Assembly: GCF_002742645.2 (NCBI RefSeq)
Contig: NZ_CP033875.1
Coordinates: forward strand, 3,698,001 to 3,762,000
Reading direction: 5' to 3'
Source: Caulobacter sp. FWC26
GTDB taxonomy: Bacteria; Pseudomonadota; Alphaproteobacteria; Caulobacterales; Caulobacteraceae
Length of the DNA stretch: 64,000 nucleotides
The notes beneath the pieces were generated by a model. The model made no database searches. It was not told where the DNA came from and was given only the letters and a program-made list of their open reading frames with translations. How positions within the stretch are numbered: position 1 is the first letter of the stretch; each line of letters opens with the position of its first letter. Below are positions 1 to 64,000 of the stretch, piece after piece. The position numbers and the translations under genes were made by a program.

Positions 1-3000
1 TGACCGACTGGGACAGCCTCGACGCCGGCAAGTATCGCGACGAAGCCGCGGTGATCGCCGACCTGCTCGCCGCCAAGCCGCTCTCCGCCGAGGACCGCGC
101 CGCCGTCCGCGCCGAGGCCGAGGCCCTGGTGCGCGGCGCCCGCCGCAGCGTCCGCAAGCAGGGCGTCGTCGAAAGCTTCCTGCAGGAGTTCAGCCTGGGC
201 ACCCGCGAGGGCCTGGCTTTGATGTGCTTGGCCGAGGCGCTGCTGCGCACGCCCGACGACGACACCCGCGACAAGCTGATCGCCGAGAAGATCGGCTCGG
301 CCGACTGGGCCTCGCACCTGGGCGGCTCCGACAGCCTGTTCGTCAACGCCTCGACCTGGGGCCTGATGCTGACCGGCAAGATCGTCGAGCCCGACGACGA
401 GGCCAAGAAGGATCTGCCCGGCTTCGTCAAGAAGCTGGCCGGACGCCTGGGCGAGCCGGTGATCCGCGCCGCCGTGGGGCAGGCCATCCGCATCATGGGC
501 GAGCAGTTCGTGCTGGGCCGTACGATCGAGGCGGCGATCAAGCGCGCCGCGAGCGAAGACACCATGTGCTCGTTCGACATGCTGGGCGAAGGCGCCCGCA
601 CCGCCGCCGACGCCGAGCGCTACGAGAAGGCCTATGCCGACGCCATCGAGACGGTCGGCAAGCTGTCGAACGGCGCCGGTCCCGAGAAGGGCCATGGCGT
701 CTCGGTCAAGCTGTCGGCCCTGTGCCCGCGCTATGAGGCCACCCACGAAGACCGCGTCTGGGAAGAGCTCTATCCCCGCACCCTGCGCCTGGCCAAGATC
801 GCCGCGCGCCACAACCTCAACTTCACCATCGACGCCGAAGAGGCCGACCGCCTCGCCCTGTCGCTGAAGCTGCTGGACAAGCTGTGCCGCGAGCCGGAGT
901 TGGGCGACTGGAAGGGCCTGGGCCTGGCCGTCCAGGCCTATCAGAAGCGCTGCGGCGAGGTGATCGCCCGCCTCAAGGCGCTGTCGGAAGAGACCGGCCG
1001 CCGCCTGATGGTCCGCCTCGTCAAGGGCGCCTATTGGGACAGCGAGATCAAGCGCGCCCAGGTCGCGGGCCGCCCGGACTACCCGGTCTATACGACCAAG
1101 CCCGCCACGGACCTGTCGTACCTGGTCAACGCCAAGGCCCTGATCGACGCCGCCCCGCACCTCTACGCCCAGTTCGCCACTCACAACGCCCACACCCTGG
1201 CGGCCGTGGTCCGCATGGCCAAGAACGCCGGCGTCACGATCGAGCACCAACGCCTGCACGGCATGGGCGAGGCGCTCTACAAGGCCGCCGACGACCTCTA
1301 TGACGGCATCGTCCTGCGGGCCTACGCCCCGGTGGGCGGTCACGAAGACCTGCTGCCCTATCTGGTCCGTCGTCTGCTGGAGAACGGCGCCAACACCAGC
1401 TTCGTCCACGCCCTGCTGGACGAGCGCGTGCCGGTCGAGAAGGTCGTCACTGACCCGATCGACGTGGTCGAGGCCCATCCCGATCGCCACGCCAAGATCC
1501 CGACGCCGATCCGCGTCTATGGCGACCGCCGCCAGAACAGCGCGGGCCTGGATCTCTCGGTAAAGGCCGATCGCGCTCGCCTCGAGGCCGCCGTCGCCGC
1601 CCTGGACGGCGTCACCCTATCGGCCGGTCCGCTGGTCGGCGGCAAGGTCATGGCCGGCGGCGCGCCGCTGCCGGTGATCGCCCCCGCCAATACGCAGAAG
1701 ACCATCGGGGTCGTGTCGGAGGCGCAAGCCCCACAGATCGACGAGGCCTTCAATCTGGCCCGCGCCGCGCAACCGGCCTGGGACCGCGCCGGCGGCGTGG
1801 CTCGCGCACAGGTGCTGCGCGCCATGGGCGATGCGCTGGAAACCAATATCGAGCGCCTGATCGCCATCCTGTCGCGTGAAGCCGGCAAGACCCTGTCGGA
1901 CGGCATCGCCGAGGTGCGCGAGGCCGTAGACTTCTGCCGCTACTACGCGGTGCTGGCCGAGGATCAGTTCGGCGAGGCCGAGATCCTCAAAGGTCCGGTC
2001 GGCGAGACCAACAGCCTGCGTCTGGCCGGTCGCGGCGTCTTCGTCTGCATCAGCCCGTGGAACTTCCCGCTGGCCATCTTCACCGGCCAGATCGCCGCCG
2101 CCCTGGCGGCCGGCAACGCCGTGCTGGCCAAGCCCGCCGAGCAGACCCCGCTGATCGCCTTCGAGGCGGTCAAGCTCTATCACGCCGCGGGCCTGGACCC
2201 GCGCCTGCTGGCCCTGCTGCCGGGTCGTGGCGAGACGGTCGGCGCGGCGCTCACCAGCCACGAGAGCCTGGACGGCGTCGCCTTCACGGGCGGCACCGAC
2301 ACGGCCTGGCGCATCAACCAGACGCTCGCCGCCCGCCAGGGTCCGATCGTGCCGTTCATCGCCGAGACCGGCGGCCTCAACGGCATGTTCGTCGACACCA
2401 CCGCCCAGCGCGAACAGGTGATCGACGACGTGATCGTCAGCGCCTTCGGCTCCGCCGGTCAGCGCTGCTCGGCCCTGCGCCTGCTGTTCCTGCCCGAGGA
2501 CACCGCCGACCACATCATCGACGGCCTGAAGGGCGCGATGGACGCCCTGGTACTCGGCGATCCGGCGCTTGCCGTCACCGACGTCGGCCCCGTGATCGAC
2601 GCCGAGGCCAAGGACGCGCTGGTCAAGCATCAGGAGCGCCTGACCCGCGAGGCCAAGGTGCTGCACGCGCTCGAAGCGCCTGAGGGCGGCACGTTCTTCG
2701 CGCCGGTCCTGGCCGAGATCCCGACCGCCGACTTCCTGGAGCGCGAGGTGTTCGGCCCCGTGCTGCACGTGGTGCGCTACAAGCCGGAGAACCTGGAAAA
2801 GGTCGCCGGCGCCCTGGCGGCCCGTCGCTACGGCCTGACCCTGGGGATCCACTCGCGGATCGAACGCTTCGCGGCCGACGTCCAGCGCCTGGTCCCGGCC
2901 GGCAACGCCTATGTGAACCGCTCGATGACCGGCGCGGTCGTCGGCGTCCAGCCGTTCGGCGGCGAGGGCCTATCGGGCACCGGCCCCAAGGCCGGCGGCC

Positions 3001-3089
3001 CCCACGCCCTGCTCCGCTTCGCGGTCGAGCGGGCGCTCAGCGTCAACATCACCGCCCAGGGCGGCGACCCGGCGCTGCTGAACCTGTAA
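1..3089 (+). CDS. putA: Bifunctional proline dehydrogenase / P5C dehydrogenase, start codon cut by window edge
   Basis: Oxidises proline to glutamate in two steps: an FAD proline dehydrogenase domain, then an NAD-dependent glutamate-semialdehyde dehydrogenase domain. The first part carries VSVKLSAL, RLMVRLVKGAYWD and QFATHNAHT, typical of the PRODH barrel. The second half is an aldehyde dehydrogenase with the catalytic Glu in AETGG and Cys in SAGQRCSA. The frame is open from base 3 (T-D-W-D-S-L-D...). The window begins with TG, so an A one base upstream would give ATG ACC GAC, and the start codon itself is probably cut. The GTG at 51 is not needed as a start. About 1029 residues would make it the short PutA type without the N-terminal DNA-binding domain. 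Family assignment is very secure; the start is inferred. Confidence 0.96.
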   Translation, partial: TDWDSLDAGKYRDEAAVIADLLAAKPLSAEDRAAVRAEAEALVRGARRSVRKQGVVESFLQEFSLGTREGLALMCLAEALLRTPDDDTRDKLIAEKIGSADWASHLGGSDSLFVNASTWGLMLTGKIVEPDDEAKKDLPGFVKKLAGRLGEPVIRAAVGQAIRIMGEQFVLGRTIEAAIKRAASEDTMCSFDMLGEGARTAADAERYEKAYADAIETVGKLSNGAGPEKGHGVSVKLSALCPRYEATHEDRVWEELYPRTLRLAKIAARHNLNFTIDAEEADRLALSLKLLDKLCREPELGDWKGLGLAVQAYQKRCGEVIARLKALSEETGRRLMVRLVKGAYWDSEIKRAQVAGRPDYPVYTTKPATDLSYLVNAKALIDAAPHLYAQFATHNAHTLAAVVRMAKNAGVTIEHQRLHGMGEALYKAADDLYDGIVLRAYAPVGGHEDLLPYLVRRLLENGANTSFVHALLDERVPVEKVVTDPIDVVEAHPDRHAKIPTPIRVYGDRRQNSAGLDLSVKADRARLEAAVAALDGVTLSAGPLVGGKVMAGGAPLPVIAPANTQKTIGVVSEAQAPQIDEAFNLARAAQPAWDRAGGVARAQVLRAMGDALETNIERLIAILSREAGKTLSDGIAEVREAVDFCRYYAVLAEDQFGEAEILKGPVGETNSLRLAGRGVFVCISPWNFPLAIFTGQIAAALAAGNAVLAKPAEQTPLIAFEAVKLYHAAGLDPRLLALLPGRGETVGAALTSHESLDGVAFTGGTDTAWRINQTLAARQGPIVPFIAETGGLNGMFVDTTAQREQVIDDVIVSAFGSAGQRCSALRLLFLPEDTADHIIDGLKGAMDALVLGDPALAVTDVGPVIDAEAKDALVKHQERLTREAKVLHALEAPEGGTFFAPVLAEIPTADFLEREVFGPVLHVVRYKPENLEKVAGALAARRYGLTLGIHSRIERFAADVQRLVPAGNAYVNRSMTGAVVGVQPFGGEGLSGTGPKAGGPHALLRFAVERALSVNITAQGGDPALLNL

Positions 3090-3127
3090 CCCTTGACGCC
3101 ATCGGCCATCGGCGGGACTCTCCGCCC

Positions 3128-3382
3128 ATGGCCGATGGCTTCGACATTCATATTGATCCCGAGCAGGCGGCGCGGCTGAAGGTGCTGGCGGACCAAGCGC
3201 ACATGTCTCCGCAAGACTATGCGATGCTTTTGATTGATCGAGGGATCAATCAGACGGCCTCGCCTTCGATCAACCCGGACCCAGCCATCGATCGCGCCAT
3301 CATCGATCACGCTAAGCGCTCGGGCGATTTCAAGCCGTGGTCTGAGGTGCGAGACGGCCTGCTAGCGCGCCACCAACGTTAG
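3128..3382 (+). CDS. Antitoxin of a ParD/RelB-like toxin-antitoxin pair
   Basis: An 84-residue acidic protein. Its N-terminus (DIHIDPEQAARLKVLAD) reads like a short beta strand and helix of a ribbon-helix-helix DNA-binding domain. The C-terminal half (DFKPWSEVRDGLL) looks like a toxin-binding tail. It sits 38 bp after putA and directly ahead of a toxin-like frame, the usual antitoxin-first order. Such antitoxins repress their own operon with the toxin. Lower GC and less biased codons than putA suggest an acquired module. I cannot say whether it is closer to ParD or RelB. Confidence 0.75.
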   Translation: MADGFDIHIDPEQAARLKVLADQAHMSPQDYAMLLIDRGINQTASPSINPDPAIDRAIIDHAKRSGDFKPWSEVRDGLLARHQR

Positions 3383-3386
3383 CCCG

Positions 3387-3668
3387 CTGCCCCGCCAGCT
3401 ATATCTAACGGCGGAGGCGCAGCGCGACATTGATCGCCTCTACGCCTGGCTATTGGACAAAAGTCCTGACGCGGCCCTGCGTATGATCATGCTGCTTGAG
3501 CAACACCTTACGAGCCTGACCGACTTCCCAGACCGAGGACGCTTGGTCACGCTCGGCATTCGGGAGTTGATCGTTCCCTTCGGCGGCTCGCGTTACGTTG
3601 TCCGCTATGAAGCCAGCCCCGAGACCGTCTTCATTTCGCGCATCTGGCACGGTCTAGAGGATCGCTAG
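3387..3668 (+). CDS. RelE/ParE-superfamily toxin, apparent non-ATG start
   Basis: The C-terminal part (SLTDFPDRGRL, RELIVPFGGSRYVVRYE, VFISRIWHGLEDR) matches the beta-sheet core of RelE/ParE toxins, which cleave mRNA on ribosomes or inhibit gyrase. The frame is open from 3366, just after an in-frame TAG at 3363. It encodes the expected N-terminal strand and helix (PRQLYLTAEAQRDIDRLYAWLL). Between 3366 and 3452 there is no ATG, GTG or TTG. The first standard start, TTG at 3453, would remove that helix and leave 71 residues. CTG at 3387, four bases after the antitoxin stop, gives 93 residues, the normal family length, so I annotate that start. Translation may be coupled to the antitoxin. A decayed start codon is the alternative. 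Confidence 0.65.
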   Translation: MPRQLYLTAEAQRDIDRLYAWLLDKSPDAALRMIMLLEQHLTSLTDFPDRGRLVTLGIRELIVPFGGSRYVVRYEASPETVFISRIWHGLEDR

Positions 3669-3720
3669 ACGGCATTCCCTTTGCGTTGCCGCTTCGTCGA
3701 ACGCCTACCAGCGATCGACT

Positions 3721-3738
3721 GTTGTTAGCGCTATCAAC
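3721..3738. promoter_or_regulatory. LacI-family operator-like palindrome upstream of the GH5 gene
   Basis: GTTGTTAGC-GCTATCAAC is an 18-bp inverted repeat with one mismatched pair and a central CG, 52 bp before the GH5 start. It resembles the 14-mer at 16939 and, as I recall, the xylose-repressor operator (TGGTAGCGCTAACA) described in C. crescentus. Function is inferred. Confidence 0.6.
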
Positions 3739-3789
3739 CCACGGCATGGTGCGCGCCGAGAACCCCGCAGAGGTTCGTCGGAGGACGCC

Positions 3790-5118
3790 ATGACCCTTTC
3801 CCGCCGCCACCTGATCGCCGCCGCAGCCGCTCTTCCGGCCATCGGCGCAGCCAAAGCGCCGACGCCGCCGAAGGGCTTCGTCACCGTCAAGGACGGCCGC
3901 CTGCATCTGGACGGCAAGCCCTATCGCTTCGCCGGGACCAATGTCTGGTACGCCGCCTGGCTGGGCGCGCCGGCCGGCTACGGGGACCTTGGCCGCCTGC
4001 GCCGGGAGCTCGATCGCCTGAAGGCCATGGGCGTGACCAACCTGCGCATCCTGGGCGCGGGAGAGCAGTCTCCCGCCAAGGTGGCCATGGACCCGACCTT
4101 CCGGGGGCCGGGCGAGGACTATAACGCCGACCTGCTGAAGGGCCTCGACGTCACCCTGGCCGAGATGGCCCAGCGCGACATGAAAGCGGTCATCTACGTC
4201 AACAATTTCTGGGACTGGTCGGGCGGCATGCCGGCCTATCTGAACTGGGTGGGCGACGGCCCCTGGTTCCAGCAGGGCGATCCCGCCCACCCATGGCCTC
4301 AGTACGCGGACTATTCGGCGCGGTTATACGCCAACCAGAAGGCCAACGCCCTCTTCCGCCACTATGTCACGAGCCTCGTGAGCCGGGTCAGCACCGTCAC
4401 CGGGAAGCCCTATCGCGACGATCCGACCATCATGGCCTGGCAGCTGGCCAACGAGCCGCGTCCCGGCGGTTCGGACGCCTTCGGCAAGAGCAACATGCCC
4501 GCCTACCAGGCCTGGATTCGGGACACCGCCAGCCTGATCAAGCGCCTCGACAACCAGCACCTCGTCACCACCGGCAGCGAGGGGACCATGGGCTGCATGG
4601 GCCTGGAGTCCTGCGTCGTCGACGCCCACGCCCCGCCGGTGATCGACTACATGACCATCCACATCTGGCCCAACAACTGGGGCTGGATCAGCATGACCGA
4701 CCAGCCCTCGACCTATGAGGCGGGCGAGCAGAAGTGCCGCGACTACGTGGCCCAGCACATCGCCCTGGCCAAGCGGCTGAACAAGCCCCTGACCATTGAG
4801 GAGTTCGGCCTGATCCGCGACGGCCGCCAGTTCGCGCCCGGCTCGCCGACCACCTATCGCGACCGCTTCTACAAGACGATGCTGGATCTCGCCCTGGCTG
4901 ACATGAAGGCCGGCGGGCCGACCGCCGGCGTCAACTTCTGGGCCTGGAACGGCGAGGGCCGCGCCCAGCAGCCGGACGCTTGGTTCAAGAAGGGCGACAA
5001 GAGCTATGTCGGCGATCCGCCCCAGGAGGAACAAGGCCTGTTCGGCGTGTTCGACGCCGACGCCTCGACCTTGGCAGTAATCAACGCGCACGCTGCGGCG
5101 GTGAAGGGGTTGGGCTAG
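3790..5118 (+). CDS. Exported GH5 endo-beta-mannanase-like hydrolase
   Basis: A 442-residue glycoside hydrolase family 5 enzyme, expected to cut beta-1,4-mannan or a related hemicellulose backbone outside the cytoplasm. The N-terminus (SRRHLIAAAAALP) is a Tat-type signal. The acid/base Glu is E222 in QLANEPRPGG and the nucleophile is E338 in TIEEFGL. HIWPNNWGW and NFWAWNGEGR line the cleft as in GH5_7-like mannanases. The first ATG follows a weak purine stretch (GAGGACGCC). It is followed closely by a carboxylesterase and then a GH3 glucosidase, which fits hemicellulose breakdown. A LacI-type palindrome lies upstream. The family is secure; substrate (mannan versus other beta-glycan) is not. 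Confidence 0.88.
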   Translation: MTLSRRHLIAAAAALPAIGAAKAPTPPKGFVTVKDGRLHLDGKPYRFAGTNVWYAAWLGAPAGYGDLGRLRRELDRLKAMGVTNLRILGAGEQSPAKVAMDPTFRGPGEDYNADLLKGLDVTLAEMAQRDMKAVIYVNNFWDWSGGMPAYLNWVGDGPWFQQGDPAHPWPQYADYSARLYANQKANALFRHYVTSLVSRVSTVTGKPYRDDPTIMAWQLANEPRPGGSDAFGKSNMPAYQAWIRDTASLIKRLDNQHLVTTGSEGTMGCMGLESCVVDAHAPPVIDYMTIHIWPNNWGWISMTDQPSTYEAGEQKCRDYVAQHIALAKRLNKPLTIEEFGLIRDGRQFAPGSPTTYRDRFYKTMLDLALADMKAGGPTAGVNFWAWNGEGRAQQPDAWFKKGDKSYVGDPPQEEQGLFGVFDADASTLAVINAHAAAVKGLG

Positions 5119-5138
5119 TCGGGCGCACCAAAAGGGAT

Positions 5139-5152
5139 TGTCACCGGTGTCA
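5139..5152. promoter_or_regulatory. LacI-type palindrome upstream of the carboxylesterase
   Basis: TGTCACCGGTGTCA is a 14-bp imperfect palindrome (CACCGGTG core, central CG) 50 bp before the carboxylesterase start. Its geometry matches LacI/GalR operators, but the half-site differs from those at 3721 and 16939, so a different sugar repressor is likely if it is real. Confidence 0.45.
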
Positions 5153-5202
5153 CCCGTGATACCGCTTCGGACCGCTCGTCAGAAAGCGCCGGAGGAAACC
5201 CG

Positions 5203-6819
5203 ATGACCGCCACCCGCCGCACCCTGATCACCGGCGCCGCCGCGCTGACGGCCTATGCCGCCCTGCCTCGCGCGGGCTTCGCGGGCGAGGCGCGCTCGCC
5301 CGTGGTGGCGACCACCAACGGCAAGGTGCGCGGCTACGTCCAGGACGGCGTCAGCGTCTTCAAGGGCCTGCGCTATGGCGCCGACACCGGCGGGGCGCGG
5401 CGGTTCATGGCGCCGGTAAAGCCCGAGCCCTGGACCGATGTGAAGGACGCCCTGGCCTATGGTCCGGCCTCGATGCAGACCGGCAAGGGCGAGGAGGGCG
5501 AGACCCTCTCTGAGGACTGCTTGTTCCTCAATATCTGGACCCCGGCCAAGGCCTCGCGCAAGGACGGCCTCGCCGATGGCGGCAAGCGACCGGTGATGTT
5601 CTACATCCACGGCGGCGCCTATAACGGCGGTTCGGGGGGCAGCCCCTGGTATGAGGGGACCAAGCTGGCCAAGCGCGGCGATGTCGTGGTGGTCACCGTC
5701 AACCACCGCCTGAACGCCTTCGGCTATCTCTATCTGGCGCGCCTCTTCAACGACCCGTCGGTGGCCGACAGCGGTAATGCCGGCCAGCTCGACCTCGTGC
5801 TGGCCCTGCAGTGGGTGCGCGACAACATCGCCAGGTTCGGGGGCGATCCCGAGCGGGTGATGCTGTTTGGCCAGTCGGGCGGCGGGGCCAAGATCGCCAC
5901 CCTGATGGCCATGCCCGCCGCCAAGGGTCTCGTCCACCGCGCCGCCACCATGAGCGGCCAGCAGGTCACGGTCGGCGGCCCGTTCAACGCCACCAAGCGC
6001 GCGAAAGCCTTCCTCGACAAGCTGGGGATCAAGGACCTGGCCGCCCTGCGCGCCCTGCCCGCCGCCGAGATGCTGGCGGGGCTGAAAGCGGTCGACCCGA
6101 TCGCCGGGGCCGGCGGGGTCTATATGGGCCCGGTGCTGGATCAGCGGTCACTGACCCGACACCCCTTCTTCCCCGACGCCGCGCCCCAGAGCCTGTCGGT
6201 GCCGATGATGGTCGGCAACACCCATGACGAGACCAGGGGCTTCATCGGCTGGGACGCCAAGGCCTTCCCCCAGACCTGGGACGAGGTGATCGCCCGCCTG
6301 CCGGGGCAGTTCAACGCCCGCATCGACATCGATCCCGAGACGGTGGTGGCCTTCTACCGCCAGACCTATCCGAACTACTCGCCGGCCGACGTCTTCTTCG
6401 CCGCCTCGACGGCGGGGCGCTCGTGGAAGGCGGCGATCATCCAGGACGAGGAGCGGGCCAAGGCTGGCGCGCCGGCCTACGCCTATCAGGTCAACTGGCG
6501 CTCGCCGATGCAGGGCGGGATCTTCGGCGCGCCGCACACCATCGACATCGGCCTGGTGTTCGGCACGCTGGACGCCAAGGGCTCGATCGTCGGGACGGGG
6601 CCGGAGTCGGTGGCCATGTCCAACACCATGAGCGACGCCTTCATCGCCTTCGCCCGCACCGGCGACCCGAACGGCGGAAGTCTCCCCAAGTGGGAGCCCT
6701 ACACCCTGCCCCGCCGCCAGACGATGGTGTTCGACACCGTCTCGCGGCTGGAGGACGACCCGCGCGGCGTCGAGCGGGAATTCTTCAACCGCGTGCCGTT
6801 CACTCAGTTCGGGACCTGA
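5203..6819 (+). CDS. Exported type B carboxylesterase
   Basis: A 538-residue alpha/beta-hydrolase of the carboxylesterase B / acetylcholinesterase family. It has a Tat-like leader (RRTLITGAAALTAYAALP), the EDCLFLNIWTP signature, the oxyanion segment YIHGGAYNGGSGG and the nucleophile elbow FGQSGGG with Ser at residue 225. The usual elbow is GESAGG, so Gln precedes the Ser here. A conserved His is expected in the C-terminal GAPHTIDIGLVFG region. It probably de-esterifies decorated polysaccharides or aromatic esters in the periplasm, judged only from its GH5 and GH3 neighbours. SD GGAGGAAA lies just ahead of ATG 5203. Confidence 0.88.
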   Translation: MTATRRTLITGAAALTAYAALPRAGFAGEARSPVVATTNGKVRGYVQDGVSVFKGLRYGADTGGARRFMAPVKPEPWTDVKDALAYGPASMQTGKGEEGETLSEDCLFLNIWTPAKASRKDGLADGGKRPVMFYIHGGAYNGGSGGSPWYEGTKLAKRGDVVVVTVNHRLNAFGYLYLARLFNDPSVADSGNAGQLDLVLALQWVRDNIARFGGDPERVMLFGQSGGGAKIATLMAMPAAKGLVHRAATMSGQQVTVGGPFNATKRAKAFLDKLGIKDLAALRALPAAEMLAGLKAVDPIAGAGGVYMGPVLDQRSLTRHPFFPDAAPQSLSVPMMVGNTHDETRGFIGWDAKAFPQTWDEVIARLPGQFNARIDIDPETVVAFYRQTYPNYSPADVFFAASTAGRSWKAAIIQDEERAKAGAPAYAYQVNWRSPMQGGIFGAPHTIDIGLVFGTLDAKGSIVGTGPESVAMSNTMSDAFIAFARTGDPNGGSLPKWEPYTLPRRQTMVFDTVSRLEDDPRGVEREFFNRVPFTQFGT

Positions 6820-6955
6820 TCTCGTAGGGCGGCGCCGGCGGCAGGTGCTCGACCAGAACCTGGCCGGTCATCTCGGCCTCGGCGCGAATGGGCGGCGGCT
6901 CGCCGAACACCGCCTCCCACAACACACTCCACGCCTGACGCTCGTCGAAATCCAC
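6800..6955 (-). CDS. Small hypothetical protein (51 aa), antisense overlap with the esterase end
   Basis: A 51-residue frame starting at GTG 6955 (V-D-F-D-E-R-Q-A-W-S-V-L-W...), seven bases after a strong SD (GAAAGGAGC at 6962-6970 on the minus strand). The product is acidic, rich in Trp, Glu and Pro, and has no signal or membrane segment. Its last 20 bases overlap the end of the carboxylesterase on the other strand. A good ribosome site and biased codons make it likely real. I do not recognise a family. The longer ATG 6997 start has no SD. Confidence 0.55.
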   Translation of the reverse strand: MDFDERQAWSVLWEAVFGEPPPIRAEAEMTGQVLVEHLPPAPPYEIRSRTE

Positions 6956-7043
6956 CGGGCCGCTCCTTTCGGAGACTAGAATGGCCCGGTGGGTCAACGG
7001 GTTGCTGGTTAGCGCGGCGCTAACCCAGCTTTCGAGCGTCGGG

Positions 7044-9539
7044 CTACGGCGCCTTGGCGGGGCAGACGGCCCCGGCCGGGTCGGCGGTCAGCTTCACCTC
7101 CGCGATCGACACCTGGAAGGCGCCGGCCGAGATCAGTTCGAACGGCGCGGTGACCTTGGTCACGTCCGTCCCGGCGGCCTGAAAGCACTTGAGCGGGATC
7201 TTGACGCTGGCCCACTGGCCGGTGGGCGAACCGGCCGGCGGCGTTACGTCGAGGCGTCCCGCGCCCATCGCGAGACTCACCCGCCCGGTGGCGGCCGCGT
7301 CCAGGCGATAGGCGAAGCTCAGCGCCATGTCGGCGTTGGTCTGGAACGACAGGTCCAGCGGCTTGTCGCCGACGATCGACAGTTTGCCGGGCTTGTCGCC
7401 GGCGAAGGTGATCTGGCGGCCGGCCTCCTGCACATTGCCCGCGTCGACCGGCGCGATCTGCACGCTCGACGACGGCGAGGCCTTGAACGCGAACGGCGCC
7501 GGGGTCTTGCCGCCGACGAAGTAGTTCACGACGTTGTCGGCCTGGGCCGTGACGCCGGATACTTCCGACAGGCGACCCACCTTGCCCGGCTTGGCGTACG
7601 ACAGGCCATAGCCGTAGACGAAAAGAGGGTCATAGGTCTTGTCGCCCTTGTTCAGGCGGAACTGGGCGGCGGTCTTGGGCCAGCTGAACGATAGCTTGCC
7701 CTGGAAGTCGTGACGCGGCTTGCCGGCCTTGTCCCCGATCAGCACGTCGGCCACCCCGCCGCCTTCCGAGCCCGGCAGCCAGGCGGCCACGAAGGCGTCC
7801 GAGGCGTTGATCTCGGGGTTGACCCACAGCGGTCGACCGCTGAGGAACACCGACACCACCTTCACGCCCTGGGCCTTCAGGCGCTTGAGCAGGGCGAGGT
7901 CCGCCTTGGCGCCCGGCTGATACTCAAGGGATGTCTTCAGGTCGCCAACACCTTCCGCATACGGATTTTCGCCGAAGACGACGATAGCGACATCGGGCTT
8001 CGTATCGAACTTGCCGTCGACGCTGAGCGTCGCGCGGCCGCCGCCGACCTCGACCGCCGATTTCACGCCGGTCCAGATCGACTCGGCGTTGGGGAAGTCG
8101 ACGTTGGTGTTGCCCGTGCCCTGCCACGACAGGGTCCAGCCGCCCGACTGTTTGCCAATGTCGTCGGCGCCCGAACCGGCGACCAGCACGTTGGCCGAAG
8201 CCTTCACGGGCAGGACGCCGTCGTTCTTGAGCAGAACGAGCGACTTGCGGACCGCCTCGCGGGCGATGGCGCGATGCTCGGGCGCCCCGATCACGCCCTC
8301 GCGCCCCTCATAGGGACGGCTGGCCTGGAACAGGCCCATCTTGGCCTTCACCCGCAGGATGCGGCGGACCGCGTCGTCGATGCGGGCCATCGGGATCACG
8401 CCCGACTTCGCCTGGGCCAGGGTGTTGTCGTAGAGCGCCTTCCAGCTGTCGGGGGCCATGAACATGTCAAGGCCGGCGTTGATCGATTGCGGGCAGTCGG
8501 TCGGCTTGCAGCCCACCACCTGGCCATGGCCGTTCCAGTCCCCGACCACGAAGCCGTCGAAGCCCATCCTGCCCTTCAGGACGTCGGTCAGCAGGCTCTT
8601 GTTGCCGTGCATCTTCTGGCCGTTCCAACTGTTGAACGAGGCCATGATCGTCAGCGCGCCGGCGTTGATGGCCGGCACATAGCCCTGGGCGTGGATGCGG
8701 ACCAGTTCCTCCTCGGAGACCTTGGTGTCGCCCTGATCGACGCCGTTCTCGGTGCCGCCGTCGCCCAGGAAGTGCTTGGCGCTGGCGGCGACATGGCCCT
8801 GCTGGATCACGCCGCTCTTGCCGCCCGTGAAAGGCGCCACAGCGGCCTGCAGGCCCAGGATCATCTCACCGCCATACTGGCGGATGATGGCCGGATCTTC
8901 GGAATAGCCCTCGTAGGTGCGACCCCAGCGGTCGTCGCGGGGCGCGGCCAGGGTCGGGCCGAACGCCCAGTCGAAGCCTGCGGCCGAGGTTTCCAACGCC
9001 GTGGCCTTGCCGATGCGGCGGATCAGCTCGGGATCACGCGCCGCGCCGAGGCCGATATTGTGCGGGAAGAGGGTCGCGCCGACGACGTTGTTGTTGCCGT
9101 GGACGGCGTCGATGCCGAACATCAGCGGAACGTGGGTCCCGCCGACACGCTGCGACGCCGCCTCGCGGAAGGCCTTGGCCGTGTCGACCCACGGCTTTTG
9201 CGGCGAGCGATCGGGCGCGCCCAGCGGCGGCGAGCTGCCGCCGCCCAGGATCGAGCCCAGCGGATAGGTCTTCAGGTCTTCAGGCTTGATCGAGCCGATA
9301 TCGGCCTGGATCAGTTGGCCGACCTTCTCCTCGAGGGTCAGCTTGGCCAGAACCGAGTCCACGAACGCTTCGGTCGCCGGATCGACCAGGCCCTGGCTCT
9401 TCGCGGCGGGCCACTTGCCCGGCTGGGCGGTGGACTTGGCCGCCGAGGGGGCCGTGGACGAGGCGGTGCTTTCAGCCGACGCGAAGCCGGCCAGGAAGGT
9501 GGACGCCAAGAGGGCGACGCAAAGGGCCTTGGTGTTCAT
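7044..9539 (-). CDS. Exported GH3 beta-glucosidase / exo-beta-glucan hydrolase
   Basis: An 831-residue family 3 glycoside hydrolase that releases glucose from beta-glucan or xyloglucan oligosaccharides. It has a Sec signal (ALCVALLASTFLAGFASA), the (beta/alpha)8 domain with nucleophile D334 in FVVGDWNGHG and the KHF...GGTENGVDQG segment, a GH3 C-terminal sandwich (LVLLKNDGVLPV, VFLSGRPLWV), and a further C-terminal ExoP-type carbohydrate-binding region after about residue 660. ATG 9539 is chosen over TTG 9548 because the signal begins MNTK. A 12-bp perfect palindrome lies 42 bp upstream. It converges with the GH5-esterase pair and probably shares their substrate. Confidence 0.92.
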   Translation of the reverse strand: MNTKALCVALLASTFLAGFASAESTASSTAPSAAKSTAQPGKWPAAKSQGLVDPATEAFVDSVLAKLTLEEKVGQLIQADIGSIKPEDLKTYPLGSILGGGSSPPLGAPDRSPQKPWVDTAKAFREAASQRVGGTHVPLMFGIDAVHGNNNVVGATLFPHNIGLGAARDPELIRRIGKATALETSAAGFDWAFGPTLAAPRDDRWGRTYEGYSEDPAIIRQYGGEMILGLQAAVAPFTGGKSGVIQQGHVAASAKHFLGDGGTENGVDQGDTKVSEEELVRIHAQGYVPAINAGALTIMASFNSWNGQKMHGNKSLLTDVLKGRMGFDGFVVGDWNGHGQVVGCKPTDCPQSINAGLDMFMAPDSWKALYDNTLAQAKSGVIPMARIDDAVRRILRVKAKMGLFQASRPYEGREGVIGAPEHRAIAREAVRKSLVLLKNDGVLPVKASANVLVAGSGADDIGKQSGGWTLSWQGTGNTNVDFPNAESIWTGVKSAVEVGGGRATLSVDGKFDTKPDVAIVVFGENPYAEGVGDLKTSLEYQPGAKADLALLKRLKAQGVKVVSVFLSGRPLWVNPEINASDAFVAAWLPGSEGGGVADVLIGDKAGKPRHDFQGKLSFSWPKTAAQFRLNKGDKTYDPLFVYGYGLSYAKPGKVGRLSEVSGVTAQADNVVNYFVGGKTPAPFAFKASPSSSVQIAPVDAGNVQEAGRQITFAGDKPGKLSIVGDKPLDLSFQTNADMALSFAYRLDAAATGRVSLAMGAGRLDVTPPAGSPTGQWASVKIPLKCFQAAGTDVTKVTAPFELISAGAFQVSIAEVKLTADPAGAVCPAKAP

Positions 9540-9579
9540 ACTCCCCAACTCTTCTTCGTTTGACGGCGACGCGCCGTGT

Positions 9580-9593
9580 CGACAACGTTGTCA
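9580..9593. promoter_or_regulatory. LacI-type palindrome upstream of the GH3 gene
   Basis: GACAACGTTGTC (9581-9592) is a perfect 12-bp palindrome with central CG, flanked by C and A. It lies 42 bp ahead of the GH3 ATG, well placed to block transcription. It is typical of LacI/GalR operators for sugar genes in Caulobacterales. No repressor gene is in the window. Confidence 0.6.
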
Positions 9594-9666
9594 TAGACCT
9601 TGTCGGCAATCCAGAGGCCGTTCAATGTCTCGAAGAAGAGAAAACGGGCCGAGACGCCCAGACCTG

Positions 9667-9698
9667 AAAAAGGGCGGACCCGCGTGGGCCCGCCCCTT
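9667..9698 (-). terminator. Terminator of the downstream flagellin gene
   Basis: A 10-bp GC stem (9672-9681 with 9686-9695, loop 4) followed on the minus strand by TTTTT. One pair is a G-U wobble in minus-strand RNA but an A-C mismatch in plus-strand RNA, so it is built for the minus strand. Confidence 0.8.
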
Positions 9699-9762
9699 CC
9701 AAGTCTAGAGCCGCGACCGTTGAGGCGGATCCAAACGCTGATCCGCCCGTCCGGAGGTCAGC

Positions 9763-10584
9763 TTATCGGAAAAGACTGAGGATCGCCGAGCTCGACGAAT
9801 TGGCGATCGACAGCGCCTGCACGCCCAGCTGCTGCTTGGTTTGCAGCGACTGCAGCTTGGCGCTTTCCTTGGCGAGGTCTGCGTCCACCAGGTTGCCGAC
9901 GCCGGCTTCCAGGCTGTCTTGCAGCTTGCCGACGAAGGTCAGGTGGGTGTCCAGGCCCGTGGAGCTGGTGCCCAGCGAAGCCAGCTTGTTGGTCGCCGTC
10001 TGCAGCGCCGTGTTGACCGTGGTGATCATGGTCTTGGCGGCGGCCGCGGTCGTGAAGGTCGAGGTGGCGGTCAGGCCCAGACCGGCCAGGGTCAGGGTCT
10101 TGGCGTTGACGGTGAAGCCCGAACCGTCCGAATTGGCCAGGAAGGTCAGCTTGGTGGTCGTGCCGTCGGCGATGCTGACCCCGTTGAACTTGGCGTTGGT
10201 GGCGGCCTTGGTCACCTGATCGCGCAGCGACTCGAAGTCGGCCTTCAGGGCGTTGAACGAGGCGGTGCTGAGCGAGGTGTCGGACGCGGCCAGGGCCTTT
10301 TCCTTCATCTTGCCGAGCAGGTCGGTGATGGTGTCGCCGGCGGCGAGCGCGACGTCGATCGTCGACTGGCCGCGTTGCAGCGAGTCCTTCACGGCGTTCA
10401 TGCTGTTGGCGGTGGCCGACTGGTTCTTGGCGGTCGCCCAGATCGCGCCGTTGTCCTTGGCGCTGCCGATCTTCTTGCCGGTGCTGATGCGCTGCTGGAC
10501 GGTGTTCAGTTCAGAACTGGTGGCGTTCAGATTCTGGAGCGCGATCAGCGCCCCCGAGTTCGTATTGATGCTGTTTAGCGCCAT
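9763..10584 (-). CDS. Flagellin (copy 1 of 2)
   Basis: A 273-residue flagellin with the conserved D0/D1 ends and a short variable middle. The N-terminus is [19 protein letters not shown] and the C-terminus is [18 protein letters not shown]. The protein is exported by the flagellar type III system and polymerises into the filament. ATG 10584 is chosen because it begins at the conserved MALNSI; the longer frame has no match. It is a close paralog of the copy at 10907-11728, in tandem, each with its own leader and terminator. I recall a three-gene cluster (fljM, fljN, fljO) at this place in C. crescentus and cannot say which copy this is. The 5' leader has two hairpins, discussed separately. Confidence 0.97.
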
Positions 10585-10609
10585 GACGAAACACTCTCTT
10601 TGGAGGTTT

Positions 10610-10648
10610 CCGGTGTCGTTTTGACGACCGGTGGGCGTTTTGCCCACC
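10610..10648 (-). promoter_or_regulatory. Twin-hairpin 5' leader of flagellin copy 1
   Basis: On the minus strand the leader forms GGTGGGC-AAAAC-GCCCACC (10630-10648) and then CCG/GTCG...CGAC/CGG around TCAAAA (10610-10631), ending 25 bases before the ATG. A matching pair precedes the other flagellin with changed stem bases but kept pairing. FlbT is known to act post-transcriptionally on the 5' region of Caulobacter fljK mRNA; extension to these leaders is inference. Confidence 0.6.
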
Positions 10649-10847
10649 GCGACAATATGACGCTGGCGTTGATATAAGGTTCACAGAACGTCGTTGTTCG
10701 ATTAACGCGCTGAGAGAAGATTCAGAAAATGAAAAGTATATTTTCGAGCGTGATCCTCATCGCCCGCAAATGAGAGTCGATAATATGTGTTCTATTTTGA
10801 TACAATCGTTCCAAAACTGAATCGATATTTACAAGAGCATCAGAACG

Positions 10848-10877
10848 ACAAAAGGGCGGGCCCGATGACCCGCCCTT
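10848..10877 (-). terminator. Terminator of flagellin copy 2
   Basis: Stem GGGCGGG/CCCGCCC (10854-10860 with 10869-10875), loop 8, followed on the minus strand by TTTT. It lies about 30 bp past the stop of the upstream flagellin and separates the two flagellin transcripts. Confidence 0.8.
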
Positions 10878-10906
10878 CTCGACGATGAAATTCGTCGAAG
10901 TCCGTC

Positions 10907-11728
10907 TTAGCGGAACAGGCTCAGGATCGACGACGACGATTGGTTCGCGATCGACAGCGCCTGCACGCCCAGCTGCTGCTTGGTTTGCAGCGACTGCAGC
11001 TTGGCGCTTTCCTTGGCGAGGTCTGCGTCCACCAGGTTGCCCACGCCGGCGTCCAGGCTGTCTTGCAGCTTGCCGACGAAGGTCAGGTGGGTGTCCAGGC
11101 CCGTCGAGCTGGTGCCCAGCGAAGCCAGCTTGTTGGTGGCCGTCTGCAGCGCCGTGTCGATGGTGCCGATCATCGTCTTGGCGGCGGCGGCCGTCGTGAA
11201 GCTGGAGGTGGCCGTCAGGCCCAGACCGGCGAGGGTCAGGGTCTTGGCGTTGACGGTGAAGCCCGAACCGTCCGAGTTGGCCAGGAAGGTCAGCTTGGTG
11301 GTCGAACCGTCGGCGATGCTGACGCCGTTGAACTTGGCGTTCGAAGCGGCCTTCGTGATCTGGTCACGCAGCGAATCGAAGTCCGACTTCAGGGCGTTGA
11401 ACGAAGCGGTGTTCAGCGAGGTGTCGGAAGCGGCCAGGGCCTTTTCCTTCATCTTGCCGAGCAGGTCGGTAATGGTGTCGCCAGCGGCGAGCGCGACGTC
11501 GATCGTCGACTGGCCGCGTTGCAGCGAGTCCTTGACCGAATTCATGCTGTTGGCGGTGGCCGACTGGTTCTTGGCGGTCGCCCAGATCGCGCCGTTGTCC
11601 TTGGCGCTGGCGATCTTCTTGCCGGTATTGATCCGCTGCTGAACGGTCGTCAGCTCGGTGTTGGTCTTGTTCAGGTTCTGCAGGGCGATCAGAGCGCCCG
11701 AGTTCGTGTTGATGCTGTTCAGCGCCAT
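10907..11728 (-). CDS. Flagellin (copy 2 of 2)
   Basis: A 273-residue flagellin nearly identical in length and sequence to its neighbour; most changes are in the first 60 residues ([19 protein letters not shown] against [19 protein letters not shown]). The N- and C-terminal coiled regions that build the filament core are intact ([11 protein letters not shown]...; [15 protein letters not shown]). SD AGGAG stands 11 bases before the ATG. It carries its own hairpin leader and terminator, so each copy is probably regulated alone within the flagellar cascade. I looked for a sigma-54 promoter (TGGCAC-N5-TTGC) upstream and saw none with confidence. Confidence 0.97.
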
Positions 11729-11755
11729 AACGAAACAACTCCTATTCGAGGTGTT

Positions 11756-11793
11756 CCGACGTCATTTTGACTGTCGGCGGGCGTTTTGCCCAC
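11756..11793 (-). promoter_or_regulatory. Twin-hairpin 5' leader of flagellin copy 2
   Basis: On the minus strand: GTGGGC-AAAAC-GCCCGC (11777-11793), then CCGAC-A-GTCA-AAA-TGAC-GTCGG (11756-11777), a 9-bp stem with a bulged A. Compared with copy 1 the second stem has different base pairs but the same loop character, which argues for selected RNA structure. Confidence 0.6.
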
Positions 11794-12040
11794 GGACAGT
11801 ATCACTCAACGACCTTTCCACTTCGTTGAGGAAAAAGCCGCGATTGATTAAAGTTCAGAACTATTTTGTTAATGATGAAATGAGCAGAAAGTAAAAGAAG
11901 GTTACGCCAGACATCGCCGATTGTCTCAAAATGGCACATCTAGTCTAGCACTATAGATTCAATGGAGACTCAGCCGCCTCGTGGGAACTACGCACACTGC
12001 GCCCTCGAAGAGTCTCCGCTTCGACACCCGATGAACCCTG
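11794..12040. other. Gene-free stretch upstream of flagellin copy 2
   Basis: About 250 bp of lower-GC sequence that should contain the flagellin promoter. I see no convincing ORF, RNA gene or repeat in it. Confidence 0.5.
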
Positions 12041-12157
12041 TCAACGATCGGCGGCGTACAGTCGGCGCGAGCGGCAACGGCTGGCCACGGCGTGGATCGT
12101 GGATAGGAAGACCAGGCTCCTCCAGAGCTCGGACAGGAAACCGAAAAAGCGACGCAT
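12041..12157 (-). CDS. Candidate 38-aa basic small protein
   Basis: Starts at ATG 12157 with a good SD (AAAAAGGAG) nine bases upstream. The peptide begins MRRFFGFLSELWRSLVFLS, an amphipathic or membrane-seeking helix, and ends in an Arg-rich tail (SRCRSRRLYAADR). The layout recalls very short DUF1127-like proteins, but I cannot assign a family. It lies downstream of wrbA, beyond a terminator-like hairpin. Only the SD and composition support it. Confidence 0.4.
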   Translation of the reverse strand: MRRFFGFLSELWRSLVFLSTIHAVASRCRSRRLYAADR

Positions 12158-12190
12158 CACGAGACACTCCTTTTTCTGTTCAACGAAGAA

Positions 12191-12247
12191 AGGGCCGGCC
12201 GGCTCCCGCCGCCCTGCTCGCGGAGGGGGAAGGCGCCGGCCGGCCCT
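12191..12247 (-). terminator. Terminator-like hairpin after wrbA
   Basis: A perfect 13-bp stem (AGGGCCGGCCGGC at 12191-12203 with its complement at 12235-12247) around a 31-base loop, followed on the minus strand by CTTTCTTC. Placed 45 bp past the wrbA stop. The U tract is imperfect, so partial read-through is possible. Confidence 0.6.
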
Positions 12248-12291
12248 GTCGCCGGTCACGGAAGTGGGTCGAGCGTCCGGCGAGCGCCGGA

Positions 12292-12891
12292 TCAGCCGTG
12301 CAGCTTGATCGCGGTCTCGGCGATCTTGCGGCCCTGGTAGCGGGCGCCGGTCAGTTCGTTCTCACTGGGCTGACGCGAGCCGTCGCCGCCGGCGATGGTG
12401 GTGGCGCCGTACGGGCTGCCGCCGGTGACTTCATCCAGCGTCATCTGACCGGCGTGACCGTAGTCGAGACCAACGATCGTGGTGCCGAAGTGCAGCAGGT
12501 TGGTGATGATCGAGAACAGCGTCGTCTCCTGGCCGCCGTGCTGGGTGGCGGTCGAGGTGAAGGCGCCGGCCACCTTGCCGTGCAACGCGCCGCGCGCCCA
12601 CAGACCGCCGGCGGCGTCGAAGAAGGCCGCCATCTGCGAGGCCATGCGGCCAAAGCGGGTCGGGGCGCCGACGATGATGGCGTCATAGTCGGCCAGATCC
12701 TCGACCTTGGCGACCGGCGCTTCCTGGTCGAGCTTGAAGTGTGCGCCCTTGGCGATTTCCAGCGGCACGGTTTCAGGCACGCGCTTGATGTCGACGCTGG
12801 CGCCGGCTTCGCGCGCACCTTCGGCGACGGCCTTGGCCATGGTCTCGAGGTGGCCGTACGACGAGTAGTAAAGAACCAGAACCTTGGCCAT
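12292..12891 (-). CDS. wrbA: NAD(P)H:quinone oxidoreductase, WrbA type
   Basis: A 199-residue flavodoxin-like FMN protein that reduces quinones by two electrons and so limits redox cycling. The FMN phosphate loop is [19 protein letters not shown] and [13 protein letters not shown] are the WrbA-specific flavin and active-site loops, and the C-terminal [11 protein letters not shown] helix matches the family. Full length. Divergently transcribed from a LysR regulator across 138 bp that contains a LysR-type inverted repeat, so the regulator probably controls it. Confidence 0.95.
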
Positions 12892-13002
12892 GTCGGCCTC
12901 CCTTGGGTTTGAGCGATGGACGAGGCGGAACGCCCCGGCGTTGCGGAAGGTTGTGCGCCGGAAAGAGCTTGCGAAACAGTCGAATAAAATCGTCTGTTAT
13001 GT

Positions 13003-13017
13003 TCGATAAATTCGAAC
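13003..13017. promoter_or_regulatory. LysR-type operator between wrbA and the LysR gene
   Basis: TTCGA-TAAAT-TCGAA is a perfect 5-5-5 inverted repeat containing a T-N11-A LysR box. It is 13 bp ahead of the LysR gene start and 112 bp from wrbA, a normal place for autoregulation and activation of the divergent gene. Confidence 0.55.
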
Positions 13018-13029
13018 GGAGAGGCTGTC

Positions 13030-13929
13030 TTGAACGATCCCGGCGCCCCCACCCTCGACCAGTTGACGGTTCTGCTGGCCGTGGTGGAGACCGGCGGCTT
13101 CGCCTCCGCCGCGCGGCGGCTGAACCGGGCCAACTCGGTGATCAGCTATGCGATCGCCAATCTGGAGGCGCAGCTGGGTCTGGTCTTGTTCGATCGTGAC
13201 GCCGCCAAGCGTCCGGTGTTGACCGAGGCGGGCAAGGTGGTGGTAGCCCAGGCACGGGTGATCGCCGGCGACGTGGCCAACCTACGGGCCAAGGCCAAGG
13301 GCCTGCTGCAGGGCCTGGAGGCCGAGGTCAATCTGGTTCTGGACGTGATGCTGCCCACCGCCCGGGTGGTCGACGCTCTGCGCGCCTTCCGCGAGACCTT
13401 TCCGACCGTGACCCTGCGCCTGCATGTCGAGGGCCTGGGCGCGGTGACCCGGATGGTGCTGGACCGCGCCGCGACCCTGGGCGTGGCCGGGCCGCTGGAG
13501 GTCGTCCATGGCGGCGACGAGCTGGACTATATCGCCGTCGGCTCGACGGTGCTGATCCCGGTGGCGGCGCCCGACCATCCGCTGGCGCAAGGCCCCAATC
13601 CGCCCGGAGCGGGGCGCGGGCACACCCAGCTGGTGCTCACCGACCGCTCGAAACTGACCGAGGGCCGCGACTTCGCCGTCGCCAGCGTCCACACTTGGCG
13701 CTTGGCAGACCTCGGGGCCAAGCACCTGCTGCTGAAGGAGGGCTTTGGCTGGGGCAACATGCCTGAACCCATGGTCCGCGACGACCTTGCCGCCGGCCGC
13801 CTGACGCGCCTCGACATGCCCGACCTGAAGGAGGCGATCTATCCGCTGCACGCGGTCTATCGCACCGACACACCGCCAGGCCCGGCGACAGCGTTCCTGA
13901 TCGAGCGGTTCCGGGGACAGGCTGGGTAG
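13030..13929 (+). CDS. LysR-family transcriptional regulator
   Basis: A 299-residue regulator with an N-terminal winged helix (TLDQLTVLLAVVETGGFASAARRLNRANSVISYAIANLEAQLGLVLFDRD) and a C-terminal substrate-binding fold (from about residue 92). TTG 13030 is chosen as start: GGAGAGG stands just upstream and the DNA-binding domain begins at once. The alternative is a later GTG, which would cut the first helix. It is divergent from wrbA, so quinone or oxidative stress is a possible signal, by context only. Confidence 0.92.
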   Translation: MNDPGAPTLDQLTVLLAVVETGGFASAARRLNRANSVISYAIANLEAQLGLVLFDRDAAKRPVLTEAGKVVVAQARVIAGDVANLRAKAKGLLQGLEAEVNLVLDVMLPTARVVDALRAFRETFPTVTLRLHVEGLGAVTRMVLDRAATLGVAGPLEVVHGGDELDYIAVGSTVLIPVAAPDHPLAQGPNPPGAGRGHTQLVLTDRSKLTEGRDFAVASVHTWRLADLGAKHLLLKEGFGWGNMPEPMVRDDLAAGRLTRLDMPDLKEAIYPLHAVYRTDTPPGPATAFLIERFRGQAG

Positions 13930-13995
13930 GCCTCAGTGTCATCCTGGGCGGCGAAGTTGACCCAGGATGACAACGAGGTTGCGGTCGACGGAGCC

Positions 13996-16908
13996 CTACT
14001 TCTTCCGCGCCACGACCACGACCGGCTGGCCGGCGTACTCGACCGTCGCGTCGCCCGCCGCGTCGAAGTCGGTCGGCTTGGCGCCCGCGCCGATGAAGCG
14101 GATCTTGAAGATGCGCTTGTCCGGCATGCCGTCGAACCGGCCCGACCGCGCGCCGATCACCACCCGGCCCGTCGCATCGTCATAGCGGATCGGGATGCGG
14201 CTGTAGGCGCCGCGCTGGTAGGCCATCGACAGGCCGTCGTCCTCATAGAGCTCGAACTGGCCGTCCTTACCGGCGTAGACCACCAGGGTGATCGGCGCGT
14301 CGGGCTTCTCGCCGATATATTGCTGCACCTCGGTGGTCGGCACGATCGCGCCGGCGCGGACGAACAGCGGCATGCGGTTCAACGGCGCGGCGGCCTGGAT
14401 GGTCTGGCCGCCCGCGTGGGCCTTGCCGGTCTCGAAGTCGTACCAGGTGGTCCCGGCCGGCAGATAGACCGCCCGCGAGCGCGCCTTGAACGCCGTGACC
14501 GGCGCCACCAGGAAGGCTGGCCCGTACAGGTACTGGTCGTCGATGTTGCGGACCTTCGGGTCCTGCGGGAAGTCCATGACCAGGCCGCGCATGATGCTGC
14601 CGTCGCGGTGATAGGTCTCGCCCGCCAGGGTCAGGGTGTAGGGTGTCAGCCGGTAGCGGAGCTTGTTGTACCAGACGAGCGAGTCGTAGACCTCGGTCCC
14701 CTCGTCGGCGAGGTTCCAAAGCTCGCGGAACGGCTCCTCGCCGTGGCTGCGGAACAGCGGACTGAAGGCGCCGAACTGGTACCAGCGCAGGTTCAGCTCC
14801 TGCCATTCGGGCCAGTGCTTGGGGTCCTTGCTGATGTAGCGATCCTCGACCGAGAAGCCGCCGATGTCCGTGGTCCAGTTGGGCACGCCGGTCATCGACA
14901 GGTTCACCCCCGCCGAGATCTGGTCGCGGAAGTCGTCCCAGCGCGCCACGACGTCGCCGCTCCAGAGCGCCACGCCCTGACGCTGGATGCCGCCGAAGCC
15001 CGACCGCGAGAAGATGTAGGAGCGCTTGTCGGGGCTGCGCTCATGCTCGCCGTCGAAGACGCTCTGGGTATGGATCAGCGGGTAGGAGTTGAAGAACTCC
15101 GCGCCCGGCCCCTTGGCCGTCGGCCCCATGCGCAGGGTGCGCTCGGGGATGTCGAGGTTGGAGTGCATGTCCGGCTCGTCGCTGTCCATCCACCAGGCGT
15201 CGATGCCAATGCCGCCGAGGTTGTCTTTGATCTGGCGCCAGTAGATGTCGCGCGCTTCCTTTGTGTAGGGGTCGTAGAAGGAGTTCAGATAGCCCGGCCC
15301 CACCCAGTCCAGCGCGCCCTGTTCGACGTTGCGGCGGTACATGAAGCCCTTGGCGTCCAGCTCCTTGTAGTTGTCGGTCGTCGGATAGAACTTCGGCCAG
15401 ATCGAGATCATGAAGTGGGCGTTCATGCCGTGAACGTCCGACAGCATCTTCTTCGGGTCGGGAAAGCGGGTCTCGTCGAACTTGTGGCTGCCCCAGGCGT
15501 CGTCTTTCCAGTAGCGCCAGTCGAGCACGATGTTGTCGAGCGGCACGCCGCGCTTGCGGTACTCCTTCACCACGCCGACCAGCTCGTCCTGAGTGTTGTA
15601 GCGCTGGCGGCTCTGCCAGAAGCCATAGGCCCAGCGCGGCAGGGCCTGGGCCTTGCCGGTCAGCTCGCGATAGCCGCTGACGACTTGGTCGAGGTTCTCC
15701 CCCGCCACGAAGTAGTAGTCGACCGCGTGGGCGACGTCCGAGGTCAGGGTCAGCGACTTCTGTTCAGCCGCCGGGATCGGGTTGTTGTGCAGCAGGGCGA
15801 TATAGCCGTCATTGGGCTCCCACTCGACCCGCACCTTGTGGCGGCTTCCGGCCTTCATCGGGGCGGTGAAGTTGTGGAACCACGGGTTCCAGTTCTGCCG
15901 CCAGCGATCGATCTTCAGCTGGCCGTCGATCCACAGCTTGGCGTAGCTGGACGAGTAGAGCTTGAACTTCTGCAGGCCGCCGACCTGGCCCTCGACGGAG
16001 CCTTCCCAGACGACCTTGGCCCCGCGCAGCGGCTTCTTGTCGGGCCCGGTCAGCTCAGCCGGCCACTTGGGCAGGTCCTCCAGGTACTGGTAGTCGATGT
16101 CCTGCTCGACGCGCGTCAGCTTCAGCTCGTCGCCCACATAGTACTTGGCGGTAAAGCCGCCTGGCTTGCCGTCGGCGTCGAAGATCTTCAGGTCGCGCGA
16201 GGCCAGGGCGTACGGCGTCGGGTCACCGAAACGGCTGATGCCGTTGTTGTCCCACAGCACACCGTAGTTACGGGTCGACAGCACGAACGGGATGGCGATA
16301 GCGCGATTGTACTGCGCCAGCTCGACGTCCTGGCCGTTGTAGTTCATCTGGCCGTTCTGGTGCTGACCCAGGCCATAGAAGCCTTCATCCGTATTCGGAT
16401 TAAAGTGCTGGCTGACGGCGTAGAAGCCCTTGCCGTCGATCGTCAGCGGCTTGAAGGTCGAGCGCGCCTGCTCGGTCAGGACGGTCTTGCCGGCCGCGTC
16501 CTTGAACGACACCGCGCCGGTGGACAGCGTTACCTCCGCCGTGGCCTTGCCGGCCTTCAGCACGACCTTGCCGCCGACCTGTTCGACGGTAAAGCCGCTG
16601 GTCCTGGGCGTGGCGATGACTTGCAGGCTGGGCGGAACGCTGATGGTTTCGGTCGGCGCGGCGGTGACGCGGATCGCGCGATCACTCATCACCTGAAGCC
16701 GCACTGTCTTGGCCGGGCCCGAGGCAGGCGTCACGACCACGCCGTCGGCGGTCTTCTGAAAGCCGCCGTCCAGGGCCAGCGCCGAGGTCGAAGCCAGGAG
16801 GGCCAGCCCGAAGGCCGCCAGGCTCAGCGCGTCCTTGGCCCGCCGGCGCATGGCCGCTGCTATCGGTCGAGCCTCTTCGGCGCGCGTCGCGAAACGTGAC
16901 CTGCCCAT
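13996..16908 (-). CDS. Exported GH31 alpha-xylosidase with PA14 insert
   Basis: A 970-residue family 31 glycosidase. After a signal peptide (AAFGLALLASTSALA) comes an N-terminal beta-sandwich, then the catalytic barrel starting near residue 215 (VLWDNNGISRFG). A PA14 domain is inserted at about residues 296-390 (EGSVEGQVGG...HNNP). The nucleophile is D575 in WWMDSDEPD and the acid/base is about D652 in LWSGDVVARWDDF. Cellvibrio Xyl31A, an alpha-xylosidase acting on xyloglucan oligosaccharides, has the same PA14 insertion, so I favour alpha-xylosidase over alpha-glucosidase. ATG 16908 follows AGAGGA; ATG 16851 is the alternative. A perfect TGGTAGCGCTACCA palindrome just upstream fits xylose control. 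Confidence 0.9.
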   Translation of the reverse strand: MGRSRFATRAEEARPIAAAMRRRAKDALSLAAFGLALLASTSALALDGGFQKTADGVVVTPASGPAKTVRLQVMSDRAIRVTAAPTETISVPPSLQVIATPRTSGFTVEQVGGKVVLKAGKATAEVTLSTGAVSFKDAAGKTVLTEQARSTFKPLTIDGKGFYAVSQHFNPNTDEGFYGLGQHQNGQMNYNGQDVELAQYNRAIAIPFVLSTRNYGVLWDNNGISRFGDPTPYALASRDLKIFDADGKPGGFTAKYYVGDELKLTRVEQDIDYQYLEDLPKWPAELTGPDKKPLRGAKVVWEGSVEGQVGGLQKFKLYSSSYAKLWIDGQLKIDRWRQNWNPWFHNFTAPMKAGSRHKVRVEWEPNDGYIALLHNNPIPAAEQKSLTLTSDVAHAVDYYFVAGENLDQVVSGYRELTGKAQALPRWAYGFWQSRQRYNTQDELVGVVKEYRKRGVPLDNIVLDWRYWKDDAWGSHKFDETRFPDPKKMLSDVHGMNAHFMISIWPKFYPTTDNYKELDAKGFMYRRNVEQGALDWVGPGYLNSFYDPYTKEARDIYWRQIKDNLGGIGIDAWWMDSDEPDMHSNLDIPERTLRMGPTAKGPGAEFFNSYPLIHTQSVFDGEHERSPDKRSYIFSRSGFGGIQRQGVALWSGDVVARWDDFRDQISAGVNLSMTGVPNWTTDIGGFSVEDRYISKDPKHWPEWQELNLRWYQFGAFSPLFRSHGEEPFRELWNLADEGTEVYDSLVWYNKLRYRLTPYTLTLAGETYHRDGSIMRGLVMDFPQDPKVRNIDDQYLYGPAFLVAPVTAFKARSRAVYLPAGTTWYDFETGKAHAGGQTIQAAAPLNRMPLFVRAGAIVPTTEVQQYIGEKPDAPITLVVYAGKDGQFELYEDDGLSMAYQRGAYSRIPIRYDDATGRVVIGARSGRFDGMPDKRIFKIRFIGAGAKPTDFDAAGDATVEYAGQPVVVVARKK

Positions 16909-16938
16909 CGCTTCCTCTCTTTCGCGGCGCGCTCTGCT

Positions 16939-16952
16939 TGGTAGCGCTACCA
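16939..16952. promoter_or_regulatory. XylR-like operator upstream of the GH31 alpha-xylosidase
   Basis: TGGTAGCGCTACCA is a perfect 14-bp palindrome 31 bp before the GH31 ATG. It differs by one base from TGGTAGCGCTAACA, the motif I recall for the C. crescentus xylose repressor XylR. It may serve the divergent dgoK as well (124 bp away). Confidence 0.7.
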
Positions 16953-17075
16953 GTTATGAGCGAGCATCGCCGGACTCTGGGGCGATCGCAAGATACTCCA
17001 GAGTCTTACTCCCACACGCGCCTCACGCATTCTGGCTTGGCGCCGCCGGCCTGACCGTGAGACTGGTGCCGCCTG

Positions 17076-17996
17076 ATGGACCAGAGCATCGTGATCGTCG
17101 GCGACTGGGGCGGCTCGCGCCTGCGCCTGTGGCTGCGCCAAGGCAAGAGCGTGATCCACCGCCGCGACGGACCGGGCGTGACCGCGCTCACGCAGAGCCC
17201 CGAACAGACTTTCCTTGATCTGGTCGGCGACTGGCGCGAGGCGCGGCCCGAGCGCGCGATCCTGTGCGGCATGGTCGGATCGCGCATGGGCTGGGCCGAG
17301 GCGCCGTATGTTCCCTGCCCGGCCGCGACGGCCGACGTCGCCGCCCACGCCGTCGGGATCGAGGCCGACGGCCTGCCGGTGCGGATCGTCCCTGGCCTGT
17401 CGTGCGTGAACCCTCTGGGCGGACCCGACGTGATGCGCGGGGAGGAGACCCAGATCCTCGGCGCTCTGTCGCTGGACTCCGCCCTGCGGTCGGGCCGGCG
17501 CCTGCTGGCGCTGCCCGGCACGCACAACAAATGGGCCGTGGTCGAAGACAGCCGGATCACCACCTTCCTGACCGCGCCGATCGGCGAGACCTTCGCCCTG
17601 CTCAAGGCCCAATCCACCCTGGGCGCGGGCGGCGGAAACATGGCCAAGGGCTCCGCCGCAGGCTTCGCGCAGGGCCTGGCGCGGATCGCCGAGCATGGTC
17701 CCCAGCGCCTCCCGCACCTCTTGTTCGAGACCCGCGCGCGTCAGTTGCTTGAGGCGATGTCGCCGGCCGACGCGATGGGCTTCCTGTCGGGACTGCTGAT
17801 CGGCGCCGACGTGGCCGCGGCGCGGGATTGGTTCGGCCCTCTGCCGGCGGTGACGGTGATCGGCGATGGACCCCTCACCGCGCTCTATGTTCAGGCCCTC
17901 GCCGCCCTCGGCGTCAACGCCTCCGTCGTGGACGGGGACGCCGCGGTGCTGGCGGGTCTCTCGATGATCACCCGACTTCAGGACGCCACGACGTGA
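17076..17996 (+). CDS. dgoK: 2-dehydro-3-deoxygalactonokinase
   Basis: A 306-residue sugar-acid kinase that phosphorylates 2-keto-3-deoxy-galactonate with ATP in the De Ley-Doudoroff route of galactose breakdown. The N-terminal VIVGDWGGSRLRLWL is the DgoK phosphate loop; GMVGSRMGW, LPGTHNKWAVV and TAPIGETFALL are family blocks. It overlaps the aldolase dgoA by GTGA, so the two are translationally coupled. Divergent from the alpha-xylosidase; galactose is the other side-chain sugar of xyloglucan. Confidence 0.94.
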   Translation: MDQSIVIVGDWGGSRLRLWLRQGKSVIHRRDGPGVTALTQSPEQTFLDLVGDWREARPERAILCGMVGSRMGWAEAPYVPCPAATADVAAHAVGIEADGLPVRIVPGLSCVNPLGGPDVMRGEETQILGALSLDSALRSGRRLLALPGTHNKWAVVEDSRITTFLTAPIGETFALLKAQSTLGAGGGNMAKGSAAGFAQGLARIAEHGPQRLPHLLFETRARQLLEAMSPADAMGFLSGLLIGADVAAARDWFGPLPAVTVIGDGPLTALYVQALAALGVNASVVDGDAAVLAGLSMITRLQDATT

Positions 17997-18601
17997 CCTT
18001 CGCCGCCCCGCCCCCCATCGTCGCCATCCTGCGCGGCGTGAAGCCCGACGAGGTGATCGACATCGCCGCCGCCCTGGTCGGCGCCGGCGTCGGCGCGATC
18101 GAGGTGCCGCTCAATTCGCCCGACCCGCTGGAGAGCATTCGCCGCCTGTGCGACGCCTTCGGCGACCAGGCGCTGTGCGGCGCGGGTACGGTCCTCACCC
18201 CCGACGCGGTCGACGCGGTGGCGCAGGCGGGCGGCAAGCTGATCGTCACGCCGAACACAGATCCGACCGTCATCGCCCGCGGGGTGGAACGGGGCCTGAC
18301 GGTGATGCCGGGCTTTGCGACACCGACCGAAGCGTTCGCCGCGATCAAGGCCGGCGCCCGCGCGCTAAAGCTGTTCCCGGCCGGGACGTTCGGCCCGGGT
18401 CATCTGAAGGCGGTGAAGGATGTCCTGCCGCGCGAAGTGGCCGTCTATGCCGTGGGCGGCGTCGGCGCGGGCAATCTCGACGCGTGGCGCAGCGCGGGGG
18501 TGGACGGGATCGGCGTTGGCGGCGAGCTCTATCGTCCAGGCGATGGCGCCGCCGACGTCGCCGAGCGCGCCGCCCGCCTAGTGACTGCCTGGATGGCCTG
18601 A
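17993..18601 (+). CDS. dgoA: 2-dehydro-3-deoxy-6-phosphogalactonate aldolase
   Basis: A 202-residue class I aldolase splitting KDPGal into pyruvate and glyceraldehyde-3-phosphate. The Schiff-base Lys is in ARALKLFPAG and the catalytic Glu in AIEVPLNSP; GAGTVLT and VYAVGGVGAGN bind phosphate. Start GTG 17993 overlaps the dgoK stop by four bases. A longer open frame from 17828 runs through dgoK and is not real. KDPG aldolase (Eda) is a close homolog, but the dgoK partner settles the name. Confidence 0.94.
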   Translation: MTFAAPPPIVAILRGVKPDEVIDIAAALVGAGVGAIEVPLNSPDPLESIRRLCDAFGDQALCGAGTVLTPDAVDAVAQAGGKLIVTPNTDPTVIARGVERGLTVMPGFATPTEAFAAIKAGARALKLFPAGTFGPGHLKAVKDVLPREVAVYAVGGVGAGNLDAWRSAGVDGIGVGGELYRPGDGAADVAERAARLVTAWMA

Positions 18602-18732
18602 GGCCCAACCTGCCTGGCGCCGGCGCATCGGCCCACACGATGCGCATATGGGCGATCCAGGCGAAGCTTTATAGCCAAGGTTTAATATTCGGGCGCTTTG
18701 CCGAGCGGGGACGTTCGCTTAAGGTTTCCGGA

Positions 18733-19536
18733 ATGGCCAAGGGCGAACACACCCTTCCGTATCAGGTCGAGGGCCTTGATCGCCTCACCGAGCGTGAGCG
18801 CGAATGCCTTCGACTCGTCGATCGCCACATGAGCTCCAAGGAAATCGCCCGCGAGCTTGGACTGTCCAAGCACACCGTCGACTGGCACCTGGACAAGGCC
18901 CGTCGTCGCCTGGGCGCGCACGACCGCTACGATGCGGCGCGGCGGGTGTTCGACCGGGCGCATCAGGGGCTATCCCCCCCTCCGATCGCGTCGGGGTCCG
19001 ATCCAGCGCGGCTAGGCGCTGAGCCGTCCTCACGCTCTGCTCGGGGCGTTGAGGAAGGAGCCCCCCGTGACCCCGTCGAGCCCGCATTCAGACCTGACCC
19101 CGCGCCAGAAGGACGCCATTGGGAAGGCGGCCCATCTGCGCCGCGAGGTGATCAGCTTTCAGCAGGACTGGCCGCGCCTCAATTCGGCCGAGCTGCTGCC
19201 GCCGATCACCTGGAGCGAGCTGGAGCGTCAGTTGTCCAGCCTGTCGGCGACGCCGGCTGGCGCGGCGATGGTTCACGACCTGGTCTCGGCCACTCGCAAG
19301 CAGGCGCCGTTCAAGCCGAGCGAACTGGTGGTTCGGGAGATCCTGTGTATCGCCAGCGCGGTGATGGACGAGACGTTCCCGCCGGATTTTTCCTCTCCGG
19401 ACTCGGAGGCGGAAGACCTAATCAGCTGAGTCTTCCCCTGCGACTGGCCTTCATCGCGACCGTAATGATCGTAACCGCCTTGGCGTTTGGTTCGATCCTG
19501 GCGGGGCTCCACGCGTTGGAAGGTTTGTTCCCCTAA
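18733..19536 (+). CDS. LuxR-type HTH regulator, open frame ends in a membrane segment
   Basis: The first 80 residues are a clear LuxR/GerE DNA-binding domain (RLTERERECLRLVDRHMSSK, EIARELGLSKHTVDWHLDKA). The same frame stays open for 267 residues and ends with a convincing transmembrane helix (LAFIATVMIVTALAFGSILAG) next to the stop at 19536. Membrane-anchored short LuxR proteins of this form are familiar from Caulobacter. The middle (about residues 110-233) overlaps another, better coded gene in the +1 frame (19067-19429) and itself has poor GC3. Either the regulator is translated through, with a nested gene, or the true HTH gene is shorter and the tail is a remnant. HTH secure; 3' extent uncertain. 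Confidence 0.6.
   Translation: MAKGEHTLPYQVEGLDRLTERERECLRLVDRHMSSKEIARELGLSKHTVDWHLDKARRRLGAHDRYDAARRVFDRAHQGLSPPPIASGSDPARLGAEPSSRSARGVEEGAPRDPVEPAFRPDPAPEGRHWEGGPSAPRGDQLSAGLAAPQFGRAAAADHLERAGASVVQPVGDAGWRGDGSRPGLGHSQAGAVQAERTGGSGDPVYRQRGDGRDVPAGFFLSGLGGGRPNQLSLPLRLAFIATVMIVTALAFGSILAGLHALEGLFP
19067..19429 (+). CDS. Hypothetical 120-aa protein, nested in the LuxR frame
   Basis: Starts at GTG 19067, seven bases after GGAAGGAG, and uses strongly biased Caulobacter codons throughout, unlike the overlapping LuxR frame. The product is helical and soluble (LTPRQKDAIGKAAHLRREVI, ITWSELERQL, ELVVREILCIASAVMDETF) with an acidic tail (SPDSEAEDLIS). No family recognised. ATG 19049 is a possible longer start without its own SD. 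It is followed by another small helical protein, perhaps co-transcribed. Confidence 0.65.
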   Translation: MTPSSPHSDLTPRQKDAIGKAAHLRREVISFQQDWPRLNSAELLPPITWSELERQLSSLSATPAGAAMVHDLVSATRKQAPFKPSELVVREILCIASAVMDETFPPDFSSPDSEAEDLIS

Positions 19537-19618
19537 TCCCTCGCCCGAGGAGCCGGGCTTCACCCCACGAATAACCCCTAGCAACGCGCCGACACCGCTC
19601 GGCGCGAGGAGACAGCGC

Positions 19619-19966
19619 ATGCTTAAGGAACGTCGCCTGGCGGCCGAGACCGTGGCCGAAGCTCTGTTCGCCGCCGAAAAAGCTATCGACGCCGCCATTA
19701 CCCAGACCGCAGCCCTGGCGGGCCTGATGCCCTCGACCCGCCAGTCCGCCAACCTGTCGGCCATGGTCGGCCAGGAGGCGCTGATGGGGGCAGTCGAGAC
19801 GATGCAGGCCCTGGCCCTGGCGCGCCAGAACATCGTCGCCACCCACAAGCAGCTGTCTATCGCCCAGCGCGACATCGGCCTGGGAGCGGTCGCCTTCGGC
19901 GGCGGCGGCGAGAAGCCGCCGGCCCCGCCGAAGACCGGCCGTCTAGCCGTGGTCGACGCCGCTTGA
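19619..19966 (+). CDS. Hypothetical 115-aa helical protein
   Basis: ATG 19619 follows GAGGAGA by six bases. The protein is Ala-rich and helical (ERRLAAETVAEALFAAEKAI, ALMGAVETMQALALARQNIV) and ends in a Gly/Pro tail. It looks like a small Caulobacter-lineage protein with no enzyme motif. The position between a LuxR cluster and a membrane protein gives little hint. The longer frame from 19487 is rejected because it would overlap the preceding membrane-tail ORF and lacks an SD. Confidence 0.65.
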   Translation: MLKERRLAAETVAEALFAAEKAIDAAITQTAALAGLMPSTRQSANLSAMVGQEALMGAVETMQALALARQNIVATHKQLSIAQRDIGLGAVAFGGGGEKPPAPPKTGRLAVVDAA

Positions 19967-20035
19967 GTCCAAGCTCCCCTCCGATCCTGTCGGAGGGGAG
20001 TTGCAATTCGCTCTCCAGTCTTCACCCTGGCTTCG

Positions 20036-20473
20036 ATGACCTTTGGCGCGCTCTACCAGTGGACCAACCTGCTGGCCCTCCTGCTCTCGACGGGCGTCGC
20101 GGCTTGGCGCGGTCGCTGGCCCGAACGCGCCGCCGCTGCGGCCATGGTCCTGGCCTGGTTGGCCACCACGGTCCTGCATGATGCGACCCAGCTGTATGGC
20201 CCTCAGGTCTTGATCATGGCGATCGATGTCGCGCTGCTAGCCGTGCTGCTCAGCATCGCCCTGACCTCGGACCGCTGGTGGCCGATGTGGGCCGCCGCGT
20301 TCCATGGCCTTTCGGTGGTTCTGGCGCTGGCCATGATGGCCGATCCCAAGGTCTGGGCCCGCGCCGGCTTTATCGCCGCCAGCGTCTTTGGCTACCTGAC
20401 GATGCTGGCGCTTTTCGTCGGTGCGGTCGGCCGCAAGCCGCCCTCACCTGACGCCGCGTCACGGCTGACATAG
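20036..20473 (+). CDS. Small integral membrane protein, unknown function
   Basis: 145 residues with four or five hydrophobic helices (WTNLLALLLSTGVAAW, AAAMVLAWLATTVL, VLIMAIDVALLAVLLSIAL, GLSVVLALAMM, GYLTMLALFVGAV), so an inner-membrane protein. No catalytic motif or transporter signature. Codon use is typical of the genome. Upstream of a thiolase on the same strand by 44 bp; a shared transcript is possible. Confidence 0.75.
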   Translation: MTFGALYQWTNLLALLLSTGVAAWRGRWPERAAAAAMVLAWLATTVLHDATQLYGPQVLIMAIDVALLAVLLSIALTSDRWWPMWAAAFHGLSVVLALAMMADPKVWARAGFIAASVFGYLTMLALFVGAVGRKPPSPDAASRLT

Positions 20474-20517
20474 TCGCAAGCGCCTGTTTTTCTCCCGGCG
20501 ACCAAGAGGAGGAATTG

Positions 20518-21690
20518 ATGGGCGAAGCCTATATCGTGGCGGCCGCGCGGACGGCCGGCGGGCGCAAGGGCGGACGGGTCAGCGGCTGGCATCCGGCCGA
20601 TCTGGCGGGCGAGGTGCTGAACGCCCTCATCGACCGCAGCGGCGCCGATCCGGCCCTAGTCGAAGACGTGATCATGGGCTGCGTGGGCCAGGTGGGCGAG
20701 CAGGCCATCAACATCGCCCGCAACGCGGTGCTGGCCTCCAAGCTGCCGGAAAGCGTGCCGGCCACCTCGGTTGATCGCCAGTGCGGCTCGTCCCAGCAGT
20801 CGATCCACTTCGCCGCCGCCACCGTCATGTCGGGCGCGATGGACATCGTCATCGCCGCCGGCGTCGAGAGCATGAGCCGCGTGCCGATGGGCCTGTCGTC
20901 GGCCCTGCCCTACAAGAACGGCTTCGGGACCTACAAGAGCCCGCGCATGGAAGAGCGCTATCCGGGCATCCAGTTCAGCCAGTTCGCCGGCGCCGAGATG
21001 CTGGCCAAGAAGTACGACCTGTCGCGCGAGCAGCTGGACGCCTTCGCCCTGGCCAGCCATCAGCGCGCCATGGCCGCCACCAAAGGCGGCAAGTTCGCCG
21101 CCGAGATCGTGCCGATCCAGGTGACCCTGCCCGACGGCTCGGTCGAGACGCATGACAAGGACGAGGGCATCCGCTGGGACGCCACGATGGAGTCGATCGG
21201 CGGCGTGAAGCTGCTCAGCGAGGACGGCCGCCTGACCGCCGCCACCTCTAGCCAGATCTGCGACGGCGCCGCCGGCGTGATGATCGTCAACGAACGCGGC
21301 CTCAAGGCGCTGGGCGTCGAACCGCTGGCCCGTATCCACCACATGACCGTCATCGGCCATGACCCGGTGATCATGCTGGAAGCCCCGATCCCCGCCACCC
21401 AGAAGGCGCTGGAACGGGCCGGCATGAAGATCGGCGACATCGACCTCTACGAAGTCAACGAGGCGTTCGCCTCGGTGCCGACCGCCTGGTTGCAGGTGAC
21501 CGGCGGCGATCCGGACAAGCTGAACGTCAACGGCGGCGCCATCGCCCTGGGCCACCCGCTGGGCGGCTCGGGCGCCAAGCTGATGACGACCCTGGTCCAC
21601 GCCCTGAAGGACCGCGGCGCGCGCTATGGCCTGCAGACCATGTGCGAAGGCGGCGGCCTGGCGAACGTCACGATCGTCGAGCGGCTGTAA
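20518..21690 (+). CDS. Thiolase family acetyl-CoA acyltransferase
   Basis: A 390-residue thiolase. The acylated nucleophile is C89 in DRQCGSSQQ, the same number as in classic thiolases; the C-terminal His is in LGHPLGGSGAK and the second Cys in MCEGGG. It condenses or cleaves acyl-CoA, either in beta-oxidation or in acetoacetyl-CoA formation. No hydratase or dehydrogenase partner is adjacent, so the pathway is open. ATG 20518 follows GAGGAGGAATTG; the TTG three bases earlier is a less likely start. Confidence 0.94.
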   Translation: MGEAYIVAAARTAGGRKGGRVSGWHPADLAGEVLNALIDRSGADPALVEDVIMGCVGQVGEQAINIARNAVLASKLPESVPATSVDRQCGSSQQSIHFAAATVMSGAMDIVIAAGVESMSRVPMGLSSALPYKNGFGTYKSPRMEERYPGIQFSQFAGAEMLAKKYDLSREQLDAFALASHQRAMAATKGGKFAAEIVPIQVTLPDGSVETHDKDEGIRWDATMESIGGVKLLSEDGRLTAATSSQICDGAAGVMIVNERGLKALGVEPLARIHHMTVIGHDPVIMLEAPIPATQKALERAGMKIGDIDLYEVNEAFASVPTAWLQVTGGDPDKLNVNGGAIALGHPLGGSGAKLMTTLVHALKDRGARYGLQTMCEGGGLANVTIVERL

Positions 21691-21734
21691 GAGACGACGA
21701 TGCTAACGCGGCGGACGGCGGGGGCGGCTTGCCT

Positions 21735-22058
21735 CTACCGTCCGAAGCGGGCGGGCGCATAGGTCGCCGTGCAGGCGGCGTTGCACTGGGCCCAGCGGGC
21801 GCCGCAGCCGTCATCGTCGCCGCCGGACTGGCAGAAATAGAGCGTCCTGGAACAGGTCGCCTTGCACTGGGCGACATCGCCGCCGGGCCGTCCAACAGCC
21901 AGCGGGATCGGCGCGGGAAGAACGAAGGTCGGCGTCGTGATCGGCGACTGCAGAACCGGCGCGGGCTTGGGCTTCGGCGTCGCGGGAATCGTCGGCTGGC
22001 CGGCCATGGCGGGGACCGACGCAGCGATCAGGATCAAGGCGAGCAGAGCGCGACGCAT
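21735..22058 (-). CDS. Exported Cys-rich protein, unknown function
   Basis: 107 residues: Sec signal (RALLALILIAASVPAMA), a Pro-rich stretch (PATPKPKPAPVLQSP), then six cysteines in the last 45 residues (QCKATCSRTLYFCQ, GCGARWAQCNAACTAT). The spacing suggests three disulfides in a small periplasmic domain. Family not recognised. Convergent with the thiolase, 44 bp apart. Confidence 0.7.
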   Translation of the reverse strand: MRRALLALILIAASVPAMAGQPTIPATPKPKPAPVLQSPITTPTFVLPAPIPLAVGRPGGDVAQCKATCSRTLYFCQSGGDDDGCGARWAQCNAACTATYAPARFGR

Positions 22059-22131
22059 GGTCCGCAGACTATGCCTGGCGGTGTAAAGAGGCGATTAACC
22101 ATAAATCGCCTCTTCGCCGAAGGCGATGAGG

Positions 22132-23583
22132 TTACTTGGTCAGCATCTCGCGGCCGGCCCAGACGCTGTGGGTGCCGCTGCTCAGCTTGTGGGGCAGGGC
22201 GACCCGGCAGACGACCTCGAAGCGCTTGGCGTCGACGATCAGGCACTCGGACGTTCCCTTGTTCTCGTCGATGATGAAGCTGACCAGATAGCCGTCGTCC
22301 TCGTCGACCGCGCCGACCTTGGGCGCGAACGGCGCCTCGCTGGCGTAGCGGCCTTCGGGCAAGCTGATCGACCAGCTCTCGCCGGTCTCCAGGTCGTGCT
22401 TGACGAAGCCGTTGAACAGGAACCAGCCCGGCTTGGCGGTGGTGGAATAGGCGTAGCGATAGGGCTTGCCGGCGTATTTCTGGTTGAACATGCCGAACTC
22501 CAGCACCCGGTCGTCCAGATGCTTTTCGGTCGTCTCGCCGGTCTTCAGGTTGAAGCGCCAGCGGTGCAGCTTGGGCAGGAAGCTGTGCTCGTCCAGATAG
22601 GCCATCAGGTGGCCGTGGCCGTCGGGCGCGCCCTCCAGCGGGCGGGGGATCGGCTTTTCCTGGAAGTAGCCGTCCAGCACCACCTCGTCGCCGTCTTCAT
22701 AGGCGTTCAGCCAGTGCAGCACATAGGTCGGCTCGGCCTCGAACCAGCGCGGTTCGCCGCCCTCGCGCGGCACCAGGGCAAAGCGGCTGGGCAGGCCCTT
22801 GTGCAGGCGCACCGCGTGGATGTCGCGCGCCATCAGGTCCTGGTCCCAGAACACCGGCAGGTCGTTGAGGATCGCGTATTTCGACGAGAACGCCATGTCG
22901 TGCGGCAGGCGCGGACCGGGCAGCGGCACGCCTTGATAGACCTTACGCTTTCCGTCGGCGCCGACCACGCCATAGTGCATGTAGGGCCAGGCCTTGGAGT
23001 AGTTGAAGAACATCAGCTCGCCCGTGGCCTCGTCGACCTTCGGGTGCGCCGAGACGCCCTCCAGCGGCGCCCAGCTGGCGACGCCCAGGTTCTCCAGGGT
23101 CAGCGGGTCCAGGCGATAGGCTTCGCCGCACTGGTAGAAGGTGGCGATCGCCTCACCGTTGTGGACGACGATGTCGGTGCTGGCGCTGTCCTTCAACGAC
23201 CCGTGAGCGCCGAAGCCTGGCCGCTTGGAGACCCCGGGGCCGTCCATCAAGCCGCCCCACAGGCCCTCATTGACCTCCTGCTCGGCCTCGAAACAGCGGG
23301 TGCGGACGAAGCGGTTGCGATAGGTCGCCTGACCGCCTTTGAACTCGATCTGGTGGATCATCCCGTCGCCGTCGAACGGGTGGTAGCGGCCGACCGGGTC
23401 ATGCACCGGGTTTTCGGTGTTGCGCAGATAGACCCCGTCGAGATCCGCCGGGATCGCGCCTTCCAGCACCTCCAGGTCCCAGGCGTTGACCTCCTCGTGC
23501 TGCGGCGTCCACGGGCCGGTCATGTAGGGATGGTTGGTCGGCCCCAGCGAGGTCCGCACGGGCGGCAGGCGTTCGACTTTCAT
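22132..23583 (-). CDS. Carotenoid oxygenase (RPE65 / lignostilbene dioxygenase family)
   Basis: A 483-residue seven-bladed non-heme iron enzyme that cleaves a double bond in carotenoids, stilbenes or similar. The four iron-binding His are expected in GVSAHPKVDE, LPHDMAFSS, VLHWLNAYEDGD and SSGTHSVWAG, all visible at the right order. NTENPVHDPVGRYHPFDGDGM near the N-terminus is typical. No signal peptide. Lignostilbene and apocarotenoid cleavers cannot be told apart here. ATG 23583 follows GGAGGATCC closely. Confidence 0.92.
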   Translation of the reverse strand: MKVERLPPVRTSLGPTNHPYMTGPWTPQHEEVNAWDLEVLEGAIPADLDGVYLRNTENPVHDPVGRYHPFDGDGMIHQIEFKGGQATYRNRFVRTRCFEAEQEVNEGLWGGLMDGPGVSKRPGFGAHGSLKDSASTDIVVHNGEAIATFYQCGEAYRLDPLTLENLGVASWAPLEGVSAHPKVDEATGELMFFNYSKAWPYMHYGVVGADGKRKVYQGVPLPGPRLPHDMAFSSKYAILNDLPVFWDQDLMARDIHAVRLHKGLPSRFALVPREGGEPRWFEAEPTYVLHWLNAYEDGDEVVLDGYFQEKPIPRPLEGAPDGHGHLMAYLDEHSFLPKLHRWRFNLKTGETTEKHLDDRVLEFGMFNQKYAGKPYRYAYSTTAKPGWFLFNGFVKHDLETGESWSISLPEGRYASEAPFAPKVGAVDEDDGYLVSFIIDENKGTSECLIVDAKRFEVVCRVALPHKLSSGTHSVWAGREMLTK

Positions 23584-23706
23584 GGGCGGATCCTCCGATT
23601 TTGGGCGGAGCTTACGATCGGTCAGTCTTGTTGTGCAAGTTTCCCTTTGGGGCGGGGGGAAGGTCGGGTTTCTGGAGAGGGTCTCAAGGCCGTTGGCGAC
23701 CCATAC

Positions 23707-23818
23707 TCGCCCCCTCCGCGCCTTCGGCGCTCCTCCCCCATAGGGGGAAGAAGGGAGCGCACCTTCTGCCCCCTATGGGGGCGGACGACCATGCAAAGCA
23801 TAGTCCGGTGGGGGCCTG
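23707..23818. repeat. Intergenic repeat family C, copy 1
   Basis: A GC-rich element of about 110 bp: CCCCTCCGCGCCTTCGGCGC, then CTCCTCCCCCATAGGGGGAAG and a second CCCCTATGGGGG palindrome, ending GGTGGGGGCC. The reverse complement of copy 2 (32585) matches it for most of its length. It fills most of the 319-bp gap between two minus-strand genes; nothing else is visible there. Confidence 0.75.
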
Positions 23819-23902
23819 CGGCCTGTCCGACTTCCACCCGTCCCGGAACTTCATCCGTCATCATCCGGCGCACGAAACGCGGGATCACGGAGCCAAGTTA
23901 CC

Positions 23903-25231
23903 CTACTGCCCCGCACTCACCCGCCAGACGACGTTGCCTACGTCATCGGCCACCAGCAGTGCGCCCGTCGTATCCACCGTGACGCCCACCGGCCGCCCCT
24001 GGGCCTTGCCGTCCTTATCGAGGAAGCCGGTCAGGAAATCCTCCACCCCGCCCGCTGGCTTGCCGCCGCTGAACGGGACGAAGATCACCTTGTAGCCGGC
24101 CTGCGGATTGCGGTTCCACGAGCCGTGCTGGCCGACGAACACGCCGTCCTTGTAACGCGCCGGGAAACTGGCGCCGGTGTAGAACGTCAGCCCCAGCGAG
24201 GCGGTGTGGGCGCCCAGGGCGTAGTCGGGGACGATGGCGCGCTCGACGAGGTCGGGGCGGCGGTCCTTGTCCTTGACGCGCTTGTCGACGTTCCGGCCGA
24301 AATAGCTGTAGGGCCAGCCATAGAAGCCGCCCTCGCGGACCGAGGTCATGTAGTCGGGCACCAGATCATTGCCCAGCTCGTCGCGCTCGTTGACCGAGGT
24401 CCACAGCTGGCCATTGGCCGGGTTCCACGACAGGCCCACCGGGTTGCGCAGGCCCGAGGCGAAGACGCGCTTTTGGCCCGTCGCCAGGTCGACCTCGAGG
24501 ATCGCGGCGCGGTCGACCTCGTTGTCCATCCCGTTCTCGCCGACATTGCTGTTAGAGCCGACGGCGGCGTAGAGCTTGGCGCCGTCCTTGCTGGCGATGA
24601 TGTTCTTGGTCCAGTGGTGGTTGATCGGACCGCCCGGCAGGTCGGCGATCTTGCGCGGCCCGGCCGAGATGGTCGTCGCGCCCTCGGTGTAGGGGAAGGC
24701 GACGATGGCGTCGGCGTTGGCGACGTAGAGCGTGTTTCCGACCAGGGCCATGCCGAACGGCGAGTGCAGATTGACCAGGAACGGCGTCTTCAGATCGGCG
24801 ATCCCGTCGCCGTCCTGGTCGCGCAGCAGGCTGATCCGGTCGGCGCTGGGCACGCCGGCTCCGGCCTTCTTCATCAGCATGGATTCGGCGAAGGCGCGGA
24901 TACCCTTGGGTTTGTCCTGGCGGGCGGGCTTGTTGCTCTCGGCGACCAGCACGTCGCCATTGGGCAGGACGAGCAGCCATCGGGGGTGGTCGAGGCCCGT
25001 CGCGAACGGCTGCACGGTGAAGCCGGCCGGCGCGCGGGGCTTGGCGTCGTTGGACCAGCCGACGACTTCCGACACCTTGACGGTGGGCAGCAGGCTGCGG
25101 CTCGGCTTGGGCAGGGTCGGATTAGGGCCGTAGCCCACCGTTGTGTTTTGCTGTCCCTGGCTTTGCCCGCAGGCGGCGAGGGCGGAGACCGCCACACCGA
25201 TGATCAAGATTTCGCGAACCTGTCGACGCAT
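23903..25231 (-). CDS. Sorbosone/glucose dehydrogenase-like PQQ beta-propeller lipoprotein
   Basis: 442 residues. The leader ends in a lipobox (VSALAACGQ), so the protein is lipid-anchored in the periplasm. The rest is a soluble quinoprotein propeller: FATGLDHPRWLLVLPNGDVLVAE, GGPINHHWTKNI, VFASGLRNPVGLSWNP, GGFYGWPYSYFG and VFVGQHGSWNRNP are typical of the GSDH/sorbosone dehydrogenase family, which oxidises aldoses or ketoaldehydes with PQQ. No pqq biosynthesis gene is in view. Enzyme activity is inferred. Confidence 0.85.
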   Translation of the reverse strand: MRRQVREILIIGVAVSALAACGQSQGQQNTTVGYGPNPTLPKPSRSLLPTVKVSEVVGWSNDAKPRAPAGFTVQPFATGLDHPRWLLVLPNGDVLVAESNKPARQDKPKGIRAFAESMLMKKAGAGVPSADRISLLRDQDGDGIADLKTPFLVNLHSPFGMALVGNTLYVANADAIVAFPYTEGATTISAGPRKIADLPGGPINHHWTKNIIASKDGAKLYAAVGSNSNVGENGMDNEVDRAAILEVDLATGQKRVFASGLRNPVGLSWNPANGQLWTSVNERDELGNDLVPDYMTSVREGGFYGWPYSYFGRNVDKRVKDKDRRPDLVERAIVPDYALGAHTASLGLTFYTGASFPARYKDGVFVGQHGSWNRNPQAGYKVIFVPFSGGKPAGGVEDFLTGFLDKDGKAQGRPVGVTVDTTGALLVADDVGNVVWRVSAGQ

Positions 25232-25303
25232 CGGCGCTTCTCCCCTTCAGCCTGCGTTCAACGCGCAGGGTCATGATTATGTTCTGAAGGAGAACGATAC
25301 GGT

Positions 25304-25975
25304 TTGCCCATGGTGAAGTTCCAGCCCCATTCCACCCCTGACCGCCGCTGTGTTCTGGCGGCGCTTATGGCGCTGTCCGCGCCGGGCGCAGCGTTGGCCG
25401 CCGTGCGCAAGCCCAAGGCTCCGCCGCCGGCGTCGGTTGTCGCGGTGCTGGGCGACTCGATCACCGCCGGGCTAGGCCTGGCGGCGGACAGGGCTCTGCC
25501 CGCGCGCCTGCAGTCGGCGCTGGAGCGAATGGGCGCACGGGTTCATGTGCGTGGCTTGGGCGTCCTGGGCGACACGACCGGGGGCGGTCTCTCGCGCGTG
25601 GACCGGGTGCCCGCCGAAACCCGCGTCTGCGTCGTGGCGCTGGGGGGTAACGACCTGTTGCAAGGCGTCGACCCGTCCCGGGCCAAGGCCAACCTGCGGG
25701 CGATCATTCAGCACCTGAAATCGCGCGGCGTCCGGGTCGTGCTGGCGGGGGTACGCGCGCCGGCGCTGCTGGGCGCGGCCTATGCCCGGCGCTTCAACGC
25801 CATCTATCCGGACCTCGCCCGCGAGCAGGGGGTCTTCTACGCCCCGGACTTCTTCACCGGCGTGATCGGGGTGTCGCGCTACATGCAGCGCGACGGCATT
25901 CACCCGAACGCGGACGGCGCACGGGTGATCGCCGAACGCCTGGCGCCGGTCGTGGCTCAGGCGCTGCGGGGTTAG
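25304..25975 (+). CDS. Exported GDSL/SGNH arylesterase (TesA-like)
   Basis: A 223-residue SGNH hydrolase. The catalytic Ser is in AVLGDSITAGLG, Gly/Asn of block III in ALGGNDLLQG, and Asp/His in RDGIHPNADGA. A Tat/Sec-like leader (RRCVLAALMALSAPGAALA) sends it to the periplasm. TesA-type enzymes hydrolyse short acyl esters and thioesters. TTG 25304 has an AAGGAG 11 bases upstream; ATG 25310 is the alternative. Neighbours give no pathway. Confidence 0.88.
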   Translation: MPMVKFQPHSTPDRRCVLAALMALSAPGAALAAVRKPKAPPPASVVAVLGDSITAGLGLAADRALPARLQSALERMGARVHVRGLGVLGDTTGGGLSRVDRVPAETRVCVVALGGNDLLQGVDPSRAKANLRAIIQHLKSRGVRVVLAGVRAPALLGAAYARRFNAIYPDLAREQGVFYAPDFFTGVIGVSRYMQRDGIHPNADGARVIAERLAPVVAQALRG

Positions 25976-25984
25976 GGAAAACCT

Positions 25985-26114
25985 CCGACCTCCCCGGCGA
26001 ATGCCGGGGCCCAGCTTCATTCGGTGAGTTGGATGTGAAAACGCCCTCCGCCGAGAGCCAGCGAAGGGCGTTGGTGGGCTCGATCTGGGCCCCGGCATTC
26101 GCCGGGGAGGTCGG
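25985..26114. repeat. Intergenic repeat family A, copy 1
   Basis: Two perfect 30-bp inverted arms (25985-26014 and 26085-26114; core CCCCGGCGAATGCCGGGG) enclose a 70-bp spacer. It lies between convergent genes and could fold into a long hairpin acting as a two-way terminator. Three further copies occur at 32996, 39713 and 53607. Confidence 0.85.
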
Positions 26115-26119
26115 CTTTT

Positions 26120-29100
26120 CTACTCCACGAGCGGTTTCTTGGCCGCCACGTGGTGCTGGCCGCCGAACACCCGGGCCATCAGCCGCTCGGCGCGGACCTT
26201 CAGGCCGTCCATCAGCACGAACACCACGGGGATGTAGAGCAGCGACAGCAGGGTCGAGGTGATCAGCCCGCCGATGACCGCGATGGCCATCGGCGCGCGG
26301 AACTCGACCTCGGCGCCCAGGCCGACGGCGGTGGGCAGCATGCCCGCGCCCATGGCCACCGTGGTCATCAGGATCGGGCGGGCGCGCTTGTGGGCGGCGT
26401 CGATGATCGCCGTGCGCTTGTCCATGCCCTGCTCCTTCATGGCCATGATCGCGTACTCGACCAGCAGGATCGAGTTCTTGGCCGCGATGCCCATCAGCAT
26501 CAGGATCCCGATCAGGGTCGAGATCGAGAAGCTGGACTTGGCCAGCACCAGGAGGCCGAACGCGCCGCCGATGGCCAGCGGCAGGGCCACCATGATCGTG
26601 ATCGGATGGGCGAAGCTGCGGAACAGCAGGACCAGCACGACATACATCAGCAGGATGCCGGTGATCAGCGCCCCCAGGAAGCCGGTAACCATCTCCTGGA
26701 TGAACTCCGCATCGCCAGCGGCCACTTCCTTGACGCCCGGGGGCAGGTTCTTGACCGAGGGCAGGTCGTGAACACGCTTGGCCGCCTCGCCCACCACGAT
26801 GCCGTCGAGTTCGGCGGTGATGGTGGCGACGCGGGCGCGGTCTTGGCGCTCGATCTGCGAGGGACCGGCGCCGAAGCGGATGTCGGCCACCGCGTTCAGC
26901 GGCACGGGCCCGTTGGGCGAAGGCACCTTCAGCGTCTGCAGCACGGCGATGTCGGCGCGGGCGCTTTCGTCCAGCCGCAGGCGGATCGGCACCTGGCGGT
27001 CGCCCAGATTGTACTTGGGCAGATTCTGGTCGACGTCGCCGATGGTGGCCACACGCACGGCCTGCGAGATGGCGCCGGCCGTGACCCCGGCGCGGGCGGC
27101 CTGGTCGGGTTTGGGCGTGACGACGATCTCGGGGCGAGCGATCGCGGCGGTGTTGACCACATGCGCCAGGCCCGGGACCGAGCGCATCTCGGCCTCGACC
27201 TTGCGGGCGGCGGCTTCGAGCGCCGGACCGTTATCGCTGACGAGACTCAGGGTGTAGCTGCCGCCGTTCGACGGGCCGCCCCCGTTGTTGCTGCCTGCCC
27301 CAATCCGCGCGCCGGGAATGGCGGCGAACTGGTCGACCATCTGACGGCTGAACACCTTCTGGCTGATCCGCTCGCCCTTGTCGGTCAGGTCGGCGGTGAC
27401 GCTGGCCTTGTTGACCGCGTTGTTCGACCCAACCGCCGCATAGACGCTGACGACCTCCTTGCGGGCGCGCAGCTCGCGGGTGACGCGCTGCACGATGGCG
27501 TCGGTCTCGTTCAGCGTGGCGCCGGGCGGCAGCTCGATCGAGAACTCGGCCCGGCCGCGGTCGACCTGCGGCTGGAATTCGAACGGCAGCAGGGTGGCCA
27601 GGTAGATCGACAGGCCGAACATCGGCACGCCCATCCACAGGACCTTCCAGCGATTGTTCAGGCCCCAGTCCAGGCTCTTCAGATAGGGACCCATCCACGG
27701 CGGGTCCTTGTCCTCATGCTTGGCGTCGGCCTTGAGCATGTAGGCGCCCATCAGCGGCGTCAGCAGACGGGCCACGACCAGCGAGAACAGCACTGAGATA
27801 CAGGCGGCCAGGGCGAAGGCCTGGAAGAACTTGCCGATGATGCCCGGCATGAAGCCCACGGGCGCGAACACCGCCACGATGGTGAAGGTGGTGGCCACCA
27901 CCGCCAGGCCGATCTCGTCGGCCGCCTCCATCGCCGCCGAATAGGGGCTTTTGCCGCCGCGCATGTGGCGGACGATGTTCTCGATCTCGACGATGGCGTC
28001 GTCGACGAGGATGCCGACGGTCAGCGACAGGGCCAGCAGGGTGATGCCGTTCAGCGACTGACCCATCGGCGCCAGGATCGCGAAGGTCGGGAACAGCGAG
28101 GCCGGAATGGCCACCGCCGCCAGCAGCGTGGCGCGCCAGTCGCGCAGGAACAGCAGCACCACCAGCACGGCCAGGATCGCGCCGACGATCAGGGCTTCCA
28201 TCGAGGCGAGATAGCTCTCCTCAATGTACTTCACGTTCGAGGTGATTTCCTTGATTTCCAGCTCGGGCCGCGCGGCGTCGAGCTTCTCGATCGCCTTGCG
28301 CACCTTCTGGGCGGTCTGGACCTCCGAGGCGCCGCGGCCGCGCACCATGTTGAAGGTCACCACCTCCTGGCCGTCGTAGCGGGCGCGCGAGCGGGGCTCG
28401 GCCCAGTGGTCGGTCACCGTACCCAGATCCGCCAGGCGCACCGTGCCGCCGGACGACAGGGGCACGCGCGTCTCACGCAGTTGCTCGATCGAGCCGGCCG
28501 CGCCCAGGGTGCGGATGGCGCGCTCGGAGCCCGAGACCGTCACCCGGCCGCCGGGCAGGTCGGCGTTGGACGAGACCAGGGCCTGGCTGACGGCGGCGGC
28601 GGTGACGCCGCGCGCGGCCAGGCGGTCGGGATCCAGGGCCACCTCGATCTCGCGATCGACGCCCCCCTGGCGATTGACCTGCCGCACGCCCTTGATGGCC
28701 AGCAGGGTGCGGCTGACCTCGTTGTCGACGAACCAACTGCGCTGCTCCGGCGTCAGGGAGGGCGCCTTGACCACATAGGTGATCAGCCCGCCGCCGGTGA
28801 CGTCGATGCGGTTGACGATCGGCTCCTGCATGTCCTGGGGCAGCGCGCCCCGCAGGTTGGACATGGCGTTGCGGACGTCGTTGGTGACCTGCTCGTGGTC
28901 CACCCCCAGCTCGAACTCGATGAAGGTGGTCGAGGCGCCGTCCACGACGGTGGAGTTGATGTGGCGCACCTGGCCCAGGCCCGCGATCGAGTCCTCGATC
29001 AGGCGGGTGACCTGGGTCTCCAGTTCGCTTGGCGCGGCGCCGGGGCGCACGGCCGTAACGACGACGAACGGGAAGTCGACGTCGGGATTGTTGTTGATCC

Positions 29101-29200
29101 GCATGCTGCGGAAGCCCGCCAGCCCCGCGATGGTCAGCAGGAGGAACAGCAGGATGATGGGGATCGGGTTCTTGATCGACCAGGAGGAGATGTTGCGCAT
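26120..29200 (-). CDS. RND multidrug efflux inner-membrane transporter
   Basis: A 1026-residue AcrB/MexB-type (HAE1) proton-driven pump. TM4 carries the proton-relay pair in VDDAIVEIENIVRHM; the N-terminal cytoplasmic-TM1 motif (PIPIILLFLLLTIAGLAGF) and two large periplasmic loops are in place, and the second half repeats the fold (LMGIAAKNSILLVEYAIMA). It pairs with the adaptor 11 bp upstream; no outer-membrane channel gene is here, so it must borrow a TolC-like partner. Substrates unknown: drugs, detergents or plant phenolics. Confidence 0.95.
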   Translation of the reverse strand: MRNISSWSIKNPIPIILLFLLLTIAGLAGFRSMRINNNPDVDFPFVVVTAVRPGAAPSELETQVTRLIEDSIAGLGQVRHINSTVVDGASTTFIEFELGVDHEQVTNDVRNAMSNLRGALPQDMQEPIVNRIDVTGGGLITYVVKAPSLTPEQRSWFVDNEVSRTLLAIKGVRQVNRQGGVDREIEVALDPDRLAARGVTAAAVSQALVSSNADLPGGRVTVSGSERAIRTLGAAGSIEQLRETRVPLSSGGTVRLADLGTVTDHWAEPRSRARYDGQEVVTFNMVRGRGASEVQTAQKVRKAIEKLDAARPELEIKEITSNVKYIEESYLASMEALIVGAILAVLVVLLFLRDWRATLLAAVAIPASLFPTFAILAPMGQSLNGITLLALSLTVGILVDDAIVEIENIVRHMRGGKSPYSAAMEAADEIGLAVVATTFTIVAVFAPVGFMPGIIGKFFQAFALAACISVLFSLVVARLLTPLMGAYMLKADAKHEDKDPPWMGPYLKSLDWGLNNRWKVLWMGVPMFGLSIYLATLLPFEFQPQVDRGRAEFSIELPPGATLNETDAIVQRVTRELRARKEVVSVYAAVGSNNAVNKASVTADLTDKGERISQKVFSRQMVDQFAAIPGARIGAGSNNGGGPSNGGSYTLSLVSDNGPALEAAARKVEAEMRSVPGLAHVVNTAAIARPEIVVTPKPDQAARAGVTAGAISQAVRVATIGDVDQNLPKYNLGDRQVPIRLRLDESARADIAVLQTLKVPSPNGPVPLNAVADIRFGAGPSQIERQDRARVATITAELDGIVVGEAAKRVHDLPSVKNLPPGVKEVAAGDAEFIQEMVTGFLGALITGILLMYVVLVLLFRSFAHPITIMVALPLAIGGAFGLLVLAKSSFSISTLIGILMLMGIAAKNSILLVEYAIMAMKEQGMDKRTAIIDAAHKRARPILMTTVAMGAGMLPTAVGLGAEVEFRAPMAIAVIGGLITSTLLSLLYIPVVFVLMDGLKVRAERLMARVFGGQHHVAAKKPLVE

Positions 29201-29211
29201 GGGGCGCGTCC

Positions 29212-30348
29212 TCAGCGGGCGGTCGTGGCGGGCGGAAGCGTCTTCTCGCCGCTGACGCGGACCAGATCGCCTTCGCCCAGGAAGCCCGCGCCCTCGACCA
29301 CCACGCGGTCACCGGCGGTCAGGCCGCTGGCGGCGATGCGGTCGCCGGTCGTGGCCAGGATGGTGATGCGGCGGAAGTGGACCTTCCGGGCCGCGTCGAC
29401 CACGAACACCCCCGGCTTGTTCTCGCGGTAGAGCACCGACGCGCTGGGCACGACCAGCGCGGGCTGGTCGCCGGCGTCGATCGTGGCGCGGGCGAACATC
29501 CCGGGACGGAAGCCGCCCATGGCGCTCAGCGCGATGCGCGCCGTGCCCAGGCGGCTGGTGGGATTGACCTCGGAGGTCACCAGGCGAACCCGGCCGGTCA
29601 TCTCGCCGACCTTGTCGGAATAGATGCGCGCGGGCATGCCGGCCTTGACGGTGGCGAGGTCGGTCTCGGGGATTTCGGCGTCCAGCTCCAGGCGGCTGTC
29701 GCGGACGATGCGGAACAGCTCAGAGCCGGCGCTGACGATCTGGCCCTTGGTCACGCTGCGGCGGCTGATCAGGCCGCTCACCGGCGCGCGGATCGCCGTC
29801 TGGGCCACCCGGGCGGCGATCTCCCCTCGCCCGGCTTCGGCGGCGGCGAGGTTGGCGGCGGCGGTCGCCTGGCGCGTCGTGGCCGTGTCCAGACCGGCTT
29901 GCGACAGGTAGCCTTTGGCCTGCAGTTCGCGGGCGCGGTTCAGGGCGGCGTTGGCCTCGGCGAGGGTCGCCTTGGCGCTGGCCACGCTGGCCTCCTGCTG
30001 ACGCAGCTGGGCGGAGATCAGGGTGTCGTTCAGCTTGACCAGCACCTGGCCCGCCTGGACGACCTGGCCTTCCTCGGCGTTGACGGCCAAGGCGGTCAGA
30101 CCGCCGGTCTCGGCGCCGACCGGCACCTCTTCCCACGGCGAGATGGTGCCCGTGGCGTTGATCTCGCGGGCGATCGGCTGGCTGGAGACGACGATAACGC
30201 TGACCGTGGCCGAGGCGGACGGCGCGGACTTGGGGGCCTTGGCCTTCTTGTCACCGCAACCGGCCAGGGCGATCGCACTGACGCCCAGGACCAAGACCAG
30301 CGCGCTCAAACCGGGGCGACGCCCGTTGATCCCGTGCAACACGAACAT
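29212..30348 (-). CDS. RND efflux periplasmic adaptor (membrane fusion) lipoprotein
   Basis: 378 residues with a lipobox (SAIALAGCGDK), an Ala-rich helical hairpin at about residues 115-175 (QLRQQEASVASAKATLAEAN) between two halves of a lipoyl domain, then beta-barrel and membrane-proximal domains (ARIYSDKVGEMTGRV). It links the RND pump to an outer-membrane channel. First gene of the two-gene efflux operon; no adjacent repressor except a TetR gene 3 kb away on the other strand. Confidence 0.94.
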   Translation of the reverse strand: MFVLHGINGRRPGLSALVLVLGVSAIALAGCGDKKAKAPKSAPSASATVSVIVVSSQPIAREINATGTISPWEEVPVGAETGGLTALAVNAEEGQVVQAGQVLVKLNDTLISAQLRQQEASVASAKATLAEANAALNRARELQAKGYLSQAGLDTATTRQATAAANLAAAEAGRGEIAARVAQTAIRAPVSGLISRRSVTKGQIVSAGSELFRIVRDSRLELDAEIPETDLATVKAGMPARIYSDKVGEMTGRVRLVTSEVNPTSRLGTARIALSAMGGFRPGMFARATIDAGDQPALVVPSASVLYRENKPGVFVVDAARKVHFRRITILATTGDRIAASGLTAGDRVVVEGAGFLGEGDLVRVSGEKTLPPATTAR

Positions 30349-30437
30349 ATCCCCAGCCCAAATTGGAAGCCCGACGGCCTTCTAGCCGAGAAACCCACGG
30401 TTGCTCAGTTAATTTACCGTAAGACGATAAGGCCCCG

Positions 30438-31070
30438 CTACACGCTGGGCGGTCCGTCCTTCTGGGCCGCCTGGGCGCGCAGGAAGGCGGGACGTTCGCG
30501 CATCCGCGCCCAATAGGCGGCGACGGCGGGCGGGAAATCGGCGTCGAGCTTCAGGGACTGGGCCAGCAGCAGCGCGTAGGCCACCGAGATGTCGGCGCCG
30601 GTGAAGCGGTCGGCGGCCACGAAGGCCGAGCGTTCCAGGATCGCCTCAAGGCCCCTCAGCCGCGCCAGGAACCAGCGGGCGTAGTCGCTGGCCACCTGGG
30701 GCTGGCGACGCTCTTCCGGCTCGAGCCGCGTGTAGCGGAGCACCAGGGTCTGCGGGAAGGTCAGTGTCGCTTCGCCAAACAGCAGACCGTTCAGATAGGC
30801 GCCGTAGCCGGACTCGTCGGGCCGCACCGACAGCCGCCCCGCGCCGTGGCGCATCGACAGGTACTCGATCATCGCGGACGACTCGGTCATCCGCGTGTCG
30901 CCGTCGACCAGCAGCGGGATGGTGCCCAGCGGGTTCTCATCCAGATACTCGCGCGCCAGGAAGCGCGGCGGGAACGGCAGCAGCTTGAGATCGTAGGGCA
31001 GCTCCAGCTCCTCCAGCGCCCACAGCGGGCGGAAGGAGCGGGCGTCGCGGCAGTGCCAGAGAGTGATCAT
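30438..31070 (-). CDS. Glutathione S-transferase family protein
   Basis: A 210-residue GST with a thioredoxin-fold N-terminal domain (MITLWHCRDARSFRPLWALEEL), cis-Pro GTIPLLVDGD and the gamma-glutamyl site MTESSAMIEYL, followed by an all-helical C-terminal domain (FTGADISVAYALLLAQ). It probably conjugates or reduces electrophiles in the cytoplasm. The residue in the usual catalytic Ser/Cys place is within CRDARSFRP and cannot be fixed by eye. Confidence 0.9.
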   Translation of the reverse strand: MITLWHCRDARSFRPLWALEELELPYDLKLLPFPPRFLAREYLDENPLGTIPLLVDGDTRMTESSAMIEYLSMRHGAGRLSVRPDESGYGAYLNGLLFGEATLTFPQTLVLRYTRLEPEERRQPQVASDYARWFLARLRGLEAILERSAFVAADRFTGADISVAYALLLAQSLKLDADFPPAVAAYWARMRERPAFLRAQAAQKDGPPSV

Positions 31071-31209
31071 GGGCGCTCCGATTGGGGGGATCTCCGCCCC
31101 CTTTGTCCTGCCGGGTTGGCCTGAAGGGCCTAAGATCCGTCAGGGCCACTTGCCGCCTCGTATAACGCTGATACGCTCACCTGAACAACGATAAGTCAGA
31201 GGGCGGGAC

Positions 31210-32595
31210 ATGACCGGCAGGCTCCCCAAGGCGTGCGTCATCGGCGCGGGCTGCAGCGGCTTCACTACGATCAAGCGGTTGAAGGATTACGGGATTCCGT
31301 ACGACTGCTTCGAGATGTCCGACGAGATCGGGGGCAACTGGTACTACAAGAACCCCAATGGGATGTCGGCCTGCTACGAGAGCCTGCATATCGACACCAG
31401 CAAGTGGCGGCTGGCGTTCGAGGACTTCCCCGTGCCGAGGGACTGGCCGGACTTTCCGCATCACGCGCAGCTCTTTCAGTACTTCAAGGACTACGTCGAC
31501 CACTTCGGCCTGCGTCCGACCATCACCTTCAACACCAAGGTCGAGAGCGCCAAGCGCACCGCTGACGGCCTGTGGGCGGTGACCCTGTCGAGCGGCGAGA
31601 CGCGGCTCTATGACGTCCTGTTCGTCTGCAACGGCCACCACTGGGATCCGCGCACGCCCGAGTATCCCGGCGAGTTCGACGGACCGGCCTTCCACGCCCA
31701 CGCCTATTGCGATCCCTTCGATCCCGTGGACATGCGCGGCAAGAACGTGGTGGTCGTCGGCATGGGCAACTCGGCCATGGACATCGCCAGCGAGCTCTCC
31801 CAGCGGCCGATCGCCAAGAACCTCTGGGTCTCGGCCCGGCGCGGGGTGTGGGTGTTCCCGAAGTATCTGAACGGCAAGCCCGCCGACAAGACCGCCCTGC
31901 CCGCCTGGATGCCGCGCAAGCTGGGCGTGGCCCTGTCGCGCTCGGTGCTGAAGAAGACCATCGGCCGGATGGAGGATTACGGCCTGCCGAAACCCGACCA
32001 CGAGCCGCTGGAGGCCCACCCTAGCGTCTCCGGCGAGTTCCTGACCCGCGCCGGCTGCGGCGACATCAAGTTCAAGCCGGCGATCAAGGCGCTGGAGGGC
32101 AAGCGGGTGCGCTTTACTGACGACAGCGTCGAGGACGTCGACGCCATTGTCTTCGCCACCGGCTACAAGATCAGCTTCCCGTTCTTCGACGACCCGGCCC
32201 TGCTGCCCGACGCCGATCACCGCCTGCCGCTGTTCAAGCGGATGATGAAGCCGGAGATCCCCAATCTCTTCTATATGGGCCTGGCCCAACCCCTGCCGAC
32301 CCTGGTGAACTTCGCCGAGCAGCAGGCCAAGCTGGCGGCCGCCTATCTGGCCGGGAAGTACGCGCCGCCGCCGCCGGCCGAAATGGCCCGCATCACCGCC
32401 AAGGACGAGCACCGGCACACCGGCCACTTCTACGACTCCGCCCGGCACACCATCCAGGTCGACTTCAACGTCTACTGCGCCGACCTGAAGAGGGAGATCG
32501 CCAAGGGCGAGGCGCGGGCGCGCAGCGCGGGCGGGAAACTGCCGGTGCCGGCGCGAGCGGAGGACCAATCGGAAACGCTGCTGGCCCCCACCTGA
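31210..32595 (+). CDS. Flavin-containing monooxygenase
   Basis: A 461-residue class B flavoprotein that inserts one oxygen into a soft nucleophile or carbonyl using NADPH. FAD site GAGCSGFTTIKRL at the N-terminus, the EIGGNWYYKNPNG loop, the NADPH Rossmann site VVVGMGNSAMDIASEL, and the C-terminal FATGYKISFPFFDD motif are all present. Its last residues and stop codon lie inside an intergenic repeat (family C, copy 2), so the tail may have been remodelled. Substrate unknown. Confidence 0.92.
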   Translation: MTGRLPKACVIGAGCSGFTTIKRLKDYGIPYDCFEMSDEIGGNWYYKNPNGMSACYESLHIDTSKWRLAFEDFPVPRDWPDFPHHAQLFQYFKDYVDHFGLRPTITFNTKVESAKRTADGLWAVTLSSGETRLYDVLFVCNGHHWDPRTPEYPGEFDGPAFHAHAYCDPFDPVDMRGKNVVVVGMGNSAMDIASELSQRPIAKNLWVSARRGVWVFPKYLNGKPADKTALPAWMPRKLGVALSRSVLKKTIGRMEDYGLPKPDHEPLEAHPSVSGEFLTRAGCGDIKFKPAIKALEGKRVRFTDDSVEDVDAIVFATGYKISFPFFDDPALLPDADHRLPLFKRMMKPEIPNLFYMGLAQPLPTLVNFAEQQAKLAAAYLAGKYAPPPPAEMARITAKDEHRHTGHFYDSARHTIQVDFNVYCADLKREIAKGEARARSAGGKLPVPARAEDQSETLLAPT

Positions 32596-32700
32596 CCACG
32601 CTCCGCGTGGTCGTCCGCCCCCAGAGGGGGCAGAAGGTACGCGCTGCTCCTTCTTCCCCCTTTGGGGGAGGAGCGCCGCAGGCGCGGAGGGGGCGAGTAA
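32585..32700. repeat. Intergenic repeat family C, copy 2
   Basis: About 115 bp, inverted relative to copies 1 and 3: GGCCCCCACC, CGTCCGCCCCCAGAGGGGGC, CTTCTTCCCCCTTTGGGGGA, GGCGCGGAGGGGGCGAGT. It supplies the stop codon of the flavin monooxygenase and ends 30 bp before the DUF2164 gene. Confidence 0.75.
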
Positions 32701-32729
32701 GCCATCCCTTTTCGCTAAAGAAAGCCCCC

Positions 32730-32981
32730 ATGCCCAAGATCACCTTCGACAAGGACACCCGCGCCAAGCTGGCCGGCGGCCTCTCCGACTACCTGCGGAC
32801 GGAGCTTGATCTGGAGGTGAGGGGCTTCGACGCCGAGTTCCTGCTGGACTTCATCAGCGAGCGCCTGGGCCCCTACTACTACAATCAGGGCCTCCACGAC
32901 GCCGCCGCCCTGTACCGCGAGAAGCTGGAGGCGATCACCGAGGCCGTGTGGGACATCGAGCAGCCGGTGAAACCGTTGTGA
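32730..32981 (+). CDS. DUF2164 family small protein
   Basis: 83 residues matching DUF2164 (ITFDKDTRAKLAGGLSDYLR, DFISERLGPYYYNQGLHDA). The YYNQGLHDA block is the family hallmark; function is unknown. ATG 32730 is the natural start; the longer open frame from 32607 is repeat sequence. An A-rich stretch precedes the start and may hold its promoter, since a repeat separates it from the monooxygenase. Confidence 0.85.
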   Translation: MPKITFDKDTRAKLAGGLSDYLRTELDLEVRGFDAEFLLDFISERLGPYYYNQGLHDAAALYREKLEAITEAVWDIEQPVKPL

Positions 32982-32995
32982 GGCCTCCCTCGTCT

Positions 32996-33122
32996 CCGAC
33001 CTCCCCGGCGAATGCCGGGGCCCAGATGGAAAGGCGCAAAGGGTGTATTCTAAAAACTCAGAGCTTTTCCCATCACGACAGAACTCCGAGATCTGGGCCC
33101 CGGCATTCGCCGGGGAGGTCGG
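32996..33122. repeat. Intergenic repeat family A, copy 2
   Basis: Perfect 32-bp inverted arms at 32996-33027 and 33091-33122 with a 63-bp AT-richer spacer unlike the spacer of copy 1. It lies between a DUF2164 gene and a TetR gene on the same strand. Confidence 0.85.
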
Positions 33123-33220
33123 ACTTTCTAAGGTCGAAGCCAAACGCTTGCATCCCGCCCCCGAGTAGGGCCACGATCATGACGGGGCGTCACGATCGTC
33201 CCGAGCGTGAGTCGTTTTCC

Positions 33221-33856
33221 ATGTCGAACATCGCCTACTTCCCCAAGCCCCACATCGACCAGCGGCCGGGCAAGCGGGAGCGCACCAAGACGGCCAACCG
33301 CCAGGCGATCCTGGACGCGGCGCGCGAGGTGTTCGGCGAGCTGGGCTACGACGCCGCCACGGTGCGCGACATCATCCGCCGCACGGGTTTGGCCTCGGGC
33401 ACCTTCTATAACTACTACAAGTCCAAGGAAGAGGTGTTCGACGCCCTGGCCGACGACGGCGCGCGCCGCTTCCGGCCGCTGCTGCGCGCCGAGTCCGAGA
33501 AGGCCACCGACTTCGAGTCGTTCCTGCGCGGGGCGATCCTCGCCTATTTCAACTTCGTGGCCGAAGAGCAGGAGGCCTGGCGCCTGGACCGGCCGCCGGG
33601 CGAGCCGCTGCCGCACGCGCGCTCGACCCCCGAGGTCGTGGCCGTGTTCGACGAGGTCCACGAGGCCCTGGCCCGCGTGCTGGAACGCGAGCACGCCCCG
33701 CCCGTCGACCTCGACTACCTGGCCACCGCCTGCATCGCCGTCGCCCGCGAGATCGGCGAGAAGATGCTGGAGCGCCGCCCCGTCGACACGGAGAGCGCGG
33801 CCAATTTCGCCGTTCAACTGATCCTGGGCGGCCTTCCCGCCCTGCCGAAACTTTAG
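33221..33856 (+). CDS. TetR-family transcriptional regulator
   Basis: 211 residues. The N-terminal HTH (RQAILDAAREVFGELGYDAA, TVRDIIRRTGLASGTFYNYY, KSKEEVFDAL) is classic TetR, followed by a helical ligand domain. ATG 33221 puts the HTH about 25 residues in; ATG 33179 is an in-frame option. The alpha/beta hydrolase and quinone reductase downstream on the same strand are plausible targets, though a repeat separates them. Ligand unknown. Confidence 0.92.
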   Translation: MSNIAYFPKPHIDQRPGKRERTKTANRQAILDAAREVFGELGYDAATVRDIIRRTGLASGTFYNYYKSKEEVFDALADDGARRFRPLLRAESEKATDFESFLRGAILAYFNFVAEEQEAWRLDRPPGEPLPHARSTPEVVAVFDEVHEALARVLEREHAPPVDLDYLATACIAVAREIGEKMLERRPVDTESAANFAVQLILGGLPALPKL

Positions 33857-33888
33857 GGTCGCATGACCATCTCGGCCCCACCATCATG

Positions 33889-34009
33889 GTGTCATCCCGG
33901 AAGCCTCGCAGAGGCTATCCGGGACCCAGGGGTGAAGGAGCGCCGTGCGCGCCGCCCCTGGGTCCCGGCTCTCCCCCCGGCTTCCGCCGGGGTACGGCCG
34001 GGATGACAC
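33889..34009. repeat. Intergenic repeat family B, copy 1
   Basis: Ends GTGTCATCCCGG ... CCGGGATGACAC, with inner arms GGGACCCAGGGG/CCCCTGGGTCCC and internal small hairpins (GCCTCGCAGAGGC). About 120 bp. A second copy stands at 35117, flanking the alpha/beta hydrolase gene on its other side. Confidence 0.85.
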
Positions 34010-34053
34010 GGCTATTGAGCGCGTGAGAACAACAAGAAAGCAGGGGAAGAACC

Positions 34054-35100
34054 ATGGCATCCGACGCCGCCCAGAAGACGATCCTGAAACTGATCCTGTC
34101 CCTGCCCAGCCCCATTCTGCGGGCGATGTCGGGCGGCGGGGTCGTCTACAAGGGCGGGCGCACGCTGGACCCGCGCTTCCAGTTCTTCGCCCACGCGGCC
34201 AAGAAGCTGCCGCCGATGACCAGCCTGTCCCCCGCCGAAGCCGTGGCCGGCAGCGCCAAGGGCCTGGCCGCCGTGCAGGGTCCGCTGGAGCCGGAAGTCC
34301 GCACCGAGAGCCTGTCGATCGACGGCCCCAACGGCCCCATCCCCTGCCGCGCCTATCGCCCGCCGCAGACGGACGCCAAGGCCCCGCTGATCGTCTACGC
34401 CCACATGGGCGGCGGGGTGATCGGCGATCTGGAGACCTGCCACGCCTTCTGCTCGATCCTCTCCAGCATCTGCAGCACGACCGTGATCTCGGTCGACTAC
34501 CGCCTGGCCCCGGACCACAAGTTCCCGGCGGGTCTGGAGGACGTTCTGGCGGCCTATCGCTGGGCGCGTGACAACACAGCCCGCTTCGGCGCGGCGGCCC
34601 TTCCGCCGGCGATCGGCGGCGACAGCATGGGCGGCAACTTCTCGGCCATCGTCGCCCAGGAGATGATGCGCAAGGGCGAGCCGCAGCCGGCCGTCCAGAT
34701 CCTGATCTATCCGGCCGTGGACGTCGCCAGCGAGACGCCGTCGATGACCACCTATGCCGACGCCTATCCGCTGACCCGCGCGACCATGGACTGGTTCATG
34801 GGCCACTATATCGGCGCGGACGCCGACCCGGCCGATCCGCGCCTGTCGCCCGACAAGACCGCCGACCTCGCCGGCCTGGCGCCTGCCGTGGTCGCCACCG
34901 CCGGCTTCGACCCCCTGGTCGACCAGGGCGAAGGCTACGCCAAGCGCCTGCAGGCGGCGGGCGTGCCGGTCAGCTATCGCTGCTATGACAGCCTGGCCCA
35001 CGGCTTCACCGCGTTCACCGGCGCGATCCCGGCCGCCGACGACGCCTGCCGCGAGATCGCCTGGCTGGTGCGCGAGATGTTCGAGAAGCGGACGCTCTGA
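34054..35100 (+). CDS. Alpha/beta hydrolase, hormone-sensitive lipase type
   Basis: 348 residues of the HSL/esterase family. The nucleophile is in GGDSMGGNFSA, the acid Asp in TAGFDPLVDQGE and His in SLAHGFTAF. The usual HGGG oxyanion motif reads AHMGGGVIGD, with an extra Met. No signal peptide, so cytoplasmic. It may hydrolyse short-chain esters. Flanked on both sides by family B repeats, so probably a monocistronic unit. Confidence 0.9.
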   Translation: MASDAAQKTILKLILSLPSPILRAMSGGGVVYKGGRTLDPRFQFFAHAAKKLPPMTSLSPAEAVAGSAKGLAAVQGPLEPEVRTESLSIDGPNGPIPCRAYRPPQTDAKAPLIVYAHMGGGVIGDLETCHAFCSILSSICSTTVISVDYRLAPDHKFPAGLEDVLAAYRWARDNTARFGAAALPPAIGGDSMGGNFSAIVAQEMMRKGEPQPAVQILIYPAVDVASETPSMTTYADAYPLTRATMDWFMGHYIGADADPADPRLSPDKTADLAGLAPAVVATAGFDPLVDQGEGYAKRLQAAGVPVSYRCYDSLAHGFTAFTGAIPAADDACREIAWLVREMFEKRTL

Positions 35101-35116
35101 TTGCCACTTAGCTCCC

Positions 35117-35239
35117 GTGTCATCCCGGAAGCCTCGCAGAGGCTATCCGGGACCCAGGGGCGGCAAGCACGACGCTTCTTCACCCCCTGGGTCCCGGCTC
35201 TACCCCCGGCTCGAGGCCGGGGTCCGGCCGGGATGACAC
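35117..35239. repeat. Intergenic repeat family B, copy 2
   Basis: Same design as copy 1: CGTGTCATCCCGGAAGCCTC at the left, GGCCGGGATGACACG at the right, GGGACCCAGGGG/CCCCTGGGTCCC inside. The central loop differs. Between two plus-strand genes. Confidence 0.85.
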
Positions 35240-35276
35240 GCTTGTTTGGGATGGAAACTTGAATCCGCAATCCACC

Positions 35277-36254
35277 ATGCGCGCCCTCGTCGTCGAGGAC
35301 CTCGCGCCGAACTACGCCGGCTGCGCGGTCCGCGAGGTTCCGACGCCGACGCCGGGTCCGGGCGAGGCGCTGGTGCGCGTCCGCGCCGCCAGCGTCAATT
35401 TCCCCGACCTCCTGATGACGCGCGGCGAGTATCAGCTGAAGCCGCCCCTGCCCTTCACCCCTGGTCTTGATCTCGCCGGCGAGGTGGTCGCTGTGGGCGA
35501 AGGCGTGACGGGCCTCACGATCGGCGACGCCGTGGTGGGCGGTGCGCGGCTGGGCGGCTTCGCCGAATACGCGGTGCTGTCGGCCCAGGCCCTCAAGCCC
35601 AAGCCCGCGCGCCTGTCCTTCGCCGAGGCCGCCGCCTATGGTGCGGCGTACCTCACAGCCTATGTCGCCCTGGTGCGGCGCGCGCGGCTGGAGCCGGGCG
35701 AGTGGGTGCTGGTGCATGGCGCGGCCGGCGGGGTGGGCCTGGCCGCCGTGGACCTCGCCAAGGCGCTGGGCGCGCGGGTGATCGCCGCCTCGGCCTCCGA
35801 CGCCAAGCTGGAGCAGGTGAAGGCGCTCTATTCCCCCAACGCAGTCGTCAACGTCACGGACGGTTTCCGAGAGCAGGTGAAGGCCATCACCGGCGGCCAC
35901 GGCGCCGACGTGATCTACGACCCCGTCGGCGGCGACGTGTTTGACGAGAGCGTGCGCTGCATCGCCTTCGACGGACGCTTGCTGGTGATCGGCTTCACCT
36001 CGGGACGGATTCCCAACGTCTCGGTCAATATGCCGCTGATCAAGGGCTTCTCGGTCATGGGCGTGCGGGCGGGCGAGTACGGCCGCCAGTTCCCCGACAA
36101 GGGCCGCGAAAACGCCGACGCGATCTGGACGATGGCCAACGAGGGCGTGATCCGGCCTCACGTCCACGCTGAGCTGCCGCTGGACCGCTGGCGCGAAGCG
36201 TTCGACCTGCTGGCCGAGCGCAAGGTGGTGGGCAAGGCGGTGATCACGCCGTGA
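35277..36254 (+). CDS. Zinc-independent NADPH:quinone reductase-like dehydrogenase
   Basis: A 325-residue medium-chain dehydrogenase of the quinone oxidoreductase branch. The Rossmann NADPH site is VHGAAGGVGLAAVDLAKALG; SVNFPDLLMTRGEY and PGLDLAGEVVAVGEGV are the GroES-like part, and no zinc ligands are seen. It reduces quinones or enoyl compounds. ATG 35277 is preferred because family members begin MRAL; TTG 35259 is the alternative. Overlaps no neighbour and is followed by a repeat. Confidence 0.92.
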   Translation: MRALVVEDLAPNYAGCAVREVPTPTPGPGEALVRVRAASVNFPDLLMTRGEYQLKPPLPFTPGLDLAGEVVAVGEGVTGLTIGDAVVGGARLGGFAEYAVLSAQALKPKPARLSFAEAAAYGAAYLTAYVALVRRARLEPGEWVLVHGAAGGVGLAAVDLAKALGARVIAASASDAKLEQVKALYSPNAVVNVTDGFREQVKAITGGHGADVIYDPVGGDVFDESVRCIAFDGRLLVIGFTSGRIPNVSVNMPLIKGFSVMGVRAGEYGRQFPDKGRENADAIWTMANEGVIRPHVHAELPLDRWREAFDLLAERKVVGKAVITP

Positions 36255-36367
36255 TACTTGCCCCCTCCGCGCTTCGCCCTCCTCCCCCAGAGGGGGAAGA
36301 AGGTGGGCGGTGATCCTTCTTCCCCCTCTGGGGGAGGAGGGCCGCAGGCCCGGAGGGGGCCAGTATC
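36255..36367. repeat. Intergenic repeat family C, copy 3
   Basis: Same orientation as copy 1: CCCCCTCCGCGCTTCGCCCT, CTCCCCCAGAGGGGGAAG, TCTTCCCCCTCTGGGGGAGG, CCGGAGGGGGCC. Two internal palindromes around CAGAG and CTCTG. Lies between the quinone reductase and rpmH. Confidence 0.75.
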
Positions 36368-36478
36368 TAACCCTCTGAACCGACTCAGGTTGACATCCCC
36401 GCAGCGTTCTTTTATCCACCGCGCCTCACTCGCGAGCCACCCGGCCCGCGTTCAACGTTTATTATTCGGAGCCACGTC

Positions 36479-36613
36479 GTGAAGCGCACCTTCCAGCCGT
36501 CGAAGCTCGTGCGTGCCCGCCGTCACGGCTACCGCGCGCGTATGGCCACCAAGAACGGCCAAAAGGTCGTCGCGCGTCGCCGCGCCAAGGGCCGCAAGCG
36601 CCTGACCGCCTAA
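36479..36613 (+). CDS. rpmH: 50S ribosomal protein L34
   Basis: A 44-residue, highly basic protein beginning [20 protein letters not shown] and ending in [13 protein letters not shown], the canonical L34. Start is GTG 36479, just after GGAGCCACGTC. It packs against 23S rRNA in the large subunit. First gene of the conserved rpmH-rnpA-yidC-engB operon. Too short for ordinary ORF length cut-offs. Confidence 0.98.
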
Positions 36614-36621
36614 TTCTCTTT

Positions 36622-36635
36622 CCTCCCTCGGGAGG
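36622..36635 (+). promoter_or_regulatory. Hairpin holding the leader-ORF ribosome site
   Basis: CCTCC (36622-36626) pairs with GGAGG (36631-36635) over a 4-base loop. GGAGG is the SD of the leader ORF at 36643 (spacing 7), so this small stem could limit its translation. The stem is short and its effect is inferred. Confidence 0.45.
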
Positions 36636-36642
36636 CGAGACG

Positions 36643-36714
36643 ATGATCAAAGCCGCCTTTTCCACAGACCTGTCTTCAGGTTCTCGCCGGAAAGGCGGCT
36701 TTTTTCATGGCTGA
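36643..36714 (+). CDS. Candidate 23-aa leader peptide coupled to rnpA
   Basis: ATG 36643 has an ideal SD (GGGAGG, spacing 7). The frame (M-I-K-A-A-F-S-T-D-L-S...) runs through the whole hairpin at 36649-36705 and stops at TGA 36712-36714, eight bases past the first base of the rnpA ATG. rnpA itself has no SD, only a T tract. A ribosome finishing this leader would open the hairpin and be placed on the rnpA start. No homology is claimed; the case is positional. Confidence 0.55.
   Translation: MIKAAFSTDLSSGSRRKGGFFHG
36649..36705 (+). terminator. Terminator-like hairpin between rpmH and rnpA
   Basis: Arms AAAGCCGCCTTTTCC (36649-36663) and GGAAAGGCGGCTTT (36689-36702) form a 14-bp stem with one bulge, with an inner ACCTG-TCTT-CAGGT hairpin, followed by T residues to 36705. 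The rnpA ATG is two bases later. This may be a partial terminator lowering rnpA, yidC and engB relative to L34. Confidence 0.65.
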
Positions 36715-37159
36715 TCTCAAGTTCGCCCCGTTGCGCTTTGAGCGGCTGCGCAAGCGCCCCGACTTCCTGCTGGCCGCCAAGGCCCCGGCCCTGTCGCGCG
36801 GCGCGGTGTTCATCCAGATGCGTCCGCGCGGCGATGATGACCCCACCGTGCGGGTGGGCTTCACCGCCACCAAGAAGATCGGCGGCGCCGTCGAGCGCAA
36901 CCGCGCCAAGCGCCGCCTGCGCGAGGCCGCCCGGCTGGTCCTGCCCCTTCATGCGCGCCCGTCGCATGACTATGTCTTCATCGCCAGAGGCGGCACGGGG
37001 ACACGCGAATGGGCGCGTTTGCTTGACGATGTCAAAACCGCGCTGATAAGCCTCGCCGCCGACCAAGATCGCGGGGGACCCAAGGTTTCCCGGCGTTCCC
37101 CCGGCGCTCTCGACGACGCCGCCTCTTCATCACAGCCCGATCCCACAGTTTCCGGTTAA
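36707..37159 (+). CDS. rnpA: Ribonuclease P protein component
   Basis: 150 residues. Binds RNase P RNA and the 5' leader of precursor tRNAs. The RNR signature is [28 protein letters not shown] and [18 protein letters not shown] are typical. The C-terminal 30 residues (Pro/Ser-rich) are an extension beyond the usual 115-120. The start ATG has no SD and sits directly after a hairpin and T tract, with an upstream leader ORF overlapping it. yidD, often next in other bacteria, is absent; yidC follows after 7 bp. Confidence 0.96.
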
Positions 37160-37166
37160 GCGCTCC

Positions 37167-39014
37167 ATGCAGAACGACAACAAAAACACGCTGATGTTCA
37201 TCGTCAGCGCGTTCGCGATCCTGATCGGGTACCAGTTCCTCGTCCTGGGTCCGCAGCAGAAGAAGGCCGAAGCCGAGTTCCGCGCCAAGAAGGCCGCCGA
37301 ACAACAGTCGGCCGCCAAGGCTGGCGTGACCCTGGACGCCAACGGCAATCCCGCGCCGCTGCGCCTCTCGCGCGACGCCGCCAAGGCGCTGAGCCCGCGC
37401 ATCGTCGTCGACACGCCCTCGCTGTCGGGCTCGATCTCGCTGAAGGGCGCGCGCATCGACGACCTGTTCCTGCGCAAGTACGACGAAACCACCAAGAAGG
37501 ACTCGCCGCCGGTCGAGCTGTTCCGCCCCGAGGGCGCCGAGCACGCCTGGTTCGCCGATTTCGGCTGGGCCGGCGCCAATCTGCCGGGCCTGCCCGACAG
37601 CCGCACCGTCTGGACCGCCGCGCCGGGCCAGGTGCTGCGTCCCAACTCGCCGGTGACCCTGACCTATGACAACGGCCAGGGCCTGACCTTCACCCGGGTC
37701 ATCTCCGTCGACGACCAGGCGATGTTCACCGTCACCGACAGCGTCAGGAACAACGGGACCAACGGGCTGCAGCTGGCGCCCTACGCCACGGTGCAGCGTC
37801 AGGGCGTCAGCGACGCCCTGGGCAAGAACCAGATCGTCCATGAGGGCGCCATCGGCGTCCTGGGCGGCGCGGGCGACCAGAAGCTGGAAATGGCCAAGTA
37901 CGGCAAGTGGAAGAAGGACAAGCCGCTGCAGTCCTTCGACTCCGTCGGCGGCTGGACCGGCATCACCGACAAGTACTGGCTGGCCGCCCTGATCCCCGGC
38001 CAGGACCAGGCCATCAAGGCCCAGTACCGCGTGACCAACGTAGCGGGCGTCGACGTCTATGACGTCAACTTCCTGGCTCCGGTTCAGGTGCTGAACCCCG
38101 GCGCGACCATCACCCAGACCACCCGCCTGTTCGCCGGCGCCAAGACCGTGCCGCTGCTGCGCAAGTACGAGTACGGCGCCAATCCCGCGCCCGCGATCTG
38201 GGAGTTCTGGAACAAGACCAAGGCGGAAATCCCGCGCTTCGACGACGCCGTCGACTGGGGCATGTTCCGCTTCTTCACGCGCCCGATCTTCAACATCCTG
38301 GAGATCTTCTACCACCTGGTCGGCAACTTCGGCCTGGCCATCATGCTGCTGACCGTCGTGCTCAAGCTCGTCCTCTATCCGATGGCGGACAAGAGCTACG
38401 AGTCGATGGCCAAGATGAAGAAGATCGCGCCCGAGGTCGAAAAGCTGAAGGCCAAGCACAAGGACGATCCGGCCAAGCAGCAGCAGGAGATGATGGCGCT
38501 GTATCAGAAGGAAAAGATCAACCCGATGATGGGTTGTCTGCCGATGCTGATCCAGATCCCGGTCTTCTACTCGCTGTACAAGGTGCTGACCGTCACCATC
38601 GAAATGCGCCACGCGCCGTTCTTCGGCTGGATTCAGGACCTCTCGGCGCCCGATCCGACGACGATCTTCAACCTGTTCGGCCTGATCCCGTGGAATCCGG
38701 GCACGCTGCCGCTGATCGGCGCGATGATCGCGCACCTCGGCGTCTGGCCGCTGCTGTACGGGATCACCATGTGGCTGACGACGGCGATGAACCCGCCGGC
38801 CGGCGACCCCATCCAGCAGAAGATCTTCCAGTGGTTCCCGGTGATCTTCACCTTCACCCTGTCGGGCTTCGCCGTGGGCCTGGTGATCTACTGGTGCTGG
38901 TCGAACGTTCTGACCATCATCCAGCAGTACATCATCATGCGCCGCTACAAGGTCGAGAACCCGATCGACAAGATCATCGCACGCCTTCAGGGCAAGACGG
39001 CTGGCGCGACCTGA
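37167..39014 (+). CDS. yidC: Membrane protein insertase YidC
   Basis: 615 residues. Inserts and folds inner-membrane proteins, with or without SecYEG. N-terminal TM helix ([21 protein letters not shown]), a large periplasmic beta domain (to about residue 370), then the five-helix core ([61 protein letters not shown]) with the cytoplasmic coiled hairpin rich in Lys. Full length for a Gram-negative YidC. Its stop overlaps the engB ATG by one base. Confidence 0.97.
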
Positions 39015-39703
39015 TGAGCGACGAACAAAAGCTCCCCAAGGAACCGCCGGTCCTGCTGCCGGGCGCGGCCGACTTCACCGAGGAGCAGATCGAGACCGCG
39101 CGTGTGTTCTTCGCCCAGCCGGTGTCGTTCATCATGGGGGCGGTGCGCATGGACGCCATGCCGCCGTCCGACCTGCCCGAGGTGGCCTTCGCCGGCCGCT
39201 CGAACGTGGGCAAGTCCAGCCTGATCAACGGCCTGGTGAACCAGAAGTACCTCGCCCGCGCCTCGAACGAGCCGGGCCGCACGCGGGAGATCAACTTCTT
39301 CCTGCTGGCCGAGAAAGTGCGGCTGGTCGACCTGCCCGGCTACGGCTTCGCGCGGGTCTCGCGCTCGGTCGCCGACAAGTTCCAGGACCTGGGCCGGGCC
39401 TATCTGCGCGGCCGCCCGAACCTCAAGCGGGTCTATGTGCTGATCGACGCCCGCCATGGCCTCAAGAAGGTCGACCTGGAGGCGCTGGACGCCCTGGACG
39501 TGGCGGCGGTCTCCTACCAGATCGTCCTGACCAAGGCCGACAAGATCAAGCCGGCCGAGGTCGACAAGGTCGTGGCCGAGACCACCAAGGCCATCGCCAA
39601 GCGCGCTGCGGCCTTCCCGCGCGTGCTGGCCACTTCCTCGGAGAAGGGCCTGGGCATGCCGGAACTGCGCGCCGAGATCGTGCGGCTTTGTATCGAGGAA
39701 TGA
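39014..39703 (+). CDS. engB: Ribosome biogenesis GTPase EngB/YsxC
   Basis: 229 residues. GTPase needed for 50S subunit assembly. G1 [15 protein letters not shown]2 within [14 protein letters not shown]3 [10 protein letters not shown]4 LTKADKIK and G5 ATSSEKG are complete. Start ATG 39014 shares its A with the yidC stop (TGATG), indicating coupling. The N-terminal 40-residue extension is usual in alphaproteobacteria. Confidence 0.97.
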
Positions 39704-39712
39704 CTTGAGAAT

Positions 39713-39842
39713 CCGATCTCCCCGGCGAACGCCGGGGTCCAGATCGAAACCGCTAGTCCATGGGACGCCGATCAGACGGTAGGCGCGCCCACCCCAGCCG
39801 GTCCGGATGAATCTGGGCCCCGGCATTCGCCGGGGAAATCGG
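39713..39842. repeat. Intergenic repeat family A, copy 3
   Basis: Arms at 39713-39744 and 39811-39842 are inverted repeats with a few mismatches (CGAACGCCGGGGTCC against GGCCCCGGCATTCG), so this copy has drifted. Spacer 66 bp. Follows engB and may end the rpmH operon. Confidence 0.8.
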
Positions 39843-39933
39843 TTACTGGGGATATGTCCGGCGGATCAACCCCACGCTAGGGTTCCCCCGCCAGAACCCC
39901 CGGCTTCCTGTTTCGTAGAAAAGTCCGCCCGCC

Positions 39934-40419
39934 ATGAACCGCCACGACCTCAAGACCTGGCCCAAGTACTTCGCCGCCGTCCGTTCTGGCCAGAAGCGCT
40001 TCGAGATCCGCCGCAACGACCGCGACTTCGCGGTGGGCGATATCCTGGTCCTGCGCGAGTTCGATCCGGCCACCGACACCTATACCGGCCAGTTCGAGGA
40101 GCGGCAGATCACCTTCCTGCTGTCGGAAGAAGACTATGGTGGCGTGATCCACGGCTTCGTGGCCATCGGCTTCGGCGACGTTCCGACCCACCCGACCGCG
40201 CCGGCGGAAGGCGCCCTGACCGCTCAGGAGCTGGCCGCCTGGCACGAGACCGCCTCGGCGAACGCCTCCCTGCGCGCGCAGGAGGCTCGCAAGGTCTCGG
40301 AGAGCTACGCGAAGAACAACATGAGCGTCGCGGCCGACCGTCACGGCGCGGTGGCCGACGCCGCCGAGGCCGAGGCCAGCTTCCACGCCCAGGCGGCGCG
40401 GATCGTCAGCCAGGGCTGA
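39934..40419 (+). CDS. DUF3850 (ASCH-like) domain protein with Ala-rich tail
   Basis: 161 residues. The first 80 (HDLKTWPKYFAAVRSGQKRF, EIRRNDRDFAVGDILVLREF) match DUF3850, a PUA/ASCH-like fold thought to bind RNA; often seen in phages and mobile elements but here in core-like context. The rest is Ala/Glu-rich and helical (SLRAQEARKVSESYAKNNMS), perhaps a coiled coil. Function unknown. A strong two-way terminator follows. Confidence 0.8.
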   Translation: MNRHDLKTWPKYFAAVRSGQKRFEIRRNDRDFAVGDILVLREFDPATDTYTGQFEERQITFLLSEEDYGGVIHGFVAIGFGDVPTHPTAPAEGALTAQELAAWHETASANASLRAQEARKVSESYAKNNMSVAADRHGAVADAAEAEASFHAQAARIVSQG

Positions 40420-40426
40420 GCCGAAA

Positions 40427-40466
40427 GAAAAAGGCCGCCGGGACGCCCCGGCGGCCTTTTTCTTTT
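40427..40466. terminator. Bidirectional terminator between DUF3850 and cheW
   Basis: GGCCGCCGGG/CCCGGCGGCC stem with a short loop, preceded by AAAGAAAAA and followed by TTTTTCTTTT, so it can end both converging transcripts. Confidence 0.9.
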
Positions 40467-40484
40467 CCGTCAGACAAGCGCCGA

Positions 40485-40937
40485 TCAGGCCGCTTCGCTG
40501 ACCTGGGCCGGGAACACGTCGTCCATGCGCAGATAGGTGATCAGGCGGTTTTCCATCGAGATGATCGCCTGGATATAGCGCAGTTCCTCGACGCCAACGT
40601 CCGGCGCCGGCTGCAGGCTCTCACGCGGCACGGTGAAGGTTTCCGACACGGCGTCCACCAGAATGCCGGCCAGGCGGTCGCGGCACTCGACGACGACGAT
40701 CACGTGGCGGGTCTCGGGGATCGTGACGCCCAGGCCCAGGCGGTTGCGCAGGTCGATGACCGGCATGATCGCGCCGCGCAGGTTGATGACGCCCCGCATG
40801 TAGTTGGGCGCGTGCGGGATCGGCGTGGCCGGCGTCCAGCCGCGGATTTCCCGCACCGTCTTCACGTCGATGCAGAACTCCTGCTCACCGATGCAGAACG
40901 AGATCAGTTCAAGAGCGGGCGCGGCGTTGTCGGTCAT
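40485..40937 (-). CDS. cheW: CheW-type chemotaxis coupling protein
   Basis: 150 residues, a single CheW domain that links chemoreceptors to CheA. LISFCIGEQEFCIDVKTVREI, NYMRGVINLRGAIMPVIDLR and GILVDAVSETF are the conserved beta-barrel blocks. It lies alone, away from other che genes, so it is one of several CheW paralogs in the genome rather than part of the main cluster. Start ATG 40937 follows GGGGAACC. Confidence 0.92.
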   Translation of the reverse strand: MTDNAAPALELISFCIGEQEFCIDVKTVREIRGWTPATPIPHAPNYMRGVINLRGAIMPVIDLRNRLGLGVTIPETRHVIVVVECRDRLAGILVDAVSETFTVPRESLQPAPDVGVEELRYIQAIISMENRLITYLRMDDVFPAQVSEAA

Positions 40938-41098
40938 CACGGTTCCCCGTTGCGAATGGCTGCCCCGGAGCGGCGATCAACGCGCTTCCAGGCCTGAGCC
41001 AGAAGAACCCACGTCGCGTTTAACAAGCGTTAATTGGTGAACGAAGGGACCGCGCCGGAATGTCGCGGCCCCTCAATTCGGGTCTCGAAGCGGAAGGA

Positions 41099-41218
41099 TC
41101 AGGCCTCGTCGAGGCCTTCGTCGCCCTCGTCGGACAGGCCGAACTCGTACCACATGCCGTTGAGCACGCCGAAGGCGACGGCCAGGCCCAGGCCCAGGAT
41201 CCAGGTGAAATACCACAT
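41099..41218 (-). CDS. cydX: Cytochrome bd oxidase small subunit CydX
   Basis: 39 residues starting MWYFTWILGLGLAVAFGVLN, the CydX signature, with one TM helix and an acidic tail (LSDEGDEGLDEA). CydX stabilises the heme groups of CydAB. It starts 18 bp after the cydB stop with SD GGAAAC nearby, completing a cydABX operon. Too short for ordinary gene callers. Confidence 0.95.
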   Translation of the reverse strand: MWYFTWILGLGLAVAFGVLNGMWYEFGLSDEGDEGLDEA

Positions 41219-41236
41219 CGGTTTGTTTCCTTCGGA

Positions 41237-42388
41237 TCAGTAGAGGTCGGGATTGACGGCCAGGGCGGCCGTGGTGCTGCGGCCCCAGAGGACCTTGTAG
41301 ACCCAGGCGGTGTAGGCCAGCACGATCGGCAGGAAGACGATCGTCACGATCAGCATGATGAACAGGGTCATGTGGCTGGACGAGGCGTTCCACACCGTCA
41401 GGCTGGAGCGCGGGTCGACGCTGCTGGGCAGGATGAACGGGAACATCGACAGGCCCACCGTGGCGATGATGCCGGTGGCCGAGGCCGAGGAGCCGGTGAA
41501 GGCCATCCAGGCGCTCTTGGCCCGCAGGCCCAGCAGGGCCAGAGCGGCGCCCGCGAAGCCCAGAAGCGGCGCGACGATCATCCAGCCATGACGGCCATAG
41601 TTGTCGAGCCAGGCGCCGGGATCGCGCACGGCGGCGGCGCCGCGCAGGGGGTTGGACGGACCGGCCGCATCGGCCAGACCCTCGATCCGGAAGCCCATGC
41701 CGCCGAACGCCACCCAGAAGCCCCCGGCCGCGAACAGCACGATGCTGGCCAGGCCGGCGAGTTCGCCGAGGCGACGGGCGCGTTCGGCCACGGGGCCTTC
41801 CTCGCCCTTCACGGTGATCCAGGCCGCGCCGTGCAGCACCAGCATCGACACCGACAGCAAGCCGCACAGCACGGCGAACGGCGAGAACAGGCCCAGGAAC
41901 GAGCCGTCGTAGAAGGCGCGCAGGTCGCTGTCCAACCGGAAGGGCGCGCCTTGCAGCACATTGCCCAGGGCCACGCCAAAGCACAGCACCGGCACGAAGC
42001 CGCCGACGAACAGCGCCCAGTCCCAGAACGCGCGCCACCGCGGATCAGGCCGCTTGGAGCGGTACTTGAAGCCCACGGGCCGCAGGATCATGGCGGTCAG
42101 CACCACGAACATGGCGAGGTAAAAGCCCGAGAAGCTGATGGCGTAGACGAACGGCCAGGCGGCGAAGATCGCGCCGCCGCCCAGGATGAACCACACCTGG
42201 TTGCCTTCCCAAGTGGCGCCGACGGTGTTGATCACCATCCGGCGTTCCTTGTCGGTCTTGGCGACGAAGGGCAGCAGCGCGCCGACGCCCATGTCAAAGC
42301 CATCGGTCAGGGCGAACCCGATCAGGAGGATCCCGACCAGGGCCCACCAGATCACGCGAAGCGTGGCGAAATCGACGGGGATTTCCAT
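41237..42388 (-). CDS. cydB: Cytochrome bd ubiquinol oxidase subunit II
   Basis: 383 residues, a membrane subunit with nine predicted helices (LRVIWWALVGILLIGFALTDGFDMGVGALLPF at the start). It pairs with CydA to reduce oxygen with ubiquinol at low oxygen tension without pumping protons. ATG 42388 (third residue of the longest frame) has AGGAGG at a 7-base spacing, better than ATG 42394. 13 bp after cydA, 18 bp before cydX. Confidence 0.95.
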   Translation of the reverse strand: MEIPVDFATLRVIWWALVGILLIGFALTDGFDMGVGALLPFVAKTDKERRMVINTVGATWEGNQVWFILGGGAIFAAWPFVYAISFSGFYLAMFVVLTAMILRPVGFKYRSKRPDPRWRAFWDWALFVGGFVPVLCFGVALGNVLQGAPFRLDSDLRAFYDGSFLGLFSPFAVLCGLLSVSMLVLHGAAWITVKGEEGPVAERARRLGELAGLASIVLFAAGGFWVAFGGMGFRIEGLADAAGPSNPLRGAAAVRDPGAWLDNYGRHGWMIVAPLLGFAGAALALLGLRAKSAWMAFTGSSASATGIIATVGLSMFPFILPSSVDPRSSLTVWNASSSHMTLFIMLIVTIVFLPIVLAYTAWVYKVLWGRSTTAALAVNPDLY

Positions 42389-42401
42389 TGTCATGCCTCC
42401 T

Positions 42402-43964
42402 TCAGGCGACGGCGGCTTCGGGTTCGGGCGAACCGTCGGGGGCGGGATCGTGCAGGGCGTAGGGGCCGCGCTTGATGGTCTTGAGGATCAGGCCGACCTC
42501 GACCACCGCCAACGAGCCGTAAAGCAGGGTGAAGACCGCGATGCTGGTCAGCAGTTGCGGCACGGTCAGGCTGGACGCGCCCAGGAAGGTGGGCAGGACG
42601 CCCTCCACGGCCCAGGGCTGACGGCCGACCTCGGCCAGCACCCAGCCCATCTCGGCCGCGATCCAGGGCAGCGGAATGGCCGCCACCGCCAGGACCAGGA
42701 ACCACTTGGTCTCGTGCTTGCGCAGGGTGACCAGCACGAAAGCCGTGGCGAACAGGGCGATCATCAGGAAGCCGATCCCGGCCATGATGCGGAAGGCCCA
42801 GAACATCACCGGCACAGGCGGAACCACATCCCAGGCGGTCTGCTTGATCAGCGCCGGCGAGGCCTGACGCGGATCGGCGACATGGCGCTTGAGCAGCAGA
42901 CCATAGCCCAGGTCGCGGCGGTGTTGCTCGAAGGTGGCGCGCGCGGCGACATCGTTCGGATTGACCTTCAGGGCCTCGACCGCGCCATAGGCGATGACGC
43001 CAGACTCGATGCGATCTTCAGCCTTGGCGACCAGCTGGAAGATGCCTTCCACCGGCTTGTCCAGGCTGCGCGTCGCGATCAGGCCCAGCACGTACGGGAT
43101 CTTGATCTCGTGATGGGTCGTGCGGTCGGCCATGCTGGGGATGCCGAAGGCGGTCAAGCCGGCCGGGGCGGGCTCGGTCTCCCACATGGCCTCGAGCGCG
43201 GCGAGCTTCATCTTCTGGTTGTCAGTCAGGGCGTAGCCGCTCTCGTCGCCCAGCACGACGACCGACAAGGCCGAGGCCAGGCCGAAGGCGGCGGCGACGG
43301 TCATCGACCGCTTGGCGACACCCGCATACTTGCCCTTCAGCAGGTAGAAGGCCGAAATCCCCAGCACGAAGGCGGCGGCGATCACATAGCCGGCGCTGAC
43401 GGTGTGGACGAACTTGGCCTGGGCCACCGGGTTGAACAGCACGTCTCGGAAGCTGGAGACTTCCATCCGCATGGTGTCGGGGTTGAACGCCGCGCCGATC
43501 GGGTTCTGCATCCAGCCGTTGGCGATCAGGATCCACAGCGCCGACAGGTTGGTGCCCAGCGCCACCATGAAGGTCACGAACAGGTGGCCGACCCTCGACA
43601 GCTTGTCCCACCCGAAGAACATCAGGCCGACAAAGGTGGCTTCGAGGAAGAAGGCCATCAGGCCCTCGATCGCCAGCGGCGCCCCGAAGATGTCGCCGAC
43701 ATAGTGCGAGTAGTAGGACCAGTTCATGCCGAACTGGAACTCCATGGTGATCCCGGTGGCCACGCCCAGCACGAAGTTGATGCCGAACAGCGTGCCCCAG
43801 AAGCGCGTCACGGTTCGCCAGATCGGGCGCTTGGTCATCACATAGATGCTCTCCATGATGACCAGCATGAACGACAGCCCCAGCGTCAGGGGCACGAACA
43901 GAAAGTGGTAGAGAGCGGTTAGCGCGAACTGGAGTCGCGACAGGTCTACGACAGCGGGGTCCAT
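42402..43964 (-). CDS. cydA: Cytochrome bd ubiquinol oxidase subunit I
   Basis: 520 residues. Carries hemes b558, b595 and d. The high-spin heme ligand is H20 (LTALYHFLFVPLTLG); the b558 His and Met are in AKFVHTVSAGYV and FWAFRIMAGIG; GRQPW marks the quinol (Q) loop region, which is the short form. ATG 43964 with GGAG six bases upstream is preferred to TTG 43976. Divergent from cydDC across a 99-bp gap holding a perfect FNR/FixK box, so induction under hypoxia is likely. Confidence 0.96.
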   Translation of the reverse strand: MDPAVVDLSRLQFALTALYHFLFVPLTLGLSFMLVIMESIYVMTKRPIWRTVTRFWGTLFGINFVLGVATGITMEFQFGMNWSYYSHYVGDIFGAPLAIEGLMAFFLEATFVGLMFFGWDKLSRVGHLFVTFMVALGTNLSALWILIANGWMQNPIGAAFNPDTMRMEVSSFRDVLFNPVAQAKFVHTVSAGYVIAAAFVLGISAFYLLKGKYAGVAKRSMTVAAAFGLASALSVVVLGDESGYALTDNQKMKLAALEAMWETEPAPAGLTAFGIPSMADRTTHHEIKIPYVLGLIATRSLDKPVEGIFQLVAKAEDRIESGVIAYGAVEALKVNPNDVAARATFEQHRRDLGYGLLLKRHVADPRQASPALIKQTAWDVVPPVPVMFWAFRIMAGIGFLMIALFATAFVLVTLRKHETKWFLVLAVAAIPLPWIAAEMGWVLAEVGRQPWAVEGVLPTFLGASSLTVPQLLTSIAVFTLLYGSLAVVEVGLILKTIKRGPYALHDPAPDGSPEPEAAVA

Positions 43965-44040
43965 GGACAGCTCCAAGGCGAACGGCCGATGATCGGGCCG
44001 GTCGAGAGGCTTGCTCTAGACCCGCGCGACCGCCCACTCC

Positions 44041-44054
44041 TTGATCAGGATCAA
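44041..44054. promoter_or_regulatory. FNR/FixK box between cydA and cydD
   Basis: TTGAT-CAGG-ATCAA is a perfect FNR/FixK consensus. If it sits at -41.5, transcription of cydA would begin near 44006 with a 42-base leader, which is sensible. On the other side the start would fall near 44089, at the ATG 44088 of cydD, so its role there is less clear. Confidence 0.8.
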
Positions 44055-44063
44055 GGTAACGGG

Positions 44064-45728
44064 ATGATCGCACCCTACACTCAACCGATGGGCGCCCGCA
44101 TAGTGCAGATTGATCGTCAGGTTCAGGCCAAGGTTTGGCTCAAGGGTTTCGAGCGGAACGCCGCGTCGGCGATCCGTCGCGCCGGGCTGCTTGGCCTGGC
44201 TGACGGAATCGCCGCGATCGCCTTCGCCGCCGGCCTGGCTCTGAGCGTCGACGCCATCGCCCAGCTGCGCGGTTTGGCCGCAATCGCCCCATGGCTGATC
44301 GTCGCCGCCCTCGCCCTGGCCGCACGGGGCGCCCTGGCCATGGCGACCGGCGTGATCGGAGCGGAGGCGGCCGCCAGGACCAAGGCGGCGCTGCGCATAA
44401 GCCTGGCCCGAGCGGTTTTCGCCGGCCCGCGCCGGCCCGCCGCCGAAGCCGCCACCGCGCTGGTGGAAGGCGTCGAGGCGATGGACGGTCATGTCGCCCG
44501 CTTTCTTCCCACGCGTCTGGCGGCGGGGGTTCTGCCGCTGATCTTGATCGCCGCCGCTGCGGTGGCCAGCCCGATCGCCGCCGCCATCATGCTGGGCACG
44601 TTGATCCCGTTCATCCTCGCCATGATCCTGACCGGAACCGCCGCCGCGACCGAGGCGCGCGCTCAGTTCCAGGCGCTGGAGCGACTTTCCGCCCTGTTCC
44701 TCGACCGCGTCCGCGCCCTGCCTGTCGTCCTGGCCTTCCAGGCCGAGGGCGCGACCACGGCGGCGCTGACCCGCTCGGCGTCCAACCTCGCCGAACGGAC
44801 GATCCGCGTCCTGCGCGTGGCGTTCCTGTCCTCGGCGGCTCTGGAGTTCTTCGCCGCGCTGTCGGTGGCGCTGGTGGCGGTCTATTGCGGCTTCAACCTC
44901 CTGCGCCTGCTGCCCTTCCCCGTCCCCGAACAGCTGGACCTCAAGCGCGCGTTCTTCGTGCTGGCGCTGGCGCCGGAGGTCTATGCGCCGATGCGCCGCC
45001 TGGCCGCCGGCTATCATGACCGTCAGGCCGCCGAGGCCGCCGCCGCCAGCCTCTCGACCTTCGAGGCCCCGGCGCCCAAAGCCGCCCACATTCCGCTGAA
45101 GATCGCGCCGTCGCTGCGCTTCGCCGGTGTGGAGATCCGCTATCCGGACACCGACGCCCCCGCCGTGCGCGGCTTCGACCTCGTCGCGCCCGCAGGCTCC
45201 GTAACGGCCCTGGTCGGCGCCAGCGGCGCGGGCAAGAGCTCGATCCTCAACGCCTTGCTCGGCCTGGCGCCGATCACCGCCGGCGCCGTCTCCATCAACG
45301 ATAATCCGTTTACGGATCTTTCGAGCGACATCGCCTGGGCCGGACAGTCGCCGCTGATCCTGCCGGCCTCGATCGCCGACAATATCGCCCTCTCGCGCCG
45401 CGACGCCACGCGCGCCGAGATCGCCGAGGCGGCTGGCCGCGCGGGTCTTGGCCCCGCCCTGGCCGTGCGGCCGGGCGGCCTCGACTTCATGCTCGACGAG
45501 CGCGGCTCGGGGCTTTCTGGCGGCGAGCGACGCCGCCTGTCCCTGGCCCGCGCCCTGCTCAAGCCCGCCCCGATCCTGCTGCTGGACGAGCCGACCGCCA
45601 ATCTCGACGCCGAGGCCGAGGCGGCGATGGTGGACGCCATCCGCGCCGCCGCGCAGGGACGCACCACCCTGATCGCCACCCACTCCGAGGCGGTCGCCGC
45701 CCTCGCCGACCAGGTGATCCGCCTGTGA
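44064..45728 (+). CDS. cydD: Thiol reductant ABC exporter subunit CydD
   Basis: 554 residues, a fused TM-ATPase half transporter that with CydC exports glutathione or cysteine to the periplasm, required for cytochrome bd assembly. Six N-terminal helices; Walker A VGASGAGKSS, signature LSGGERRRLSLARALL, Walker B PILLLDEPTA, switch His in IATHSE. ATG 44064 is chosen; ATG 43989 and ATG 44088 are alternatives. It overlaps cydC by four bases (GTGA). Confidence 0.93.
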   Translation: MIAPYTQPMGARIVQIDRQVQAKVWLKGFERNAASAIRRAGLLGLADGIAAIAFAAGLALSVDAIAQLRGLAAIAPWLIVAALALAARGALAMATGVIGAEAAARTKAALRISLARAVFAGPRRPAAEAATALVEGVEAMDGHVARFLPTRLAAGVLPLILIAAAAVASPIAAAIMLGTLIPFILAMILTGTAAATEARAQFQALERLSALFLDRVRALPVVLAFQAEGATTAALTRSASNLAERTIRVLRVAFLSSAALEFFAALSVALVAVYCGFNLLRLLPFPVPEQLDLKRAFFVLALAPEVYAPMRRLAAGYHDRQAAEAAAASLSTFEAPAPKAAHIPLKIAPSLRFAGVEIRYPDTDAPAVRGFDLVAPAGSVTALVGASGAGKSSILNALLGLAPITAGAVSINDNPFTDLSSDIAWAGQSPLILPASIADNIALSRRDATRAEIAEAAGRAGLGPALAVRPGGLDFMLDERGSGLSGGERRRLSLARALLKPAPILLLDEPTANLDAEAEAAMVDAIRAAAQGRTTLIATHSEAVAALADQVIRL

Positions 45729-47314
45729 CCAGTCCGCTCGACGATCTGATCCGCGCCCAGAAGCGCCAGCGCGCCGGCGCCTTGCGCCTGGCCATCCTCA
45801 GCGCCGTGACGGTGGGCGCGGCGTCGACCCTGCTGCTGGGGCTGTCGGGCTGGTTCATCGTGGCCAGCGCCATCGCCGGCGGCGCGGGTCTGGCCGCCGC
45901 GCACGCCTTCAACGTGCTGCTGCCCAGCGCCGGGATCCGCCTGCTGGCGATCCTGAGGACCGCCGCCCGCTATGGCGAGCGGCTATCGGGCCACGCCGCC
46001 GCCCTGCGGGCGCTGGCGGCCATCCGCCCGGCGGTCTTCCAGAGTCTGGCCGCCGCGCCGGCCTCGGAGTCCCTCACGCTGTCGCGCGGAGAGGCTTCCG
46101 CGCGCCTCGTCCAGGACGTCGACGCGATCGAGACCCGCTTTGTCCGCCTCTCCGCCCCTTGGAACGCCGCCGCCGGCCTCGGCTCGGGCCTGGCCGTCAC
46201 CCTTCTGGCCGGCTGGATCCCGACCTTGATCATCCTGGCCGCCGCCGGCCTGGCGATGCTGTCGGCCCAGGGCCTGGCCAGGCGCTTCTCGGCTCCGGCC
46301 CGCGCGGCGATCCAGGCGCGCACCGGAGCCTTGAAGGACTCGGTTGCGGCCTTGGTGTCGGCCTCTGCCGAGCTGCGCGCCTATGGCCTGGCCGACTGGG
46401 CGGGCGAGACGCTGAACGCCCGTGCGACCGCCTTGGACGCCGCCCGGCGCGACGCCGCCCGCGCCCAGGGGTTCATCGTTGCGGCCCAGGCGGTGATCGC
46501 GGGCGTGACCGTCGCGGCGGCGATCGCCTGCGCCGCGCCCGCCGGACCCGCGCTGGCCGCTCTGGCCGGCTTGGCGGCGGTGATGAGTCTCGACGCCCTG
46601 ACCAGCCTCGCCAACGCCTTCGACCAGGACGGCGGCGCCCGGCAGGCCCGCGAGCGGCTGGACGCCATCCTGCGCCATCGCCCGCGTCCGGCGCTTCCGA
46701 TCGCATCCTCGGCGACGCCCCTTCGTCTGCTGGACAACACGCTCGTGGCCGGAGACCGACTGGCGATCACCGGTCCGTCCGGTTGCGGCAAGACCACCGC
46801 CGTCGAGACTCTGCTGGGCCTGCGCGAGGCCGTCTCGCCCGCCGGGCGCGAGGCCTTCGCCTGGCTGCCGCAGGACGCCGGCCTGGTGGCGGGCACAGTC
46901 GCCGACAACCTGCGCCTGGCCTCGCCCAAGGCCAGCGACGCCGACCTCTGGGCCGCGTTGGAGGAGGCTTGCCTCGCCGATCGCATCCGCGCCGCGCCGG
47001 AGGGCCTTGCGACCTATGTCGGCGATGACGGCGAACGGCTGTCCGGCGGAGAGCGCCGGCGCCTGGCCCTGGCCCGCGCCTATCTGCGCGACGCGCCCTG
47101 GCTGCTGCTGGACGAACCGACCGAGGGACTGGACCCGGCGACCGAAACCCAGGTCGTCGCGCGCCTCGACGCCCGTCTGAAGCGCACGGGCCAGGGCCTG
47201 ATCCTGGTCAGCCATCGCTCCGCGCCCGTGGCGATCTGCCCGAAGGTCCTGCGTATGGACGGAAAAGAAAAAGGCCCGGCGACCAAGTCGCCGAGCCTCG
47301 TCCCCACACCATGA
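45725..47314 (+). CDS. cydC: Thiol reductant ABC exporter subunit CydC
   Basis: 529 residues, partner of CydD. Walker A TGPSGCGKTT, signature RLSGGERRRLALARAYL, Walker B PWLLLDEPTEG, switch LVSHRS. GTG 45725 overlaps the cydD stop. The last codons contain a hairpin that serves as terminator for the gene on the other strand, so the ends of the two units are interlocked. Confidence 0.93.
   Translation: MTSPLDDLIRAQKRQRAGALRLAILSAVTVGAASTLLLGLSGWFIVASAIAGGAGLAAAHAFNVLLPSAGIRLLAILRTAARYGERLSGHAAALRALAAIRPAVFQSLAAAPASESLTLSRGEASARLVQDVDAIETRFVRLSAPWNAAAGLGSGLAVTLLAGWIPTLIILAAAGLAMLSAQGLARRFSAPARAAIQARTGALKDSVAALVSASAELRAYGLADWAGETLNARATALDAARRDAARAQGFIVAAQAVIAGVTVAAAIACAAPAGPALAALAGLAAVMSLDALTSLANAFDQDGGARQARERLDAILRHRPRPALPIASSATPLRLLDNTLVAGDRLAITGPSGCGKTTAVETLLGLREAVSPAGREAFAWLPQDAGLVAGTVADNLRLASPKASDADLWAALEEACLADRIRAAPEGLATYVGDDGERLSGGERRRLALARAYLRDAPWLLLDEPTEGLDPATETQVVARLDARLKRTGQGLILVSHRSAPVAICPKVLRMDGKEKGPATKSPSLVPTP
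47263..47298 (-). terminator. Minus-strand terminator inside the cydC 3' end
   Basis: Stem GGCTCGGCGA/TCGCCGGGCC on the minus strand (47273-47282 with 47288-47297), 5-base loop, then TTTTTCTTTT. The fourth pair is U-G in minus RNA but C-A in plus RNA, so the element is made for the minus strand and ends the small gene at 47323-47424. Confidence 0.75.
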
Positions 47315-47322
47315 TCAGATCG

Positions 47323-47424
47323 CTACTTCAGGTTCACCCGGATATGCGTGGTGAACAGCACGATAGCGAAGGTCGCGAAGGCGCCGATCACCAGCGCCAG
47401 ATAGGCCGTTTGTCCGCCCGACAT
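47323..47424 (-). CDS. 33-aa single-pass membrane protein under a FixK box
   Basis: Begins MSGGQTAYLALVIGAF and continues with a hydrophobic helix to a short basic tail (HIRVNLK). SD AAGGGAG stands seven bases before ATG 47424. A FixK box at 47480-47493 is placed to give a start near 47445 and a 21-base leader; a terminator follows 25 bp after the stop. So it forms a complete small transcription unit. It may be a low-oxygen small subunit or regulator of a terminal oxidase or of FixL. No family recognised. Confidence 0.75.
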   Translation of the reverse strand: MSGGQTAYLALVIGAFATFAIVLFTTHIRVNLK

Positions 47425-47479
47425 CGACAGTCTCCCTTGTTAGAGAAGGTCAGGCTGCGGGGTTCGGCGCGGGCTCGCC

Positions 47480-47493
47480 TTGACCTGGCTCAA
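47480..47493. promoter_or_regulatory. FNR/FixK box between the 33-aa gene and fixL
   Basis: TTGACCTGGCTCAA fits TTG-N8-CAA with TTGA/TCAA ends. Spacing suits the minus-strand small gene (about 62 bp from box centre to ATG); toward fixL the implied start would lie past its SD, so fixL is a less likely target. Confidence 0.7.
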
Positions 47494-47540
47494 ATGGGCT
47501 TGGCTATAACACCGTCGGATTCCAGGAGCCGCGCGCGACC

Positions 47541-49028
47541 ATGAAACCGTCCAGGGGCCTGTCCTCGACCCTGTTCAGCGATCCCCACCCGACCGCCTAT
47601 CTGGCCGCCTTCGCTGCGGTGATGGCGACGGCGGTGGCGCGTCTCTACCTGCCTGAAGCCTTCACGGCGCCCTCGTCCTTCCTGTTGTTCGTCCCGGCGG
47701 TGCTGGTCAGCGCGGCGCTGGGCGGAGTCGGCCCCGGCGTGTTCGGCACCACCTTCGCCTGGGCGGCGGTCTGGTGGGTCACCCGGGACATCCCGTTCGA
47801 TCTGGTCAGCGGGCTGTCGGCGGCGATCTTCCTGTCGGTGGGCTTTGGCATGGCCGTGGGCGGCGGCTGGTTCCATGCCGCGCGCCGCCGCGCCGCCGCG
47901 ATCAACGACCATCTGAGCTCGATCCTCGACACCGTGCCCGACGCCGTGGTGGTCATTGATCGGGCGGGGATCATGACCTCGTTCAGCCCGGCGGCGCAGC
48001 GGATGTTCGGCTGGACCGAGGCCGAGGCGATCGGCAAGAACGTCAGCCTGCTGATGCCCGAGCCCTACCAGTCCTCCCACGACGCCTATCTGGCGCGCTA
48101 CGCCCGCACCGGCGAGAAACGGATCATCGGCGCGGGCCGCGTCGTCGTGGGCCGCCGCAAGGATGGCTCGACCTTCCCCATGGAGCTGGCGGTCGGCGAA
48201 ACCCGAGGACCGACCCCCTCGTTCACCGGATTCATCCGTGATCTGACCGAACGCCAGGAGACCGAGACCCGCCTGCAGGAACTGCAGAACGAGCTGGTCC
48301 ACGTCTCGCGCCTGACCGCCATGGGCGAGATGGCCTCGACCCTGGCGCACGAGCTGAACCAGCCGCTGTCGGCGATCGCCAACCTGCTGACCGGCTCGCG
48401 CCGTCTGATGGATCGCGGCCGCGAGGCCGACCAGGCGAAGGTCCGCGACGCCATCGACCGCGCCGCCGCCCAGGCCCTGCGCGCCGGCGAGGTGATCCAC
48501 CGCATGCGCGACTTCGCCCGGCGCGGCGCCAGCGAGCGCGAAGCCGAGAGCCTGTCCAAGCTGATCGAGGAAGCCTCGGCCCTGGCCCTGATCGGCGAGA
48601 AGGAACGTCAGGTCGATGTCCGCCTGAAACTTGATCCAAAGGCCGACGATGTCTTCGCCGACCGGGTCCAGATTCAGCAGGTGCTGCTCAACCTGATCCG
48701 CAACGGCATCGACGCCATGCAGGCCCAGGAGCCGCGCAAGCGGGCGCTTCTGATCCGAACGGGCCTCACCGAAGAGGGGTGGTCGGAGGTCAGTGTCGCC
48801 GATACGGGGCCTGGCATCGCGCCGGAGGTGCTGGAGCGTCTGTTCCAACCGTTCATGACCACCAAGCCGCAGGGGATGGGCGTGGGCCTGTCCATCTCGC
48901 GTTCGATCATCGAGGCGCACGGCGGCCGCATCTGGGCCGAGGCGAATCCTGGCGGCGGCGCGCTATTCCGATTTACGTTGCCGCCGGCCGAGTCCTTGGC
49001 CGGCGAAAAGGAGACGATCGATGACTGA
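47541..49028 (+). CDS. fixL: Oxygen sensor histidine kinase FixL
   Basis: 495 residues. Several N-terminal TM helices (to about residue 112), a heme-binding PAS domain (about 122-240), then HisKA and HATPase domains. Proximal heme His is H180 in [10 protein letters not shown] and the key Arg is R200 in IIGAGR, 20 residues apart as in rhizobial FixL (His200/Arg220). Phospho-acceptor H270 in [11 protein letters not shown]1 and G2 boxes [27 protein letters not shown]. Kinase is active when heme is deoxy. SD AGGAG precedes ATG 47541. Overlaps fixJ by 8 bases. Confidence 0.96.
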
Positions 49029-49629
49029 CGCCCCCGTGGTCCACGTGGTGGATGACGACGAGAGCGCCCGCGAGTCGTTGGCGTTCCTCCTGGAGTCGGC
49101 CGACTTCGAGGTCGTGACCTACGCCAGCGCGCCCGCGTTCCTGGACGCCCTGCCGCAGGCCAAGCCCGGCGTGATCATCACCGACGTGCGAATGCCCGAG
49201 ATGAGCGGCCAGGACCTGGTCGCCCGGCTGTCGGCCCTGAAGATCAAGATGCCGATCGTGATGATCACCGGCCACGGCGACATCCCGATGGCGGTCGAAG
49301 CCATGCGTTCGGGCGTGGTCGACTTCCTGGAAAAGCCATTCTCGGAGTCGCGGATGCTGGACGCGCTCAAGCGCGCCTTCGCCAGCGTCGAGGCCGCGCC
49401 TGTCTCCGACGACCAGGCGGCGATCCTCAAGCGGATCGAGAGCCTGTCCGAGCGCGAGCGCCAGGTGCTGGACGGCGTGGTGGCCGGCCACGCCAACAAG
49501 GTCATCGCTCGCGATCTGGGAATCAGCCCCCGCACGGTCGAGATCTATCGCGCCAAGCTGATGACCAAGATGCAGGCCGACAATCTGGCGGCCCTTGTGC
49601 GCATGACCCTGTCGGTGCGCGGCGGCTAG
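49021..49629 (+). CDS. fixJ: Response regulator FixJ
   Basis: 202 residues: receiver domain with D55 phosphoacceptor ([11 protein letters not shown]), acidic pocket VDDDE, K105 in FLEKPF, and a C-terminal LuxR-type HTH ([40 protein letters not shown]). FixL-phosphorylated FixJ activates fixK. Translationally coupled to fixL. Its stop overlaps the convergent fixT stop by four bases. Confidence 0.96.
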
Positions 49630-49958
49630 AGCCCCGGCGCGGCGCGGGCCAGCAGGGTCGAGAGCTCACGGCCCAGCCTGTCGTCCAGCAACGGCTTTTC
49701 CACCAGGGTGACGCCGGTGACGCCTCGTCGGGCCAGGCGTTGCGCGTCGCCGGTCAGCACGATCGTCGGTCGGCCGGGGGTCGTTGGGGGCAGAGTCGTG
49801 TCACCGTCGTCGATGACCACGCAGGCTGCGGCCCGACAATCCGAGCAGGACAGGCACCCGTGGGTGTCAGCCGGCGCCCGCACGGCATAGCCGTCGGTCT
49901 CCAACGAGAACCGCAGCGCGTCGCGCAGGGCCTCGTCGTCCACGAGGAGAAGGATCAT
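49626..49958 (-). CDS. fixT: FixT-type receiver protein with cysteine cluster
   Basis: A 110-residue single receiver domain from ATG 49958 (MILLLVDDEALRDALRFSLE) with K88 in VEKP but a poorly conserved phospho-Asp strand (VVIDD, D50/51). It carries four cysteines in a short loop (C35, C38, C41, C46 in HGCLSCSDCRAAAC). Caulobacter FixT is known as a FixL inhibitor that binds an Fe-S cluster. Longer in-frame starts exist at ATG 50003 and ATG 50051, none with a strong SD. Convergent with fixJ, divergent from fixK. Confidence 0.85.
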   Translation of the reverse strand: MILLLVDDEALRDALRFSLETDGYAVRAPADTHGCLSCSDCRAAACVVIDDGDTTLPPTTPGRPTIVLTGDAQRLARRGVTGVTLVEKPLLDDRLGRELSTLLARAAPGL

Positions 49959-50073
49959 GGGACGGTCGGTCTCGCCGTCCGACGGGTCGGGCCGGTCGCA
50001 CATGAAACCAGCACGCCACGAGAACGCTCGGCGAACCTTGATCGGCGTCAAAATCGCCGACCTCCGCGTTTGT

Positions 50074-50095
50074 CGCTAAGGGACTCCCCTTAGCG
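50074..50095. promoter_or_regulatory. Perfect inverted repeat in the fixT-fixK gap
   Basis: CGCTAAGGG-ACTC-CCCTTAGCG: 9-bp perfect arms, 4-base loop, followed by a further half-like copy (TCCTTAGGCG, 50100-50109). About 82 bp ahead of fixK. A candidate FixJ site or a short hairpin; unproven. Confidence 0.5.
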
Positions 50096-50133
50096 AGCGC
50101 TCCTTAGGCGCATGCCCCGAATTTCGCATCGGT

Positions 50134-50147
50134 TTGAGATGGCGCAA
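50134..50147. promoter_or_regulatory. FixK box in the fixT-fixK gap
   Basis: TTGAGATGGCGCAA matches TTG(A/C)-N6-(G/T)CAA. It lies 30 bp before the fixK ATG, which suits repression of fixK or activation of divergent fixT (implied start near 50099). Confidence 0.6.
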
Positions 50148-50176
50148 AAAAACCACAACAACCGAGGGGGTTTCCA

Positions 50177-50827
50177 ATGCTGTCTCCGATGCGCGCCAAG
50201 ACGTTTGAAAACGATCACCTGTTCGACTCCGTCCTCCCGGCTCCGGGGGCGTGCGCGCGGTTTCATCGCGACGAGGAAATCTTCGGCGAAGGCGAAGCCG
50301 CCGACTATGTCTACCAAGTGGTTTCCGGCTCGGTCCGCACCTACCGGATCCTGCGCGACGGCCGCCGCCAGATCGACGAGTTCCACTTCGCGGGCGACTA
50401 TTTCGGCCTGGAGATGACCGACACCCACCGGATCAACGCCGAGGCCATGTCTGACGCTACGGTACGGATGATCCGTCGCGGCGCGCTCAGCGATCTGGCC
50501 GCCCAGCGGGGCGACGCGGCGCGGGCTCTGTTCCGCCTGACCGCCGAGGGCCTCCAACGCTGCCAGGACCACGTGCTGATGCTGGGCCGCCGCTCGGCTC
50601 AGGAACGCGTGGTGGGTCTGCTGCTGGACATCGCCACCCGCACCCGCGCCGACGCCGAACTGGACGTGCCGATGAGCCGCCAGGACATGGCCGACTATCT
50701 GGGCCTGACCATCGAGACCGTCTCGCGCACCCTGACCGCGCTGCAGGACGAGGGCCTGATCGCCCTGCCGACCGTCCGCCACATGGTGCTGAAGGATCGC
50801 CGGGCGTTGGAGCGCCTGATCGCCTAA
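50177..50827 (+). CDS. fixK: CRP/FNR-family regulator FixK
   Basis: 216 residues. N-terminal cyclic-nucleotide-type beta roll (EIFGEGEAADYVYQVVSGSV), dimer helix, and a C-terminal HTH (MSRQDMADYLGLTIETVSRT) with the E..SR residues that read TTG-N8-CAA sites. The FNR-type N-terminal Cys cluster is missing, as expected for FixK, which depends on FixLJ for the oxygen signal. SD GAGGGGG precedes ATG 50177. Nearby boxes at 44041, 47480 and 50134 are likely targets. Confidence 0.93.
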   Translation: MLSPMRAKTFENDHLFDSVLPAPGACARFHRDEEIFGEGEAADYVYQVVSGSVRTYRILRDGRRQIDEFHFAGDYFGLEMTDTHRINAEAMSDATVRMIRRGALSDLAAQRGDAARALFRLTAEGLQRCQDHVLMLGRRSAQERVVGLLLDIATRTRADAELDVPMSRQDMADYLGLTIETVSRTLTALQDEGLIALPTVRHMVLKDRRALERLIA

Positions 50828-50829
50828 GA

Positions 50830-52143
50830 CTAAACCCCGCCCTCGTCGGACCGCTCCAGCCCGGCGATGGCGGCCTCCTCGTCGGCGTCGCCCTGGTTGA
50901 CCGAGCGCAGCATCACCTGGCGCAACGCATAGACCAGCAGCCCGCCGAGGATGACAGTGTTGAGGACGAACGGCGCCCAGCCGATCTTCTCGTAGAGCAG
51001 CACGAACAGCGGCGCGACCACGACATTGAGGCCGTTGATCGCGGCGATCGCCCCGGCGGCGCCGGCCTGGTCCTTGGCCTCCACCGACAGCGACGCCCCC
51101 GCCGTGAAGCCCGGTCGGGCGAAGCCGTAGCCGAGGCTGGCGATCGCATAGCCGATCGCCACCGCCGCATAGTCCGGCGCGAAGGCCACGACGATATTGC
51201 CCAAGGCGGCGGCCGCGACGCCCCAGCGCATCAGCTCGCGCGGCCCCATGCGGAACATCCGGATCAGGCCCCACTGGGCCAGAAGGCCGGCCACCGCGCC
51301 GGCGGCCATGGCCAGGGTGATGAAACCCTGGGCCTTGATCGGCGACAGACCCAGCTTGTCGATGATCAGAAAGCCCAGCGTCTGGGTCTGGGCCGTCTGG
51401 CACGAAGCGACCAGGAAACCGAAGATCAGGAACGGCTTGAGGCGCGGGTCCTTCCACAGCGCCGCGCCCTCGCCGCGCCAGGGCAGACCGAGGCGGCGCC
51501 GGGGCGGGGTGTCGCCATGTCCGGGCTTGAAGGTCTCGGGCAGTCCGCGATGGACCACCGCCAGCATCACCGCCGCCAGGGCCGCGAACGCCACCATCGG
51601 ACCGGCCAGTCCCACCCCCGGCAGCACGAACAGCGGCGCCAGCAGCGGTCCGACCACGGTGCCGAGGCCAAAGGCGCCGGCCAGGCTGGCCATGGTCTGG
51701 GTGCGCTCCTCGCGACTGGTCCGCTCAGCCAGATAGGCCTGGGTCGCCGGATTGGCCGCCGAGCCAAAGCCGCCGAACAGGGCCCGCGCCAGGAGGAACA
51801 GCACGAAGATCACCATCGGCGGCGCCAGATGGTGCAATCCCGCCGAGACCACGATGGCGCACAGCGTCATCGAGACGCAGAAGCCCGCCAGGCCCAGCAT
51901 GATCAGCGGCTTGCGCCCACGAAGGTCGGACTGCCGCGCCCAGAACGGCGATGTCACCGCCCACAGCACCGCCGACAGCGAGAAGATCCCCGCCACCAGG
52001 GCGTCGGGAATGCCGATCTCGCGCCCGATCGCCGGAAGCACGGACAACATGCCGGTGTTTCCCAGGGCGGTCGCCACCGACACGCCGAAGAGAATGGCGA
52101 AGGCCCGCCGGTTCGTCCGGCCGTTTTGAATATCCCCGGTCAT
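50830..52143 (-). CDS. MFS transporter, drug-efflux-like
   Basis: 437 residues with 12 predicted helices. The loop 2-3 signature appears as ARQSDLRGRKPLIMLG and the second-half repeat is regular. TetA/MdtG-like proton antiporters are the closest type by eye. Start ATG 52143 is chosen; the longer frame to 52194 adds residues with no function. It converges with fixK with 2 bp between stops. Substrate unknown. Confidence 0.88.
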   Translation of the reverse strand: MTGDIQNGRTNRRAFAILFGVSVATALGNTGMLSVLPAIGREIGIPDALVAGIFSLSAVLWAVTSPFWARQSDLRGRKPLIMLGLAGFCVSMTLCAIVVSAGLHHLAPPMVIFVLFLLARALFGGFGSAANPATQAYLAERTSREERTQTMASLAGAFGLGTVVGPLLAPLFVLPGVGLAGPMVAFAALAAVMLAVVHRGLPETFKPGHGDTPPRRRLGLPWRGEGAALWKDPRLKPFLIFGFLVASCQTAQTQTLGFLIIDKLGLSPIKAQGFITLAMAAGAVAGLLAQWGLIRMFRMGPRELMRWGVAAAALGNIVVAFAPDYAAVAIGYAIASLGYGFARPGFTAGASLSVEAKDQAGAAGAIAAINGLNVVVAPLFVLLYEKIGWAPFVLNTVILGGLLVYALRQVMLRSVNQGDADEEAAIAGLERSDEGGV

Positions 52144-52276
52144 CAAACAACCGTTAGACCCGCACACGGGTCCACGCAATGTGCCGACAATCACAGACGC
52201 TCGACCGCCCGGGCGAGAACCTTGGATTAATCATTAACCGCGATGATGCGCCGTCAAACTCGGGGCGACCTACACC

Positions 52277-53143
52277 ATGTTCCAGATCATCGGCATCGTT
52301 CTGCTCTTCGGCCTGGTGTTCGGCTCGTACATCATCTCGGGCGGCAAGATGGACGTGATCATCCACGCCGCGCCGCACGAACTGATGGCCATCGGCGGCG
52401 CGGGCGTCGCGGCGTTCCTGATCTCGAACTCGATGACCGTGATCAAGGCCACCCTCGGCGGCTTCGGCACCATCTTCAAGGGTCCCAAGTGGAAGGCGCA
52501 GGACTATCGCGACCTGCTTAGCCTGCTGTTCCTGCTGACCAAGACGATGAAGTCCAAGGGCGTCATCGCGCTGGAAGCCCACATCGAAAAGCCGCAGGAA
52601 AGCACGATCTTCTCGCGCTACCCGAAGATCGCCCACGACCACTTCGCCGTCGACTTCATCTGCGACACCCTGCGGATGATGACCATGAACCTGGAAGATC
52701 CCCACCAGGTCGAGGACGCGATGGAGAAGCAGCTCGAGAAGCACCACCACGAAGCCCACCAGGCGGCGCACGCCCTGACGCAGTTGTCGGACGGTCTGCC
52801 GGCTCTGGGCATCGTGGCCGCCGTGCTGGGCGTCATCAAGACCATGGGCTCGATCACCGAGCCGCCGGCGGTGCTGGGCACCATGATCGGCGGCGCTCTG
52901 GTCGGTACGTTCATGGGCGTGTTCATGGCCTATGGCCTGGTCGGCCCCATGGCCACGCGCCTGGCTTCAGTGCTGGACGAGGACGCGGCCTTCTACAAGA
53001 TCATCCAGGCCGTCCTGGTCGCGCACCTGCACGGCAACGCCGCCCAGATCTCTGTGGAAATCGGCCGTGGCAACGTGCCCACCGCCTGCCAGCCCAGCTT
53101 CGCCGAACTGGAAGAAGCCCTGTCGCAGATCCCGAACGAGTAA
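52277..53143 (+). CDS. motA: Flagellar motor stator protein MotA
   Basis: 288 residues. Four TM helices with a large cytoplasmic loop (residues about 55-165) carrying the charged residues that act on FliG. GLPALGIVAAVLGVIKTMGS and MIGGALVGTFMGVFMAYGLVGPMA are the last two helices. MotB is not adjacent, as I recall for C. crescentus, where the two stator genes are separate. Start ATG 52277. Confidence 0.97.
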   Translation: MFQIIGIVLLFGLVFGSYIISGGKMDVIIHAAPHELMAIGGAGVAAFLISNSMTVIKATLGGFGTIFKGPKWKAQDYRDLLSLLFLLTKTMKSKGVIALEAHIEKPQESTIFSRYPKIAHDHFAVDFICDTLRMMTMNLEDPHQVEDAMEKQLEKHHHEAHQAAHALTQLSDGLPALGIVAAVLGVIKTMGSITEPPAVLGTMIGGALVGTFMGVFMAYGLVGPMATRLASVLDEDAAFYKIIQAVLVAHLHGNAAQISVEIGRGNVPTACQPSFAELEEALSQIPNE

Positions 53144-53253
53144 GGCCTTCCCGCCCTACGGACTCGTAACTTGCGCGGCCGTTCGAACCGGTATTCCTTT
53201 CGGGCCGAAGACGTCGCCGCCAAGGCGACGCGGCCAATCGAAGGGGAGACCTC

Positions 53254-53586
53254 ATGACCTCGACCATGATCCGTAAGCTGCTGATCGCCGGCGCCGCCGT
53301 CTCGGCCCTGTCCCTGGCCGCCTGCGGCAAGAAGGAAGAAGCCGCCGCTGACGACGCCGCCGCCAAGGCCGCCGCCGCCGAAGCCGGCACGGTGACCGAC
53401 GCCGCCTCGGCCAAGGACCAGGCGGCCGCCGACGCCAACAAGGCCGCCGCCGACGCCGCCGCCGCGCCGATGGATCCGGCCGACGCCGAGGCCCAGAAAG
53501 CCGAAGACGCCGCCGCCACGGGCGCCACCTCGACCGCCGCCCCGGCCGAGGCCGCCAAGCCGGAAGAGAAGAAGGCCGCGCACTAA
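53254..53586 (+). CDS. Ala/Glu-rich lipoprotein, unknown function
   Basis: 110 residues. Signal with lipobox (AVSALSLAACGKK), then an almost purely Ala/Asp/Glu/Lys sequence predicted disordered or helical. No fold recognised. SD GGGGAG lies seven bases before ATG 53254. It follows motA on the same strand by 110 bp and is followed by repeat A copy 4, so it is likely its own unit or the end of the motA transcript. Confidence 0.75.
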   Translation: MTSTMIRKLLIAGAAVSALSLAACGKKEEAAADDAAAKAAAAEAGTVTDAASAKDQAAADANKAAADAAAAPMDPADAEAQKAEDAAATGATSTAAPAEAAKPEEKKAAH

Positions 53587-53606
53587 GGCTTCCCTCGATC
53601 TCAAAA

Positions 53607-53736
53607 CCGATCTCCCCGGCGAATGCCGGGGTCCAGATCGAAGGCGCCAGCGCCCTTCGTCGAACCCAGGCGAAGGGCGTTTTCACGTCCGACGCTCAAG
53701 CTGGATCTGGGTCCCGGCATTCGCCGGGGAGATCGG
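53607..53736. repeat. Intergenic repeat family A, copy 4
   Basis: Inverted arms at 53607-53638 and 53705-53736 (CCGATCTCCCCGGCGAATGC and complement), spacer 66 bp holding CGCCCTTCG/CGAAGGGCG, an inner pair also seen in copy 1. It stands between a lipoprotein gene and mnmC on the same strand. Confidence 0.85.
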
Positions 53737-53788
53737 TGTGCGGACTGCGACCTTGACGCTCGCCCCCAGCAGGCGCTGTAGCACCCCC

Positions 53789-55585
53789 ATGGACCCCACC
53801 GCCCCCTCCGAAGGATCGCTCGACGGCTCGCCGCTGGTCTGGCGCGAAGACGGACTGCCCCAGTCCAGCCTGTACGGCGACGTCTATTTCTCCAGCGTCG
53901 ATGGGCTGGCCGAGACGCGGGCGGTGTTCCTGGCGGGCTGCGGGCTGCCGGAGCGCTTCGCCGAGCGGCGGGATTTCGTGGTCGGCGAGCTGGGCTTCGG
54001 CTCGGGCCTGAACATCGCCGCTCTGCTGGACCTGTGGCGACGCGAGAAGCCCCCCGGCGGGCGACTGCACATCTTCTCGATCGAGGCTCACCCCCTCTCC
54101 CGCGACGAGGCGGGGCGGATCCTCGCGCACTGGCCGGAGCTGGGCGAGGCGGCGCAGGTGCTGCTGGAACACTGGCCCGGCCGGGCGCGGGGCTTCCATC
54201 GCGTGGACCTGCCCGGCTTCGACGCGGTGCTGGATCTGGCCGTGATGGACGTGGTCGCGGCGCTGGAAGCCTGGGACGGCCAGGCCGACGCCTGGTTCCT
54301 CGACGGCTTCTCCCCCGCCCTCAACCCGGCGATGTGGCGCGACGAGGTTTTGGCGGCGGTCGGGGCGCGCTCGGCCCCCGGCGCGCGGGCGGCGACCTTC
54401 ACCGTGGCCGGCGCGGTGCGTCGGGGCCTGACGGCGGCGGGGTTCGAGATCGCCAAGCGCCCCGGCTTTGGCCGTAAGCGCGAGCGCCTGGAAGCCTGGC
54501 GGCCGAGCGCGCGTCCGGTCGCGGTTCGCCCCGAAACCCTGGCGATCATCGGGGCGGGGATCGCCGGCGCGGCTCTGGCGCGCGCGGCGCGCGCGGCGGG
54601 TCTGTCGGTCTTGGTGGTGGATGATCCCGAGGCGCCCGCCGCCTCCGGCAATCCGGCCGCGCTGGTGACCCCGGCGCTGGACGCGGGCGGCGGCCCGCGG
54701 GCGGCGCTCTACGCTCAGGCGCTGACGCGCGCGGTCACGCTATACGAGGCCGAACCTTCGGCGATCATCGCCCGTGAGGTTGTGCAACTGGCCGCCGGCG
54801 AGCGCGACCCCGCCCGCTTCGCCACCGTCGCGGGCCAGGATCTGTTCGAGCCGGGCGCGATGCGGCCGCTGACGGCGGAGGAGACTTCGGCCCGGCTGGA
54901 GACGGCCACCCCGGCCCTGGCCATGGCGGGCGCGCGAGTCATCGCGCCGGCCGAGGTCATCGCCGCCTGGTCGGGTCCGGTGCTGCGACGACGGGTCGCC
55001 GCGGTGGAGCGCGACGGCGAGGGCTGGCGGCTGCTGGATGCGACCGGCGCGCTGATCGCGCGCGCCGATCGGCTGGCCCTGGCCGGAGGGGCCGACGGCG
55101 CGGCGCTGCTGGCGGACGCGCCCCTGCGCCCCGTGCGCGGACAGGCTAGCTGGACCACCGGACACGATGTTCCGCCCGTCGCGTTCGGCGGCTATGCGAT
55201 CCCCACCCGCGACGGCCTGCTGTTCGGCGCCACGCACGACCGTGACGACACGGGAACCGAGGTCCGGGCGCAGGACCACGTTCGAAATCTCGAGACCCTG
55301 GCCAAGGGTCTGCCGACCCTGGCGGCGAGGCTGGCCGGCTCCGCCTTCGCCGGGCGCGCGGCGCTGCGCGCGACCACGCCCGACCGTCTGCCGCTGGCGG
55401 ATGTGCGCGAAGACGGCGTGGTCGTGCTGACCGGCCTGGGCTCGCGCGGCTTTTGCCTGGCGCCGCTGCTGGCCGAGCATTTGGTGGCGCGGATGCTCGA
55501 CACCCCGTCGCCCGTGCCGCGCCAATTGTCGCAGCCCCTCAAACTGACGCGTTTCGACTCGCCTGACAGGCGTAACCGCGTATAG
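53789..55585 (+). CDS. mnmC: Bifunctional tRNA (mnm5s2U34) methyltransferase / FAD oxidoreductase
   Basis: 598 residues. The N-terminal SAM methyltransferase (VGELGFGSGLNIAAL; DAWFLDGFSPALNPAMW) makes mnm5 from nm5; the C-terminal FAD domain (TLAIIGAGIAGAALARAARA; LTGLGSRGFCLAPLLAEHLV) removes the carboxymethyl group of cmnm5 at U34 of certain tRNAs. Both domains appear whole. ATG 53789 is chosen; the earlier in-frame ATG 53738 lies against the repeat and lacks an SD. Confidence 0.94.
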   Translation: MDPTAPSEGSLDGSPLVWREDGLPQSSLYGDVYFSSVDGLAETRAVFLAGCGLPERFAERRDFVVGELGFGSGLNIAALLDLWRREKPPGGRLHIFSIEAHPLSRDEAGRILAHWPELGEAAQVLLEHWPGRARGFHRVDLPGFDAVLDLAVMDVVAALEAWDGQADAWFLDGFSPALNPAMWRDEVLAAVGARSAPGARAATFTVAGAVRRGLTAAGFEIAKRPGFGRKRERLEAWRPSARPVAVRPETLAIIGAGIAGAALARAARAAGLSVLVVDDPEAPAASGNPAALVTPALDAGGGPRAALYAQALTRAVTLYEAEPSAIIAREVVQLAAGERDPARFATVAGQDLFEPGAMRPLTAEETSARLETATPALAMAGARVIAPAEVIAAWSGPVLRRRVAAVERDGEGWRLLDATGALIARADRLALAGGADGAALLADAPLRPVRGQASWTTGHDVPPVAFGGYAIPTRDGLLFGATHDRDDTGTEVRAQDHVRNLETLAKGLPTLAARLAGSAFAGRAALRATTPDRLPLADVREDGVVVLTGLGSRGFCLAPLLAEHLVARMLDTPSPVPRQLSQPLKLTRFDSPDRRNRV

Positions 55586-55717
55586 TCGAACACGGTTATC
55601 GGAGCGCCTTCGGCGACGGCGGAACGCTCCGGACCCCACAAGAACACATCTGGCCGGCGCCCCCTTCACTGCCGGCCACGTGACGGCGGACCGCCGCCCT
55701 CTTGGCCCGCCGGATCA

Positions 55718-55751
55718 GACGCTCCCGACGCCCCATCGGGAGCGTCTTTTC
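55718..55751 (+). terminator. Terminator downstream of mnmC
   Basis: Perfect 11-bp stem GACGCTCCCGA/TCGGGAGCGTC with a 7-base loop, followed by TTTTCGTT. 132 bp past mnmC, facing the OmpA-like gene. Confidence 0.85.
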
Positions 55752-55772
55752 GTTGGAGACCCTCACACGGCG

Positions 55773-55804
55773 CAAAAAAGGGGCCGGCCTCGCGGCCAGC
55801 CCCC
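55773..55804 (-). terminator. Terminator of the OmpA-like gene
   Basis: Stem GGGGCTGGCC/GGCCGGCCCC on the minus strand (10 bp with one U-G pair), loop GCGA, then six T. Lies 22 bp past the stop at 55826. Confidence 0.88.
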
Positions 55805-55825
55805 ACTTCTGTCGATCAGACGTCC

Positions 55826-57043
55826 TTATTGGAAGTTGATCGAGACCGTCGAGCGGCGGTTCAGCGGTTCCTTGACGCCATCGCCGGTAGCGACGGCCGG
55901 AGCGCTTTCGCCCTTCCAGTCGACCGCCACGGTGGTGGCGTTCAGGCCCATGCCCACCAGGCCGTCAGCCACGGCGCGCGCACGGCGCTCCGAGAGCTTG
56001 CGGTTGTAGGCGTCCGAGCCCGAGGTGTCGGTGTGGCCGGTGACGACGACGCGGGTGGCGTTGCCGCCCTTGGCGTATTCAGCGGCCTGCTGGACCACGG
56101 CCTGGGCTTCCGGCGTCAGCACGTACTGATCGAACGGGAAGTAGACCACGAACTCGCGCGCCTCATAGGCCGGAGCGGCCGGCGGGGGCGGCGGCGGCGG
56201 CGGGGGAGCCGGCTCGGGCGGAGGCGGCGGCGGCGGCGGAGGCGGCGGCGGCGGGGGCGGAGGCGGCGGGGCGCCGAAGGTGTAGCGGATACCCAAGGTC
56301 ACCGAGGTGTCCTTGTAGCGGCCCGAGAACGTGCCGACATCGGTGATCGAACCGCCGGCCGGCCCCACGTTCTGGGTGACCGAACCCCAGTCGAGCTTCG
56401 AGGTGCGCAGGTAACGGCCGGTCAGGTCCATCGACCAGTTGTCGGCGAAGTTCCAGGCCACGCCCAGCAGACCCTGCATGGCGAACGCCTGATCCACGTC
56501 GTCGAAGTTGGTGTTCTGGTAGATGGCCGCGCCCGCCGGCACGCCCGGCAGCTGGCCATAGACCTTGTTGTGCACCCACGCCGTACCCGCGCCGACGCCG
56601 ACGAACGGGCTAAAGCGCGAGTCGCCGCCCATGTCGAAGATGACATTGGCCATCAGGGTCGAGGCCTTCAGCTCGCCCTTGGGCTCACCGCATTGCGGCG
56701 AGGACGAGGTGCGGGCGACGCCCGGCAAGCAGAGGCCGACCGGCTGGGCGCCGCTGAGGCCCGCGCCACGAACGCCCTGCATGTCGCTGGGGCGATAGCC
56801 GTATTCGGCCTCAACACGCCAGTTCGGCGAGAACTTGTAGCCAAGGCGGCCGAACGCGGCCCAATCCTTGTCGGCGTTGAAGTTCCACTGATAGCCGTTC
56901 GAAGACGTCGCCTTGACGTCCTTGGGCTCGTGATAGCCAGCGTCACCCGCGACGTACCAGCCGCTCAAGGCGCTTTGGGCCGAAGCGCCCGAGGCGGCGC
57001 ACAGCGCTACCGCCGCGACACCGACCAGCAACCGCATGTTCAT
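55826..57043 (-). CDS. OmpA-family outer-membrane protein with polyproline linker
   Basis: 405 residues. Signal (LVGVAAVALCAASGASA), N-terminal 8-strand beta-barrel (GWYVAGDAGYHEPKDVKATS; NWRVEAEYGYRPSDM), a proline linker of 18 and then 9 consecutive Pro split by EPA, and a C-terminal OmpA peptidoglycan-binding domain (VVVTGHTDTSGSDAYNRKLS, ERRARAVADGL). Anchors the outer membrane to the wall. Start ATG 57043 follows GGAAGAGGG; the long open frame upstream is not coding. Divergent from sapA. Confidence 0.94.
   Translation of the reverse strand: MNMRLLVGVAAVALCAASGASAQSALSGWYVAGDAGYHEPKDVKATSSNGYQWNFNADKDWAAFGRLGYKFSPNWRVEAEYGYRPSDMQGVRGAGLSGAQPVGLCLPGVARTSSSPQCGEPKGELKASTLMANVIFDMGGDSRFSPFVGVGAGTAWVHNKVYGQLPGVPAGAAIYQNTNFDDVDQAFAMQGLLGVAWNFADNWSMDLTGRYLRTSKLDWGSVTQNVGPAGGSITDVGTFSGRYKDTSVTLGIRYTFGAPPPPPPPPPPPPPPPPPPEPAPPPPPPPPPAAPAYEAREFVVYFPFDQYVLTPEAQAVVQQAAEYAKGGNATRVVVTGHTDTSGSDAYNRKLSERRARAVADGLVGMGLNATTVAVDWKGESAPAVATGDGVKEPLNRRSTVSINFQ
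56172..56272. repeat. GGC/GGN tract coding for polyproline
   Basis: A low-complexity run of GGC, GGA and GGG triplets (CCG/CCN on the coding strand) giving 18 and 9 Pro in a row. Prone to slipped-strand length change. Confidence 0.85.
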
Positions 57044-57300
57044 TTGAAAAACCCTCTTCCTACGAAAGTCGCGGACCCGACATGTTCCCCGGGACCTGGA
57101 GCACAAACGCGCCATGCGCGGATTCAGGTGTGGCGCCTGAGCAACAAATTGAGGCGAACTACGAAAAATGTGGCGGCGGGCGCCACGCCAAGGCGGCGCT
57201 CGACCGGCCGGCCAATGCGCGAACATGTCGCGAACAGCCAAGATTGCAGAAGAATCCGGGCTTCTTCATACTCGCCTGATCGGTGAGTTGGAGCGTTGTC

Positions 57301-59277
57301 GTGTGCATTCAATGCCAGCGGTACGGGCTGAACCTGCACGGCGATGATGGCCTCGGCGCCATCTCGGGCGGCGGTGATCCGCTGGCCTTCGTCGACGCCG
57401 ACTCCCGCACCGGAACCATCGACGGCAAGAAGAGCCTGACCGTCGAGCAGGCCGCCTCGCAGTTGCTGCGGGGCGAACCGGGCTGGTCGGCGGCGCTCTA
57501 CGTGCCGGCGACGGTGACCTACGCCTACCGCTCGACCGCCCCGACCAACATGCCGACCGACACTGGCGGCTTTTCGCGTTTCAACGCCGCGCAGATCGCC
57601 CAGACCGAGAAGGCGCTGCAGTCCTGGGCCGATGTGGCCAACATCACGTTCGTCAGGGTCGGCCAGGGCGCGTCTGACGAGGACGCCTACAGCGACAGCG
57701 CCTCGATCCTGTTCGGGAACTTCTCGACGGGCGAGTCCGACGCGGCCGGCTTCGCCTACTATCCGGGCAACACGGCGGCGACCAGCCGCTCGGGCGATGT
57801 CTGGCTGAAGTCGACGCTGGGCTACAACACCAACCCCAGCGCCTCGAACTATGGCGGCATGGTGATCGTCCACGAGATCGGACACGCCATCGGCCTAGCC
57901 CACCCCGCCGAATACAACGCCAGCGAGACCGAACCGGTCACCTACGCCAAGCACGCCGAGTATTATGAGGACAGCCGCCAGTACACGGTGATGTCCTACT
58001 TCGGAGAGGCCAACACCGGGGGCTCCTTTCAGGGGGCCTACGCCTCATCGCCCCTGCTGGACGACATCGCCGCAGCCCAGATGGCCTACGGCGCCAACAT
58101 GAACACCCGCACCGGCGATACGGTGTACGGCTTCAATTCCACGGCCGGTCGGGACTGGTTCCTGGCCACCTCGTCCTCGAGCAAGCTGGTGTTCGCGGTG
58201 TGGGACGCCGGCGGCGTCGATACGCTGGATTTCTCCGGCTACAAGGTCAACCAGATCATCGACCTGCGCTCGGGCTATTTCTCCAGCGTCGGCGGCCTGA
58301 AGGGCAATGTCACCATCGCGATGAACGCGGTGATCGAGAACGCCATCGGCGGCTCGGGGATCGACACCATCAACGGCAACGCGGCCGACAACCGTCTGGT
58401 GGGCGGCGCCGGCGCCGATGTGCTGGACGGCGGCAAGGGGATCGACACGGCCGTCTATTCCGGCGCCTTCGCCAACTACAAGGTGACGGCGGGCGTGGAC
58501 GGGGCCTGGTCTGTCGCCGACCGGGTCGGGGGCGACGGAACCGACAGCCTGTTGAACATCGAGCGACTGTCGTTCAGCGACCGCACCGTCAGTCTGGTCG
58601 ACAGCCGCGTAGCCACGGCGGTCAGCAACATCCTGCGCCTGGCGACCTTCAGCGCCGCCGCCGAGCCGATCACCAAGAGCTTGGGCGCGTCGATGGCCAC
58701 GGGCGCCAGCTATACGGACGCCATCGGGCAAGTATCGAAGGCCGCGCTTTCCACCAGCGGCGTGGCGGTGATGGCCTACCAGTTCTTCACCGGCAAGACG
58801 CCGACGGCGGCGGGCATGGACTATCTGGTCAATCCCGACGGCGTGAACGGCAATAACCTCAACAGCGCCTACTACCAGTCGTTCAACCTGGAAAACCGCT
58901 ACATCAACTTCGCGGTCAACCTGGGAAAGGTCGGCGAAGGCGCGGCCAAGTTCACCGCCGACTACGGCGGGCTGACCCTGTTCGAGGCCACCCGCAAGGC
59001 CTACGCCACGATCTTCGGCCCGACCCCGACCGACGAGAAGATCCACGCCCTGATCGACACGCGCGCCGACTATTTCGCCGCCTACGGCCAGGACGGTCTG
59101 AACGGCCAGGGCACGAAGGCGGCGATGGTCGGGTGGCTGATGGCCGAAGCGGGCAAGGCCAATATCGGCGTCTACGCCAAGTCCGCCGGCGCTCTGTTCA
59201 TGGACCAGGCCACGCAAGACGCCTACGGCGTCGACCTTGTAGCCGTCTACGCCAAGCCGGAATACAGCCTGATCTGA
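57301..59277 (+). CDS. sapA: Serralysin-like metalloprotease, S-layer-associated SapA
   Basis: 658 residues from GTG 57301, which has GGAG seven bases upstream. Zinc site HEIGHAIGLAHP with Met-turn VMSYF identify an M10/serralysin (metzincin) protease. RTX-like glycines (GGSGIDTINGN, GGAGADVLDGGKGIDTA) bind calcium. The C-terminal 200 residues (YQFFTGKTPTAAGMDYLVNP; ATRKAYATIFGPTPTDEKIH) resemble a DUF4214/S-layer-type domain. I recall SapA of C. crescentus as a 658-residue protease that cleaves unfolded S-layer protein, at this locus. No Sec signal; type I-like export or surface anchoring is expected. Longer start GTG 57283 is possible. Confidence 0.9.
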   Translation: MCIQCQRYGLNLHGDDGLGAISGGGDPLAFVDADSRTGTIDGKKSLTVEQAASQLLRGEPGWSAALYVPATVTYAYRSTAPTNMPTDTGGFSRFNAAQIAQTEKALQSWADVANITFVRVGQGASDEDAYSDSASILFGNFSTGESDAAGFAYYPGNTAATSRSGDVWLKSTLGYNTNPSASNYGGMVIVHEIGHAIGLAHPAEYNASETEPVTYAKHAEYYEDSRQYTVMSYFGEANTGGSFQGAYASSPLLDDIAAAQMAYGANMNTRTGDTVYGFNSTAGRDWFLATSSSSKLVFAVWDAGGVDTLDFSGYKVNQIIDLRSGYFSSVGGLKGNVTIAMNAVIENAIGGSGIDTINGNAADNRLVGGAGADVLDGGKGIDTAVYSGAFANYKVTAGVDGAWSVADRVGGDGTDSLLNIERLSFSDRTVSLVDSRVATAVSNILRLATFSAAAEPITKSLGASMATGASYTDAIGQVSKAALSTSGVAVMAYQFFTGKTPTAAGMDYLVNPDGVNGNNLNSAYYQSFNLENRYINFAVNLGKVGEGAAKFTADYGGLTLFEATRKAYATIFGPTPTDEKIHALIDTRADYFAAYGQDGLNGQGTKAAMVGWLMAEAGKANIGVYAKSAGALFMDQATQDAYGVDLVAVYAKPEYSLI

Positions 59278-59380
59278 AACGCCGTCGGCGCTTTCCCCGA
59301 TCAGCAAGCTTTACCTCGCGCGCCGAGCCCGCTAGCCATGTCGATGGAGGGATCACATCGATATCGGAGCATGACGCCGC

Positions 59381-61000
59381 ATGAGCGACGCCCCGCCCCC
59401 TGTTTCCTCTCCTCCGCCCCGACAAAAGGGACTGCTCGGCGCCGTCGAGCGACTGGGCAACCTGCTGCCCGAGCCCGTGATGATCTTCGTCTGGCTGATC
59501 CTGGGCCTGATGGTCCTGTCGGCCATCGGCCAGGCCCTGGGCTGGTCGGCCTCGATCACCTATGCCGGCGACGAGGCCCCGCAGTTCGGCGAGCTTGAGA
59601 ACGGCGTCCTGACCTATGCGGCCAGCAGCCTGTTCTCCGAGGCCAATCTGGCGCGCCTGTTCACCGAGATGCCCAAGACCCTGACCAGCTTCGCCCCGCT
59701 GGGCCTGGTGCTGGTGGTGATTCTGGGCGCGGCCGTGGCCGAGCGATCGGGCCTGTTCAGCGCTCTGATCCGCGCCAGCCTGCGCGAGGCGCCCAAGCGC
59801 ATTCTCACGCCCCTGGTCGTGATCATCGGCATGGTCTCACACCATGCTTCGGATGCGGCCTATGTGGTGTTCATCCCGCTGGCCGGCCTGCTTTACGCGG
59901 CGGTCGGACGCCATCCGCTGGCCGGCATCGCGGCCGGTTTCGCAGCGGTTTCGGGCGGTTTCGCCGGCAATCTGACGCCGGGCCAGTTCGACGTGGTGCT
60001 GTTCGGGTTCACCCAGGAAGCCGCGCGGATCATCGACCCGACCTGGACCATGAACCCGCTGGGCAACTGGTGGTTCATCCTGGCCATCGTGGTCGTCTTC
60101 ACCCCGATCGCCTGGTTCCTGACCGACAAGGTGGTCGAACCGCGCCTTGGCCCTTGGGGCGGTCAGGCCGACGATGCGCTGAAGGCCGAACTGGCCAAAT
60201 CCGCCGTCACGCCTGAAGAAAAGCGCGGCCTGAAGTTCGCCGGCCTCGCCGCGCTGGCGATCGTCGCCCTGTTCGCCGCGCTGAGCCTCACGCCCGGCTT
60301 CACGCCGCTGATCGACGAGACCAAGACGGGCCCCGCGCAACTGACCCCGTTCTACGGCGCCCTGATCGCCGGCTTCATGCTGCTGTTCCTGGCCAGCGGC
60401 GTCGCCTATGGCGTCGGCGTCGGCACGGTGAAGACCGAGGGCGACGTCGTGACCATGATGGCCGACGGGGTCCGCTCGGTGGCCCCCTACATCGTCTTCG
60501 CCTTCTTCGCCGCTCACTTCGTGGCGATGTTCAACTGGTCGCGCCTGGGTCCGATCGCCGCCATCCACGGCGCCGAGGCGCTGAAGGCGATGAACCTGCC
60601 CGCGCCCCTGCTGCTGGTCAGCGTGCTGGGCTTCTCGTCGGTGCTGGATCTCTTCATCGGCTCGGCCTCGGCCAAGTGGAGCGCCCTGGCCCCCGTGGTG
60701 GTGCCGATGTTCATGCTGCTGGGCATCTCGCCCGAGATGACCACCGCCGCCTATCGCATGGGCGACAGCTTCACCAACCTGATGACGCCGCTGATGAGCT
60801 ATTTCCCGCTGGTGCTGGCCATGACCCGCCGCTGGGACCCGAGCATGGGCGTCGGTTCGCTGCTGGCCCTGATGCTGCCCTACGCCCTGGCCTTCATGGT
60901 CGCCGGCGTCCTGATGACCCTGGCCTGGGTGGCCTTCGACTGGCCGCTCGGTCCTGCCGCCCAGGTCCACTACACCCCGCCCGGCAGCCTGCTGAAATAA
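59381..61000 (+). CDS. AbgT-family transporter
   Basis: 539 residues, about 11-13 TM helices. Family blocks include GAAVAERSGLFSALIRASLR, MVSHHASDAAYVVFIPLAGL, FMLLFLASGVAYGVGVGTVK and GDSFTNLMTPLMSYFPLVLA. AbgT proteins import p-aminobenzoyl-glutamate; MtrF/YdaH members export sulfonamides and other antimetabolites, so direction is not fixed. Start ATG 59381. Monocistronic by context. Confidence 0.93.
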   Translation: MSDAPPPVSSPPPRQKGLLGAVERLGNLLPEPVMIFVWLILGLMVLSAIGQALGWSASITYAGDEAPQFGELENGVLTYAASSLFSEANLARLFTEMPKTLTSFAPLGLVLVVILGAAVAERSGLFSALIRASLREAPKRILTPLVVIIGMVSHHASDAAYVVFIPLAGLLYAAVGRHPLAGIAAGFAAVSGGFAGNLTPGQFDVVLFGFTQEAARIIDPTWTMNPLGNWWFILAIVVVFTPIAWFLTDKVVEPRLGPWGGQADDALKAELAKSAVTPEEKRGLKFAGLAALAIVALFAALSLTPGFTPLIDETKTGPAQLTPFYGALIAGFMLLFLASGVAYGVGVGTVKTEGDVVTMMADGVRSVAPYIVFAFFAAHFVAMFNWSRLGPIAAIHGAEALKAMNLPAPLLLVSVLGFSSVLDLFIGSASAKWSALAPVVVPMFMLLGISPEMTTAAYRMGDSFTNLMTPLMSYFPLVLAMTRRWDPSMGVGSLLALMLPYALAFMVAGVLMTLAWVAFDWPLGPAAQVHYTPPGSLLK

Positions 61001-61133
61001 GCGATGGACAAAGACCCCAAGGCGCCGCGCCGCGTCTTGGGGTTCTGCCGTCGCAAGCCGCCCGGCGCCGCATTTCCCCTGCCGCGCACAGTAGTCCCCG
61101 CCCACAAAGATGACCAAGCCGCGAATATGCGAA

Positions 61134-61148
61134 TGCGATTGACTCGCA
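61134..61148. promoter_or_regulatory. Inverted repeat (Fur-like) upstream of the TonB receptor
   Basis: TGCGA-TTGAC-TCGCA, 5-5-5 perfect arms, 48 bp before the receptor ATG, in an AT-richer stretch. Caulobacter Fur sites are often TGC/GCA-edged repeats; this is a candidate only. Confidence 0.4.
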
Positions 61149-61195
61149 ATATTATCTGACGTAGCCCCTCGCGCATGTTCCGTTCGGGGGTTTCC

Positions 61196-63526
61196 ATGCG
61201 TCGATGTCTGCTGGCCGCTTGTTCTTTCGCGATTTTGGGTCTGGCTCAGGCCGCCTCGGCTGAGGAGGTCGGCGTTCCACCGGTTCCGGGCGACGACCAG
61301 TCCACCGCCGTCGAAGCCGTTGTGATCACCGGCGAAAAGACTTCACGCTCGCTGCAGCAGACCGTGACCAGCGTCGCGGTGACCACGGCCGCGCGCATCG
61401 AGCGCGAGAACATCCAGACCTTCTTCGACGTGGTCGCCCGCACGGCGAACATGAGCGAGACCTATGGCAAGACCGGCTTCACGATCCGTGGCGTCAGCAA
61501 CATGAACGTCTCGGGCGGCGGGACCGGCGGCTTGGCGACGGTCTATGTCGACGGCGCGGCGCTGCCGGTGGAAGCGGTCTACGGCGGCCCCCTCGAGATG
61601 TGGGACATTGGGCAGGTCGAGATCCTGCGCGGTCCGCAATCGACCTTGCAGGGGCGCAACTCCCTTGCGGGCGCCGTGATCATCACCTCGGCCAACCCGA
61701 CCTACACGCCCCAGTTTCGCGCGCGCGTGAACCTGGCCAGCGGCGACGAGCGCACGTTCGCGTTCGCGGCCGGCGGCCCCATCGTCGCGGATCAACTGGC
61801 CTTCCGCGCCGCCGTCGAGAAGAAGGACAGCGACGGCTTCGTCTACAATCCGACGCTGAAGCGGGATATCGACGCGCTGGACAGCCTGACGGTCCGGGGC
61901 AAGCTTCTGTTCACGCCCAGCGCCCTGCCCGGCCTGAAGGCGACCCTGACCTACGCCCATAGCGACCGCGACGCCGGCTATCAGTTCACCTACGCCCGCA
62001 TCGACACACCCGACTTCTACAAGCACCGGGTTGACCTGTCGGGTGATCCGACCCGGACCCGGACCAAGACCGACATCCTCACCGCCGATGTCAGCTACAA
62101 GCTCAGCGACACCCTGACCTTGAACGCGATCGCCTCGTTCAACACGGTCAAGACCAACGCGACCTACGACCTCGACTTCCAGGCGCCCCGGATATCGTAC
62201 GGCGCGCGGCGCGAGAACATCGACACCGCATCCCAGGAACTGCGCCTGAATCACGACGGGGCCCGGCTGAAGGGGCTGATCGGCGTCTACCATGCCCGGC
62301 GCGACGCGGAGGACAAGAGCGCCAGCCAGGTCAATGTCGACTTCCCGAGAGCGACCCTGGTCAACGTCCTCACCTCGACCCTGCTGGCGGGCCTCCCCAA
62401 CCCCACAGCGCCCCAGCAGGCCGCCGCCGCCGCTCAGGCCAACGCCTTCGCCAACCTCTATGTCGCGGCCCTTCCGGTGATCCCGGTGGACTATTCCGGT
62501 GATCAGCCGTCGATCGTCTCCACCAGCGCCGTCTTCGCCGACGGCAGCTACGCGCTGACCGATAAGCTGAGCCTCCTGGGCGGCTTCCGCTACGATCACG
62601 AGAAGAACACCGGCGGCAGCGTCCAAGTCGCCCGCTTCACCGGCGTCTATCCCACGCCGGCGGCCTTCGGCGCCTACGCGCCGTACGTGACCCAGGTGAA
62701 CGCCTTCGTCGCCGCGATGGTGGCCCAGGCGGGCTCCTCCTCGCCGGAGACCACCCGGTCGTTCAACGCGTTCCTGCCCAAGGTCGGGATCAAGTACGAC
62801 TGGACGCCGGACATCAACACCAGCCTCGTCGCCCAGCGCGGCTACCGGTCCGGCGGCTCGACGGTGAACATCGCCCGCTCAACGGTCGTGGCCTATGACC
62901 CGGAATACACCTGGAACTACGAGGCTTCGCTCCGGACCGCCTGGCTGGACGGCGCCCTGACCGTCAACGCCAACGCCTTCTATGTCGACTGGAAGGACCA
63001 GCAGGTGATGGTGAACCTGGGCTTGAACAGTTACGATTATGAGGTCCGTAACGCTGGCAAGTCGCACCTCTACGGTTTCGAACTGGAAGTCGCCCAACGC
63101 GTCACGGAAGCTCTGTCGTGGTACGCGTCGCTGGGCCGCACCAAAACCCGGTTCGACGACTTCGCGATCACCTCGGGTGTCGACACCCGCAACCTCTCGG
63201 GGTCCGAGTTCCCCTACGCGCCCCGTTGGACGGTCGCCTTGGGCGCCGACTATCGCTGGTCCAACGGACTGGTCGCGCACCTCGACGGAAACTACCGGTC
63301 TCGCAGCTACTCCTCGGCGGGCCTGCAGCAGGCGCAGGACGACGTCGTCAAGGCGCGCGTCGTGTTCAACGGCCGCTTCGGCTACGAGCGCGGCCATTGG
63401 GGCGCGTACCTCTATGGCAAGAACCTGCTGAACGCGACCTACGCGCAGTACACACGCGCGGACGTTGGCGTGGCTCTGCTGAGCGAGCCTCGGGTGGTGG
63501 GCCTGACCCTGGAGACTCGCTGGTGA
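61196..63526 (+). CDS. TonB-dependent outer-membrane receptor
   Basis: 776 residues. Signal (CLLAACSFAILGLAQAASA), TonB box-like VEAVVITGEK, plug domain (FTIRGVSNMN; VEILRGPQSTLQGRNSLAGA), then a 22-strand barrel ending in Trp (VGLTLETRW). Imports siderophores or other large ligands with TonB energy. ATG 61196 has GGGGG six bases upstream; ATG 61175 has none. The next gene overlaps it by GTGA and looks like an accessory inner-membrane protein, which suggests iron acquisition. Confidence 0.93.
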   Translation: MRRCLLAACSFAILGLAQAASAEEVGVPPVPGDDQSTAVEAVVITGEKTSRSLQQTVTSVAVTTAARIERENIQTFFDVVARTANMSETYGKTGFTIRGVSNMNVSGGGTGGLATVYVDGAALPVEAVYGGPLEMWDIGQVEILRGPQSTLQGRNSLAGAVIITSANPTYTPQFRARVNLASGDERTFAFAAGGPIVADQLAFRAAVEKKDSDGFVYNPTLKRDIDALDSLTVRGKLLFTPSALPGLKATLTYAHSDRDAGYQFTYARIDTPDFYKHRVDLSGDPTRTRTKTDILTADVSYKLSDTLTLNAIASFNTVKTNATYDLDFQAPRISYGARRENIDTASQELRLNHDGARLKGLIGVYHARRDAEDKSASQVNVDFPRATLVNVLTSTLLAGLPNPTAPQQAAAAAQANAFANLYVAALPVIPVDYSGDQPSIVSTSAVFADGSYALTDKLSLLGGFRYDHEKNTGGSVQVARFTGVYPTPAAFGAYAPYVTQVNAFVAAMVAQAGSSSPETTRSFNAFLPKVGIKYDWTPDINTSLVAQRGYRSGGSTVNIARSTVVAYDPEYTWNYEASLRTAWLDGALTVNANAFYVDWKDQQVMVNLGLNSYDYEVRNAGKSHLYGFELEVAQRVTEALSWYASLGRTKTRFDDFAITSGVDTRNLSGSEFPYAPRWTVALGADYRWSNGLVAHLDGNYRSRSYSSAGLQQAQDDVVKARVVFNGRFGYERGHWGAYLYGKNLLNATYAQYTRADVGVALLSEPRVVGLTLETRW

Positions 63527-64000
63527 GCGCGCTTTGGGTGCTGACCCTGGCGCCGTTGCCCGTCGCGGGCGCCGCCATGCTCAAGCGGGCCTGGGAGCGC
63601 CCCACGCCCCAACGCCCCTGGCTGATCCTGGGCGGCTGGGGCCTGCTGCTGCTGGCGCTCCTCGCCTCGGTTCCGCTGATGGGGCCTGTGCGCGGCCCCG
63701 CCGCCGTCCTGGCGCTGGGGTCCACCGCGGTGCTCGCGCTTGTGGCGATTGGCGTCGAACTGAGGAACGCCCGCAGGAAGGCCGCCCGGGAGCTGGCGCC
63801 CGAACCCTCCGATCGCCGACGCGTCGCCTGGCGTGGGTGGCTGCGCGGCTTTCTGGCCGGCCCTCTGGCGGGCGTCGCAGCCCTGGGCTGCGGTCTGGCG
63901 GTGGCGATCTGCGCGCCCGGTCAGGTTCAGAGCCGGATGGTCGTCGGCGGACTGATCGTCCCCTTCCTGTGGGCGGCCGGCATGGCCTGGACCCTTTCCG
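63523..64000 (+). CDS. Membrane protein coupled to the TonB receptor, cut by window end
   Basis: Starts at GTG 63523, overlapping the receptor stop by four bases, and stays open to the window end (159 codons seen). Four hydrophobic helices are visible: ALWVLTLAPLPVAGAAML, WLILGGWGLLLLALLASVPL, AAVLALGSTAVLALVAIGV, GPLAGVAALGCGLAVAI. Arg-rich segment between helices 3 and 4. Position after a TonB receptor recalls accessory proteins of iron-uptake loci; family not certain. Confidence 0.8.
   Translation, partial: MSALWVLTLAPLPVAGAAMLKRAWERPTPQRPWLILGGWGLLLLALLASVPLMGPVRGPAAVLALGSTAVLALVAIGVELRNARRKAARELAPEPSDRRRVAWRGWLRGFLAGPLAGVAALGCGLAVAICAPGQVQSRMVVGGLIVPFLWAAGMAWTLS

Follow-up and report, generated by a model that had tools for sequence, protein, structure and literature searches.

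The 64,000-nucleotide (nt) stretch of the Caulobacter sp. FWC26 genome analysed here (hereafter referred to as the window) carries a 33-codon gene (47323–47424, − strand; hereafter the small gene) in the interval between cydC (45725–47314, + strand; a name taken from the first-pass annotation) and fixL (47541–49028, + strand; presumably so, on the basis of that annotation and of family knowledge). The small gene lies on the strand opposite to both, with cydC as its convergent and fixL as its divergent neighbour. Its product, MSGGQTAYLALVIGAFATFAIVLFTTHIRVNLK, has a single predicted transmembrane helix at residues 3 to 31, and the gene is under purifying selection. A Shine–Dalgarno sequence, AAGGGAG (47432–47438, − strand), was read from the sequence 7 nt 5′ of the ATG, and a FixK box, TTGACCTGGCTCAA (TTGAGCCAGGTCAA on the − strand; 47480–47493), starts 69 nt upstream of the ATG; the box is an exact TTGA-N6-TCAA and has one mismatch to the stricter TTGAY-N4-RTCAA. 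The small gene is followed by an intrinsic terminator (47271–47299, − strand; 13 pairs, 9 of them GC, and a T tail), the stem of which lies within the 3′ end of cydC. No canonical −10 element was recognised for the small gene, and a genome search found it in one copy. The first-pass annotation had described a complete FixK-type unit, and its reading frame, Shine–Dalgarno sequence, box and terminator were all recovered at these positions, with the transmembrane protein conserved.

Comparison of 19 distinct Caulobacter-type alleles (loci L001–L020) gave a pooled pN/pS of 0.36 and a median dN/dS of about 0.28 in the small-gene frame, and pN/pS values of 0.70–1.47 in the other five frames. Mean pairwise identity was 0.56 over the 20 nt preceding the ATG and 0.52–0.53 in the FixK box region. 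A search with the single sequence as query matched 25 of 150 genomes (own included, E ≤ 0.1), and a profile (A4, described below) found the small gene in 55 of the 75 genomes of the genus (E ≤ 1e-3, own again included), a few of these matches falling within longer open frames; four genomes with a best E above 1e-3 (G067, G016, G059 and G007) were scored as non-carriers. A terminator under a strict ungapped rule was present within 100 nt of the stop codon in 20 of 70 family loci, as compared with 3 of 350 random stretches, and in 11 of the loci L001–L018. Thus, 47323–47424 is a real conserved gene under coding constraint. Public databases hold family members of 35–67 residues, which are called hypothetical or uncharacterized proteins where they are named at all; a DUF983 family label on one 41-residue member, for which no Pfam domain is recorded, was taken as a misnomer. 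Ribosome profiling of Caulobacter yielded 94 new small open reading frames, according to the part of the study available (PMC4117421), and the small gene may be among them.

AlphaFold2 predicts that the product forms one helix spanning residues 3–31 (mean pLDDT 95.1). Among 33 family members, the conserved residues are Y8, L9, V12, A15, F16, F19 and L23, of which F19 is present in 33 of 33. L9, V12, F16, F19 and L23 form a heptad series, and the best heptad phase beats that of shuffled sequences (permutation p = 0.012), so this conserved face looks made for packing against another helix. On average, the N-terminal side of the helix is acidic and the C-terminal side basic, which, by the positive-inside rule, would probably place the N terminus in the periplasm and the C terminus in the cytoplasm.

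Relatives of the protein extend well beyond its own family of bacteria. A profile built from Caulobacteraceae proteins only (A2) gave 20 matches at E ≤ 1e-3 in 385 alphaproteobacterial genomes, 18 of them outside Caulobacteraceae. The second profile, A4, gave 30 matches at E ≤ 0.02 in a 250-genome draw from the same class, 23 of them (own genome included) at E < 1e-4; A4 contains the sequences found by A2, the later scores of which are circular. We combined the 18 loci from A2 with 8 new loci from A4 (E < 1e-4) into a set of 26 class loci, representing, by handle count, about 20 genera beyond Caulobacteraceae, all found with protein-only profiles. One locus (L081, a second place in genome G454 within an 820-residue frame) was dropped from the class counts, as were L122–L128 (E 0.0025–0.018, frames of 108–612 residues), the genomes of which were scored as non-carriers; the class tables omit G000, G076 and G091. 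By source name, members come from, among others, Candidatus Puniceispirillum marinum, Caulobacter segnis, a Candidatus Phaeomarinobacter and a Rhodospirillales bacterium. A draw of 261 genomes across the phylum gave 6 matches at E ≤ 0.005, and the sole one beyond the class (G911), a weak match in a 353-residue frame, was not counted.

The FixK box accompanies the gene across this range. An exact box starts 67–71 nt upstream of the ATG in all 20 of the loci L001–L020 (own included). A FixK/FNR box was found upstream in 23 of the 26 class loci (18 exact, 5 with one mismatch, 3 with none). The exact boxes are at −67 to −88 from the match start, itself within two codons of the ATG, and those with one mismatch are at −69, −71, −101, −101 and −122, the last three being odd spacings. 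Among genes of the same loci taken as controls, 4 of 211 have an exact box at −130 to −50, which gives a binomial p of 1.6e-40 for the class-locus boxes, a value that ignores relatedness, with several loci sharing a genus. The profiles with which the class loci were found used no upstream DNA. Counted by genus (again by handle), the box is exact in 13 of the 20 genera outside Caulobacteraceae and present with at most one mismatch in 17 of 20. Among 20 further Caulobacteraceae loci, 11 have exact boxes (L039, L043, L045, L046, L050, L051, L052 and L054–L057), 4 have a box with one mismatch only (L038, L041, L047 and, at −39, L042), and 5 have no box from −250 to +200 (L040, L044, L048, L049 and L053). 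Of L021–L025, three have an exact box, L025 has one with a single mismatch and L021 has none. The box thus stays with the gene in a majority of loci and over many genera; it is not universal, and is often missing where the small gene adjoins fixJ.

In the window, the box also faces fixL, and the first-pass annotation had argued that its spacing fits the small gene better. The distance separating the box from the start of the homologous fixL is 47 nt in 12 of the 20 loci L001–L020 and 38–95 nt in the remaining 8, and this spacing is therefore less fixed than that to the small gene. The argument holds to this extent, with the caveat that the gap to fixL is constant in 12 of the 20. An exact box at −300 to +120 of the called start was found in 0 of 9 fixL genes, all non-divergent from the small gene, with a one-mismatch match at the start codon in L038; in L095, fixL is preceded at a distance of about 480 nt, beyond this range, by the small gene with its box. 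Moreover, 12 of the further Caulobacteraceae loci have no fixL match in the examined stretch, and 11 of these keep an exact box (all but L044). These observations suggest that the small gene has at least as strong a claim to the box as fixL.

The housekeeping −10 consensus of Caulobacter is GCTANAWC. A candidate −10 of a divergent fixL promoter, GCTATAAC (47503–47510, + strand), lies 9 nt from the FixK box, and on the fixL strand GCTATA or CTATA is found at a distance of 9–10 nt in 18 of the 20 loci (L001–L018), one half of the box reading TTGACC. This half may therefore double as the −35 of the fixL promoter, judging from its position and sequence. By the rules known for CRP/FNR proteins, a site near −30 suits repression more than activation; FixK bound to the box would sit near −30 of fixL, for which repression fits better. 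The overlap of the box with the −35 of a conserved fixL promoter-like site (47480–47510) thus suggests that the effect of FixK on fixL may be repression and not activation. According to the accessible passages of a comparative study, FixK targets include fixLJ, and FixK control of fixJ closes a feedback loop in C. crescentus, C. segnis and Caulobacter sp. K31 (PMC4999443). We take this loop to rest on the same FixK box, a point that those passages do not state; the small gene would then be another owner for a box that the comparative work probably counted as fixLJ autoregulation.

Given this arrangement, we considered whether the unit might encode no protein, the transcript being a regulatory RNA with an incidental frame, or the box serving fixL only. 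The shortness of the unit, its strong terminator, the overlap of the box with the fixL promoter-like site and the constant gap to fixL in 12 of 20 loci would all suit such a reading. Nevertheless, it is highly improbable, because the dN/dS of 0.28 is specific to the small-gene frame, the helix motif recurs in about 20 further genera and an exact box is present in nearly all of the loci that have no fixL nearby.

Two other exact FixK boxes in the window bear on gene starts. One (50038–50051) falls in the opening codons of the longest fixT-like frame (49626–50051, − strand), so translation of fixT probably begins downstream of the TTG listed as its start. The other (44041–44054) lies between the divergent cydA and cydD, in the opening codons of the cydD frame as listed (43989), and cydD therefore probably starts further downstream. 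In the same genome, ccoN, a known FixK target, has a box at −70 from its called start, which is the layout of the small gene. Both cydA and ccoN are among the FixK-activated genes of Caulobacter in the part of PMC3751524 available.

The neighbours of the small gene differ from group to group. In L001–L020, fixL adjoins the small gene in 20 of 20 loci and a CydC match is present in 19; in the exception, L016, fixL is still the neighbour of the small gene, and the 3.1 kb of the locus contain no cydC match. Elsewhere, a FixL match was found in 8 of the 20 further Caulobacteraceae loci (L038, L040–L042, L047–L049 and L053) and in 2 of 18 class loci, L095 and L092 (about 3 kb away in L092), whereas no FixL match was found within the examined 3–16 kb in 28 of these 38 further loci. 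Other neighbours in the 18 longer class loci showed no common theme, and this variety indicates that the small gene is a stand-alone unit. In another Caulobacter group (L043, L045 and L057), its neighbours are cydDC and an OmpW-like gene in place of fixL. On the strand of the small gene, and beginning about 95 nt past it, a 369-residue AurF-like diiron protein (PF11583, as tested for the copy from L038) is encoded in four loci (L038, 6787–7896; L039, 8200–9309; L041, 8203–9312; L056, 8186–9295). As an operon partner it was rejected, since a strict-rule terminator lies within 100 nt past the small-gene stop in L038, L041 and L056 (none in L039); the AurF-like gene is probably a separate neighbour, possibly a separate low-oxygen gene.

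These neighbourhoods bear on the first-pass proposal that the protein modulates FixL, as a membrane feedback peptide akin to FixT or to small kinase regulators. The constant company of fixL in L001–L020, the occurrence of FixJ and/or FixL matches near the small gene in L023–L025, L038, L040–L042, L048 and L049, and the N-terminal part of FixL, which is hydrophobic as judged by eye, agree with such a function, and FixK control would give a feedback loop. In L095 (4002–6515), which is outside Caulobacteraceae (Rhodospirillales by database name), the box and small gene precede fixL–fixJ on the same strand. However, with FixL matches missing from the surroundings of the gene in most of the further loci, and with FixT already known to inhibit FixL in Caulobacter (PMC7078487, in the part available), this proposal is not supported as it was made, and we consider it quite unlikely.

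The alternative proposal, that the protein is an unrecognised small subunit of an oxidase, divides by the oxidase concerned. For cytochrome bd, the place of the gene beside cydDC, with CydC in 19 of L001–L020 and the cydDC–ompW cluster in L043, L045 and L057, would suggest a subunit similar to CydX or CydH. Yet the window encodes a separate cydX directly downstream of cydB (41141–41218, − strand; PF08173, 54.3 bits, over the cut-off), and the small gene is therefore not a missing CydX; as a candidate CydX it was rejected. Furthermore, L016 keeps the small gene beside fixL with no cydC match. In the class set outside the near family, with kinship ignored, a cydA match was found in 10 of 22 carriers and 84 of 225 others (p = 0.49); with 12 of 22 carriers having no cydA match, the gene is not confined to bd genomes. 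This distribution largely refutes a bd subunit, which we regard as very unlikely.

For cbb3 oxidase, the small gene could encode an orphan-coded accessory subunit that docks on CcoN in the manner of CcoM or CcoH. In favour of this, ccoN shows a weak positive association with the small gene: in the class it was found in 14 of the 22 carriers and in 85 of the 225 other genomes (Fisher p = 0.023, kinship ignored), and in the genus in 36 of the 55 carriers as against 6 of the 20 non-carriers (75 genomes, p = 0.009, kinship ignored), although among the 60 good-quality genus genomes the counts are 33 of 49 and 4 of 11 (p = 0.086). The box layout is shared with ccoN, and no more than about 4 kb separates ccoN from the small gene in L038, L039, L041 and L047. 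Against it, no ccoN match was obtained for 8 of the 22 carriers in the class or for 16 of the 49 good-quality carriers in the genus, which led us to reject an exclusive cbb3 subunit, that is, one found only with ccoN. One-contig genomes provide exceptions in both directions: G005 has the small gene without a ccoN match, and G027 and G048 have ccoN without a small-gene match at E ≤ 0.05. Genome size and a hypoxic lifestyle could also produce the association. A cbb3 subunit is accordingly unlikely. Five of the 22 class carriers (G484, G437, G371, G571 and G389) have neither a ccoN nor a cydA match, the assembly of G371 being 77% complete. The small gene is thus not a dedicated bd or cbb3 subunit gene; of the first-pass oxidase proposal, neither the bd form nor the cbb3 form is supported as stated, and a loose link with cbb3 or with a low-oxygen lifestyle remains.

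We tentatively favour the view that the small gene represents an unnamed, FixK/FNR-controlled family of single-helix proteins that probably pack, by way of the conserved heptad positions, onto a low-oxygen membrane complex. Based on the layout of the locus, the gene would belong to the FixK regulon as a monocistronic unit. When oxygen is low, FixL–FixJ would raise FixK, which would bind the box in a class-II-like position, with the box centre about 62 nt before the ATG, a placement that would put the transcription start about 20 nt before the ATG, and would switch on a short mRNA ending at the terminator in cydC. The sequence features thus point to FixK/FNR activation of the small gene. The product would be a single helix whose face of L9, V12, F16, F19 and L23 most likely packs on a helix of a larger inner-membrane protein. 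It would be an accessory subunit, or else a stabiliser, of a complex that converts energy at low oxygen, and not uniquely of cytochrome bd or cbb3. We infer the accessory role from these properties; its placement at a respiratory membrane complex in low oxygen is plausible.

A more specific form of this idea draws on mitochondria, in which hypoxia-induced small subunits retune complexes. By analogy, alphaproteobacteria might add the helix at low oxygen to a constitutive aerobic complex, such as the aa3 oxidase or bc1, and thereby retune it. Such a partner would explain the carriers with neither bd nor cbb3 matches, but the proposal is speculative, and we think it improbable. The helix might also act at the membrane outside respiration; induced at low oxygen, it could for instance be an adaptor for a protease, a transporter regulator or a membrane-stress peptide. 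Small single-helix proteins often act as adaptors, regulators or stress peptides, and the scattered neighbours of the gene, with no fixed respiratory partner, would fit such a role. On the other hand, the available passages of the comparative study describe the Caulobacterales FixK regulon as limited to redox processes (PMC4999443), and a non-respiratory role seems to us unlikely. The favoured view, an accessory helix of a low-oxygen membrane complex, has implications beyond Caulobacter. FixK/FNR is a main low-oxygen switch of alphaproteobacteria, and a gene too small for most annotation, yet boxed in 17 of 20 sampled genera outside Caulobacteraceae, is likely to be a missing part of their low-oxygen physiology.

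The family has no name in Pfam, NCBIfam or the PDB, and within the literature searched, supplements aside, we recognised no paper as describing it. The window protein has no Pfam or NCBIfam match, and the 33 members showed scattered weak matches that we took as chance (best Pfam E 0.04; CcmD in 2 members, best 0.05; best NCBIfam E 0.0031, in one member) and no PDB sequence match. Several known small proteins are nevertheless similar in kind. CydX (YbgT_YccB, PF08173), the small subunit of cytochrome bd, is alike in its length of about 30–40 residues, its one helix, its low-oxygen respiratory setting and its FixK-box neighbourhood; by contrast, the present family lies outside the cydAB operon, occurs without cydA and has no PF08173 match at E ≤ 1 in the 33 members. 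CydH (YnhF) of Escherichia coli bd-I is likewise an orphan-coded single helix of about 30 residues, but its sequence motif differs, and our family occurs without cydA and matches no PDB chain. CcoQ/FixQ (PF05545) is a small single-transmembrane protein of the FixK regulon; the family lacks such a Pfam match, and the small gene lies outside the cco operon. In the portion available of a report on Sinorhizobium meliloti, SEP20 is a small conserved alphaproteobacterial transmembrane protein of ctaCDBGE, proposed for an oxidase (PMC10117765); by description it is like the family, and it differs in being operon-encoded, between ctaB and ctaG. CcoM of the Pseudomonas stutzeri cbb3 oxidase is, in the part of the source available, a 36-residue subunit linked to oxygen limitation (PMC10433244), from which the family differs, by description, in occurring also without ccoN and in having no PDB sequence match, although the latter does not prove that the helix is missing from the enzyme. 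None of the tests that we ran placed the family with any of these proteins, and by analogy in size, fold and setting it resembles, in kind, CydX, CydH and CcoM.
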